From a virus: a DNA stretch of 47,367 bases. The position numbers and the translations under genes are program-made. The stretch spans positions 1 to 47,367 of IMG/VR virus record IMGVR_UViG_3300032285_000929; one strand, given 5' to 3'. Positions 1-47,367 of this stretch are shown piece after piece. The stretch's first letter is position 1. Every line of letters starts with the position of its first letter. The notes below the pieces were generated by a model. That model did not search any database and was not told where the DNA came from. It saw only the letters and a program-made list of their open reading frames with translations.

Positions 1-276
1 GACCGTGTTATCCTCAACCTTGTTGTACAGTTGGATCTCTGGAAACAGATCCTCTGGCATTGCCCTGAGTGCGGCAGCAAGGCGGATGACTTCGCTTCGC
101 CAATGGCCCCTGACGGCTGACTTAGCCGTCTCCTTCATGTTAATGAACTCTCCGACGACGGTGGCACTTACACCAGAAAGGCGAGCCAGTTCAGATTGAT
201 TGCGGATGCCTTCCCGCTCCATGTACTCAAGGATTCGGTTGTTCTTGACCTGAGTTATGACCCGGAAGTCTTTCAT
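1..276 (-). CDS. HTH (XRE-type) regulator, C-terminus cut by window edge
   Basis: The frame is open from the ATG at 276 to the window edge (92 codons) and begins MKDFRVITQVKNNRILEYME. The stretch NQSELARLSGVSATVVGEF reads as the helix-turn-helix of an XRE-type DNA-binding domain (residues about 30-50), and a later LRAMPEDLFPE stretch is typical of the end of such domains. The start overlaps the stop of the upstream 78-residue gene by ATGA, so the two are probably translationally coupled. By family it should act as a repressor or activator; its target is unknown. The palindrome at 1337-1381 is a nearby candidate site, but only by position. The missing C-terminus could add a peptidase or oligomerisation domain. 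Confidence 0.72.
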   Translation of the reverse strand, partial: MKDFRVITQVKNNRILEYMEREGIRNQSELARLSGVSATVVGEFINMKETAKSAVRGHWRSEVIRLAAALRAMPEDLFPEIQLYNKVEDNTV

Positions 277-509
277 GGCTCATCTCTCACTAACCAAACA
301 CCCGGTTCAATTTTGATCATGCCTGATGGCTTCCTTGTGTCTTCTCCTGATCGACGCAGGTTGTCTCGTTGTCCACGAAAGGCAGCGAACCTGTCCATCA
401 TTCCCAAGCCTTCATTTACGATGAACTCCAACGTATCGCTGTGAAAGTTCTCCAGCCACTTAAGGTGGCGAGCCTTCATTTCCGCCTGCTCATCATCGGT
501 ATCGTTCAT
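273..509 (-). CDS. Hypothetical early protein, 78 aa
   Basis: Acidic N-terminus (MNDTDDEQAEMKARHLKW), then a helical middle and a basic segment (FRGQRDNLRRSGEDTRKP). I recognise no family. An AGGGG Shine-Dalgarno lies 8 nt before the ATG at 509. The stop overlaps the start of the HTH gene (ATGA), so it belongs to the same early leftward operon and could be a small partner or modulator; that role is a guess from position only. Confidence 0.6.
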   Translation of the reverse strand: MNDTDDEQAEMKARHLKWLENFHSDTLEFIVNEGLGMMDRFAAFRGQRDNLRRSGEDTRKPSGMIKIEPGVWLVRDEP

Positions 510-573
510 TGATGTGACCCCTGTTTATACCCTGTGACGTATCCCACGAATTTATGCGCTTTATGGTATCGCC

Positions 574-1125
574 CTACCGATCATAGATCAGCATTGGCTC
601 CTTGTTCCATGACCAGTCCCATATGTACCAAGCGTAGTTGTGCCTTGGTGATCCTGTTGTGTCGTCTATCCAGCGGGGGCGTTTGAGAAGCACGATTTTG
701 GCTGCGAATGGCTTGCCAAAGATTGTCGAACGAGACGCCGCGCAATCGAACTCATTCCGAAGCAGCATCGCGACACGACCCTGATGCGGCCTCGTCAACA
801 TCAACGCATGCTCTATGAACTGATCAGCAAGGTCGTCCTTGAACGGCGGGTTCGTAACAATGTCCCGCTGGCCGTCGTTCGTCCACGTCAGCAGGAAATC
901 CGCCACATCGAAGCCAAACCCATAATCAAGGATATCCGACCCATATGCGTCGATGCCATGCTTTCGGAAGACACTCAGCATCTTCCCCTTGCCTACCGCT
1001 GGCTCCCAGATCCGGCTGAAGTTTTCATGCCTTAGTAACACTTCCGTTACCCACGGCTCTGTCTCGTAGTGATCCCACTCACGGCGGTCCCATGTCGAGG
1101 CGAGGATCAGTTTGTCACTTGCCAT
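574..1125 (-). CDS. Solitary DNA adenine-type methyltransferase
   Basis: A 183-residue class I SAM-dependent methyltransferase. Motif I, which binds S-adenosylmethionine, is EPAVGKG (residues 41-47). The catalytic motif IV is DIVTNPPF (NPPF at 92-95), the form used by N6-adenine and some N4-cytosine enzymes. The ATG at 1125 is preferred over an in-frame TTG at 1155 because it gives only an 11-nt overlap with the upstream gene. No restriction enzyme is adjacent, so it is a lone phage enzyme, probably protecting phage DNA from host restriction or tuning its own DNA. The short length leaves little room for a target-recognition domain. Specificity cannot be read from sequence. Confidence 0.82.
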   Translation of the reverse strand: MASDKLILASTWDRREWDHYETEPWVTEVLLRHENFSRIWEPAVGKGKMLSVFRKHGIDAYGSDILDYGFGFDVADFLLTWTNDGQRDIVTNPPFKDDLADQFIEHALMLTRPHQGRVAMLLRNEFDCAASRSTIFGKPFAAKIVLLKRPRWIDDTTGSPRHNYAWYIWDWSWNKEPMLIYDR

Positions 1126-1330
1126 TATGTGCCGCCATGCGTTGATTTTCCTCAACCAGCCTGTCGCTCAGTTTCGACAAGATCCGATCTATCGACCGAT
1201 GCGCCGCCCGAAGAGCAACCCACTGCTCACCCGTCGGCAATGACCGAAAATCCATCGAAGCCAAAAACATCACGCCATCGTCATCTTTGACGATCTTACC
1301 GATCACCATCATTTCCGGCAGATTCGGCAT
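1115..1330 (-). CDS. Hypothetical early protein, 71 aa
   Basis: Begins MPNLPEMMVIGKIVKDDDG and ends in a charged helical segment (RILSKLSDRLVEENQRMAAH). No family recognised. Its Shine-Dalgarno (AGGGG, 6 nt before the ATG) lies in the right arm of the perfect inverted repeat at 1337-1381, so folding of a read-through transcript would hide the ribosome site. Its 3' end overlaps the methyltransferase start by 11 nt, which suggests coupling. Confidence 0.6.
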   Translation of the reverse strand: MPNLPEMMVIGKIVKDDDGVMFLASMDFRSLPTGEQWVALRAAHRSIDRILSKLSDRLVEENQRMAAHNGK

Positions 1331-1336
1331 GAAAAA

Positions 1337-1381
1337 CCCCTGATTCGCGACGATATTGATTTTATCGCAACGAATCAGGGG
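1337..1381 (-). promoter_or_regulatory. Perfect inverted repeat around a putative promoter and RBS
   Basis: CCCCTGATTCG at 1337-1347 and CGAATCAGGGG at 1371-1381 form an 11-bp perfect inverted repeat with a 23-nt spacer; CGAT/ATCG (1351-1354/1364-1367) adds inner pairing. Read on the minus strand, the repeat is followed by five T, so a read-through RNA would fold into a terminator-like hairpin that also buries the AGGGG ribosome site of the 71-residue gene. A TAAAAT -10-like hexamer lies in the loop (1359-1364), with a weak TTGTTC 16 nt upstream. The repeat could instead be a two-half-site operator. Confidence 0.55.
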
Positions 1382-1412
1382 AACAAGAAAGATTTCAACA
1401 TATTACCCAATG

Positions 1413-1434
1413 AAAAAGTGGCCGAAGCCCCTTT
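1413..1434 (-). terminator. Intrinsic terminator with UUCG loop
   Basis: On the minus strand AAAG, then a G.A mismatch, GGC, loop TTCG, GCC and CTTTTT form a short hairpin with a T tract. It starts 9 nt after the stop of the 88-residue gene and would end the leftward transcript from the promoters at 2.0-3.1 kb. Confidence 0.6.
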
Positions 1435-1442
1435 CTGCATCA

Positions 1443-1709
1443 TCATTCAATCTGTTTCCTGATCCCGTCTCCGACTTCCAAAAAGTCATCCAGTACCCTG
1501 CAAATCGTCGCATACCGTTCCGCAAAAGCCTTGTGAGCGTCCATCGACACGCCATTTCCCTTCGGATAAAAGTCACGCCCATTTGGCGGCATCATACGCA
1601 TTGTATCCAAAACATTCCTGAGTGCTTCAACGATGCAATCATTCTGATCCAGCAGATACTCGCCAGAAGTGCCGTTGCTGTGAACCGTGGGGACAATAAG
1701 GTCAGACAT
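1443..1709 (-). CDS. Hypothetical early protein, 88 aa
   Basis: Begins MSDLIVPTVHSNGTSGEYLL. The middle contains LRNVLDTMRMMPPNGRDFYP and the C-terminus is helical and acidic. No family recognised. A strong AAGGAGAAGTAAA ribosome site precedes the ATG. It is the last gene before the terminator at 1413-1434 and shares its transcript with the 71-residue gene upstream, separated by a C(UUCG)G hairpin. Confidence 0.65.
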   Translation of the reverse strand: MSDLIVPTVHSNGTSGEYLLDQNDCIVEALRNVLDTMRMMPPNGRDFYPKGNGVSMDAHKAFAERYATICRVLDDFLEVGDGIRKQIE

Positions 1710-1734
1710 TTTACTTCTCCTTGATGTGATGGGT

Positions 1735-1750
1735 GGGGGCCGAAGCCCCC
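1735..1750 (-). repeat. Leader hairpin, copy A
   Basis: GGGGGC-TTCG-GCCCCC on the minus strand: a 6-bp GC stem with a UUCG tetraloop between two early genes, upstream of the 88-residue gene. It resembles copies B-D in layout but lacks the ATCAACAAC start and a clear promoter. Confidence 0.6.
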
Positions 1751-1755
1751 GTTAA

Positions 1756-1971
1756 TCAGTCGCGGGCCATATTGGGTACGTCAAAAGCCATTATCATCGC
1801 TTCATCAAACGTCTGCGTGGTCCACACGTGATCAACCCGCAGGACATCGTAATTATTGCCAGTTTCATCCTTGAGCCTCTGGGCATATTCGCGCGCATCA
1901 TAAAGGTACTCAAACGCTTTCAGCATGCCGACAATGCTGCGATCTTTCGGAACAACATAGTACATTTTCAT
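1756..1971 (-). CDS. Hypothetical early protein, 71 aa
   Basis: Begins MKMYYVVPKDRSIVGMLKAF, followed by a predicted helix with YDAREYAQRLKDETG and a short beta-like end. The alternating beta/alpha pattern suggests a small compact domain; no family recognised. The ribosome site AAAGGGAGATGAAA is good. It is the first gene after the promoter at 2013-2041 and hairpin copy B. Confidence 0.65.
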   Translation of the reverse strand: MKMYYVVPKDRSIVGMLKAFEYLYDAREYAQRLKDETGNNYDVLRVDHVWTTQTFDEAMIMAFDVPNMARD

Positions 1972-1984
1972 CTCCCTTTTGTGT

Positions 1985-2041
1985 GCGCCGCAGCGCCGTT
2001 GTTGATGTGTCGTTTATAGGCCGAATGAACTTTTCGGTCAA
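1985..2041 (-). promoter_or_regulatory. Early promoter with leader hairpin, copy B
   Basis: On the minus strand TTGACC (2041-2036), a 17-nt spacer and TATAAA (2018-2013) form a near-consensus sigma70 promoter. Seven bases on, at 2006, begins ATCAACAACGG, followed by a GCGC-TGCG-GCGC hairpin (1985-1996). The predicted transcript therefore starts almost at the hairpin. The same arrangement recurs at copies C and D. Confidence 0.75.
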
Positions 2042-2064
2042 CACAAAAAACACGATAAAATAAA

Positions 2065-2217
2065 TTATTTTTTGTTTCGCATCCAGCCAACGGAAACAGC
2101 CACGGTCTGTAAATATTCCTCGTTGGCTCGCACGGGCGGATCTCGCATGATCAGCATGCAGTGAACGCGAGGGTGGTTAGCCCTCGCGTCCTTGTTTTTG
2201 CGCCACCACCAGATCAT
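2065..2217 (-). CDS. Hypothetical small protein, 50 aa
   Basis: Starts at ATG 2217, overlapping the upstream stop by ATGA; a longer GTG-started version (2280) would overlap the upstream gene needlessly. Begins MIWWWRKNKDARANHPRVHC, so it is Trp- and Arg-rich at the N-terminus. No family recognised. Co-translated with the 96-residue protein. Confidence 0.5.
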   Translation of the reverse strand: MIWWWRKNKDARANHPRVHCMLIMRDPPVRANEEYLQTVAVSVGWMRNKK

Positions 2218-2504
2218 GCGGTCAGTGCTTTGAATGTCAGGGAAGGTTTCGGGTTCGATATCTTGCACCGCTTGATCCACCAGTCCTCGCCCATCTCCTT
2301 CTTGACCGCATCCGTGTCAATCGTCCAGCGAACGCTGGCCTCGCTGAAGCAAACCTTCCAAATGTAACCCGGCAGTTCCTTCTCGGTGGCGCGCTCGCGG
2401 ATGACTTTTTCGCACTCAGCGAATTGCGCTTCCAGCCTCTTGATCTCCGCCTTGATCTGGGCCGCGAGGTCGACAACTTCTTCGGTGGTGAGGTCGGCGT
2501 TCAT
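2214..2504 (-). CDS. Hypothetical early protein with coiled coil, 96 aa
   Basis: Residues about 5-45 form a charged helix likely to be a coiled coil (AAQIKAEIKRLEAQFAECEK). The C-terminal part has VRWTIDTDAVKKEMGEDWW, a pattern I recall from uncharacterised phage early proteins. The ribosome site is AGGAG. Expressed from the promoter at 2551-2579 and followed by the overlapping 50-residue gene. Function unknown. Confidence 0.68.
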   Translation of the reverse strand: MNADLTTEEVVDLAAQIKAEIKRLEAQFAECEKVIRERATEKELPGYIWKVCFSEASVRWTIDTDAVKKEMGEDWWIKRCKISNPKPSLTFKALTA

Positions 2505-2522
2505 GGTAGGCTCCTATGGTGT

Positions 2523-2579
2523 GGGCCGCAGCCCCGTTGTTGATGAAAACAACTTACGCGCGACTGAACACAATGTCAA
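2523..2579 (-). promoter_or_regulatory. Early promoter with leader hairpin, copy C
   Basis: On the minus strand a consensus TTGACA (2579-2574), 17 nt, then TAAGTT (2556-2551), a weak -10. ATCAACAACGGGG starts 7 bases later at 2544, followed by the hairpin GGGC-TGCG-GCCC (2523-2534) upstream of the 96-residue gene. Confidence 0.65.
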
Positions 2580-2583
2580 CGCA

Positions 2584-2721
2584 CTAAAAAAAGTAATTTT
2601 CATTTTTATCGCAGATTTTTTGATACCAGCGATCACCGGCATCATTTTCCCGGAGGACGACAATCGTGCCGTCCTCCCACCGTTCCTGCCTCACCGTCCA
2701 CTCAGGCGGCGTTGTCTTCAC
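2584..2721 (-). CDS. Possible small protein, 45 aa, GTG start
   Basis: Starting at GTG 2721, the frame reads VKTTPPEWTVRQERWEDG and ends KNENYFF. It overlaps the 3' end of the 101-residue gene by 20 nt. An ATG-started version from 2796 would overlap by 95 nt and its extra N-terminus looks like an out-of-frame translation. No strong ribosome site; coupling to the upstream gene is the likely mode. Unknown function, moderate doubt that it is real. Confidence 0.4.
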   Translation of the reverse strand: MKTTPPEWTVRQERWEDGTIVVLRENDAGDRWYQKICDKNENYFF

Positions 2722-3007
2722 GAACGTGAAAGTCAACGTTCTCCCAGATGTACGGGCAGTCTGACTTTTCTTTGATGAACAGATTGATGATTTCATCTTC
2801 CTCGTCCTTTGTCAGGTTGATATCGTCGCCGTCCTCGTTGGTGACGTACACCAGCACCACGTTATCGATTTCATACATCATATCGCCGTAATCGCGGCCA
2901 TACACGATGTTTGCTTTGCCATTGAGGTAAATGTGTTCGCCATTCCATTCGATGAAGGAATCATCAATCTTGTAAGTGAAATTGCCGAGTTCAGCGAGAA
3001 CGTGCAT
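2702..3007 (-). CDS. Hypothetical acidic early protein, 101 aa
   Basis: Start chosen at ATG 3007, which has GGAGG 6 nt upstream; an earlier in-frame start would precede the promoter's transcription start. Begins MHVLAELGNFTYKIDDSF. Beta-rich N-terminal half, then an acidic stretch (NEDGDDINLTKDEEDEIINL). The acidity could suit a mimic or inhibitor of a DNA-binding host protein, but nothing shows this. First gene after the promoter at 3054-3082. Confidence 0.65.
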   Translation of the reverse strand: MHVLAELGNFTYKIDDSFIEWNGEHIYLNGKANIVYGRDYGDMMYEIDNVVLVYVTNEDGDDINLTKDEEDEIINLFIKEKSDCPYIWENVDFHVREDNAA

Positions 3008-3024
3008 TGAAGCCTCCATGTGGT

Positions 3025-3082
3025 GGGCCGTGGCCCCGTTGTTGATATGTCTGTTTTTATGCGTGTTCGATGTTGTCGTCAA
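3025..3082 (-). promoter_or_regulatory. Early promoter with leader hairpin, copy D
   Basis: On the minus strand TTGACG (3082-3077), 17 nt, TAAAAA (3059-3054). ATCAACAACGGGG begins 8 bases later at 3046, then the hairpin GGGC-CACG-GCCC (3025-3036). The promoter overlaps the 3' end of the upstream 73-residue gene. Confidence 0.65.
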
Positions 3083-3278
3083 GCGGGAAATAAAACTTTA
3101 TTGCGTCCATTACTAATTCGACAGTCGGGACCATATGCAGGTCGCCCGTATCGCAAATGACAACCCTCCACAATTTATACAGTTCCGACCACTGCACCCA
3201 CGCGAGTTTGTAATCACCATTGAAGACCGTAAACACCTTATCGCTGCTATATCGCGCCCTTAATTTACCGTTGCTCAT
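3057..3278 (-). CDS. Hypothetical protein, 73 aa
   Basis: Begins MSNGKLRARYSSDKVFTVFN; beta-rich with several aromatic residues (DYKLAWVQWSELYKLW). No family recognised. The ATG lies inside the primase gene end (14-nt overlap), so it is translated as the last gene of the replication operon. Confidence 0.6.
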   Translation of the reverse strand: MSNGKLRARYSSDKVFTVFNGDYKLAWVQWSELYKLWRVVICDTGDLHMVPTVELVMDAIKFYFPLDDNIEHA

Positions 3279-4197
3279 CGTTGCCTCTCATTTGATCCAA
3301 GAAGTCCGTGTCAGGCATCACCGGCACCCTCACTACCACTTCGATCTTCCGGCTCATCACCAGCCGCCGGGCGAGATCGTAGGCCGCTGCCTGTCCCGTA
3401 TAGTTCGCATCATTGTCTGAAAAAATCGTTAACCGCTTCACCGAAGCAGGCGGATTAAACGACCGTAGAAGCGGCGCGCTGATCGCCGACCACGTAGGCA
3501 CCCCAGTCGTCAGAAACGCCGCCAGAGCGGTCTCCACGCCCTCAGCAATACCCATCTCCTCAGCGACCGACGAGAACAGTCTGATGGCCGATCCTGTAGG
3601 TATCGTGCCCGCCATCAAAACCTTGACCGGCGACACATCCGCCTTCTGCCCGACCCTGTTCAGATACGTCCTGTGGATCGAGACAATGTTGCCGTTCTCG
3701 TCGTCGACCCGCGAGGCCATGATCGGGAACACTTGCTCAGGATCAGCAATGTGACGACCCATGCCGATTCGGATCGCGTGTGACCGGATCTTCTTGTCGA
3801 GCCTCTGTTTCAAATATCGGTCGACCGGATCATCGTCGACAACTGATTCGCAGAACGACCAGAACTTTCTGGCTCGCGCCTTAGCCTTGTCATCGGGCAT
3901 CCGGTCCCGCACAGCCTTGACGCCCGCCTTCGGGACCAATCCAACGACAAGATCCTTGGCGTCCTTCAAGGGCATCTTCTTGACCCGTGATATCAGGCTA
4001 AACCCATCACCGGCACCACATGCCGAGCAAATCCAATCTCCCCGGTTCTGCCTATTGTCAAACCTGAACCGATCCTGCCCGCCACAAATCGGGCATGGGC
4101 CATGCTTGCCAGAGAGATATTGGTCAGCGACCCCTGCACTCCGCAGGATGTCATGCCACCGACCGAGTGCTGCTGCTTCCGCGTCCTTGAAGTTCAT
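3265..4197 (-). CDS. DNA primase (P4-type zinc finger plus Toprim)
   Basis: 310 residues. An N-terminal zinc finger has CPICGG (Cys35, Cys38) and CSAC (Cys57, Cys60), the form of P4/plasmid-type primases that read template DNA. The C-terminal half shows a Toprim-like fold: EGVETALAA (Glu219) and IFSDND (Asp261, Asp263) should bind the catalytic metal. It would make RNA primers at the phage fork. No helicase domain is fused; the SF2 helicase gene directly upstream overlaps it by 47 nt, so the two are probably made together. Ribosome site AAGG about 9 nt before the ATG. Confidence 0.88.
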   Translation of the reverse strand: MNFKDAEAAALGRWHDILRSAGVADQYLSGKHGPCPICGGQDRFRFDNRQNRGDWICSACGAGDGFSLISRVKKMPLKDAKDLVVGLVPKAGVKAVRDRMPDDKAKARARKFWSFCESVVDDDPVDRYLKQRLDKKIRSHAIRIGMGRHIADPEQVFPIMASRVDDENGNIVSIHRTYLNRVGQKADVSPVKVLMAGTIPTGSAIRLFSSVAEEMGIAEGVETALAAFLTTGVPTWSAISAPLLRSFNPPASVKRLTIFSDNDANYTGQAAAYDLARRLVMSRKIEVVVRVPVMPDTDFLDQMRGNDEQR

Positions 4198-5668
4198 TTT
4201 TCTGAGCCTTTTCGCGTTGTTTAGCCTTAAAGATGTTCAGGTGCCTAATCCACGACAGAGTGGCCGCTGACGGAGGCATGGGAGCCGGTCTATCCGCCGG
4301 TCCGACACCGATCCGCTGCCGATATGCGTGATACGCCCACCCGGGCTGGTAACCCTTGATTTGCGCGTGACCGAGCAACTCAGCGTAGAATACCCGCTTT
4401 TGCTCGCGTGTCCACGACTTTGCTAATTGTTTCCCATCCTTGGTTAACTCCGACAGTTCTCCGCGCTCGGTCTCGATTTTCGACATAAACTCAGCCACGA
4501 ACCCGCAAGCCGGGCATTTCTGTGTCCTCAACGGCTTGATGAAAGCACACTTCGAACACGCCTTCGGGAGAAGTTGTTTCTTCTCAGTCGCCGCCTTCGC
4601 CTTTTCTCCATCATCCAGCGTTGCATGATTGATGTCGGTGACGAAGCCCAGACGCAGGGTCGTATCCGAGTGATCAAGGATCAAGCAGTCTTGTTTGCCC
4701 GGGGCGGTACGAAGTCCCCGTCCAATGATTTGCGTAAAGAGTATTTCCGATCTCGTCGGACGCGCCAAAATAATGCAGCGAACATCCCAGTCGATACCGG
4801 TCGTGAGTACCCCCACGTTGCAGACCACTTTGGTCTCGCCATTTGCGAATCGTGCAGCAATTTCTTCTCTCTCGTCGACTTCGGTGAAGGCGTCCATGTA
4901 GTCCGCCGCCACGCCCGCCTCAAGGAATTGTTGCTGCAATTTTTTCGCATGCGCTCGGTCGACACCGAAACACAATGTCGGCCTGTTCTCGCCCTTCTCC
5001 AACCACGTAGAGACGATATCAGCGACCAACGTTCCCTGCTGCATCGCCCTTGACAAGCCTTTGGTCTCGTAGTCGCCCTTCACAATCTTGACGCCCGTCA
5101 GATCAGGGTGCGCCGGAGCAAATACCCGAAACGGCGAAAGATACCCCGAATCAATCAGATGTTGCGTCGTCGTGCCGATGATCAGGTCGTCGTAAAGTTT
5201 TCCCATGCCCTTCGACCACGGTGTAGCCGTCAGGCCGATCACGGGAATTTTCTTTTCCGACAGTTCCGCGAACCATTTCTTGTAGAATTGAAACTGAACA
5301 TGCGCCTCGTCGATGATGACGAGACCAGCATCAGGAACGTTGCGGCGCATCAAAGTCTGAATGCTGGCCACCTGCACCTGAGCCGTGTGATCTGTCCGCT
5401 CATGATACGCCTGCATCACACCAATATCGAAGATCCCGTCACGTTCGAATGATTCGACCGTCTGGTTGACGAGCGAAATTGCTGGGACACAGAAGATGAC
5501 TTTGTGGCCCTTCTCCAGCGCCATGTTGATGATTGCCCCAGCCGTGGCTGTTTTACCGGCACCAGTGGGCATTTGAAGGACGGGCTTGCGCTTGCCAGAG
5601 CGAAGAGATGCCCTCAAATTGTCAATCGCATCCTTCTGGTAGTCCCGTAGATCATGCGCCGATGCCAT
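4151..5668 (-). CDS. SF2 DEAH-box DNA helicase with C-terminal zinc ribbon
   Basis: 505 residues from ATG 5668, preferred over ATG 5695 because GGGAG lies 7 nt upstream. Walker A is MPTGAGKT (about 34-41), the DEAH box is VIIDEAH (120-123), motif III is GLTATPW and motif VI is IIGRGLRT, so both RecA lobes are complete. Near residues 395-415 a four-cysteine ribbon (CSKC...CPACGF) may contact DNA. This is the type of SF2 helicase phages use in replication or origin remodelling. It overlaps the DnaA-like gene upstream and the primase downstream, giving an initiator-helicase-primase order. Confidence 0.9.
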   Translation of the reverse strand: MASAHDLRDYQKDAIDNLRASLRSGKRKPVLQMPTGAGKTATAGAIINMALEKGHKVIFCVPAISLVNQTVESFERDGIFDIGVMQAYHERTDHTAQVQVASIQTLMRRNVPDAGLVIIDEAHVQFQFYKKWFAELSEKKIPVIGLTATPWSKGMGKLYDDLIIGTTTQHLIDSGYLSPFRVFAPAHPDLTGVKIVKGDYETKGLSRAMQQGTLVADIVSTWLEKGENRPTLCFGVDRAHAKKLQQQFLEAGVAADYMDAFTEVDEREEIAARFANGETKVVCNVGVLTTGIDWDVRCIILARPTRSEILFTQIIGRGLRTAPGKQDCLILDHSDTTLRLGFVTDINHATLDDGEKAKAATEKKQLLPKACSKCAFIKPLRTQKCPACGFVAEFMSKIETERGELSELTKDGKQLAKSWTREQKRVFYAELLGHAQIKGYQPGWAYHAYRQRIGVGPADRPAPMPPSAATLSWIRHLNIFKAKQREKAQKNELQGRGSSSTRSVA

Positions 5669-6083
5669 TGTCGCGCTCCCAGCAATAGAGGTCATTCAGG
5701 ATCGTTGTGTGGTCACGCTTGAGCCACCGGCTCACTTGGGAGGCTGAATATTTTTGTTCGTTCACCGCCCGCCAAACCAGTTCGCGGCGCACCTTGACCA
5801 CGTTTTTTCGCCGGTCAGGATTGATGATCAATTTCGGGTCCATTTCGTGCTTCCGGGCAATGTCCATCAGCATTTCGTAGAACCCATTACGCGGAATGCC
5901 ATCAACCTTGAACACGATCTCAGGCTTCTCTTGTTTATCCACCTCAACTTTCACAGGCGGGCTTTTAATTGCAGAGATCGGCACAAGACCAGCGGGCTTC
6001 CCAAGACCGCCCAAACGCCGCCTGACGGCGATGTAGTGGGCCTTGAGGTCATTGTAGGACGCGAGATTCAGTTCCGTGGACAT
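5652..6083 (-). CDS. DnaA domain IV-like DNA-binding protein (putative origin binder)
   Basis: 143 residues from ATG 6083 (AAGGA 11 nt upstream; the in-frame TTG at 6107 is less likely). The C-terminal 75 residues look like domain IV of DnaA: a helix-turn-helix in SASQVSRWLK followed by the signature RDHTTILND (RDHTT at 123-127), which in DnaA contacts DnaA boxes. No AAA+ ATPase is present. The N-terminal half is unrecognised and Pro/Lys rich. Placed just before the helicase and primase, it could recruit them to an origin. A DnaA-box-like TTATCCACC (5935-5943) lies inside its own gene. Confidence 0.72.
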   Translation of the reverse strand: MSTELNLASYNDLKAHYIAVRRRLGGLGKPAGLVPISAIKSPPVKVEVDKQEKPEIVFKVDGIPRNGFYEMLMDIARKHEMDPKLIINPDRRKNVVKVRRELVWRAVNEQKYSASQVSRWLKRDHTTILNDLYCWERDNGIGA

Positions 6084-6438
6084 TTGGGTTTTTTCCTTCA
6101 ACTTCAATAAGCGTTACGATCATTGGCGCTACAAGATCCTCGGACCATTCCGCAGCCAGCGCCATGCACTGCGAATCATCCTCTACAATCTGCATTGCGA
6201 CAAGTAGATCGCTCGTCGCTTTCAACAGATTATCCAAGTCCCGGCGGCGTTTGTCCGCCCGCAAAACCGCGATGTGAATGGCATACTTGCCATCAATTTT
6301 GGTTTTGATTTGCTCTTTCAGCATCCACCCGGCTTCTTCGATCCAGTTTTTATATTCCTGCGACTTGTACATCCGCTTCCCGGAAATACGCCACAAACGA
6401 TTGACTGACGGTGCGAGGGGCAGGATGAATTGAAGCAT
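6049..6438 (-). CDS. rusA: RusA-family Holliday junction resolvase
   Basis: 129 residues, the usual size for RusA. Features visible: LAPSVNRLWRI near the N-terminus, and the metal-binding acidic pairs in RRRDLDNLLK (Asp67, Asp69, Asn70) and IVEDDSQ (Asp87, Asp88). RusA cuts four-way junctions symmetrically, resolving recombination or replication intermediates. It starts in a TAATG overlap with the HTH gene upstream and overlaps the DnaA-like gene by 35 nt. Confidence 0.9.
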   Translation of the reverse strand: MLQFILPLAPSVNRLWRISGKRMYKSQEYKNWIEEAGWMLKEQIKTKIDGKYAIHIAVLRADKRRRDLDNLLKATSDLLVAMQIVEDDSQCMALAAEWSEDLVAPMIVTLIEVEGKNPNVHGTESRVLQ

Positions 6439-6704
6439 TAAAAAAAATCCGCTGGTGTGAGTTCGTGATTGGTCGCCGCAATGATTTTCTTTGCCGCATT
6501 GACCAGTGGGGTTTGCTTGTATCGTTCAATCCTCGACAGTGACGATGAACTGATTCCGGTGATAACCGAAAGCCAATCCAATTTTACTCCGTTTGCTTGC
6601 CGCCAGAGTTTGAGCGGATGTCCATCCCCGGATCTCCAATCGGCGAGGTCGACAATCGGCCCGCGCTGTGGTTCCGCTGCATTCGGATTTGGCTGTTCTG
6701 CCAT
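6438..6704 (-). CDS. HTH Cro/CI-type regulator
   Basis: 88 residues from ATG 6704 (AGGGG 10 nt upstream; another ATG at 6713 is possible). After an unstructured N-terminus, residues about 30-88 are a single XRE/Cro domain: LKLWRQANGVKLDWLSVITG, then the recognition helix in SSSSLSRIERYKQTP. There is no peptidase or oligomerisation domain, so it resembles Cro rather than CI. It is the first gene of the leftward replication operon and faces the divergent region with two palindromic sites, so it is the best candidate to bind them. Confidence 0.75.
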   Translation of the reverse strand: MAEQPNPNAAEPQRGPIVDLADWRSGDGHPLKLWRQANGVKLDWLSVITGISSSSLSRIERYKQTPLVNAAKKIIAATNHELTPADFF

Positions 6705-6787
6705 GTCCAACATTCCCCTGTATCGTCTTGGAAGCAAATCCAAAAAAGATGATGCTCAAACCCGTAATCAATCAGAAAATGCGCCAT
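6584..6787 (-). CDS. Possible small protein overlapping the HTH gene, 67 aa
   Basis: Frame from ATG 6787 (AAGGG 8 nt upstream) reads MAHFLIDYGFEHHLFWICFQ then DDTGECWTWQNSQIRMQRNH. The first 44 residues look like a genuine small phage protein type I recall, unchecked, with an ECWT...N..R pattern; the rest overlaps the HTH gene by 121 nt and looks less protein-like. It may be a real gene whose 3' end was run into the HTH gene by recombination, or a remnant. Confidence 0.4.
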   Translation of the reverse strand: MAHFLIDYGFEHHLFWICFQDDTGECWTWQNSQIRMQRNHSAGRLSTSPIGDPGMDIRSNSGGKQTE

Positions 6788-6840
6788 GGCCGACCCTTTT
6801 GGGGTGGTCAAAGGAAGTGGGGGATCAAGGCGAATCACGG

Positions 6841-6869
6841 TTGACTCCGGTTGCATTCACCGCAACCAT
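6841..6869 (+). promoter_or_regulatory. Putative rightward early promoter
   Basis: TTGACT at 6841-6846 is a good -35. The -10 is poor: AACCAT at 17-nt spacing or CCATAT at 19. Palindrome S1 (6851-6865) lies between them, so a bound regulator would block polymerase. A leftward promoter, TTGCAT (6893-6888) - 17 nt - TATGGT (6870-6865), may face it for the replication operon. Confidence 0.4.
6851..6865 (-). promoter_or_regulatory. Putative operator S1
   Basis: Minus-strand TTGCGGTGAATGCAA. Matches the 15-bp element found at three other places in the two divergent control regions. Confidence 0.65.
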
Positions 6870-6878
6870 ATGCCGCAC

Positions 6879-6893
6879 TTTCATTGAATGCAA
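6879..6893 (+). promoter_or_regulatory. Putative operator S2
   Basis: TTTCATTGAATGCAA, 28 bp centre-to-centre from S1. It overlaps the putative leftward -35 and lies just upstream of the Gp157-like gene's ribosome site. Confidence 0.65.
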
Positions 6894-6905
6894 GAGGATT
6901 CAAAA

Positions 6906-7427
6906 ATGGAAATCAACCTGAGTAAATTAAAATATAACTTACCAATAATTGAGAAAGAAATTACCTCTTTCTTGGCTAGCATACAGAGTGATTATCATGA
7001 TTTAGTGTTAGATGATGAATTTAAACAAGATATTCTTGAAGGATCTACTGATTATATTACTATTATTGATAGACTACTGTTTAATCTAATATTGTCAGAA
7101 GAAACAAGTGAATCACTAAAACGCGCGCGCGCGAGGCTGCACGAGCGCGAGCAGCGGACCACCAAGCGGACTGAGATCATCCGGGGGCTAATTCGGCGAA
7201 TGATGCAGATCGCCGATTTGCGGAAGATTTCTGCCCCGAATGGAACCGTCAGCATCGGCATCAAACCGCAGGGTGTGGAAATTGTGGATGAGGGCTTGAT
7301 CCCGGATGAGTTCATGCGTATAAAACGAGAGCCGAACAAAACGCTGATCGGCGAAAAACTGAAGTCCGGGGACAATGTTCCCGGCACAAGACTGACTAAC
7401 GGTGGCGAAACTTTAATCATCAGGTAA
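6906..7427 (+). CDS. Gp157-like phage protein, compositionally chimeric
   Basis: 173 residues from ATG 6906 (AGAGGA 7 nt upstream). Layout matches the Siphovirus Gp157 family: an acidic helical N-terminus, a central coiled coil (LKRARARLHEREQRTTKR) and a C-terminal beta part with IPDEFMRIKREPNKTLI and a final GETLIIR. Members of this family sit beside recombination genes and have been linked to phage resistance or ERF function; their activity is unsettled. The first about 215 bases are strikingly AT-rich, then composition flips at a (CG)6 tract (7122-7133) where the coiled coil begins, with the frame kept. This looks like a homologous exchange between unlike donors. Confidence 0.82.
   Translation: MEINLSKLKYNLPIIEKEITSFLASIQSDYHDLVLDDEFKQDILEGSTDYITIIDRLLFNLILSEETSESLKRARARLHEREQRTTKRTEIIRGLIRRMMQIADLRKISAPNGTVSIGIKPQGVEIVDEGLIPDEFMRIKREPNKTLIGEKLKSGDNVPGTRLTNGGETLIIR
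7122..7133 (+). repeat. (CG)6 tract at composition boundary
   Basis: Twelve bases of alternating CG mark the abrupt change from AT-rich to GC-rich sequence inside the Gp157-like gene. Confidence 0.85.
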
Positions 7428-7431
7428 CAAA

Positions 7432-8160
7432 ATGAAAAACATAATTATCGCGCTGAACAAGGCCATGCAATCTGCTGGCTACGTTCAAAAGAACTCCGAG
7501 AACAAGTTCCACGGCTACAAGTATGCGTCTGAAGCGGATCTTCTTGAGACGCTGCGACCGGCAATGATTGAGCAGGGACTTGTGCTGATCCCATCTATCG
7601 GGAACGTCAGCGGCATCGACGATCACGGCAATACGAGGGTGTTTGTCGAATACACATTGGCCCACACTTCGGGCGAGATTTGGCCAGACAAGATTATGGC
7701 AGTTGGCTGTGGCAATGATCGGGCGAAAAATGGCACTGTCGGCGACAAGGGTGTCTACAAAGCCATCACCGGAGCGAACAAGTATCTTCTCTTCAAATTG
7801 TTTCAGATCGAAACTGGTGATGACCCGGAAAATGATGAGGTTGTTTCCCAGCCCGAAGAGAACAAAGATACTGGAAATTCGCGTAAGGATTTTGCTCCAA
7901 AGCCCGGTGAAAAGGGAAATAATACGAAGGCTAAGAATGCCGACGGTGTTTCTGCTACTCCTGAAGAAACCGAAAAATACATGCAAGTCTTCATTGCGGC
8001 CCTTGAGGCGCATGTGGACGAAAAAGAAATTCGTGAGTTTTGGAAGAGCGAAGCGAAAAATCGGGCGGCAATGTCCATCAAGCCCGACAGTGAAAATTAC
8101 AAGAAACTTGCCGATGCCTGCGCGCATTACATCGAAAAGGTGAAGAAAAATGGCCTATGA
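7432..8160 (+). CDS. erf: ERF-family single-strand annealing protein
   Basis: 242 residues. The N-terminal about 130 residues carry ERF hallmarks: NKFHGYKYASEADLLETLRP, then QGLVLIP, and KGVYKAITGANKYLLFKLF followed by TGDDPE. ERF proteins form rings that anneal complementary single strands, used for genome circularisation or recombination. A linker rich in Lys, Asn and Pro (about 135-185) leads to a helical C-terminal domain. It begins 4 nt after the Gp157-like stop and overlaps the SSB-like gene by 11 nt, forming a recombination module. Confidence 0.92.
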   Translation: MKNIIIALNKAMQSAGYVQKNSENKFHGYKYASEADLLETLRPAMIEQGLVLIPSIGNVSGIDDHGNTRVFVEYTLAHTSGEIWPDKIMAVGCGNDRAKNGTVGDKGVYKAITGANKYLLFKLFQIETGDDPENDEVVSQPEENKDTGNSRKDFAPKPGEKGNNTKAKNADGVSATPEETEKYMQVFIAALEAHVDEKEIREFWKSEAKNRAAMSIKPDSENYKKLADACAHYIEKVKKNGL

Positions 8161-8401
8161 TAACGAAAAGCGTGGCGTTGCGTGGTTCAACGACTACAAA
8201 AAGAACGATTCCCATCCATCATTCCGTGGGACTTTGGTCATTGACGGCGTTGAATACAAGCAGTCTGTCTGGGTGAAGGTCGACAAGAACGGGAAGAAAA
8301 TGCTTAGTATGTCGTATGAGAAATCTGAAGAAGCCTCCCCTAAAAAAGAGAAAGTTACAAACACAACGCTCGACGATCTTGACGATGAAATCCCATTTTG
8401 A
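8150..8401 (+). CDS. Small SSB-like protein with acidic DDEIPF tail
   Basis: 83 residues. The body is basic and beta-rich (GVAWFNDYKKNDSHPSFRGT, then VEYKQSVWVKVDKNGKKML), and it ends LDDLDDEIPF. That acidic tip with terminal Ile-Pro-Phe is the hallmark of bacterial and phage single-strand binding proteins, where it docks partners. The body is shorter than a full OB-fold SSB, so it may be an analogue (a DUF736-like type). Its place after erf fits a role in coating single-stranded DNA and handing it to the annealing protein. Confidence 0.68.
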   Translation: MAYDNEKRGVAWFNDYKKNDSHPSFRGTLVIDGVEYKQSVWVKVDKNGKKMLSMSYEKSEEASPKKEKVTNTTLDDLDDEIPF

Positions 8402-8409
8402 GGAATCAA

Positions 8410-8874
8410 ATGACCATTCAAATGCCGTTTAAACCGTATCTTAAAACACCGCAGCCCGATGAAGGGTTCCGCTTTGATTGGGTCGCCACTTGCTGGCGAC
8501 CTGACCCCATCACAATGCAGCCGCGAGAATTGACCCTTGGTCGCGGCTACAGCAATCGACGCGACACGATCAATATTGTTTTGGAAGCCCTTCCAATCGT
8601 CGACGTAGACAATCTGTGCCGGATATTTATCAAGCCAGTTAACCAAACTCCGATGGATGATGAATGGCCAGATCTGTGGACGGTATTGACGTACCGCACT
8701 GATCGGACGGGATCGACCAAGAAAACCCTCTTGGGCAGCGCGTGGGTTGAGGAAGACGGTTCAGGTCTTCTTGTGATTTTGGATCTTATGCCGTCATCAA
8801 ACCAAAACAGTGAAACATGGCTCGTTATCAAACCAAAGATTGAAAAAACCTATGGCACGACTGATCAGCAATGA
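8410..8874 (+). CDS. Hypothetical protein in recombination operon, 154 aa
   Basis: ATG at 8410 has GAGG just upstream; a TTG at 8398 is an unlikely alternative. Begins MTIQMPFKPYLKTPQPDEGF and contains a mixed alpha/beta body with many Trp and Asp. No motif recognised. It sits between the SSB-like gene and the 112-residue gene, so a role in DNA processing is suggested by context only. Confidence 0.65.
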   Translation: MTIQMPFKPYLKTPQPDEGFRFDWVATCWRPDPITMQPRELTLGRGYSNRRDTINIVLEALPIVDVDNLCRIFIKPVNQTPMDDEWPDLWTVLTYRTDRTGSTKKTLLGSAWVEEDGSGLLVILDLMPSSNQNSETWLVIKPKIEKTYGTTDQQ

Positions 8875-9190
8875 ATGGATAGAAAACGCACTTCAGTACT
8901 TAGCGACGAATAGTGAGGCCACTGCTGCCGCCCGCGCGATGAGAGTGCGGGCGGAGTTCTCAAGGAAACGGGTCAAGGCAATGTTAGTGCTGCGCTCGCC
9001 AGAAACCAGCGTGGCAATGCGTGATGCGTGGGCCGAGGCCCATGAGGACTACAAGGCCGCGTGTGAGGAAGAGGCTAAGGCGGTCGAGGCTGACGAGTGG
9101 CACCGCAGCGAACGGAATAAGTGCGACACAATTATCGAAGCATGGAGGACAGAACAGGCATCGCACCGGTCTGGCAGTAAGTTCCAATGA
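8852..9190 (+). CDS. Hypothetical helical protein, 112 aa
   Basis: From ATG 8852, overlapping the previous gene by 23 nt. Entirely helical and charged, with AARAMRVRAEFSRKRVKAML early and a C-terminal IEAWRTEQASHRSG. I recall similar small proteins beside ERF and nuclease genes in alphaproteobacterial phages, annotated only as hypothetical. Its stop overlaps the next start (ATGA). Confidence 0.65.
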   Translation: MARLISNEWIENALQYLATNSEATAAARAMRVRAEFSRKRVKAMLVLRSPETSVAMRDAWAEAHEDYKAACEEEAKAVEADEWHRSERNKCDTIIEAWRTEQASHRSGSKFQ

Positions 9191-9633
9191 CGCGGATCGT
9201 ACTTGACGGTTCAGAAATGATGCTGGCAGCAAACGCGGGCATTATGAGACAGATTGAGAACATCAAGAAAGGTGTTCAGCCCGCCTATGGTGCTGGCAGT
9301 GAACGGGACTGGCAATACGGGATTGAGGGGGCGATGGGTGAATTTGCCTTAGCCAAGCACCTTGGGATCTTTTGGCATGGCAAAGGCAAAATGCGTGGCG
9401 ACGATGTTGGCACGTTTCAGGTGAGGACATCATCGCGAGGTGATGGGGATCTGATCCTTCATCCACGTGATGATGACGATAAAGTTTTTTGGCTCCTTAC
9501 TGGCCTGAATGGAACCTACGATGTTCGTGGGTTCATCAAAGCCGGAGATGGGAAAAAAGAAAAATGGTGGCGCGATCCAGCCAAAGGTCGCCCTGCCTTC
9601 TTCGTCCCGCAATCGGAGTTAATTAAACCGTGA
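9187..9633 (+). CDS. Putative PD-(D/E)XK-like nuclease
   Basis: 148 residues. The stretch GIEGAMGEFALAKHLG followed by DDVGTFQVRTSSRGDGDLIL fits a restriction-endonuclease-like core: a helix with Glu, then Asp...Gln/Val strands, here with Arg where Lys is usual. FWLLTGLNGTYDVRGFIKAG then gives strand-turn-strand. Such phage proteins are usually unannotated; exonuclease or junction-processing activity next to ERF would make sense. No activity is proven and the missing Lys is a caution. Confidence 0.55.
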   Translation: MTRIVLDGSEMMLAANAGIMRQIENIKKGVQPAYGAGSERDWQYGIEGAMGEFALAKHLGIFWHGKGKMRGDDVGTFQVRTSSRGDGDLILHPRDDDDKVFWLLTGLNGTYDVRGFIKAGDGKKEKWWRDPAKGRPAFFVPQSELIKP

Positions 9634-10004
9634 CCGATGTTGGAACGACAAAACGAGGAAATCTATCAACACGAAGGAAGTTAGCAATATGGGAACGGGA
9701 AAAGGGTCTTTGCGCGATCTGCTCCGCAAAGTTGATGCCGGGCAAACACATTTACGAGCACATGAGGCCGCTGGAACTGGGGGGGACGGACACGGACGAG
9801 AACATACGTCTTACCTGCCTACCGTGCGCCTCAAAGAAGACGAAGGAGGATCACAGCAGAGCAGCGAAAGCAAAACGACAGAAGTCATCAGTTCTTGGTC
9901 TGAAATCATCGAAAGCGCCATTGCCATGCGGGAAAAAGTCGAAATGGAAGAAGAAAATGGACGGATCAATAGTTCTTCGGAACCCGAGTTCGTCGGATTC
10001 CTGA
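9630..10004 (+). CDS. HNH endonuclease
   Basis: 124 residues, GTG start overlapping the previous stop (GTGA). The HNH fold is clear: CAICSAKL, then YEHMRPLELGGTDTDENIRL with the metal-binding His, then CLPCASKKTKEDH. The cysteine pairs bind structural zinc. The C-terminus is a long basic tail (KAKRQKSSVLGLKSSKAPLP). In this operon it could process recombination intermediates or cut host DNA; the pattern also fits HNH enzymes that act beside terminases. Confidence 0.85.
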   Translation: MTDVGTTKRGNLSTRRKLAIWEREKGLCAICSAKLMPGKHIYEHMRPLELGGTDTDENIRLTCLPCASKKTKEDHSRAAKAKRQKSSVLGLKSSKAPLPCGKKSKWKKKMDGSIVLRNPSSSDS

Positions 10005-10246
10005 ACAAAAGTAAAACCTATGCAACAGAGCAGCAAGAGAAACGGGGAGATCCTCTTTTTAATTTTGAAAAGGCGTCTTTGATTGCATCAGCGTTTGGCG
10101 ATAAAAAATACACTGCGCGAGACGTTGCACTAGTAATGATGGCGATGTCGATGGCAGAGGCTAGCCATGGGCCAAATGTTCCGAACCGCTACGAATCAAT
10201 GGTCGGGGCAACCGCTTATCTCGCCGTTGTAGACGACCCATTTTAA
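9944..10246 (+). CDS. DUF6378-like protein, 100 aa
   Basis: The frame is open from 9689, but the first 85 residues overlap the HNH gene and look like an out-of-frame reading, so ATG 9944 is chosen (61-nt overlap; ATG 9926 is possible). The C-terminal part has RGDPLFNFEKASLIASAFG, YTARDVALVMMAMSMAEASH and YESMVGATAYLAVV, the pattern I associate with DUF6378, a small helical phage family resembling MazG-like folds. Catalytic acidic residues are not obvious. Last gene before the terminator at 10257. Confidence 0.6.
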   Translation: MEEENGRINSSSEPEFVGFLNKSKTYATEQQEKRGDPLFNFEKASLIASAFGDKKYTARDVALVMMAMSMAEASHGPNVPNRYESMVGATAYLAVVDDPF

Positions 10247-10256
10247 CCGATAGAAT

Positions 10257-10301
10257 GGACTGGGAGATGGGGAGGGGTAGCGCGAACCTCCCAGTCCTTT
10301 T
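10257..10301 (+). terminator. Intrinsic terminator between convergent operons
   Basis: GGACTGGGAG (10257-10266) and CTCCCAGTCC (10288-10297) form a perfect 10-bp stem with a 21-nt loop, followed by TTTT. It closes the plus-strand recombination operon; the same stem meets the late operon from the other side. Confidence 0.85.
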
Positions 10302-10315
10302 CCTCGCGCCGGAAA

Positions 10316-12649
10316 CTATCGCTTGGCGACTTCCAATGCTTGAACAACGGCATCATCGGGGAGGGCCAGCATTTGCTCTGTGTGGTTAGCAATCATCACC
10401 TTGCGCCGTTTTAAATCGCGTAGGAGGCCGTCGGCGGTCAGGCCCACCTTGCCCCCTGCGGCATGCGCGTAACGGTCTCTCTGGCCACCCAGAAGGCCAA
10501 AATTTGGCAAGTTATATTCGCTTCTAAAATCTTCCGCCGCACCCTGTGGATGCGAAGCCGCTATCATGGCTTGCAAGAACTTTGCGCGGTCTCTTTCTCC
10601 CTGCGCTCTTTTGAGGGCCTCGCGGGTTGCCCCAACCTCTGGTCCTTGACGAGTGAGGATGTCTGACAAGCCCTGCTCAAATTCTGGGCCAATCTCACTT
10701 CGAAAAGATTCAATCGCCTTATTGATTGGGCGGGTGACCGTTTCTTGGCTAAATGGAGCCTCTGGAAGGAGTGGCGTCTCTCGCCCACGGTAGAAAGTGG
10801 AACCAGCGGCCTCGCGTGATGCTTCCCGTTGCGGTTGGAGCGACCGAGAAGTGCCTTGATAGGCATTCTCGCGATCAATTGACGCAAGCAAATTGTCCAC
10901 ACTGTCACCACCATAGATGGCGGCAAGGTTCTGCCTTTGATAATCGTCCTCGCCCGCAAGTATCTTTTTCAATGCACTCATATCATTCGGGTTCTGGCGG
11001 ATCTGGTTCTCAATGGCGCTGCGGGTGCCAATCAAAAACGCCTTGGCTTCTGGGCTATTTGGATTTTGAAGAATGGCCGAGACTTCATCAGGGCGAAGCG
11101 CATTCTTTCCCTTAGTGAAAAGATCTGCCCCCAATTCATTGGCTTCAAGTTGCCCATAATTGCCCGCGTATTTGTCCATAATATCGCTGTAGCCCGGGAT
11201 CTGGGATTTCAGCGCGCTAGATAACTCACGACGGACTGAACCAATAGCGGCATCCTTGCTCAACGACTTTGGAACGATTCCAATCGACGAGTCACCATAG
11301 TTGATCATGCGGTCGATATATGAACGCATGTTTTCAAGAATAGCGGGGTCGGACACGGTGCCACTAGGAGTTGATGGAGTTCCGGCGTCGTAACGAATGA
11401 TGTTACCCGAACGCGGATCAACGATTGGCGTCCTCGGTGTTCCCGGCGTTCCCGACGTTGTAAGATTGGATCGAATCTTGCGAAGTGCCGCCCCAATGTC
11501 AGTGCCGGGAGGATGATCGGCGATCAAATTGTCAATCGTTGATACCACATTGCTGATGTCAACGGGTCCGGCCTGACCCAAAACGGTTTGAAGATCCGAC
11601 GAGAACGTCTTGCGGTCCGCCTTCAAAGCAGCATCGAGTTCGCGTTCAGATTGCGTCAATGAACCAAAATTACGGTTCATATCGTCCATCAACCGGGCTT
11701 GTGTCCCGGCTTGCCGATTCTGCAAGAAGCCATTGATGAAGTCAGCGGCGGGCGAATCACTTTTCATGATTTCACCGGCCATACCCTTAAACTCAGGATT
11801 ATCCAGCAGGGCGTCGGTCGTGTAGATCGAATTGGGCATAGATTTCTCTGGAAAGAAACCACGCTCCCGTTGATTTCGCGTGAACCGCAAAAGAAAGTTC
11901 TGCACACCGATTGGGAGTGTGTTGAACATATCTGGGTTCATGAGATGCGCGTATGCCGAAAGTTCATTTGAGACAATCGGCCCAGCCGCTCCCAATGCCG
12001 TGTTGAGGCCAGTCGACAAGACATCATATGGCTGCTTGTTCCCGTAGATCCTTGTGTAGATTTGGGACAAAACATCCTGCGCGCCCATGCCAAGAGCCGA
12101 CGCAGCAGCGGCAAGCGGTACGCCAACGCTCTCCACGGGAGCCGCAAATGCCGCAGCAGCCGCCAAGGGAATGCCCGCCGCAGTCTTCATGCCAAACGAT
12201 GCAACATCGCTTGCGCTGACTCCCGGCTGGTCAATCAGATACTTTTGACCCTTGTGTTCAATGGTCGGGTTTCCGTACTTGTCAGCACCAAATTTAGCAT
12301 CGGGAAAGGTATTCTGGAGGATGTCTTTCCGAGCCTTGCCGTCAAGCGCGAGGCCCAACGCCCACGTTGTACCGGCAGGCATTGGTGCGATTTCGCCCCA
12401 AGACGGAAGTTCCTCAGCCTTGCGCTCCTTCTCCACCGGGACGGTTTGAGTATAGCCAGTCACATCGCCCATACCGGATACAACGGGAACCTCGGTGGTT
12501 TCGGTTGGGGCAGCAATGGTTGGTTTAGGAGCAGGCTTTTTCCCAAACTCAATGGTTGGAAAACCGCCCTGATCCGGAAGAGCGGTCGGGGCTGGCTTGT
12601 TTTTTACACCGAACTCAATCGGGGGAAACTGATTCAAATCGTCAGTCAT
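10316..12649 (-). CDS. Putative ejection/internal virion protein, 777 aa
   Basis: Last gene of the late operon. The N-terminus repeats a short PPIEFGVKNKPAP / FPTIEFGKKPAPK unit, then is Pro/Thr rich. Residues about 155-200 are Ala-rich and hydrophobic (GIPLAAAAAFAAPVESVGVP), possibly membrane-active. The long middle is helical. The C-terminus carries AAGGKVGLTADGLL then TEQMLALPDDAVVQALEVAK, a module I recall at the ends of alphaproteobacterial phage virion proteins. Length, position after the nozzle gene and the hydrophobic stretch suggest a DNA-ejection protein comparable in role to T7 gp15/16. This is inference. Confidence 0.6.
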   Translation of the reverse strand: MTDDLNQFPPIEFGVKNKPAPTALPDQGGFPTIEFGKKPAPKPTIAAPTETTEVPVVSGMGDVTGYTQTVPVEKERKAEELPSWGEIAPMPAGTTWALGLALDGKARKDILQNTFPDAKFGADKYGNPTIEHKGQKYLIDQPGVSASDVASFGMKTAAGIPLAAAAAFAAPVESVGVPLAAAASALGMGAQDVLSQIYTRIYGNKQPYDVLSTGLNTALGAAGPIVSNELSAYAHLMNPDMFNTLPIGVQNFLLRFTRNQRERGFFPEKSMPNSIYTTDALLDNPEFKGMAGEIMKSDSPAADFINGFLQNRQAGTQARLMDDMNRNFGSLTQSERELDAALKADRKTFSSDLQTVLGQAGPVDISNVVSTIDNLIADHPPGTDIGAALRKIRSNLTTSGTPGTPRTPIVDPRSGNIIRYDAGTPSTPSGTVSDPAILENMRSYIDRMINYGDSSIGIVPKSLSKDAAIGSVRRELSSALKSQIPGYSDIMDKYAGNYGQLEANELGADLFTKGKNALRPDEVSAILQNPNSPEAKAFLIGTRSAIENQIRQNPNDMSALKKILAGEDDYQRQNLAAIYGGDSVDNLLASIDRENAYQGTSRSLQPQREASREAAGSTFYRGRETPLLPEAPFSQETVTRPINKAIESFRSEIGPEFEQGLSDILTRQGPEVGATREALKRAQGERDRAKFLQAMIAASHPQGAAEDFRSEYNLPNFGLLGGQRDRYAHAAGGKVGLTADGLLRDLKRRKVMIANHTEQMLALPDDAVVQALEVAKR

Positions 12650-15623
12650 ATTTCAGCCCAAAAATTGTACGCGCCGTACCCTTGCCATACTCGGCATCAA
12701 ATTGGTCAACAAGGTGCTTCACGGCATTTGGATTGTTTCTGTTTTGAGTCAGATACGTGGTGAATTTTGTGATTTCACCCTCTGGTATCGTCGAGAGAAT
12801 GGCACGAGCGGAATACAATTCGGGCGGGTTCTGTTTGCGGAACAGTTCCTCGGCACCTTCAGAGTAGCCCTTCTTTGCAACATATTGATCAAGGAAGGTG
12901 TGGTAATCTTGATCGTAATTGAGACCCTCTCGGAGTGCTGCCAAAATGCGCTGGAATCCAAGTTTAGTGTTTTGGATGCCCGGCGTGGCCGCAGTCGCTT
13001 GCTTGACGACAGCAGCAGCCTCACGAGAGCCAAGTGTGTTAGTCAATTCAAACCCAAGTTTTGTTGAATCCTTCATCAAATCTTGAGCAGCAGCCAAATC
13101 TTTTCCTTCAAACAAAGGTTTTGCGCCAATCGTCGTCAAGATTTGGTCAATGTTTGTCGCGTAACTGACGATTTGTGGTGCATTTGGCCCCATTTGTAGA
13201 AGGCCCGTATCAGGCAACGATTCAACATCTCGTTCCATATTATTGAGGAGATATTGCGCCGAATACGACTTCGCCGCTTGATCTTTTGAGGTTTTTTTGT
13301 CCTCAAACGCCTGAGATTGATATCCCTTCAACACATCGGGATTGCGAACAATGGCTGTCCACTGATCCGGGTTGATGAAATTGTAATCATCTGGGACATT
13401 GAAATTTGGATTCACATCGCCACGACGATCACCGATGCGCGTGTATTTCAGTTCGTCCTCTGAAGGGAGATGAGCATTACGCGCTGCCCTTGCTGGGTCA
13501 ATCGCGGCAGGCGGAGCCGCCGGAGCAGTTGTCGTCGCAGGTGCTGCCGCACCCGGAGCAGCGGGGGCGGCAGGAGCGGTCTGTGTGGTTGCAGGGCCAA
13601 CCCGCGCAGCACCCTCAACAGGCGCGACATCACCAAAACCAAGGCCAAGTTTTTCCATCGTCTGCTTTTGACGCGCAGCAAACTCTTGATCAGGAATGAT
13701 CTGGCCATTCATGTCGAGATAACCACCCGGAACCGGACGGAACAACGAGCGCCAGTATTCGTACTGCTTGAGCGCGTTGGCCTTCTGCTCAATGCTGATG
13801 CGCTGACCCGCTTGCTGAACTTCCTGCGGCTTCGCAATAGCCAAGGCTTCCTGCTCTTTGGTTTGCGCGCCCTGAAGGCCCATCTCGCTGATGGCTTTCT
13901 GCTGCTCCATCTTGTTCTTGATGGCGTTGTAGTAGGTGTTGAGGCCACTCAACCCGCCCTCGCCGATTGCAACGCCCGGGAATGGCGACCTACTGGCAAG
14001 CATGCCAAGGCCAGCGGCAAGGATGCCCGACCGAGCCTCATCAGAAAACGGATGACCAGCGACACGTTCGATCAAGGACATCGGCCCCTGATCCGCCGGG
14101 ACGGTATCAGATGATCCTTGTGGACTATCATCGCCACTCGCGTGATGAGTCCGAGGCACCAAGCCGCCAGCATTCATCGCAGGAGCATAAATTGAAGGAT
14201 CAGACCAATCATATGCTCCCAATCCCGAAGCCAATGCGGCTTGGTCCGCCGCGAATTGGTTTGCAGCGCGCGAAGAGCCTAAATTAGAATACGGATTGGT
14301 CACTTTGCTAAAGATATTCGAAATGGCCGATAGACCCTTCGTATCAATGCCACCAGATGTGTCTGCCTCAACGGGCTTCGGAAACGATGGAGCCGATCCA
14401 GAAATTTTAATATCCGGCACATAAGACACGACAGGGGTCTTCATGTACTTGGCTTCAAGTTGATACAGCGGGTCATCTTCGTATGGGACCGCGCCAAAGG
14501 TGGCATATGGCATGCGCTGGCCGTCAGACGGGACAAGCCCACCCTGCGAGGTGCCGCCAAGGGCAAAGTGGCCACGATCAGCAGCGTCCTGCGTTGCCCT
14601 CTTGTAATCGACCGTCTTGAACCCACCAGCGAGGCCAACAGCATCGGGATGATGCTTCTCGACTTCTTGAGCCATAAGGCCGATCTGTGGGGTCTGATCC
14701 CCTTTGTAGTTGTAGGAGTAGATTGGCTGGCCGTCATAGGTTTCACCAACCCGCTCGACGTTCTCTTTAAGGCGTCGATCAGACCAAGGAAGTCCGGCAA
14801 TGGCTGTTCCAAATCCGAGCAACTGAGAGAAGGGGCTAGGACCGGGCTGGGTCGTCGAAGTCGTGCCACCTTGACCGGCACCAAGGCCCGAAGCCATGTT
14901 GGCAAGAAAGCCAAGCATCTGGATCGGATAAGCCTGTCCCTGCGCGAACTGCCCATATTTAGCGGCATCTTCCGCCTGAGCGATGTTGTACGGGATCGTC
15001 CCAGCCTCACCAATTGCTTGAGCGCCTGCAAGGCCAGCCTGTTGCCCCCCAAGCCCAAGGTTAGCAAGTTGCTGAGCCATTTGCCCTGTTTGACCAAGGC
15101 CAGCCATATAGTTTGCCGCCGCGTTCTGATAGCCTTGCTGCTCCATCTGGCCGATGGTTTGACCCATTGCGAGGTTTTGTTGATTGATCAGGTTGCCGCG
15201 AGCGATACCAGAACGATCACCACCAAATGCACCTTGCGTGATTGCATTACCGGCAAGTTGATTCTGCTGTTGCTGATTAACGTTATTCAATTGCGCGACT
15301 GTTGCGCCAACTGCGTTTTGCAGGAAAGGCGACATATAGCCCTGTACACCCTGCTGGTATCCCTCCGGCGTCAAACCAGCGGCCACACCGCGCGTCATGC
15401 CAGCCGCCTCATTGTAGTAAGGCTGCGCCGTCTGTCCGTACTGCTGAATTTGGCTAATGGCCTGCTTTTGAATGTCATTAAGAGGCGCAACCAATTCGCC
15501 CGAATAAGGGGTATAGGGCTTTTGCTGCAACTTCTTGCCCTGTTCCGTGATGTACTTGTACATCGCCGTAACTTCCGGCGGCGGCGTCATCGTCGAAGTT
15601 GTTGTGCTGCCCTTGGAACCCAT
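12642..15623 (-). CDS. Large virion protein with internal S74-like chaperone segment, 993 aa
   Basis: Starts at ATG 15623 (AGAGG 7 nt upstream); the track-longer start would overlap the GNAT gene. Residues 1-270 are Gln/Gly/Ala rich and helical (LNNVNQQQQNQLAGNAITQG). At about 278-345 is SDRRLKENVERVGETYDGQP ending IGLMAQEVEKHHP and VDYKRAT: the first half of a Peptidase_S74 intramolecular chaperone, including the Ser-Asp...Lys start where S74 domains cut themselves. Here it lies mid-protein and lacks the usual helical end. A Gly/Pro/Ala-rich and helical C-terminal half follows. Probably an ejection or tail-tip protein. It overlaps the next gene by 8 nt. Confidence 0.68.
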   Translation of the reverse strand: MGSKGSTTTSTMTPPPEVTAMYKYITEQGKKLQQKPYTPYSGELVAPLNDIQKQAISQIQQYGQTAQPYYNEAAGMTRGVAAGLTPEGYQQGVQGYMSPFLQNAVGATVAQLNNVNQQQQNQLAGNAITQGAFGGDRSGIARGNLINQQNLAMGQTIGQMEQQGYQNAAANYMAGLGQTGQMAQQLANLGLGGQQAGLAGAQAIGEAGTIPYNIAQAEDAAKYGQFAQGQAYPIQMLGFLANMASGLGAGQGGTTSTTQPGPSPFSQLLGFGTAIAGLPWSDRRLKENVERVGETYDGQPIYSYNYKGDQTPQIGLMAQEVEKHHPDAVGLAGGFKTVDYKRATQDAADRGHFALGGTSQGGLVPSDGQRMPYATFGAVPYEDDPLYQLEAKYMKTPVVSYVPDIKISGSAPSFPKPVEADTSGGIDTKGLSAISNIFSKVTNPYSNLGSSRAANQFAADQAALASGLGAYDWSDPSIYAPAMNAGGLVPRTHHASGDDSPQGSSDTVPADQGPMSLIERVAGHPFSDEARSGILAAGLGMLASRSPFPGVAIGEGGLSGLNTYYNAIKNKMEQQKAISEMGLQGAQTKEQEALAIAKPQEVQQAGQRISIEQKANALKQYEYWRSLFRPVPGGYLDMNGQIIPDQEFAARQKQTMEKLGLGFGDVAPVEGAARVGPATTQTAPAAPAAPGAAAPATTTAPAAPPAAIDPARAARNAHLPSEDELKYTRIGDRRGDVNPNFNVPDDYNFINPDQWTAIVRNPDVLKGYQSQAFEDKKTSKDQAAKSYSAQYLLNNMERDVESLPDTGLLQMGPNAPQIVSYATNIDQILTTIGAKPLFEGKDLAAAQDLMKDSTKLGFELTNTLGSREAAAVVKQATAATPGIQNTKLGFQRILAALREGLNYDQDYHTFLDQYVAKKGYSEGAEELFRKQNPPELYSARAILSTIPEGEITKFTTYLTQNRNNPNAVKHLVDQFDAEYGKGTARTIFGLKYD

Positions 15624-15633
15624 AATTGACCTC

Positions 15634-16191
15634 TTACATCGCCTCTTCTTGGCCAGTCTTTGCTCCCCAAAGGAAGAAAGCGCCAGCCGGTGGTCCAAAA
15701 TGCCGCTCGTAGAGTGATACTTTAGCAGACGTGCGGCTATTTGACAAAATTCCGATCATGAGAGGCATGTCGAGATCGGTTGAACATTTTTTGGCAAATT
15801 CAATGAGTTTCTGAACCCGAGATTCTTTCGCGTGGCGATAATCCGGGTGAACGAAAACGCACTTCTCTTCCAGAAAATACTTGTCGCTGTACCAGTAGGA
15901 TGAGACCGACAAGACGACGATGCCTTCCAAACTGCCGCGTTCTCCGATCACTCCGATGATGCCATTCGATTGCAAGAGTGCTGGCCAAAGGGCTTCGGCC
16001 ACTTTTGCTTCATTGAAATCAAACAGGCCATTCTCGTTGTGAATGATCCGCGCGAGAACCAAAATGTCGAGCAGATCTTCCTTCGTCGCAACGCGAACAT
16101 GGCAAGGCGTATCGACGATGGTAATTGGACCCCTCGCCTTCCTTGCACCCTTTGATAGTCGCAGTCGTTTCTTTTCAGCAGTCTGAAGCAT
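15634..16191 (-). CDS. GNAT-family N-acetyltransferase
   Basis: 185 residues with a GNAT fold from about residue 30: VRVATKEDLLDILVLARIIH, strands around IIGVIGERGSLEGIVVLSV, then CVFVHPDYRHAKESRVQKL, which fits the acetyl-CoA pyrophosphate loop, and SLYERHFG near the end. The N-terminal 25 residues are a basic tail. It would move an acetyl group from acetyl-CoA to an amine. It lies inside the late virion operon (GGGAG ribosome site), so a virion protein or host envelope component is a plausible substrate; this is not shown. Confidence 0.82.
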   Translation of the reverse strand: MLQTAEKKRLRLSKGARKARGPITIVDTPCHVRVATKEDLLDILVLARIIHNENGLFDFNEAKVAEALWPALLQSNGIIGVIGERGSLEGIVVLSVSSYWYSDKYFLEEKCVFVHPDYRHAKESRVQKLIEFAKKCSTDLDMPLMIGILSNSRTSAKVSLYERHFGPPAGAFFLWGAKTGQEEAM

Positions 16192-16201
16192 AAAGATCTC
16201 C

Positions 16202-16774
16202 CTAATCTCGCTTCGGCCCCGGAAGTTTCTTGAGTGTTTTAATTAAATCCTTGCGAGCAAAGACAACAAAATCATCAAGAAGCCTATGCCCTCGATCAAT
16301 ATTGCCGCCGCCAAGAGCAACGACGACAGAGGGCGGTATGACATACTCCCCCCCTGCCGCAACAATAGGAGCCAAGTTCGATTGATCCGCTTTGGACGCT
16401 TCATCTTTTTTCGCGTAATCATGGCAAAGGCTATCAAAGACCTTATGTCCAGCCTCTGTGTTGCCTTCGCCAAACGCCGACACGATATCAGCCGGAATGA
16501 CATAACTGCCAGCGGGAACGTGCATATTCAAATGATCTGTACGACCGGCAACCATAGCGTGTATGGGGCCAATGTGCGCCCGAACATCTTTCGCCGATTC
16601 ATCCGCCACATCATTCTTCATCAAGGGAGGGGCAATACCGCCTTTAGCCTTTGTTGACTTTCTTGCAGTGTTTAATGCCGCTGCAATTGCCTGATCGTGA
16701 GGATGGCCAGCACTGATCATTTCAGAAATGTTTGAACTGATTGTTTTTTGAGAAGATCCGGGGGTCAAGGGCAT
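16202..16774 (-). CDS. Virion-associated protein with tandem AGxYVIP repeats, 190 aa
   Basis: The N-terminal module SSQKTISSNISEMISAGHPH followed by QAIAAALNTARKS matches a short helical motif (SkkaIgxNIxxExxaGkPxxQAvAIAL) common in phage virion proteins. A KAKGGIAPPL stretch follows. Then two related units: AGSYVIPADIVSAFGEGNTE and GGEYVIPPSVVVALGGGNID, each followed by GH(K/R)(V/L)(F/L)D. Function unknown; wording suggests a structural, oligomeric role. Directly upstream of the GNAT gene. Confidence 0.65.
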   Translation of the reverse strand: MPLTPGSSQKTISSNISEMISAGHPHDQAIAAALNTARKSTKAKGGIAPPLMKNDVADESAKDVRAHIGPIHAMVAGRTDHLNMHVPAGSYVIPADIVSAFGEGNTEAGHKVFDSLCHDYAKKDEASKADQSNLAPIVAAGGEYVIPPSVVVALGGGNIDRGHRLLDDFVVFARKDLIKTLKKLPGPKRD

Positions 16775-16776
16775 GG

Positions 16777-18057
16777 TTACACCGTCAAATTATAGAAAGC
16801 CAAGGAACCAAATCCGGTTCCAGTTGAACCAATACCACGCATGGCAACAGTATAGGTGTCGCTTGAGGCAAAACCATTGCCAGAAAGTGAGGCAGAAAAA
16901 CCAAGTTGTAAATCAAAATTATATCCGAAAGGTGCCGTAAAACCGACTTTTCCTTGAGTGCTTGATGCAATAAAATCGGATTGGACAATGTTATCAGCCG
17001 TTGCTGTGCAGGATGTCGCCGCAACATCAGTGTCAACCTGCCCCCCAGCCAAAGCACCAGTTGTCCACGATGCTCCTGTAAGGGTTGCATTTTTTATAAA
17101 TACAACTTCTGCGTTAAAATTGTTTCCTGTAGGCAGAACGGAAATCGAAGAAGGTATTACTATTGCACCGTAATATGAAGAATTTACCCGAATTGAAACA
17201 ATAGGAGTAAAAGTTAAACCCGTATTGCTTGCAATTGACGTTCCAGTTCCTGAATTTCGTGCCAAATATGGCTGAGATATTTGCTCATAACCACCTTCGG
17301 AAATGACCGTTGAGCAAATTTGCTGCATCGTTGCGGCAGAAGATGTCGCTCCGGTTGTCGCAATTTCATACCGAAGCGGCAAAATTGCCGTTTGCATATA
17401 GACGGCATTTTGAAAGTTGGAATTTTGAAAAGTTTGACAGGTAATAAATTGTCCGTTGACGACGAAACCACAGCGCACAGAGCCAACGCCAAGCCATTCA
17501 AAGTCAAACCAAAGGATTTGCGTTTTGGTCAGGTCAAGCGTTACGCCTGACGGACCAGTCCCATCCATTTTGTCGCCATTCCAATTAGCCTGAGACACGT
17601 ATCGGCTGCTATCAACGGAACCGCTGGTGTACGTTCTGACGACAAACGTGATGCCATTGGGGCCTTGCTCAAGGTACACGCCGTTGTACGCGCTAAAATA
17701 ACCAATTCGCTGCACAAGATTGGTTTGTGCAGCATTCATGGTGAACGTCTGCATCGTCAACAGGCTTTTCCCCGGCTGGTAAGGAAAAACGCGGTAAGTT
17801 TGTGCAATGACGGTTGAACCAGAACTTGTAGTTACATTGAGGTTTGTGGAAGATTTGTTTGTATTGTAAGAAGTCGTCCCGCCAGTTGCGGTCGCATAAG
17901 AGTAAACGCTATCGGACGCAAACCGCGCCTGTGAATCAAAAAGCGTGTACGGGTTTGACACACGAAGACGCCCAAAGGCATCCACGTTGTTCCCATCAAA
18001 TGTCACGTATTGCGGGTTTACCTGTGAGCCATAGGGCGGATAAACATTGATGGTCAT
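16777..18057 (-). CDS. Putative virion surface/fibre protein, 426 aa
   Basis: Beta-rich and Ser/Thr/Gly/Asn rich throughout, with no transmembrane segment. The N-terminus VDAFGRLRVSNPYTLFDSQ is a motif I recall from structural proteins of several large and small phages. The remainder resembles a lectin-like or jelly-roll surface domain (IGYFSAYNGVYLEQGPNGIT). Start overlaps the previous stop by ATGA, so it is coupled to the 135-residue virion protein. Likely on the particle surface; exact role unknown. Confidence 0.6.
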   Translation of the reverse strand: MTINVYPPYGSQVNPQYVTFDGNNVDAFGRLRVSNPYTLFDSQARFASDSVYSYATATGGTTSYNTNKSSTNLNVTTSSGSTVIAQTYRVFPYQPGKSLLTMQTFTMNAAQTNLVQRIGYFSAYNGVYLEQGPNGITFVVRTYTSGSVDSSRYVSQANWNGDKMDGTGPSGVTLDLTKTQILWFDFEWLGVGSVRCGFVVNGQFITCQTFQNSNFQNAVYMQTAILPLRYEIATTGATSSAATMQQICSTVISEGGYEQISQPYLARNSGTGTSIASNTGLTFTPIVSIRVNSSYYGAIVIPSSISVLPTGNNFNAEVVFIKNATLTGASWTTGALAGGQVDTDVAATSCTATADNIVQSDFIASSTQGKVGFTAPFGYNFDLQLGFSASLSGNGFASSDTYTVAMRGIGSTGTGFGSLAFYNLTV

Positions 18058-18461
18058 TGTGCGCTTCCTGATACCTTAAAGGTTACAGTTGTGGCACTTG
18101 CTGACGCTTGAATTGTGACGCCAGCCGCCAGAGATTGAGTTCCCGCCCACTGAACAGTTGTATTTGGATTGATTGGCGCATTATAGAACAAAGCATTTCC
18201 TGTACCAGCCGTTCCGCCCGGAGGAACTAGATAGATTGAAAACGTCGCGCTAGATGACGTATTGCAAATATCAATATCAGTCAGGAGAAACTGAATTCCG
18301 GTTGGCACAGTATACAATGTGGACACAGAGGTTGTCGCCGGACCAGAAGACACAGGCGTCTGACGCTGCAAATTATACAAACCTTGCGCGTATTGAGCGA
18401 GATTGTTGATGGCAATAACGCCATTTTTTTGGGTTGTAAGGATGTCGTCAAGGGAAGCCAC
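18054..18461 (-). CDS. Small beta-rich virion protein, 135 aa
   Basis: GTG start with GGGAGG about 10 nt upstream. A helical first 35 residues (IAINNLAQYAQGLYNLQRQ) precede a Ser/Thr/Ala-rich beta domain (FLLTDIDICNTSSSATFSIY). This looks like a trimeric head-fibre or tail accessory protein. Sits 3 nt after the nozzle-like gene and is coupled to the 426-residue protein. Confidence 0.6.
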   Translation of the reverse strand: MASLDDILTTQKNGVIAINNLAQYAQGLYNLQRQTPVSSGPATTSVSTLYTVPTGIQFLLTDIDICNTSSSATFSIYLVPPGGTAGTGNALFYNAPINPNTTVQWAGTQSLAAGVTIQASASATTVTFKVSGSAQ

Positions 18462-18464
18462 GGA

Positions 18465-21053
18465 TCAGTACCTCCCGTCCGGTTGAAAGCGATATTTGAC
18501 CGCGCCAAGCCGCCAAAAAGTCCCAGACCCAGAATTGTCGGTTGGGTTTGACAGACTGAAAGCCATGAACCTAGCGCGAATGCGGCAAGACACATATTCG
18601 GTCGTCGAAGTGATTGGGAATGTCAAACTTTGCACCGTGCTTGCTGGTGTTCCGCCCGGGTAGTTGCCGGATGCGCCGGTATAATACCCAGTCTGGAACG
18701 TCGCATCTGCTGGGTAGTTTGTGTAATAGATCGTGAAATTGACCGTCGCTGGCACTGAAGATTCACTATAATTTGTGAATTTGAAGTCGGGCCATATCTG
18801 GTCAATGAACACCATGCTGTCGCCTTCAGCCAACTGAAAGTAGCCGGTTTGCATGTTGGTGGCCATTGGTGCAGTTACACCATTGATCGGCGCGTCAAAC
18901 CCGACCTCATGCTGATAAATCCAGTTATCAGTTCCGGCAGCGATTGGAGGGCCGAGGACGGACTGATCAATCCATGCCGAACGGCCAAGCGATCCGTGGT
19001 CCCAACACTGAAGAACAATATTGTATTTCACATAAGTATCGTTCTCGCCATTCGCCGAAGCAGATGACGGGAAGAACCACATGATCTCATTGAACTGAGA
19101 ATTAACCGCGCATCGAATGTTTTGGACGTAAGCCAAATTTAAATTCTGAAACACAACATCCCATACCGAACATGGAAGAGGCACAGGGCCAGACGGAGAC
19201 AGAACAAAGAACTGGTTTTGAGACATCCAGTAAACGGTGTTGCTGAGTGTCCCTACGCTTTTGCGGCTGATCGCTCCACAATTGGTTCCAATTTTGTTGA
19301 ACCCATAAATGAACGGAAGTCCAACGTATTGCATCGCCCACAGATCAATATCCGTCCACAAAAGCCCCTGTTGCGGCCCTTGGATGCCAGAAACAATCTT
19401 CGACCCCGACGGCAAACGATAAGATCCCGCTTGATTGGTTGCGGTTCCATTCCAAACAGTTGGATCTCCAGCATCGCTCCACCGGACGTTCAGCGGATCT
19501 GGGGCCAGATTGAACGATGATCCATAAGCCACGATCTGCCGCTCTGGCATAGCAACAAAAATGCCCTCGTTCACCAAAGGGGTTTGCTCACTGACAATTT
19601 GCGCTGTCGTGAGAGATCCTCCCGGCCTGTAAAGATAAATTGCTCCACCGGTTGGGCAAGCGACCAAGTACGAGCCAAAATTGTCCAGCGTCCAATCTGT
19701 CGCCGTGATGGGAGCACCAGACTGATAAATCGTGGCCGTCATCGCCGTCGACGATACAGTCTGACTTATGCCCACCGTATAGGTTCCAGCGCCGCCAGAG
19801 CCTGAACCGTAAGCCGTAATTTTCGTCCCTGCTGCCACACCCGTGCCGCTGATAATATCGCCGATCAGAAGCGTACCAGTTGGTGCCGGAGAGGCTGCAA
19901 CTGTCAAAGTCGTGAGGCTGATTGATCCGGTAAATGTTGATACAGCCGGGATACCGGCACCATACCCGCCGATGCCATAGCCAACAACACCGTAACCACC
20001 GCCCGATGGAACCGATCCACCAGCGACAAAGAAATACGATTCAATAAGTCCGCTGTTGATGTAAACTGGCAATGCGGTTGATGTGGCAGAACCAGATACA
20101 CTGATGCAGAACATTTGAGATGTGTACGCCGCTTGAGAAGTGCCGGGTATGCCGCCAAGAGACGAGATCAAATAATTTCCCGGCGTCACGGTAATGCCGC
20201 CAACCGAGACAGATTGTGCAACGTAAATTGATTCGCCAACGCCACGATTATGATTCGGGAAAGTCACTGCGACCGTGCTAGATCCTACAAGCGTTGAAAA
20301 GGCATACGATGTAGCAACATTCCCAGTGATCGTGGTTGCGGTAACCGCAGATGCAGGGTTAACGCTGACTTGGTAGGTTCCAGCCGCGCCAGTTGTCCCA
20401 GATAACTGACTGACAATTACCGTTCCCGCTGGCGTTGTGCCTCCAGTTATGGTCATCCCGGGGCCGAAAACCCCTGTTATTGTGCCACCAACAGTCAAAA
20501 CGCCCGCAGTTGATATTGTGCAACTTGTCGCAGAACATGCGCTGTATATGGCAGCAGAATCCGCGTTGATTTTATATGTTGTGCCAGTCCCAAGAATAAT
20601 GGGATATGATCCATACAATGTGATTCCGCCGACGGATACTGGCGTATAATAGTAAACGTAATCAATCGTCGACGGTGAAAAACTGGCATCCGTTACCGTC
20701 ACCAATGTGCTTTCAGCAGTTGTAACGAAATTTGGTGTGACATTCGTGAATTGATATTGCGGGGTGATGTTGGACAGAAAGTTGTTTGAGTTAAGAATGT
20801 CCAATTCTGTCAACGCGCCAATTGCGAGATAATTCAGGCCGTTGAGATCCGACCACCCTTTCAACGCGCGAACGGTCGATGCAATGGCAGAACCATAGTA
20901 GTTCACCCAACCACCGATTTTTTGAACAAGACCTAAGCCTTTTACGTCAGGGATAAACCTTGCAAGGTTCGTGGATTGATACGAAACCTCACTGAGCGTT
21001 GGCGTCTCAATGATGTCGACGCCCGGCTTAATTTTGATCGTGCCATGAGGCAT
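18465..21053 (-). CDS. Tail nozzle/packaged-DNA-stabilisation-like protein, 862 aa
   Basis: The N-terminus ([20 protein letters not shown], then [20 protein letters not shown]) and the repeated beta-strand pattern with [16 protein letters not shown] and [20 protein letters not shown] resemble the P22 gp10/T7 gp12 class of tail nozzle proteins, beta-propellers at the tail tip. Between about 165 and 470 are inserted beta modules such as [20 protein letters not shown] and [20 protein letters not shown]. The gene is downstream of an adaptor gene, as in podoviruses. Family assignment is by pattern and order; confidence moderate. Confidence 0.65.
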
Positions 21054-21056
21054 GGC

Positions 21057-21800
21057 TTACCTCGATGGGGTTGCGATAGGAGAAGGAGAATACGGTGCCC
21101 AACCAGACGACTGAAACTTCTTGCGGAACTCTTCCACTGTAGCACCCTTCAGAAGGGCTTGATACTGGCTCTCATATGTCTGTGCCATCTGCGGGTCGTC
21201 GTTGATACGACCAAAGTTCCTCTGATAGGCGCTGACATAAATCATGCTCGCCATGATGAGGAGGTCTGGAAGATACAGGCTGATATAATTCGTCGGGTTA
21301 TCGACCGAAAGTGTAACGAACCTTTGTGTTCCGGTGATGAATAGCCTGTAACTATCATTCGGGCATGGGCCGAGAATGATGTTGATTGAATCTCCGCCTG
21401 ATGACGCTTGATTTCCACCATACATAGCAAAATACTTTGGTTGTCCAAACGCCAAAGTATCAGTAGGTGCCATATATGCTGAAATGTTATAAACGTTTTG
21501 AATAAATTCTTTTGTAACAGGTATCAATGCGCGGTCAATAGAAGTAAAACCTGATGACTGACAAGTAATTGTTTGTACAGTAACAAATAGTGATTGATCT
21601 AACTGTACCAATGGGCTGTTGGCAACTGTATATGTACTTGTCGAAACAAGTTCAAATTGGGTAGAAAGAAAATCCAAATCACGCTGAAGCCTAAGTTCAG
21701 CGTAATTGATCATTGACGGGATGATTGCGATGAAATTTGGATCATTTGCTGGCACGACGGCCATGGTGGCGATCTGGTTCACATAACTTGTGTAGTCCAT
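21057..21800 (-). CDS. Head-tail adaptor (SU10-adaptor-like)
   Basis: 247 residues from ATG 21800, 7 nt after the endolysin stop; longer frames would overlap it. PNFIAIIPSMINYAELRLQR followed by DLDFL, and later YLPDLLIMASMIYVSAYQRN, are typical of phage adaptor proteins that join portal to tail. The strand in RALIPVTKEFIQNVYN and a basic C-terminus fit. A second adaptor-like gene is at 32722-33441. Placed directly before the nozzle gene. Part of the gene (about 21440-21720) is noticeably AT-rich. Confidence 0.72.
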   Translation of the reverse strand: MDYTSYVNQIATMAVVPANDPNFIAIIPSMINYAELRLQRDLDFLSTQFELVSTSTYTVANSPLVQLDQSLFVTVQTITCQSSGFTSIDRALIPVTKEFIQNVYNISAYMAPTDTLAFGQPKYFAMYGGNQASSGGDSINIILGPCPNDSYRLFITGTQRFVTLSVDNPTNYISLYLPDLLIMASMIYVSAYQRNFGRINDDPQMAQTYESQYQALLKGATVEEFRKKFQSSGWAPYSPSPIATPSR

Positions 21801-21807
21801 GAGCCAC

Positions 21808-22323
21808 CTATTTTGACGCCATAGAGAATGCCGTTGCTTCCACGTCTGCGACACGACGAGACCAGCCTTTCCCGAACTTATCAAAAGTTGGGAGCATTTG
21901 CAAAAACTCCAATCGCTTCTCGCAATAGAGCGTCACAACATCTCTTGGGTTCGTCTCGTTGACCTTTGCAATTGTTTTTGGGCCAATCATTCCATCCGAA
22001 GGAACCTCAATGACAGATTGCAGTATCTTTGCTGCCCTTGACGGGCCAGCATTTACAGCGCAGTCGAAGACAACGTAATCAACGCCCATCGGCAATTCGT
22101 CGCCACGCACCTTGTCCCAGTACTGTTTGCGGTAAAGTGGCAAGACATCCGCCGGGCCAAGCGCCTTCATTTCCGCCTCGGTGGCGGGCTTCCCTGTCCA
22201 TGATTCCCAAGTTGCCTTTGTCACGCCAAGATTGGTCATGCCGCCGGGATCATATGGGTTGTTTACAAAGCCACCTTCATGCTTAAGGACGAGGGCAAGG
22301 CATTGCTCAAAATTGTTCTTCAT
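21808..22323 (-). CDS. Endolysin, GH108 N-acetylmuramidase
   Basis: 171 residues, the usual size. The N-terminal glycoside hydrolase 108 domain has the catalytic Glu16 in KHEGGFVNNPYDPGGMTNLG; VDYVVFDCAVNAGPSRAAKI completes it. Residues about 110-165 (SDGMIGPKTIAKVNETNPRD) form a PG_binding_3 domain. It cleaves the glycan backbone of peptidoglycan. No signal peptide, so release depends on the holin. Start overlaps the holin stop (ATGA). Confidence 0.93.
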   Translation of the reverse strand: MKNNFEQCLALVLKHEGGFVNNPYDPGGMTNLGVTKATWESWTGKPATEAEMKALGPADVLPLYRKQYWDKVRGDELPMGVDYVVFDCAVNAGPSRAAKILQSVIEVPSDGMIGPKTIAKVNETNPRDVVTLYCEKRLEFLQMLPTFDKFGKGWSRRVADVEATAFSMASK

Positions 22324-22820
22324 TTTGGGGGATCTTCATGCTTATGCGCTGAACCAAAATAGTAAGATAGGACAAGCATCAATGCGCCATCCAAGGTGCC
22401 GAGGACACGCGCGACGAGTTCCCGCATACTGGCATCGATGACATTGTGCAACATGAACCACTGAATGACCGCCCATGCGGCGACAATCGCAACGGCGAGA
22501 ACACGAGGCGTGAAGTCGTGGGTAGCGATAGCCATCTGACGGGCTGAATCACGGTCACTGGCGGCAATGCGCTCCAAGTCGATGTCCAACGATTTCATCT
22601 GCGTTTTGAAATCAGCGTCGATCTTCTTCAAAGTTGCAAGTTGATCGCCGGTAGGGTTCGACAGAGCCGTCATAAGATCGTCCTCTGTGCCGTTCTCGTG
22701 GCCGAGGAGTGCGGTGGATAGGGCCTTGACGCCCATGCCCACCAGAGGGCCTCCTAGGGCCGTGGCGATGGATGGGGCAACTGAACCAAGCAGTGGTCCA
22801 AAAGTCTTGAGAAGATCCAT
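22320..22820 (-). CDS. Holin of the 3-TM (gene transfer agent) type
   Basis: 166 residues from ATG 22820 in a TGATG overlap with the upstream gene. An N-terminal Gly/Ala-rich hydrophobic stretch (GPLLGSVAPSIATALGGPLV), a charged coiled region (about 50-95), and two clear membrane segments (VLAVAIVAAWAVIQWFML and LGTLDGALMLVLSYYFG) match the HOLIN_3TMs family first defined for alphaproteobacterial gene transfer agents. It would permeabilise the inner membrane and free the endolysin encoded next. Confidence 0.85.
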   Translation of the reverse strand: MDLLKTFGPLLGSVAPSIATALGGPLVGMGVKALSTALLGHENGTEDDLMTALSNPTGDQLATLKKIDADFKTQMKSLDIDLERIAASDRDSARQMAIATHDFTPRVLAVAIVAAWAVIQWFMLHNVIDASMRELVARVLGTLDGALMLVLSYYFGSAHKHEDPPK

Positions 22821-23110
22821 CACTTGCCCTCTGTTACTTTTTCCAGAATCTTCACTCGGACCATGAGTTCATTGATCTCTCTCGTCAGTTCGTCACGGAG
22901 ACGGTAACGGGCCTCCGCCGAAATCGGACTGTCGGTGGGGACGCCATTTGCCGTGATCAAGGCTGGCATTTTGCTTTCCAAATCCTGAACCTTGGTGTTC
23001 AAGGTTGTAATCTGAGATAATAGCCAGCCAATTGCCGCCAAAATGACGGGGAAAAGCATGTTAATGATTTTTCCAAAATCAAAATTGCCCACACTTTCCC
23101 CCTCGGTCAT
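22820..23110 (-). CDS. Membrane-anchored coiled-coil lysis accessory protein, 96 aa
   Basis: One N-terminal membrane segment (INMLFPVILAAIGWLLSQI, about 15-33) followed by a coiled coil (TTLNTKVQDLESKMPAL) and a charged helical end. This is the form of an inner-membrane spanin or holin partner. No outer-membrane lipoprotein partner was seen nested inside it. First of three overlapping lysis genes. Confidence 0.65.
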   Translation of the reverse strand: MTEGESVGNFDFGKIINMLFPVILAAIGWLLSQITTLNTKVQDLESKMPALITANGVPTDSPISAEARYRLRDELTREINELMVRVKILEKVTEGK

Positions 23111-23112
23111 TT

Positions 23113-23343
23113 TTATGCTCCAGTCGGCCCATTCATTCCAGCAGGAATAGATTGAGCAGTTTCCGAGCCAATCGCACCATCGCCCGACTTAGATGCCAAA
23201 GCACTGTCCACTTGCGGCTTTGCCTGAGCATGCAGAAGATTGATGATTTCATTCACCTCTGCGTATGCCCCTCGGCTCAAATGCGTCAAAATGACATTGA
23301 TTTGAGCCACCGTAAATTTCAAAGAAATTTCAATGCTATCCAT
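23113..23343 (-). CDS. Hypothetical protein in lysis cassette, 76 aa
   Basis: Begins MDSIEISLKFTVAQINVILT: an amphipathic helical first half, then a Gly/Ser/Ala-rich flexible tail (SKSGDGAIGSETAQSIPAGM). Strong GGAGG ribosome site. Small proteins of this type often precede phage lysis genes; no function assigned. Confidence 0.6.
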   Translation of the reverse strand: MDSIEISLKFTVAQINVILTHLSRGAYAEVNEIINLLHAQAKPQVDSALASKSGDGAIGSETAQSIPAGMNGPTGA

Positions 23344-23354
23344 ACCCTACCCTC

Positions 23355-24716
23355 CTATTCGTATAGAATGTTTACCGAGCCAGCAGTATAAGCCGCTGTT
23401 CCGCTGACTGATGTCAACCTTATTCCAGTAACAACGGCAGTTACTGGGTTGTTCCCACTAATTTCCCACAAATATGCACTGCCGCTTGTGAAGCCAGTTG
23501 CAGTACAAATCCAAGTGTTACCTGATAAATTTTCCAAAACAAATTTTCCGTTAAAAATATTACCAGTTGAAGCAAAAAAGTTGTTGATGTCAAATCCGGC
23601 ACCAGTCAAAAATGCTGATCCTCCGGCAGAGGAACTTTGTATATAAGATGTTACTCCTGCGTATAAAGAAGTTACAGGTGTGTTTGTCCCTGTCAGAAAT
23701 TGTACGCGAGGATTTGACGTGGAATTTAATGCAACACCATAAATCATAACCGTAATGCGTTTGACTGTTGACGGAAGACTTGTGAAATCCGTCGAAGTCA
23801 ACCCGGTCATTGCGACCGAAGTTCCGGAAGTGATCGTTAATCCCCATGTGGGAGCGGCAGAAGCACCACCAGATTTGAGAACCTGACCCGAAGTTCCGTA
23901 AGTTGCTCCGCCAATACCCAACTGCCCCGCAGATCCAATGCGGAATTTCTCAGTTGCCGCCGCTGCACCTGAAGAACTCGTCGAAAGCGACAAATATGAC
24001 GATATGTTCGTATCACTCGTGTAAGTGTCGACAGTTGAAGACACTTGACCTAGCAGCCGCGTGTTTGTGCCGCCATAGCCTTGGAAATTGAGGTTCCCAA
24101 GCACATCGCTCGTGGCAACCGTTGCCGGGGCGGCAATCGTGCCGCGTGTCCTTGTAATGACCAGATTGGCCGGTGCGGAAGTTGATGCCTGAAGGGCCGT
24201 AATTGCCGTGCTGGCAGTTCCCTGAGACGTGATGGCACCAGACGCCGTGACGGCTCCAGAAGTGGCCAATGTCCCGAGAGACGCATTGGTGCCACTGTTC
24301 AAAACGCCATCATCGGCAAGATAAATGTTGGTCCCGTCTGAAACGATGCTCGTGTCAAACGTTTGAGGGAGAACAACTGTCGCTCCGACAGAAGCGGTTT
24401 TTGCTGTTACGGTGAACGATCCAGACGTTCCATTTCGAACAGTCCATCGTCCAGAAATGCCAGTGGGGAACACAAGATTGATATTCGCCGTAAGTGTTCC
24501 AGCCAGTTTAATCAAAAAACTTTGAGTTTCGCCAAGGCCAGAACTATTTGATGTGCTGTTGGGGCCAGTCAGGGTAATGCTGACACTGGTTAAGCCAGTT
24601 TTTGAAACAATGTTGCCAAATGCGCCATCAAGCGCCGTGAAGTTATTGTTTAGGGAAACATCCCAGCCAGTTGAGGCATATACCGGTTCATTGAGAGCAA
24701 GGTTAGTTGTCGCCAT
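23355..24716 (-). CDS. Tail fibre protein, 453 aa
   Basis: Repetitive Ser/Thr/Gly/Ala beta structure. N-terminus MATTNLALNEPVYASTGWDV may attach to the particle. The middle contains YGTSGQVLKSGGASAAPTWG, a stretch very common in phage fibre proteins, and the C-terminal about 150 residues form a separate folded domain likely to bind the receptor (FNGKFVLENLSGNTWICTAT). One of at least three fibre-like proteins in this region. Confidence 0.8.
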   Translation of the reverse strand: MATTNLALNEPVYASTGWDVSLNNNFTALDGAFGNIVSKTGLTSVSITLTGPNSTSNSSGLGETQSFLIKLAGTLTANINLVFPTGISGRWTVRNGTSGSFTVTAKTASVGATVVLPQTFDTSIVSDGTNIYLADDGVLNSGTNASLGTLATSGAVTASGAITSQGTASTAITALQASTSAPANLVITRTRGTIAAPATVATSDVLGNLNFQGYGGTNTRLLGQVSSTVDTYTSDTNISSYLSLSTSSSGAAAATEKFRIGSAGQLGIGGATYGTSGQVLKSGGASAAPTWGLTITSGTSVAMTGLTSTDFTSLPSTVKRITVMIYGVALNSTSNPRVQFLTGTNTPVTSLYAGVTSYIQSSSAGGSAFLTGAGFDINNFFASTGNIFNGKFVLENLSGNTWICTATGFTSGSAYLWEISGNNPVTAVVTGIRLTSVSGTAAYTAGSVNILYE

Positions 24717-24718
24717 GA

Positions 24719-24952
24719 CTATTTATCCACCTTGTTGTCAAGTTTGTCGAAAATGCGCGTGAGCATAGACTCAATGCGGTTCAAGTGACCGGACAGTTCA
24801 TCACGTTTAACGTAATCTTCGGACATTTTCAACGCTTGGGCATTGATCCTGATTTCCAGATCTTTGATGCGGCCATCCTGTTGGCGATAAAAATAGCCAA
24901 TGGCGGTCGCCACCGCAGTTAAAGCCCAGTTGATGAGTGTTTGCATATCCAT
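24719..24952 (-). CDS. Small membrane-anchored coiled-coil protein, 77 aa
   Basis: ATG 24952 in a TGATG overlap with the glycosyltransferase. N-terminal membrane segment (LINWALTAVATAIGYFYRQ), then a charged coiled coil (LEIRINAQALKMSEDYVKRD) and an amphipathic end. Similar in build to the 96-residue lysis accessory protein; it could be a second spanin-like or superinfection-type protein. Confidence 0.55.
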   Translation of the reverse strand: MDMQTLINWALTAVATAIGYFYRQQDGRIKDLEIRINAQALKMSEDYVKRDELSGHLNRIESMLTRIFDKLDNKVDK

Positions 24953-26040
24953 CACGCTGCCTCTTGGATTTCATCTGCCAAAATAAATCGCAAATTCGCG
25001 GCAAGCCGTGCATCGTTTGGCGATTTTTCTAAAGCCAATTCTGCTTGCTTGAGTGCGATGTCTTTAAGGCCCAGCCGCCAAGCAGCAATGGACGCATAAT
25101 CATGAGGTTGATGACCCCAGACTTCGGGGTCGCATGTGTACACGAGATCGCGATTTTGAATCCGAAGTGCGCGCATCGCATAAGCAAAACACTCTTCCCA
25201 GCGAGATTGCCGGTACATCAAGGCGGAAAGTTCACACCACGGTTCGCGGGTATTCGGCGCTTCAGATGCAGCCATTTGGAAGGCTTTCTCCGCATTTTGT
25301 GCGTCGTTTAATTCATTGTAGCAACGGCCCATGACGCGGTAGGCGTAGCAACGCTCGTTCTGCCATGTTGCGCGAGGCAATTTCAGGTAGTTTTCACAGG
25401 CCACAATAGCCTCCGACCACTTGCTGTGGAAACTGAGTTCTCTGGCATAGTAGAAGGCATTGCGCGGGCAAACTGGATCTTCTTTTACAGAGAGTTCCAA
25501 CAGATCAAGATATTGGCCACGCGACTTTGTTGGATCTGGCTTGTGAATTGCCAGAAGCATATCTGTCTGCGCCCAGACTTCAGTGATTCGGCCATCGGGA
25601 ACTGGATACTCATGGCATGGGTGATGCCACATATAACCATGACGGGCGTGGATCTTCTCGTAGTAGAACTGGATGCCAACGCCCCAGTCGAACATATACC
25701 GGAGCCGCGTTGTCTGGCCTTTGATCCAGACGCGCTCAATCTCTTCCCGCCATCCGGGTTGAAGAAGTTCATCAATGTCTAGGCTGATGCAGACATCAAT
25801 GTCGCGTGGGAGCAAGGCCAACGCTGCATTGCGAGCCAGATCAAAGCGCCAAGGAGTGATGCAAATGTGATGAACCGTTGCACCATGCTCCAGAGCAACC
25901 TCTGGCAAGCCATCTTCTGAGCCTGTGTCTGCGATCATTATAAGATCCGCATCGCGCGCCGAATCACAAAAACGAGGGACAAAATGCGCCTCGTTTTTCG
26001 CAATCGCGTATACGGCTATCTTTAAACGATCTGATCGCAT
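24952..26040 (-). CDS. GT2-type glycosyltransferase with TPR-like repeats
   Basis: 362 residues from ATG 26040 (AGAGGA upstream). The N-terminal GT-A domain has VYAIAKNEAHFVPRF, IMIADTGSEDG and the acidic nucleotide-sugar site CISLDIDE (DxD-like). From about residue 190 there are tetratricopeptide-like helical pairs (AIVACENYLKLPRATWQNER; AEKAFQMAASEAPNTREPW; ALKQAELALEKSPND). TPR-fused GT2 enzymes modify proteins or surface glycans. Its place among Ser/Thr-rich fibres suggests it glycosylates virion fibres or changes a host surface receptor. The substrate is unknown. Confidence 0.85.
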   Translation of the reverse strand: MRSDRLKIAVYAIAKNEAHFVPRFCDSARDADLIMIADTGSEDGLPEVALEHGATVHHICITPWRFDLARNAALALLPRDIDVCISLDIDELLQPGWREEIERVWIKGQTTRLRYMFDWGVGIQFYYEKIHARHGYMWHHPCHEYPVPDGRITEVWAQTDMLLAIHKPDPTKSRGQYLDLLELSVKEDPVCPRNAFYYARELSFHSKWSEAIVACENYLKLPRATWQNERCYAYRVMGRCYNELNDAQNAEKAFQMAASEAPNTREPWCELSALMYRQSRWEECFAYAMRALRIQNRDLVYTCDPEVWGHQPHDYASIAAWRLGLKDIALKQAELALEKSPNDARLAANLRFILADEIQEAA

Positions 26041-26051
26041 GCTTTCCTCTG

Positions 26052-26375
26052 TTAATCCCACGGCAATGGTTGCGAAACAGGAGCATTTTTCTGGTTCGCG
26101 ATCTGAACGTCGATTTCAGAGTATACCGCAGCAATGCCTTCCGGGCCAAGAGCAGACTGAACCCAGCCCAGTACTTCGTCTTGGGTCAATTGATCATACG
26201 GAATGAATGGCTCGTTAGGATCAAGTTCAATGCTTGTTCCGCCGTAATAGCCATACGAATATGCAGCATCTGTCCCGGTGCAAATCCAATTGACGCCACA
26301 GACCACATCCTGATAGCCGTCCTGCTCAGGGTAGGCTTTCATTGCCACTACAGTCCAAATGTATGCCGTAGCCAT
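26052..26375 (-). CDS. DUF7936-like small protein, 107 aa
   Basis: Begins MATAYIWTVVAMKAYPEQDG and continues VVCGVNWICTGTDAAYSYGY; a later PFIPYDQLTQDEVLGWVQSA and terminal PLPWD match a small beta protein type often found beside phage tail fibre genes (I recall DUF7936). It may be a fibre chaperone or cap. Strong GAGGAG ribosome site. Confidence 0.6.
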   Translation of the reverse strand: MATAYIWTVVAMKAYPEQDGYQDVVCGVNWICTGTDAAYSYGYYGGTSIELDPNEPFIPYDQLTQDEVLGWVQSALGPEGIAAVYSEIDVQIANQKNAPVSQPLPWD

Positions 26376-26385
26376 TTCCGTCTCC

Positions 26386-28866
26386 TCACATGAACATGAA
26401 AAATCCGGACTTTGAAGTTGCCGGATTGTAAATAATGATGATCAGCCCTTGAGCGCCGCCGCCGCCTCCAGCACCAACAGAGACGTTGGAGCCACCGCCA
26501 CCGCCGCCGCCATAATTGCCACCAAGCCCACCAATTCCCGTGGTTGAACCCGTTGCCCCACCACCGCCGCCTGAGCCGGTTGCTGTCGTATATTCATTCC
26601 CAACGTTGCCAGAACCGCCATTTCCGGCAGCGTTACCAGCACCGCCAGTACCCCCTGATGTAACATCGCCTTGGCCACCAGCAGAAACAGAATTTGAAGT
26701 TGAGGTAAGACTTACGCCGTTGCTTCCCGCGCCATTTTTCCCTGCGCCACCGCCGCCGCCAGTCGCATTGGCATTGGTGCCAGTTGTTACAGATCCGCTG
26801 TTACCGCCATTATATTTGGTCGTTCCAATGCTGGCAGATGCGACCCCCCCTGAAGCAGCGGCAGCGGTCCCTGTTGCGGTGGCATTACCTCCACTTCCAC
26901 CTTTTGCGCCCACCGAAGATGCCGCAAAAGTCGCGCCATTAAACCACGTATCGTTCCCCGTAATACCAACAACTTGTCCAGTCCCGCCGACATTGGCCGT
27001 TGCGGCTGCAATGGAAAGCGAAATTACTGCGCCGGGCGTCAATGGCAAATTTGTAACTTTTGCATACGCCCCGCCGCCGCCCCCCGTCGCTGACGCGGGC
27101 GCTCCGGTAGAAGCGGCCCCACCGCCGCCCCCTCCAATTGCCTCAATTGAATTGTTCGCGTTGTTCCAATCCGTAGGAACTGTCCATGTTGTGGTCGATG
27201 TTGAAGATATGGCGTAAACAAGACCGGCATATGAATTTAAATAATAACCAGTTGTATTGCTTACGCTGCTTCCGGAACCAATGTACCAACGGTATGGAAC
27301 AGTTCCGGTTGTTGTGGCTGCTGGCGTAAATGCAATATCAGTTACGCTCAAGTAATTTACGTTTACATAACTTAACCCAGTATAATTTATTGTAGCCGTT
27401 GTTCCGCCTGTATTGCTTTTCAAAGTCAGTAAATTTCCAGCGGTTCCAGTGGCCGTGAAATTAGTAACGTTTGTGGCTGATGCTGTTGGAAAACTAATTG
27501 TCGACGGCACTGAAGTGGTGCTTATGGACGCGAATGTTGCGCTGCCGCCGCTGATGGTAAGCGCTCCAGCGCCTCCTTGATTGATCGTGGCCGCGTATGT
27601 TGACCCACCGGTAATGAATGTTTTTGCCGTTGCCCCGGTAAAACTGATTGTTCCGTTCCCGCCCGCTCCTGCGGTTGTTGTGAAATTGGTTGGTACAGCA
27701 TTATTGAATGCAGTCGTATTCGTGCCCGGTACAATAATCGTACCGCCGTTGAACGTAATGTTTTTTGTTCCGGTCGCAGTTGTATAGGCACCAGCGGCAG
27801 TGCCAAGGTTCAGCGTTTTTCCATTGAGGTCCAACGTACCGTTTGTGTGCGTTAGCACACGGGTAGCGCCAAATGTGATGGCGCTCGCGAGTTGAAGAGT
27901 GCCGCCAACGCCATTGATCGTAATGGAAAGTTCCCACGTTTGCCCGTTGGAATTTAGGGTTTTGGTCCCCGTAGTTGAGGAAAATTGCAGTGCATTGGCT
28001 GTTGTGGGGATCGTCATCGTTGCCGATGTGATCAAACTTCCATAAATAATTTGAGGGCTGTTTGTTGTGAATGCGGCCCACGTCCCTGAAAAACCCGTAA
28101 AATTCAGGGTCCCCAACACGCCGCCGCTGTTTGTGCCAATGGAAAAAGTATCTGTTCCGGCAGTAATGTTGATATTTGGAACGGTCGTTTCCGACGCTCC
28201 AGTAGTCACCATGCCAATCGATCTTGTTCCTGTGGCACCGGAATAGGTGAGATTGAATGTCGGGGTAGTCGTCAAAGTCAAATTGGTAACGGTTCCCAAA
28301 CCAAGAACCTGTTGGGCGTTACCTGTAACGTTAAATTGGCCCGTTCCTGATGTCAGGGTTCTTGCCGTGGAACTTGTCCAACTGAACGTCAAACATGTTA
28401 CGTTGAAATTGTTGAGATTCAGCGTACCAGCAGTAAAGGTCATTGTAGAACTTGTTGCAAAATCATCTTGAAGTGACCAACCGCCGCCCGTGCCAGAAAA
28501 TGCTACAGTTCCACCTATTGTGTTCCCGTTGCTGGTTATTGTTTTTCCTGTAGACGTTGCGTTAAATGTAAAAGAAATTGCTGACGAAAAAGTTGTATTA
28601 GAAGCAAGAAATAAACTTCCAGAAATCGTAATTGATGGAGTAGCGCCTCCCAAAAATGTTCCGCCTGAAACTGAAATAGTTAGATCAAGACAGACGGCTG
28701 ATGAGACAGCCATACCTACGAATGATCCAGAATTTGAATCAAAAAAAACAGAATCAGCCGCTGTAGGTACAGATGCACCGCCTGCGCCGCCAGATGTTGT
28801 GGCCCAATTAAGAGTGTTCGTCGTATTCCAAGAAGACGCACCACCGACCCAATACCGATTCGCCAC
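26386..28866 (-). CDS. Tail adhesin with polyglycine-rich C-terminal domain, 826 aa
   Basis: GTG start with GGGAG 8 nt upstream. Residues 1-560 are a repetitive Ser/Thr/Asn beta-helix-like shaft (MANRYWVGGASSWNTTNTLN). Residues about 570-805 are a Gly-rich domain with runs of five to eight Gly (EAIGGGGGGAASTG; GSGGGGGATGSTTGIGGLGG), ending AQGLIIIIYNPATSKSGFF. Gly runs of this kind form polyglycine-II sandwiches in the receptor-binding adhesins of phage S16 and relatives. I infer the host-recognition tip. Confidence 0.78.
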   Translation of the reverse strand: MANRYWVGGASSWNTTNTLNWATTSGGAGGASVPTAADSVFFDSNSGSFVGMAVSSAVCLDLTISVSGGTFLGGATPSITISGSLFLASNTTFSSAISFTFNATSTGKTITSNGNTIGGTVAFSGTGGGWSLQDDFATSSTMTFTAGTLNLNNFNVTCLTFSWTSSTARTLTSGTGQFNVTGNAQQVLGLGTVTNLTLTTTPTFNLTYSGATGTRSIGMVTTGASETTVPNINITAGTDTFSIGTNSGGVLGTLNFTGFSGTWAAFTTNSPQIIYGSLITSATMTIPTTANALQFSSTTGTKTLNSNGQTWELSITINGVGGTLQLASAITFGATRVLTHTNGTLDLNGKTLNLGTAAGAYTTATGTKNITFNGGTIIVPGTNTTAFNNAVPTNFTTTAGAGGNGTISFTGATAKTFITGGSTYAATINQGGAGALTISGGSATFASISTTSVPSTISFPTASATNVTNFTATGTAGNLLTLKSNTGGTTATINYTGLSYVNVNYLSVTDIAFTPAATTTGTVPYRWYIGSGSSVSNTTGYYLNSYAGLVYAISSTSTTTWTVPTDWNNANNSIEAIGGGGGGAASTGAPASATGGGGGAYAKVTNLPLTPGAVISLSIAAATANVGGTGQVVGITGNDTWFNGATFAASSVGAKGGSGGNATATGTAAAASGGVASASIGTTKYNGGNSGSVTTGTNANATGGGGGAGKNGAGSNGVSLTSTSNSVSAGGQGDVTSGGTGGAGNAAGNGGSGNVGNEYTTATGSGGGGGATGSTTGIGGLGGNYGGGGGGGSNVSVGAGGGGGAQGLIIIIYNPATSKSGFFMFM

Positions 28867-28880
28867 AATTCATCTCCCGT

Positions 28881-32721
<3,841 letters not shown>

Positions 32722-32725
<4 letters not shown>

Positions 32726-33441
32726 CTAAAATATCCTTGAATTTGCGGAAGAATGTATTGTTGCGCCGTTTCGACGTTCTGACTAGCCGCAACCATGTAC
32801 GCCTCGTCCGCCAAGGGCTTCAGAAGCGCAACTTTCTCCGGCTTCCATTGAAGAGCAAGGCGCTGGGCAAGGCCATAAGCCGCCGCCTCAAGCCACAAAT
32901 ACGGGATTTCAACCGTTTGACCCGCATTAAACTCGCTGTCTTGGATCTGCCTGACACGATAATATTTCAACGTCTGTGCGCTTGTTCCATCAGGAACAGG
33001 CCACAGCGTGATGCTTGGGCTTGCAGAACCCGTCGACCGGGCATCGCCAATCAAGCGATCAAACCAAAATACAGTTGGGAACCCTTGCTGCTGCTTGTTG
33101 GGATACGATGCGTATTCCGTGCGCGAAATCGGCATGATGATTCTGTCGATTGGCTGGGAACTGCTGTTTGTCGTCTCGCAGTAGGCGTCCAACACAACAA
33201 CGGTATTGTCCGGCACGGTGTAGGTTGTCTGTCCCTGCACCAAAGCAACTGTCTGAAGATCGACGGCCCAAAGATTGACGCCCTTGTTTGACCAATTGGC
33301 GAGCATCATGTTCGCAGCCATACGGGCTGATTCCATATGCTCCTGAGCCAGTGCCGTGTTTCGGATCTCGCACAGATTAAATGCGTAAAGCGTCAACTCG
33401 CCAAGAGACGGATTGAAGGCGTATGTGTTGCTCGTAGCCAT
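32722..33441 (-). CDS. Head-tail adaptor/tail accessory factor (P22 gp4-like)
   Basis: 239 residues. NPSLGELTLYAFNLCEIRNT then MESARMAANMMLANWSNKGV is the helical start of gp4-type adaptors that bind below the portal. WAVDLQTVALVQGQTTYTVP and later LKYYRVRQIQDSEFNAGQTV and WLEAAAYGLAQRLALQWKPE complete the fold. It would close the head after packaging. A weak GATGGAT ribosome site. Confidence 0.78.
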
Positions 33442-33456
33442 ATCAAATCCATCATA

Positions 33457-33780
33457 TTAACGGGAACCAGCCTGCTGGAAATAAACAACCATGTTGCCCG
33501 TGCTGGCGCTAACATTCAATCGGATGCCACGGCATGGGATTGTAAACGACCCCGACACGGCAGTGCTTCCAGAGGTCCCAGTTACTGTGAACCACGTTCC
33601 TGTTGATGGGGTATATCCATCAACACTGATGTCGTCGAAAGTGTATTCCAACTTAAAGGTGGCTGTAGCCGAAATTGTCGTCCCGTAACCAATGTTGAAC
33701 GGTGACTGAAAATTATCGCAAGCGTAAATCGGAGAGGTTCCAATTCCAGTCACGGTGTAAGAAACATTCGGCATAGCCAT
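33457..33780 (-). CDS. Small beta-rich virion protein, 107 aa
   Basis: Begins MAMPNVSYTVTGIGTSPIYA. Immunoglobulin-like alternation of Thr/Ser strands (ATATFKLEYTFDDISVDGYT) without Cys except two. AAAGGG lies 9 nt before ATG. Probably a head decoration or fibre-base protein. Confidence 0.62.
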   Translation of the reverse strand: MAMPNVSYTVTGIGTSPIYACDNFQSPFNIGYGTTISATATFKLEYTFDDISVDGYTPSTGTWFTVTGTSGSTAVSGSFTIPCRGIRLNVSASTGNMVVYFQQAGSR

Positions 33781-33782
33781 GA

Positions 33783-33947
33783 TTATTTGCCCTTTCGCGA
33801 TCTGGCAGCAGCAGCATTATCTATCAGATTTGGATAAGGTCTACCAGAGGCACGAGCGCGGGCCTTTGCCAACTGCTTCTGTTTGTTCGACAGATGCTTG
33901 GTGTGGTGATCTTCTGGAAGTTTGGTGTCCCAGAATTTCTTATCCAT
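33783..33947 (-). CDS. Small basic protein, 54 aa
   Basis: A short frame from ATG 33947 to TAA 33783, beginning MDKKFWDTKLPEDHHTKHLS and continuing QKQLAKARARASGRPYPNLI, ending AAAARSRKGK. The LS..QK..AKARARA.GRPYPNL.DN pattern is one I recall from phage structural genes. Strongly basic, so it may bind DNA or a capsid surface. Starts inside the end of the 83-residue gene (8-nt overlap). Confidence 0.65.
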   Translation of the reverse strand: MDKKFWDTKLPEDHHTKHLSNKQKQLAKARARASGRPYPNLIDNAAAARSRKGK

Positions 33948-34191
33948 GACATCCCCATGCGCGCAGAGATTTGTTGATCCGGCTATCGGGGTCAGCAGCC
34001 TTGGCTGAACCTGTCATTTTCCGCTTCACGCCCGTCATTCTCTCACAGAATGACTTATGACGCGGATTGTCTTTGTCTTTAGACGGGGCCTTCAATGTGC
34101 CGCCTGTCTCAGAATGGTAAGATGCGCGCCCCTTGGCATTCAAGCCGCCAGAGGAGGACTTACCTTCTTTGCGTGTCCATGCTGCCGTCAT
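33940..34191 (-). CDS. DUF6321-like protein, 83 aa
   Basis: ATG 34191 with GGAG 6 nt upstream. TAAWTRKEGKSSSGGLNAKG, YHSETGGTLKAPSKDKDNPR and FCERMTGVKRKM closely match a small phage family I recall as DUF6321, found by capsid genes. Basic, Gly/Lys/Ser rich and probably disordered. Function unknown; located between the His/Lys/Gly protein and adaptor genes. Confidence 0.7.
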   Translation of the reverse strand: MTAAWTRKEGKSSSGGLNAKGRASYHSETGGTLKAPSKDKDNPRHKSFCERMTGVKRKMTGSAKAADPDSRINKSLRAWGCHG

Positions 34192-34257
34192 TTCATTCTC
34201 CAGCAGAAGGAGCGGGGGAGTGGCGCTTTTAACAGCCACAACACCCCCCCGGTCTTT

Positions 34258-34653
34258 TTAGTCGTGTTCCGGCTCATACGAACGATGACCAGAAGGCTCC
34301 TTGCCGCCGTGGGCCGACGAGAGCGGGTTGCGATCCGCACCGACCTTGCCGCCCGACTTGCGCTTTGGACGGTCAGCACGATGCTTGGCATGCTCGCCGT
34401 GGACCTTACCCATGTGGTGAACGTGACCACCATGCTTGCGCTTGGTGCGTCCGCCACGCTTCTTCTCTTCGGCTTCTTTCACAACGTGAGAGCCTGCGCC
34501 CGCGTAGACTTCCTTGGGAGCCTCATCGTGATCCCAATCGCCCTTAGTCGGATGCTCAGAGCCTCCAGAAGCATGATGCGCGCGGTGGACCTTACCGCCC
34601 TTCTTATGCTCCGCTCGCGGATGCTCATGATGATGTGCCTTGTGACCTTTCAT
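34258..34653 (-). CDS. His/Lys/Gly-rich GG-motif protein, 131 aa
   Basis: Almost entirely His, Lys, Arg, Gly, Glu. It has repeated motifs: HKKGGKVHRAHHASGGSEHP, EKKRGGRTKRKHGGHVHHMG, RKSGGKVGADRNP. About 20 His residues. No known domain; predicted disordered. The GG[KR][VT] unit is shared with the 542-residue and other late proteins. It could bind metal, DNA or the inner capsid surface. Lies just downstream of the 411-residue virion protein. Confidence 0.7.
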   Translation of the reverse strand: MKGHKAHHHEHPRAEHKKGGKVHRAHHASGGSEHPTKGDWDHDEAPKEVYAGAGSHVVKEAEEKKRGGRTKRKHGGHVHHMGKVHGEHAKHRADRPKRKSGGKVGADRNPLSSAHGGKEPSGHRSYEPEHD

Positions 34654-34665
34654 AGGACACCCCTA

Positions 34666-35901
34666 TCAGAAGTTGTAGTACTGAGTGAGACCGAAAAGGC
34701 CAGTCGCAGACTGAACATTCGCGGCTTGCGGGATCTGACGCACAACGTACTTGTTGGTGCCAGTGGACGGGGCAAGGTTGACACCCGAACCATTCGAGAG
34801 ATCAATCGTGCCACGAACATCGCCCGTCGTTGCAGACGGGGTAGTGCGGTCAGCCGGGAGGAACCCGTTTGACGCGAACGCAGTGTTCGCAGGAAGTACA
34901 ACCTGAGACGCACCAGAGTTTACAACAACTTCAGAAGCAGAATCCGAACGGATCGGAAGGCCAACGACAGAAGTCGTGTTGACGCTGTAGGCGTGGGTCG
35001 TATCAGCCGTGCCGCCAGAGAGGACGACCGACTTGATATACTTGAACGCCTTCTTGCCTGCGACTGTAGAGTTGGCCGTCAGCGTAATGTTCTCCGACAT
35101 CGGATAACCGTACACATCATAGCCGTTCACGGTAGCAGTCGTGTAAGTGGCACCCGTTGCTGCCGTAACCGAGACGACCCGGCCAAGGAGGCAAATAGGG
35201 TTCCAGAGCCACGTAGACGGGGTTTGAACGTTCGTAGGGATCGCGCAAGCCTGCACATCAGTGTAGGCAAGAGTGACCGTACCGGACGCCGCCGTCACGT
35301 TCGCGCTCAACTGATATGTACCAGTCTGGCCCTGTCCAACGGTCGAGGCAGTCCCCGTCGTCGTAAGTTGCGAGACAACATACACATTAGAAGTGGCACC
35401 AAGCGTTCCGCCGGAAACCGTCTGCGTTGACGACAGGAGCATCATGCCCGGACCAATCGGCATCGTGCTATTAGCCGTCACCGTCATGATGCCGTTCGAA
35501 ATCGAAGCGGTAACAGACGCATAAGCATCAAGGCAGAGAACCGTATCAGTCGCGCCCGTATCCGACCGCGCAAACACGGACGAATAATAGACACCAGTCG
35601 TGGCCGAGTTAGTCGTATTCAAGGCGAGTGTCGCGCTCGTCGGGTTTGCCGACGTAACAATCGCACCAGAAGTCGATGTGTAAGGAACAGCCGACACCGA
35701 AACGATGTCGCTGAACCCATACCAACCGAAATCCGGCGAAGCCTGCGATTCACCCGGAGAGTAGGTGAACGCAGCGCGAGGATCGAGGAGGCCACCCCCT
35801 GCGTAGAACAGGGAGGAGCCAAGATCGGGATTATAGTCCGCAGGCTGTGTCGGGCTTTGCCCAAATACAATCAGGGGACCGGAGAAAGCGGAAACACTCA
35901 T
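34666..35901 (-). CDS. Putative virion decoration protein, 411 aa
   Basis: Beta-rich, Thr/Ser/Ala rich. N-terminus MSVSAFSGPLIVFGQSPTQP. Contains a beta module GQTGTYQLSANVTAASGTVT like those inserted in the nozzle protein. Its AGAAAGGA ribosome site lies in the 3' end of the HNH gene. Abundant-protein style codon use by eye. Position near the capsid gene suggests a major decoration or head-fibre protein. Confidence 0.6.
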   Translation of the reverse strand: MSVSAFSGPLIVFGQSPTQPADYNPDLGSSLFYAGGGLLDPRAAFTYSPGESQASPDFGWYGFSDIVSVSAVPYTSTSGAIVTSANPTSATLALNTTNSATTGVYYSSVFARSDTGATDTVLCLDAYASVTASISNGIMTVTANSTMPIGPGMMLLSSTQTVSGGTLGATSNVYVVSQLTTTGTASTVGQGQTGTYQLSANVTAASGTVTLAYTDVQACAIPTNVQTPSTWLWNPICLLGRVVSVTAATGATYTTATVNGYDVYGYPMSENITLTANSTVAGKKAFKYIKSVVLSGGTADTTHAYSVNTTSVVGLPIRSDSASEVVVNSGASQVVLPANTAFASNGFLPADRTTPSATTGDVRGTIDLSNGSGVNLAPSTGTNKYVVRQIPQAANVQSATGLFGLTQYYNF

Positions 35902-35907
35902 TTGGAA

Positions 35908-36396
35908 TTATCCTTTCTGAGAATCCACGAATCGTTTGACAACTTTTTCTTTGTCAGAGTGCTTATCAAGATAACGGATTGCTGAAACAAAGATATTGCG
36001 ATCTTCCTTCAATTTTCCGATTCCAGTATTGCAATCCGAACAAAGCAAGCCCCTAACTTTCCCAGTTTGATGATTATGATCTACAGCAAGTGCCTTGATC
36101 TTACCATTTCTGGTTGCAGTTTCGGGTTTTGAGCATATCGCGCAGACACCGTTTTGCTCGTGAAACATTTTAGCATACTCATGCCGAGTAATACCAAAAC
36201 GCCTCTCTCGCTCCTTGTCACCAAGTAATTCACGGTTTCTTTCGCGATAAGAAACTTGATAAGCACGAACAAGTTCAGGATTTTCAACCTTGCGCTTTGC
36301 ATTTGCGCGGCGGCTGATTTCCCTTGCTTTTTCTCGATTTTCAGACCGCCATTTGGCCGCCCTCAATCGTTGTTTTTCACGCTTATCAGTTTCCAT
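35908..36396 (-). CDS. HNH/endonuclease VII-type nuclease (probable free-standing homing type)
   Basis: 162 residues. A basic helical N-terminus (RLRAAKWRSENREKAREISR) leads to CAICSKPE, then LAVDHNHQTGKVRGLLCSDC and NTGIGKLKED: the Endonuclease_7 zinc-bound beta-beta-alpha site with His-Asn-His. It lies between the major capsid gene and a virion gene, with a weak ribosome site and AT-richer sequence than its neighbours. That is the pattern of an intergenic mobile nuclease rather than a capsid component. Holliday junction cutting is the alternative role. Confidence 0.85.
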   Translation of the reverse strand: METDKREKQRLRAAKWRSENREKAREISRRANAKRKVENPELVRAYQVSYRERNRELLGDKERERRFGITRHEYAKMFHEQNGVCAICSKPETATRNGKIKALAVDHNHQTGKVRGLLCSDCNTGIGKLKEDRNIFVSAIRYLDKHSDKEKVVKRFVDSQKG

Positions 36397-36406
36397 GTCT
36401 CAATAC

Positions 36407-37321
36407 TTACGAAGTTGGGAACGAACCGAAGATCGACCTCCAGTTATAATATCCGAAGGAATACCGCTCATAGCCCTTAACAAGGAGGTTATCGGTCACG
36501 AAATCGACTTGCATATCGGTTTCGAAGCCAATTCGCTCCATGTAGGAGAGGCCGTTGATGTCGGTAAGCAGGAACCACGAGTAGGCCGAGGTCAAGAAGT
36601 CGTTGACGATGTAGCCTTCTGGGAGACCGCCAGCAGTGGAAATGATGGCATTAACATCATTATCTGCTGTACCCGGGCGCAGTTCCGTCTTCGTGAGACG
36701 AATTGCAATCGGCTCAAGTTGCGGCGGAACAACCAGTTTACGCGCGCGAGCGAACACTTTCAGGCCAGCCTGATCGCGGAAGTTCGTACGAACGGAGATC
36801 ATGCCGTTCAGCAGCGAGGCTTCGTTGAGGTCAAGAGCCGTCGTGAACGTGTTGGCCACCGTGCCACCGTCAATCGGATGCGAGGTCGAGCAAAGTGCAA
36901 CGCCGTCGCCGCCAATGGCGGAGTTGTAGGTGGTCGCCGTGTTCAAGAGGTTTGCCGCGTAGATTTCCTTGGTCTGCTGGAAGGACTCGATCAGACCGAG
37001 GTTCGACGGCATAAACTGGCTCTTGTACAGGTTATCGTCGATGGCCTTACGGGTAATCGCGTACCCAAGACCAATTTCAACGTGTTCCTGATTGTAGACG
37101 TAACGCTCGCCAGCACCGTTGTCGAACGATGTCTGACCGCCTTCCGTCTTAAGTTGCGCGAGGCCGAGGAACCGCATTTCGGCGGTACGTTCGAGAGCCA
37201 TGCGCGACTCATGCTTCGTAAAGATCTTATCGTACTGAGACGGGATCATCTCGTACTTGCCTTCAACCCCACGCAGACCGGGGAGGAGAAGGTCTTTAAT
37301 TGCTGAAAGATTAACAGCCAT
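36407..37321 (-). CDS. Major capsid protein (HK97 fold, inferred)
   Basis: 304 residues. N-terminal helix with LRGVEGKYEMIPSQYDKIFT, then ESRMALERTAEMRFLGLAQL and FQQTKEIYAANLLNTATTYN, ending NWRSIFGSFPTS. This matches the phage major capsid class without a cleaved protease-delta domain; a separate scaffold gene lies upstream. GAGGAG ribosome site and abundant, optimised-looking codons. Assembles the icosahedral head. Confidence 0.85.
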   Translation of the reverse strand: MAVNLSAIKDLLLPGLRGVEGKYEMIPSQYDKIFTKHESRMALERTAEMRFLGLAQLKTEGGQTSFDNGAGERYVYNQEHVEIGLGYAITRKAIDDNLYKSQFMPSNLGLIESFQQTKEIYAANLLNTATTYNSAIGGDGVALCSTSHPIDGGTVANTFTTALDLNEASLLNGMISVRTNFRDQAGLKVFARARKLVVPPQLEPIAIRLTKTELRPGTADNDVNAIISTAGGLPEGYIVNDFLTSAYSWFLLTDINGLSYMERIGFETDMQVDFVTDNLLVKGYERYSFGYYNWRSIFGSFPTS

Positions 37322-37336
37322 TGAAGTCTACTCCTC

Positions 37337-37942
37337 TTACGCGCCAGTCAGGCTCTTCGTGCTGACGTTGTTAAACGCCACAATCACGATGTTGTTGGCA
37401 GATGCCGTGTCGGTGCCGTTCGCGCCCGGGGGAGCGACAAGCAAAGAAACGATGCGGAACGGATAAGTAGCGGTGACAGCCTGAGAGGCGGTGATATACG
37501 CGCCCGAAATGCCCGAAGCAGAGTTACCACTGCCGTAAGCAAACAAGACGTTTGCACCAATATCAGCCTGCGTGAACGGACCAGCGCCCGAACCACCAAC
37601 CTGAACGCGGAACTTCGCATTCGGATCATTGACGTAATACGCGGTCACATCGCCGTTGGCGTCCGAGCCGGGCCAATAATTCGACCAAACCGTGCGCTTC
37701 TGCGAAGTCGAGAGGTAGGTGCAGCCAACGAAAATGCCCGCAATACCCGTGGACTGAGTGCCGGGGGTAATGCTGGAGCCTTCGAGGTAACCAGTACCAG
37801 ACTGGTTGAAATAGACGGGATCGCCGAAATAGATCGGCGTGGTGTAGCCAGAGGCGATGAGGCCGGTGACCTGTTCATAGGTCGGGGCAGAGCCGGTCCC
37901 GCTCGCTTGCTGGAATCCGAAAGGCGCGAACGTGTTCGCCAT
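37337..37942 (-). CDS. Capsid decoration/stabilisation protein, 201 aa
   Basis: ATG 37942 chosen: GGAG lies 9 nt upstream, unlike the ATG at 37957. Begins MANTFAPFGFQQASGTGSAP. Beta-rich, with AGIFVGCTYLSTSQKRTVWS and a C-terminal VIVAFNNVSTKSLTGA. I recall this type directly upstream of capsid genes in podoviruses with a separate scaffold. Probably covers the capsid surface. Confidence 0.65.
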   Translation of the reverse strand: MANTFAPFGFQQASGTGSAPTYEQVTGLIASGYTTPIYFGDPVYFNQSGTGYLEGSSITPGTQSTGIAGIFVGCTYLSTSQKRTVWSNYWPGSDANGDVTAYYVNDPNAKFRVQVGGSGAGPFTQADIGANVLFAYGSGNSASGISGAYITASQAVTATYPFRIVSLLVAPPGANGTDTASANNIVIVAFNNVSTKSLTGA

Positions 37943-38010
37943 GACGGTTGTCTCCATTTTACGAGAAGGTTGCTATGCGCCCGGCACTGCCAACCCAGAC
38001 AATTGTGAAC

Positions 38011-38028
38011 CCGCCTCCCCGGGGGCGG
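38011..38028. other. GC-rich hairpin between late genes
   Basis: CCGCC (38011-38015) pairs with GGCGG (38024-38028) around TCCCCGGG. There is no T tract on either strand, so it is more likely an RNA-stability or processing element than a terminator. Lies in the 103-nt gap before the decoration gene. Confidence 0.4.
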
Positions 38029-38045
38029 ATTTAGAAGCCTTGGCC

Positions 38046-38582
38046 TTAGTCCTCTGGAATGGGGACCGGCTCAAACGACTTCTTCACATTCGGACGGACC
38101 TTCGCGTGTTCGCGGGTCATCGTACCGTCAGGCGTCGAACCAAGTTGCGCTTCTTTAGCACGAACCTGACCAATCGCTCGCCGCAATTCTATATCCTTGT
38201 ATTCCTTTGTCAATACTTCAGGCCGCTCCATAAGAATCATGCCGTCACGCTCAATTGCCGAGTAATTTCCGCCGACAGGCATGTACTCAGGGTGACGGAT
38301 TGCGGGGACAGCCTGCCACCCGGCGCGGGCCAAAGTGACCTGATATGCTGGGTCTTCCTTGCCGAACAAATGGTGGCGCTTCCACTCATACGTCCATCCT
38401 TCAGGCACAATATCCGGGCTAATGTAGAACTTATCAACCGAATCAAGATCAATATCGCCCCGATTTGCCTTGATTTCCGCAGCACGAGCAGCAGCCCTTG
38501 CGCGGGAGTCGTCGGGACGAACTTCGCCACGGAGTTCCTTCCGTGTTGCGCCCTTTTCGACCGTGTATTTGGCTTCAGTCAT
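38046..38582 (-). CDS. Conserved hypothetical head-operon protein, 178 aa
   Basis: ATG 38582 (GAGGAG 7 nt upstream) rather than the ATG at 38588. A basic N-terminus (VEKGATRKELRGEVRPDDSR) precedes FYISPDIVPEGWTYEWKRHH, LFGKEDPAYQVTLARAGWQA and YSAIERDGMILMERP. I recall this protein next to scaffold genes in alphaproteobacterial phages; no function assigned. Possibly a capsid assembly accessory protein. Confidence 0.68.
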   Translation of the reverse strand: MTEAKYTVEKGATRKELRGEVRPDDSRARAAARAAEIKANRGDIDLDSVDKFYISPDIVPEGWTYEWKRHHLFGKEDPAYQVTLARAGWQAVPAIRHPEYMPVGGNYSAIERDGMILMERPEVLTKEYKDIELRRAIGQVRAKEAQLGSTPDGTMTREHAKVRPNVKKSFEPVPIPED

Positions 38583-38592
38583 AATCATCTCC

Positions 38593-39516
38593 TCAATTCA
38601 TTTTGCCTTCTTTGCGAAGGGTCAGCATGTTCTTGGCGTAATCCTCGTAAGACATGCCCATGATCTCAGCGGCTTCCTTTTGCTCTGCGTTCAACCGCAC
38701 AACGCTAGGCTTGCCAGATGAGTTAGATGCAACACGGCTTGTCGGAGCGATCACTGGAGCCTCAGACCGCTTCTGAACAGGTTTTGCCGCCGCCGACATT
38801 GCTGGCTCCTCAACCGGATCTGGCCGATAGGTCGGCACCGTCTGCGTTTTGGGCCTCATGCCCATAAAGTTTTCAACGGCATGAAAGTAAGCATCCGTGT
38901 CCGGCACATAGCCCTGCGTCATTGCCAGATTGTGTGCGCTGACCATCGCCGTGTACAAACGCTGATCCCTAACGACTTCAGGATGCGCGCGAACCCAGTC
39001 CGCCGACCGGGGCGTCAACTGGCTAGCAAATGCCTCAACCGGGTCGTTGGCAGCAGGCTGCTCTGGTTGACTGCGTTTTGCTTCAATTGCCGACTTGCCA
39101 TTCTCCAGCACTTGCAATTTGCTGGAGTTCAACGATTGCACCTCTTGCAGATCCGCAGCCTTCAAGAAATCGCCTGACTGCATTGCTTCAGCCCAAGCCC
39201 TCTTGATGAGGTCCGAATTGCGTTTCGTGGCATCAATTGCGCTCAGGATCGTTTGATAGTCGCTTTCCTGAACGTCTTTCTTTGCCCGCTGCGCCTCGTT
39301 CTGGGCCTCATAAGCCCGCCGCTCTGCTTCCTGACGGGCTTTCTTTTCGTCTTCAAGCCGCTTGCGAAGCGATTCAATGCCTTCATCAGGAGTTACTTCT
39401 TCCTGATTCGGCTTATCGTCTTCATTTACAACGACTTCTACCGGCGAATCAGTCTCGGTAATTTCAACCTTGACCTCTTCGTCGGCTTCAATTTTGCCTT
39501 CCGTTTCATCAATCAT
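38593..39516 (-). CDS. Scaffolding protein
   Basis: 307 residues: very acidic N-terminus (EADEEVKVEITETDSPVEVV), long coiled coil (LRKRLEDEKKARQEAERRAY), a middle of short helices, a Pro/Ser/Ala linker, and a basic helical end (MSYEDYAKNMLTLRKEGKMN). That charge layout is typical of scaffolds whose C-terminus binds the capsid protein. Position before the capsid genes agrees. AAGG ribosome site. Confidence 0.82.
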   Translation of the reverse strand: MIDETEGKIEADEEVKVEITETDSPVEVVVNEDDKPNQEEVTPDEGIESLRKRLEDEKKARQEAERRAYEAQNEAQRAKKDVQESDYQTILSAIDATKRNSDLIKRAWAEAMQSGDFLKAADLQEVQSLNSSKLQVLENGKSAIEAKRSQPEQPAANDPVEAFASQLTPRSADWVRAHPEVVRDQRLYTAMVSAHNLAMTQGYVPDTDAYFHAVENFMGMRPKTQTVPTYRPDPVEEPAMSAAAKPVQKRSEAPVIAPTSRVASNSSGKPSVVRLNAEQKEAAEIMGMSYEDYAKNMLTLRKEGKMN

Positions 39517-39524
39517 GTTTCACC

Positions 39525-39917
39525 TTACCAAATCGCATCGGGGAATTTGCTCGTCCCTCGGATGTCAATGTCATCAACCAATCGGCAATCGACACCGTGG
39601 ACATTCAGCGACCAACTTTCTGCCGGTCGAAAGAAAACCCACTCGCCAACTTCGACATTTCTGCCATTGAACCATTTGTTTTCTGGATCAACGAACGCCT
39701 GCGGACCCTTTTTGATCACAAGACCAACCTTGCCCTGATACCGGTCTTCATCGACCGTTTTATTGGTCAAAATGATGCCGCTGGCTGTCTTTTCGGGCCT
39801 GATATAGATCGCAATAAGCAGTTGGTTCTTGAAAACTTCAATATCGCTGATGTCTCCAAGTTCATCCAAAATATGCTGTTTCGGATCAACCGCGTGTTTC
39901 ATTCGCATAAATGGCAT
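39525..39917 (-). CDS. GroES-like co-chaperonin
   Basis: 130 residues. The Cpn10 core is visible: VFKNQLLIAIYIRPEKTASG, with the mobile-loop hydrophobic tip GIIL (47-50), then DRYQGKVGLVIKKGPQAF and VEVGEWVFFRPAE, ending in a VDDIDIRG strand. The loop binds the GroEL rim in known co-chaperonins such as T4 gp31. Directly before the scaffold and capsid genes, it probably replaces host GroES when the capsid protein folds. No GroEL homologue is present, so host GroEL is the inferred partner. GAGGAG ribosome site; TAATG overlap with the upstream gene. Confidence 0.8.
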   Translation of the reverse strand: MPFMRMKHAVDPKQHILDELGDISDIEVFKNQLLIAIYIRPEKTASGIILTNKTVDEDRYQGKVGLVIKKGPQAFVDPENKWFNGRNVEVGEWVFFRPAESWSLNVHGVDCRLVDDIDIRGTSKFPDAIW

Positions 39918-40129
39918 TACTTGCTCCTCTCCCTGCCAAGAAGCACAGACTCAGCATCGTCCATGAGATCCAACGCCTTGCGAAGACCAGCGATCACGCC
40001 AACCCGGTGATTGTGGGGTGCGGGTTCTGTAATGAAATAGGAAACAGCGGTCTCTTTTTCGACCTCAATTGTTTCTTCTATCAGTTTCGCAAGTATGACC
40101 ATGAAACGGTCTGAATATGTCTGTGCCAT
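39917..40129 (-). CDS. Hypothetical protein, first gene of late operon, 70 aa
   Basis: ATG 40129 preferred over a TTG at 40147. Begins MAQTYSDRFMVILAKLIEET, helical with RVGVIAGLRKALDLMDDAES near the end. No family recognised. It opens the late operon, next to operator sites S3 and S4, and is coupled to the GroES-like gene by TAATG. Its ribosome site is poor. Confidence 0.6.
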   Translation of the reverse strand: MAQTYSDRFMVILAKLIEETIEVEKETAVSYFITEPAPHNHRVGVIAGLRKALDLMDDAESVLLGRERSK

Positions 40130-40163
40130 TGTTATCGTATGGCACAATTTGGGTCATAATTTT

Positions 40164-40178
40164 TTACAATGAATGCAA
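40164..40178 (+). promoter_or_regulatory. Putative operator S3
   Basis: TTACAATGAATGCAA; 13 of 15 bases equal S4. It lies 35-49 nt upstream of the late operon's first start codon, across the likely leftward promoter region. Confidence 0.65.
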
Positions 40179-40195
40179 ATTCACGTCTGTTTAAC

Positions 40196-40224
40196 TTGCA
40201 ATGAACGCAAAATGCTGCTATAAG
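40196..40224 (+). promoter_or_regulatory. Promoter of metalloprotease gene with embedded operator S4
   Basis: TTGCAA (40196-40201), 17 nt, TATAAG (40219-40224) with TG one base before it, an extended -10. The operator TTGCAATGAACGCAA (40196-40210) overlaps the -35 and spacer, so binding would block the promoter. Expected start about 40231, giving a 46-nt leader. Confidence 0.72.
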
Positions 40225-40276
40225 TCATATTGTCAGTTGATATTAACCACCTAACGCTCAACCAATGGGGACTAGA

Positions 40277-40792
40277 ATGCCAGCACAACGCGATTCACAA
40301 CGCAGCAAAGTTTATCGGTCGGAGAGGGTTCTGAGGCAATTTGCCAATCCCCTGCCAACAATCACTGATATCGAAAAGTTCATTACCAAAGAGATGAGCC
40401 GCAAACGGATCATCGACAAATACCCTGACGCGGTTCGCTCAATCGTTGTCGCTGATGGTCGGGGTCGTCGTCGGGCATGTGCTTATGGCGGCAGGCAGAT
40501 CTCAATGCCAAAGTGGTCCAGAAACACTCACATCGTGATCCACGAAGTTGCACACATTATATCGGCGCGACATTACGGTCATCAGATTGCCGGTCATGGG
40601 TGGGAGTATTGCTCGGTCTATCTTGATCTCGTCCGGCACATCATGGGCGTCGAGGCTTTCGAAACTTTGAAGCAGTCTTTCAAAGATCACAAAGTGAAGT
40701 TCAGCGAGCCGAAGAAGCGCAAGCCGCTGTCTCCTGAAATGCGCGCAGCACTCGCCGAGCGGTTGAAAGCAGCACGAGCAGCCAAGGCGTAA
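40277..40792 (+). CDS. HEXXH zinc metalloprotease-like protein, 171 aa
   Basis: Starts at ATG 40277 (GGGG 6 nt upstream; ATG 40265 has none). HEVAH (89-93) is the zinc and catalytic motif, and GHGWEYCSVYLDLV (from about 106) supplies a third His. DGRGRRRACAYGGRQISMPK forms the strand before. This agrees with the small putative metallohydrolase family TIGR04338, not with classic ImmA. The C-terminus is basic. It is the only plus-strand gene in the right 30 kb, has its own promoter and operator, and faces the late operon. It might cleave a repressor or a host protein; unproven. Confidence 0.75.
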   Translation: MPAQRDSQRSKVYRSERVLRQFANPLPTITDIEKFITKEMSRKRIIDKYPDAVRSIVVADGRGRRRACAYGGRQISMPKWSRNTHIVIHEVAHIISARHYGHQIAGHGWEYCSVYLDLVRHIMGVEAFETLKQSFKDHKVKFSEPKKRKPLSPEMRAALAERLKAARAAKA

Positions 40793-40797
40793 CTGAC

Positions 40798-40840
40798 AAA
40801 AAAGGCCGGGGTGATTAGCCCCGGCCAGTCTGTGGTTTTT
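40798..40840. terminator. Bidirectional intrinsic terminator
   Basis: GGCCGGGG (40804-40811) and CCCCGGCC (40819-40826) form a perfect 8-bp stem with a 7-nt loop. On the minus strand six T follow directly, ending the transcript of the 542- and 1582-residue genes. On the plus strand TTTTT comes 9 nt later (40836-40840), a weaker terminator for the metalloprotease gene. Confidence 0.85.
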
Positions 40841-40856
40841 CCTTGGGAGGAAGAGT

Positions 40857-42485
40857 TTACTTTAGACCCTTCTGGGCCTCGCCGTAAGCCTTAATTTTCT
40901 CCAGACGGCCCAATCCACCGCCAGCAGCGTGGTCAATCACATGCTCGGTGCGACCACCGGCCTTGACCTTGCCACCACGCTTGTACATGGTTTGACCCTC
41001 GTGCCCGCCAACGCCGCTATCACGGGCGGGACCCATTGCCCGGCCCATGTCACCGCCACGCTCTGGGCCACGGACATCCGGCGGATTGCTCTGGCTCATC
41101 TGGTTCATGACCTGATGGTACTTTTGAGGGTCCTGCTGCATCAGCATCCGCATCGGGATGTACTGATTTGATGCGGCATCCCAGTAAGGCATGTCACCAG
41201 AATTTCCGGGCATGCCCATTGAGCCGCCGACAAACTTACCAACGCGGCCACCAGTCTTGCGGCCCATCGGCGCGCCACCGCCAAAGGCAGGCGGGATCTG
41301 CGGGCCACCAGCACCCATCGGAGGCATGCCCTGCGGACGCGGGGGCATCGGAGGCGGCATCGGAGGACCGCCAGCACCAGCGCCAGCCAGAAGCGGGGCA
41401 AGAGCAGCCATCGGATTGCCCGCAGGAGGCGCACCAGCATGACCCGGCATCACATTGATGTTGATGTGCGTCTTGCCTTTGGTTTTGCCACCATGCTTGT
41501 GAGCAATACGGCCACCGACAACGCCGGGGATCTTCTCCTTCGAATTGCCGGAGAACACTTCACCACCCTTAGCATGGTGCATACGCTTCAGCGTCTCAGC
41601 GAGATGAGCCTTCTTAGCCAACTTCGGGTTCTTGCTGTGTTCAGCCTTCTCAAGTTTCTTGGCGGGGATCTTCTCGCCTTCAGCAACATGGAGCGCCTTG
41701 TGGAGCGAACCCGGGTGCTTGATGGCTTTCTGAATCCATTTGACCTTGCCGCCGTCTGCCTTCTTGGTCTTGCCGCCATAGCAATTGGCGTCACGCATGG
41801 CCGATGGCTTGACCATCTTCTTGATCAGCGCCTTGTCTTCGGCAACATCGGGATGACCAGCCTTGCCGCCCTTCTTGAGGCCAGACGGACGGATCGGAGG
41901 CGTGGGAACACCGTCAAGGTCCATCGGACGACGCGGGGGAAGCGGGACGCTGCTAGATGCCGGGCGAGAAGACTTTGCTTTTCCGGTTACGCCCAATGCG
42001 CGAGCCGTCGCCGCCGAATCACTGAAACTCTCGTCCGCGTATGGATCAATGCCAGATCTGGCCTTATCCATCTGGTATTGTGTACGCTCATCAACGCCGC
42101 CCTTGGTAGCATGCTTGGCCCGCCCGCCACGCTTGAAGCCGCCCGTCAGTTTGCGGCCCTCGCGGTCTTCATTTGCCATGCGAACGTCGCGGTTGATCAG
42201 GTTGTCAGGCGTCAGATACCGTTTCGAACGATCAGCAGCCTCGGTCGTGCGGCCACCAGACTTACGCATGGCCCTATCAGCGCGCTTTTTAGCGTCTGCG
42301 CCCTTGACCTTACCACCAGACTTGTAAAGCCTTTTCACAAGAGGTCTGGCACCCGTCTTGACGCCCGCACCGATGTCTTCGGGCGGTGTCCAAGTCGACG
42401 AATCGACCTTCTGATGAGGATCGGCAGCAAGGCGCTCGGCCTTGGCCTTCATTGCTTTACGCGAATCTTGGGAAAGTTTAGACAT
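40857..42485 (-). CDS. Basic GG-motif virion protein, 542 aa
   Basis: ATG 42485 chosen (AGGAG 6 nt upstream). Lys/Gly/Arg/Pro rich with at least eight GG[KR] units: YKSGGKVKG, RKSGGRTTE, FKRGGRAKHATKGGVDE, KKGGKAGH, ADGGKVKW, HAKGGEVF, KTGGRVGKF, YKRGGKVKAGGRTEH. In the middle is IQKAIKHPGSLHKALHVAEG then EKIPAKKLEKAEHS, a module I recall at the ends of many phage structural proteins. A Pro/Met/Gly-rich stretch follows (about 370-430). Mostly disordered; DNA or capsid interaction is likely. It follows the 1582-residue gene. Confidence 0.7.
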   Translation of the reverse strand: MSKLSQDSRKAMKAKAERLAADPHQKVDSSTWTPPEDIGAGVKTGARPLVKRLYKSGGKVKGADAKKRADRAMRKSGGRTTEAADRSKRYLTPDNLINRDVRMANEDREGRKLTGGFKRGGRAKHATKGGVDERTQYQMDKARSGIDPYADESFSDSAATARALGVTGKAKSSRPASSSVPLPPRRPMDLDGVPTPPIRPSGLKKGGKAGHPDVAEDKALIKKMVKPSAMRDANCYGGKTKKADGGKVKWIQKAIKHPGSLHKALHVAEGEKIPAKKLEKAEHSKNPKLAKKAHLAETLKRMHHAKGGEVFSGNSKEKIPGVVGGRIAHKHGGKTKGKTHININVMPGHAGAPPAGNPMAALAPLLAGAGAGGPPMPPPMPPRPQGMPPMGAGGPQIPPAFGGGAPMGRKTGGRVGKFVGGSMGMPGNSGDMPYWDAASNQYIPMRMLMQQDPQKYHQVMNQMSQSNPPDVRGPERGGDMGRAMGPARDSGVGGHEGQTMYKRGGKVKAGGRTEHVIDHAAGGGLGRLEKIKAYGEAQKGLK

Positions 42486-42551
42486 GGGCGGCTCCTGACG
42501 CATGTTTCTCCATATTATCCCGTTTCTGGGATTTCCACAATTCCATCTGCA

Positions 42552-45500
42552 TCACGCTAGATAGAACTGAAGTCGTGGCTGGCCATCCACATACTTAACC
42601 CGACCATGAACTCGTGAAATATCACCGAAAGCGTGACGTTTTGCCCATTGAGCGACTGACAAACCATCAACTGTCGGCAGTGACATCTGCGATTTTGTTA
42701 GTTCTTGCATAAACGGAGGCGTTTGTTGCGATTGAGGTGCCGCTGGTTGCTCAAATTGAGATGAGGGCGTTGATTTTGCGACATTCAACGCCGCCAAGAC
42801 GGGATCGCTGGCTTTCGCAAACTGCGTTTCAGTATCCTGAGAAGCCTGACCTGTTCCAATTGCAAAATTAGGCATTGGCCCCGGAGCCTGAACTGTCCTC
42901 ATGGTCGGGAATCGCTTTGTTGAAGCATTTTCAACACGATTTTGCGGTTTAAATCCAGACATTGCACGATTGGTGAATGCTGCGAAGTCCCCCGCCGTCA
43001 TGTTGGCAAGCATTGGATTGGCTGCAATTGCCTTTGGACTAATCAAACTTGCCAACGGTGTTGATGGATCGGCAGAAAGAACACGTGTCGCTGCACCTGC
43101 GCCAATAAAATGCGCCGCATACACATTGCCCGGCGATGTATCAATGCCGTGGCTCTGCAAAACCTTCATGTTTTCGCGCGTCAAATTGGTCGCCAGTTCA
43201 GTTTGTAACTGGTGATTGAGCGTGATTTGCCTCAATCGCTGGTCGTTTGACAAAGAATTTCCCGCGTCATCAACACCCATTTCAGGGTGATACTTTTGCT
43301 GCAATGAAAGAGCCGTCGACGGAAGCATTTGATATTTGCCAAACGCACCTGATGCAGGATTGTACGCGGCATTATTGTGGCCCGACTCTGGGCCAGCAAT
43401 CTGCTCCGTGAGACCAGTCACCAAAGTGTCTGCATCAGGCGTTACACCGCCATTGGCAAATCCGTCATGGGCAGACCGCAAAGCATTGTCGATGGCATTG
43501 TTACCAGATGCGCGTCCTCCTTTGCGATAACCCCATATTTTCTTATGCTCCTCTTGATGGCGCATGAGATTATCAAGCCATTCTTGAGTTGCTTTTTGAA
43601 CAGGCATTTTTGTCATCAAAGATTGTTGTTTTTCCGTTGGTAAAGGCGGTATTCCTCTTTTTGTGATTTCTGGCAACCCAGAGGCCCAATCACTAAACAT
43701 GATTTCTGCCGGAACTTGATATTTAAAGCCCCCCTCATACCCCGAAACACTTGGCAGTTTTTTCGGATAAGTTGGATGCCCATCTTCATCCATAAATGGC
43801 GGTTTTGTTAGATCAAGTTTTGACATTGAATAGCCGGATGCAAGTTGATCTGCGCTAAACATGCGTGGATTAGTAATAGCAAATCTTGCCGCGCCAACAT
43901 CTGGAAAACCAGCCTCGTATGGGGTTGCTTTATCCATTGCTTCTGCAATGAGAGCCGTTTCTGCCCCCACATTATTCCTACGCAAAAGTTCCTCAACAAT
44001 TTTTGGGTTTTGAATTCCGGGCCAATTTTCAATTTTTTTGCTTAAAAAATTGTTAACCGCGTCAATTCCTTTTTGGCTTAAATTGCTCGGATCAATTTGT
44101 CTAAGCAAAGCCTCAGCCATGTGATGAGACGAATCACCCGCTGGCGCTCCCATATTGACGCTAGTCATATAGACAGGACTGTCGGGAGGGATGTTTTTAT
44201 TGAGTATTTTTGTCCACATTCCTTCTACTGCTCCGGGACGGGATGCCCATGCCGCAGGATTGTCTCCCAACGAATGAAGACCTCTTTGAAAATCAAAGCC
44301 ACCTTCCATAACCGTTGGTTGGCTTAACTTGTTTGCCATAATGCTATGGATTATGTAATCAGCGGCAGTTTTATCACCAACTGCGGGCAGCAGATATGCG
44401 CCTTCTTTATACAATTCTTCTGGAGTTTTTTCTTTCCAAGGAACAAGATTGCCCCTCGGTGTATAAGTATATTCCAACTCATGGAATGGCTTACCACGCT
44501 CTGAAAGAACTGGAGGATTTGCTGCTAATGCAGGATCTTTTGCCAATATATCTGCGCCAGTTCTTTTAATCGGAATGGCTGATAAATTTGCGGGGCGATC
44601 AGGCAGCAACGCTCTTTGTGCCGCACTGAGACCGGCAGCAACGAGATGAGGCTGGTGAAAAGACGATGTGGGATACTGGTCGCCCATGCCGCCAAGGAAT
44701 GTGTTCGGCGTTCCCATCTTTCGTAAAATCGTATCCGCCGGGTCTTCCAACGTTTGCTGCGGGAGGAAATCATCCGGCTCGTCGACAGCGCCCTTGGTTG
44801 CATGTTCCGCCCTGCCAATGTCAGGCCGCACTTTGCGCTCATCATTCATATCAGAAAACATCCGTTTTTTTGCCGCATCAAGTGCCTGATCAATCTTGTT
44901 TGATGCCACACTTTGCGCCAATTGGTACGCATCATGCGGGATTGCATTAGCAATTGCATGACTTCCAACCTCCGCAGCACCGTGCAATGCTGCTTCTTCA
45001 GCCATACGAGCAGCACTAGAGCCAACTGAAGACAGTTCACCAAAGACTGGTATTGCACTCAATGAGGACAGGGCCAATGCGCGTTCTAGTTTTCTGGCAT
45101 CCTCATCGTTGCCGGACGCATAAGCCTGCTTGATGCGGTCGTTGAGTTTGTAGGCATCATATGCCGCCATGCCACTGCCAACGACAGGCAATGCGCCAAG
45201 CAGATTCTCAATCGGATGCTCGGTTATGTCGTGGTAGACATTCTTTCCAAGATCCAACGCATCAGATCCCATCTGACTGTAAGATGTGTTTTTCAAATAG
45301 TTGTATGCCGTCTCTGGTATTGATTGGAGACCGCGCCACAAATTGCTCAGATAAGATGTGTCAACATCATCAACTGCGCTTTTTGTCGCGTGTTCGGTTC
45401 TGCCACCGGTAGCACGGCCTGCTTTCTGAACTTCCATTGGATCAAACATAATGGCCATAGGATATCTGTGTTTTGTATTGGCTATCCCTGAATAACCGTA

Positions 45501-47300
45501 TTCTTTCGCCAAACGTTCAACATCGTTGACTGCTTGGCTCATGTTAATCCAAGCGGGGTCCGTTGTTGATGTTGCTGGATTGCGGTTTAATTCTTGAGAA
45601 ATAGCCCACAATCCGGCTGGGTCTTTGTTCCAATCGTAAATGCTACCGGATTGCGCCCTATATTTTGCAGAACCAAGGCCCGGCTCCGGCGTCACACGAT
45701 TAGGATCACCCAGATAAAAATATGAACGATTCATAACACCGCCCGGCACAGAATACAGGCGATCTCTTTCAGCCCCCTTTAAGCCAGTCCCATAGCGAGA
45801 GGGGTCGGTCATCGTCAAATTTGGATCTCGGCTGAAATGCGCGAGCGTCGAAGAAAGTGTGGTCCCGGGTTCTGGTTTAATTAATGGTTGAATATAACTT
45901 GGCATTCCTCCGGCATACTCAGTGCTGAGAAATTCAGGGGGCAACAAAACGGCTTTGTTGGGAGCATATTGCCAATCCTGCATAGCCTCTGTTTTTGCTC
46001 TTTTAAGAGCCTCAATTTCATCTGTGCGACCATCCTTGATTGCGCTAACCAAGCGCATTTCAATTTGGCCAAGTTGGTCAAATGTCTTCATATTTAGCGG
46101 GGTGTAATTCACAACGCTGTTTTGGCCGCGCGTTTCAGCGGTCATCGCTAATCTCGCAAGAGGCGAATACATTCTGGAATGAACGCCCCACGCCCTTTCT
46201 TCGCCTTGCGGTCCAAAAGTGTTCCCTAAAATTGCGTGACCAAACGCATCATGAACGGCACGAAATTTTTCATTCTCGTTCAAGCCTGTTTCTGGATCGA
46301 CATTGTGCAAAAAGTCGTGCCTGTCTCCGCCTTGATAAACGAACAAATGCCCATTGTTGTGAACATCGTTCACCATGTGGCCGCTGCTTTCGTAATTTCC
46401 TTCACCGGCACGATGAAACGAGTATCGCAAAGGCAATGCTTCAAACTGATCAGCGGTTTCCTTTGCCATTTGACGATAGGCGGCTTCAAGAAGTTGATCG
46501 TAATTTTGCGCGCCCGACTGCTCAATGACTTCAGGCATCATTCTGCCGTAGGCATCAAAAATTGCTGACTTGTATTCAGGGCTTCCTTCAGCCGCTAAAT
46601 TGAATGTGCGTCCAATTGCGCTCTGTTTGGTGAGCGACGAACGCGGCATTTCGGGCTGCGAAATTGGAGGCAATCCAATTGACTCAACATATTTGTTTGC
46701 AGCCTTCAGCGGAATATTGGCTTCCGCCGATGGCATCAAAGGTGATGTTTTGCCCGTGATCGGGTCAAGTTGCGGAGTTCCGTATGGAGTCGGTCCTCTT
46801 CGTGCGGCATCAGCGGGCGAACTGGGCCATGTTTCTTGTCCAGATCTGCCAGCAATTGATCCCTCCTCGCCTGCCGGTCTTGGATGGACGCGGTAGAATG
46901 GTCCTTCTTGGGAAGTTCCATATTTCATTCTCCTTAAAATTGCATTTTCTGCTGATGATAATTCATGGCCAAGACCGCCTTCCATTGGCAGCATTGCCAT
47001 AGCAGCACCACGATAATCACCAGATTTTAATGCTTCTTGGCCACCGAGAACTTGGCCGACAGGCGTCACATCGGCAACGCTGAACCCAGTCGTTCCCAAA
47101 CCACGCGAACCAACAAGACCTTGGCCAAACTGCTCCTTGTTGAGCGACGGTTGATCGCCCAACATCCAACTGGCAACACGGTCGCGCCACGTTGGCTCAT
47201 ACGGCTTGACGACTGCGCCGGGCAGACTGCTTGTGTCTACAGTTTTTGCCTGCGCCAATGCCTGCTGGATTGCGCTATCGTCTGAGAGGTTGTCAGCCAT
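42552..47300 (-). CDS. Giant virion protein: polyvalent-type domain plus lytic transglycosylase, 1582 aa
   Basis: GGAG 9 nt before ATG 47300. Residues about 347-395 (VHDAFGHAILGNTFGPQGEE, then MYSPLARLAMTAETRGQNS) match a domain I recall from large phage polyvalent proteins. Around 530-625 is an ADP-ribosyltransferase-like or related stretch (EYGYSGIANTKHRYPMAIMF). GG motifs occur at about 627 (GGRTEHATKSAVDD), 828 (IGRAEHATKGAVDE) and 1258. Residues about 1290-1440 are a transglycosylase: catalytic Glu in GPESGHNN, GAFGKYQM and YAAHFIGAGAATRVL. It probably enters with the DNA and opens peptidoglycan, like T7 gp16. Confidence 0.75.
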   Translation of the reverse strand: MADNLSDDSAIQQALAQAKTVDTSSLPGAVVKPYEPTWRDRVASWMLGDQPSLNKEQFGQGLVGSRGLGTTGFSVADVTPVGQVLGGQEALKSGDYRGAAMAMLPMEGGLGHELSSAENAILRRMKYGTSQEGPFYRVHPRPAGEEGSIAGRSGQETWPSSPADAARRGPTPYGTPQLDPITGKTSPLMPSAEANIPLKAANKYVESIGLPPISQPEMPRSSLTKQSAIGRTFNLAAEGSPEYKSAIFDAYGRMMPEVIEQSGAQNYDQLLEAAYRQMAKETADQFEALPLRYSFHRAGEGNYESSGHMVNDVHNNGHLFVYQGGDRHDFLHNVDPETGLNENEKFRAVHDAFGHAILGNTFGPQGEERAWGVHSRMYSPLARLAMTAETRGQNSVVNYTPLNMKTFDQLGQIEMRLVSAIKDGRTDEIEALKRAKTEAMQDWQYAPNKAVLLPPEFLSTEYAGGMPSYIQPLIKPEPGTTLSSTLAHFSRDPNLTMTDPSRYGTGLKGAERDRLYSVPGGVMNRSYFYLGDPNRVTPEPGLGSAKYRAQSGSIYDWNKDPAGLWAISQELNRNPATSTTDPAWINMSQAVNDVERLAKEYGYSGIANTKHRYPMAIMFDPMEVQKAGRATGGRTEHATKSAVDDVDTSYLSNLWRGLQSIPETAYNYLKNTSYSQMGSDALDLGKNVYHDITEHPIENLLGALPVVGSGMAAYDAYKLNDRIKQAYASGNDEDARKLERALALSSLSAIPVFGELSSVGSSAARMAEEAALHGAAEVGSHAIANAIPHDAYQLAQSVASNKIDQALDAAKKRMFSDMNDERKVRPDIGRAEHATKGAVDEPDDFLPQQTLEDPADTILRKMGTPNTFLGGMGDQYPTSSFHQPHLVAAGLSAAQRALLPDRPANLSAIPIKRTGADILAKDPALAANPPVLSERGKPFHELEYTYTPRGNLVPWKEKTPEELYKEGAYLLPAVGDKTAADYIIHSIMANKLSQPTVMEGGFDFQRGLHSLGDNPAAWASRPGAVEGMWTKILNKNIPPDSPVYMTSVNMGAPAGDSSHHMAEALLRQIDPSNLSQKGIDAVNNFLSKKIENWPGIQNPKIVEELLRRNNVGAETALIAEAMDKATPYEAGFPDVGAARFAITNPRMFSADQLASGYSMSKLDLTKPPFMDEDGHPTYPKKLPSVSGYEGGFKYQVPAEIMFSDWASGLPEITKRGIPPLPTEKQQSLMTKMPVQKATQEWLDNLMRHQEEHKKIWGYRKGGRASGNNAIDNALRSAHDGFANGGVTPDADTLVTGLTEQIAGPESGHNNAAYNPASGAFGKYQMLPSTALSLQQKYHPEMGVDDAGNSLSNDQRLRQITLNHQLQTELATNLTRENMKVLQSHGIDTSPGNVYAAHFIGAGAATRVLSADPSTPLASLISPKAIAANPMLANMTAGDFAAFTNRAMSGFKPQNRVENASTKRFPTMRTVQAPGPMPNFAIGTGQASQDTETQFAKASDPVLAALNVAKSTPSSQFEQPAAPQSQQTPPFMQELTKSQMSLPTVDGLSVAQWAKRHAFGDISRVHGRVKYVDGQPRLQFYLA

Positions 47301-47367
47301 CGAAAAAGTCTCCGAGATGGCGACAATCTATCCGATTTCCAATTACTTGCCAAGGAAGTGCAGCGTC
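47293..47367 (-). CDS. C-terminal end of a gene cut by the window edge
   Basis: A frame open from the edge, reading DAALPWQVIGNRIDCRHLGD and stopping at TGA 47293-47295, overlapping the start of the 1582-residue gene by 8 nt. That overlap is like others in the phage. Only 24 residues are visible, so identity cannot be given; portal or terminase would be expected here by gene order. Confidence 0.35.
   Translation of the reverse strand, partial: DAALPWQVIGNRIDCRHLGDFFDG

What the first reader, a model, noticed from the sequence alone, without database searches (positions are those of the whole stretch)
40164..40224. Shared 15-bp operator in two distant divergent control regions
Sites S3 (TTACAATGAATGCAA, 40164) and S4 (TTGCAATGAACGCAA, 40196) match S1 (minus TTGCGGTGAATGCAA, 6851) and S2 (TTTCATTGAATGCAA, 6879). 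By eye I saw no comparable pair elsewhere. All four lie in the two divergent intergenic regions, 33 kb apart. S4 sits between the -35 and extended -10 of the metalloprotease promoter. This suggests one regulator switches early recombination and replication, the late operon and the metalloprotease together.
Basis: partly seen in the sequence, partly recalled or inferred. Interest (0 to 1): 0.85.

Follow-up and report, generated by a model that had tools for sequence, protein, structure and literature searches.

The report
Shared phage operator, early and late
Four copies of one short DNA sign in this uncultured phage are real, conserved binding sites at both its early and its late promoters, very probably read by one small phage protein that turns early genes down and controls the late genes.

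Summary
S1-S4 are at the stated coordinates and are the four best matches in the window. A matrix built only from relatives' early sites ranks exactly these four first; shuffles give 0.02 such hits, and never a close pair in 300 shuffles. The motif is an imperfect 4-7-4 palindrome, TTGC-N7-GCAA.

Relatives settle its meaning. In 17 loci the operator follows TTGAC by a fixed 4-5 bp at the same divergent early region, beside an orthologue of the 88-aa Cro/CI-type HTH protein. In G020 and G017, which lack the metalloprotease, it stands 34-35 nt before the same late gene, as S3 does. Four lineages carry it before the small terminase gene, a region missing from this partial contig. In more distant HTH orthologues the early operator has changed sequence but kept its spacing.

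So one regulator probably links early and late genes. The metalloprotease is not the primary target: it was inserted beside pre-existing operators. Early sites fit steric repression. Late sites sit near -42 with no -35 element, which suggests, but does not prove, activation: an early-to-late switch like phi29 p4's. Binding was not tested.

The parts
6851..6865 (-). Operator S1, in the spacer of the rightward early promoter, 4 bp after TTGACT
   Evidence: orthologous position in 17 loci
6879..6893 (+). Operator S2, 4 bp after TTGAAT read leftward; same sequence (other strand) as the terminase-promoter operators of G030 and G003
40164..40178 (+). Operator S3, 34 nt before the late1 start codon (centre -42 from the ATG)
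   Evidence: aligned with G020 and G017
40196..40210 (+). Operator S4, 32 bp from S3; aligned with the upstream late operator of G020; left half doubles as -35-like TTGCAA for the metalloprotease
6841..6846 (+). TTGACT, likely -35 of the rightward early promoter
   Evidence: TTGAC invariant in alignment A4 and in 17 loci
6898..6903 (-). TTGAAT, likely -35 of the leftward early promoter
   Evidence: sequence; TTGACG/TTGACA at this place in G003, G004, G007, G020
6438..6704 (-). 88-aa Cro/CI-type HTH protein, proposed reader of the operator
   Evidence: Pfam HTH_3 E 2.9e-4, below the curated cut-off; model helices 30-77 at high pLDDT; orthologue at the same place in 24 contigs and in G017, G020, G030
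6584..6838 (-). Conserved small ORF between operators and HTH gene (GTG start), function unknown
   Evidence: read; no family match
6906..7427 (+). Gam/Gp157-like protein, first rightward early gene
   Evidence: phrog_253 1.3e-22, PF05565 5.6e-20
7432..8160 (+). Erf-type single-strand annealing protein
   Evidence: phrog_155 3.7e-31
3265..6438 (-). Leftward early operon downstream of the HTH gene: RusA, DnaA-C-like, helicase, primase
39917..40129 (-). late1, first gene of the GroES/head operon; no ribosome-binding site seen, start probably at or near the transcript start
39525..39917 (-). GroES-like co-chaperonin (late2)
   Evidence: phrog_3188 1.4e-10
40277..40792 (+). Putative HExxH metalloprotease, inserted between the late terminator and S3/S4
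   Evidence: HEVAH read from sequence; no family match; relatives in Caulobacter/Brevundimonas phages; absent from the late-region relatives
40804..40826 (-). Intrinsic terminator of the upstream leftward operon
   Evidence: equivalents directly before the late operator in L070 and L067

Best explanation
S1-S4 are binding sites for one phage-encoded dimeric HTH regulator, most likely the 88-aa protein of the leftward early operon. At the early divergent region it binds inside the -35/-10 spacers of both promoters and blocks them, including its own. At the late1/GroES/head promoter (S3, S4), and in relatives also at the terminase promoter, the same sites govern late transcription; because they lie near -42 of a promoter without a -35 box, bound protein most likely recruits RNA polymerase. 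The result would be an early-to-late switch. Shown: the sites, their conservation at early and late (and terminase) places, their constant geometry, their linkage to the HTH gene. Inferred: the identity of the binder, repression early, activation late.
For: Relatives-only matrix ranks S1-S4 as the top four. HTH orthologue beside the early operator in 24 contigs. TTGAC-N-N4/5-operator geometry kept in 17 loci, although the operator drifts from TTGC-N7-GCAA to TTAC-N7-GTAA with HTH orthologues about 33-46% identical to the window's. Late operator 34/34/35 nt before late1 in window, G020 and G017. Terminase operator in G020, G030, G003 and L178. Co-occurrence: the three records with both group-A HTH and a late1 region have the late operator (window, G017, G020); nine sampled records with a related late region but no detectable HTH lack it, and so does MW202675. 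Fold hits are small dimeric XRE regulators, among them C proteins and SinR, at weak E-values.
Against: No binding or transcription data. Late -10 and start positions are guesses; the late set is three lineages. The terminase operator overlaps a 4/6 -35-like hexamer, which also fits repression. The group-B records with a late3 homologue carry no early-type operator upstream of late1, so late control by this site is not universal to the HTH family. Some records lacking the HTH may be fragments.
Confidence: 0.55

Rival explanations
1. The same HTH protein is a pure repressor at all sites: it damps early genes and delays late, terminase and metalloprotease expression until its level falls or DNA is replicated.
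For: Operators overlap promoter elements at the early region; S4 overlaps the metalloprotease -35 (TTGCAA-17-TATAAG); the terminase operator overlaps a GTGAAA/ATGAAA hexamer 18 bp from TATAAC. Most Cro/CI-type proteins without extra domains repress (general knowledge).
Against: Late1 promoters of three lineages lack any -35-like hexamer at the right place while the operator keeps a fixed 34-35 nt distance to the start codon, which a repressor would not need.
Confidence: 0.32
2. The operator is read by another protein: the truncated HTH protein at window 1-276 (-), the small conserved ORF 6584-6838, or a host factor.
For: The window-end protein is also Cro/CI-like (weak); the small ORF is as conserved in position as the HTH.
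Against: No homologue of the window-end protein was found in loci that carry the operator; the small ORF has no DNA-binding match; operator sequence changes with phage clade while host-factor sites would not; late operators are absent where the HTH is absent.
Confidence: 0.1
3. S3/S4 belong to the metalloprotease as an acquired cargo gene that brought its own repressor sites.
For: S4 overlaps its likely -35.
Against: G020, L068, L069, G016 and G017 have the late operators but no metalloprotease; S3 and S4 align with G020's two late operators.
Confidence: 0.02
4. Chance similarity.
For: One 16.9-bit match also occurs inside a gene (28557).
Against: Shuffle test and conservation.
Confidence: 0.01

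Closest known systems
phi29 regulatory protein p4 (early-to-late switch; PMC3100819)
   Same: One early phage protein binds several inverted-repeat sites, represses early promoters and activates a late promoter.
   Different: phi29's early and late promoters share one region and p4 works with p6; p4's site is CTTTTT-15 bp-AAAATG and its binding mode (an N-hook) is not a Cro/CI HTH. Here sites are 33 kb apart and activation is only inferred.
Cluster A mycobacteriophage (L5-type) repressors and stoperators (PMC9283540)
   Same: One phage repressor with sites dispersed over the genome in promoters and intergenic spaces.
   Different: Those are more than twenty 13-bp asymmetric sites bound by a two-domain monomer of a temperate phage; here few 15-bp palindromes and a single short HTH protein, no tyrosine integrase found.
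Lambdoid/P22 Cro and CI operators (general knowledge)
   Same: Small Cro/CI-type HTH, short palindromes, divergent early promoters, operator between -35 and -10; CI also activates from a site near -42.
   Different: Operators are also at late structural and terminase promoters; both divergent operons here are lytic functions.
C (controller) proteins of restriction-modification systems, e.g. C.AhdI, C.Esp1396I, C.BclI
   Same: Small XRE dimers, best Foldseek neighbours; known to activate or repress according to operator position (general knowledge).
   Different: No restriction genes here; sequence identity only 21-28% and Foldseek E above 0.06.

Membership tests
Cro/CI-type (XRE, HTH_3) regulators | Five-helix HTH fold with recognition helix | tested here: met
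   PF01381 E 2.9e-4 but 21.2 bits under the 23-bit cut-off; profile match to SinR and others down to 1.9e-7; model helices 30-38, 42-49, 53-60, 68-77
Cro/CI-type (XRE, HTH_3) regulators | Binds palindromic operators next to its own gene | tested here: inconclusive
   Conserved palindrome beside the operon start in 17 loci; binding not testable here
phi29 p4-type early-to-late switch | Same protein's sites at early and late promoters | tested here: met
   as a site property; the binder is inferred
phi29 p4-type early-to-late switch | Homology to p4 or its binding mode | tested here: not met
   Cro/CI-type HTH instead
phi29 p4-type early-to-late switch | Activation of the late promoter | not testable with these tools
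   Only positional argument
Temperate-phage immunity repressor | Integrase/lysogeny module | tested here: not met
   No PF00589 match in the window or 11 related records; serine integrases not searched and records are partial
L5-type stoperators | Many asymmetric sites, one orientation with transcription | tested here: not met
   Four palindromic sites in the window

The most novel reading that the evidence does not exclude
An 88-aa Cro-family protein of an apparently lytic, uncultured phage group acts alone as both autorepressor of divergent early promoters and activator of the head and terminase promoters, through the same 15-bp palindrome placed at different distances: a one-protein temporal switch over a whole genome.
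Probability: 0.4. Interest if true: 0.7.

Novelty: new variant of a known kind. Interest (0 to 1): 0.5.

Why it matters
It gives a concrete regulon (early, head and, in relatives, terminase promoters) for a phage group found here only in environmental contigs, with a named regulator and sites that can be tested in one reporter experiment. If activation is confirmed, it is a minimal early-to-late switch built from an ordinary Cro-type protein in phages with no tyrosine integrase found. It also shows a putative metalloprotease gene captured beside an existing late operator.

Tried and rejected
Chance (shuffles). Metalloprotease-specific sites (relatives without the gene keep them). The window-end HTH as binder (no homologue where the operator occurs). 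A cultured relative with the same early module: none in the phage collection for the HTH; Roseobacter phage CRP-901 has a similar layout, with an HTH gene at a divergent region, but an unrelated-looking HTH and no such operator. Host assignment through cellular genomes: only one weak XRE match, in a betaproteobacterial MAG. A direct search with the metalloprotease gave no relative in viral contigs. The G017 match at 20964 looked like a terminase operator but lies in what looks like coding sequence. Early-type operators near late1 of group B: none. The consensus promoter scanner lists no early or late promoter near the sites.

Full report
What was checked. They are variants of an imperfect palindrome TTGC-N7-GCAA; one relative (G003) has the perfect 7-1-7 form TTGCATTGAATGCAA. 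To avoid circularity I built a matrix only from 13 early-region sites of relatives. On the window it ranks S1, S4, S3 and S2 first to fourth (21.2, 20.2, 19.3, 19.1 bits); a coding match at 28557 follows at 16.9 and the rest are below 11. In 300 dinucleotide shuffles the mean number of hits at the S3/S4 level was 0.02, and no shuffle held two within 60 bp.

The early region. The leftward 88-aa protein (6438-6704) is Cro/CI-like (PF01381 E 2.9e-4, just below the curated cut-off; confident helices in the model; sequence-profile matches to SinR, C.BclI and CylR2). Relatives found with the Erf protein show the same order, helicase, DnaA-like, RusA and HTH leftward against Gam, Erf and an SSB-like gene rightward, in 24 contigs. 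Between the HTH gene and the operators lies a further conserved leftward ORF of unknown function (6584-6838), so both operators sit in about 65 bp of true intergenic DNA. In 17 loci the operator begins 4 or 5 bp after TTGACN; in the 10-sequence alignment TTGAC and most outer operator bases are invariant. G003, G004, G007, G020 and G030 have two adjacent operators, and where the opposite side is seen it carries TTGACG or TTGACA read leftward, so each divergent promoter has an operator in its spacer. The window keeps this plan as TTGACT-CCGG-S1 and TTGAAT-CCTC-S2. This is the geometry of steric repression, including autorepression. The -10 hexamers in the window itself are poor and were not resolved.

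HTH and operator change together. Relatives in group B have HTH proteins about 33-46% identical to the window's and, at the same place and spacing, TTAC-N7-GTAA (TTTACATCATGCGTAAA); L010 is intermediate with TTTCACGTCATGCAA. A host-protein site would not be expected to drift with the phage clade.

The late region. Searching with the GroES-like late2 protein gave relatives of the late operon. L068, L069 and L070 (G020) have TTACATTCATTGCAA and TTACACTCATCGCAA 33 bp apart, and L066/L067 (G016/G017) have TTACAATCATTGCAA, just before late1; in L070 and L067, read in full, they follow an intrinsic terminator. None has the metalloprotease. The distance from the nearer operator to the late1 start codon is 34, 34 and 35 nt in window, G020 and G017 (counted). 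In the window the matching terminator is at 40804-40826, and the metalloprotease gene lies between it and S4. So S3/S4 are old late-promoter operators and the metalloprotease is the newcomer. G017 and G020 both also carry the group-A HTH. Nine other sampled records with a related late region but no detectable HTH have no such site before late2/late1 as far as examined, nor does MW202675, whose capsid protein is 90% identical to the window's but whose early module differs.

A third place. In G020, G030, L178 and G003 the operator (TTGCATTCARTGAAA) stands shortly before the small terminase gene (67-68 bp from operator start to ATG in G020, G030 and L178), followed by an invariant AAAGTGTTATGTTATAACATTACAT (TerS by phrog_309). 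S2 in the window has exactly the G030/G003 form. The terminase segment is not in the window: the contig ends inside an HTH gene (1-276) on the left and just after the start of a 1582-aa gene on the right, and in G020 the corresponding stretch follows the DNA methylase gene.

Mechanism. Early sites lie in the -35/-10 spacer behind good TTGAC boxes, which points to repression. Late1 has no visible ribosome-binding site; if its transcript starts at or near the ATG, the operator centre is at about -42 and the -35 positions read AAAAAT, AACGAT and ACAATT in window, G020 and G017, none like TTGACA. That is the usual place for an activator touching RNA polymerase. This step is inference from three lineages and unmapped starts. 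At the terminase promoter the operator overlaps a 4/6 -35-like hexamer 18 bp from TATAAC, which allows either sign. S4's left half is also the only -35-like hexamer for the metalloprotease (TTGCAA-17-TATAAG), so bound protein would probably keep that gene down.

Known comparisons. The logic resembles phi29 p4 (PMC3100819), but the protein is of another kind and the sites are far apart. Dispersed sites recall L5-type repressors (PMC9283540), but those sites are asymmetric, numerous and belong to temperate phages. No tyrosine integrase was found in the window or in 11 related records, so a lysogeny repressor is less likely, though the records are partial and serine integrases were not searched. 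The HTH protein had no match among 50,697 phage records.

Limits. Nothing here measures binding or transcription. Contigs are partial. The number of independent late-operator lineages is three and of terminase-operator lineages four.

Noticed in passing
window 1-276 and 47300-47367: The contig ends inside a Cro/CI-like HTH gene and just after the start of a 1582-aa gene; compared with G020 the terminase segment is missing, so this is a partial genome.
   Followed up: partly
L172:10902-10922 and equivalents in L178, L179, L004: Small-terminase promoters share an invariant block with the perfect palindrome ATGTTATAACAT over the likely -10, possibly a site for a second regulator.
   Followed up: partly
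window 40127-40145; L070:7178-7212; L067:9754-9789; group B late1 (L062, L072, L076, L077): late1 has no visible ribosome-binding site in window, G020 and G017 (probably leaderless or nearly so); group B instead has a CCATG...CATGG dyad over the late1 start.
   Followed up: partly
window 6584-6838 (-): Conserved small protein (TPKG.A.AHFLIDYG.EH..MWICFQ..TGECW) between operators and HTH gene in both groups, no family match; possible partner or antagonist of the regulator.
   Followed up: partly
L227:551 and L227:1139 (G013): Two identical TTTACGCGCTATGTAAA copies 588 bp apart, resembling the group-B operator, near gene starts.
   Followed up: partly
window 28557-28571: A fifth, weaker operator-like match (TTGCGTTAAATGTAA, 16.9 bits) inside the 826-aa gene 26386-28866; probably chance.
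   Followed up: partly
window 6841-6850 and 6894-6903: Both early -35 boxes of the window contain GANTC (GACTC, GAATC), the CcrM methylation site of many alphaproteobacteria; not kept in relatives.
   Followed up: no
window 40277-40792: The putative HExxH protein has its best relatives (41-48% identity) in very large Caulobacter and Brevundimonas phages.
   Followed up: partly
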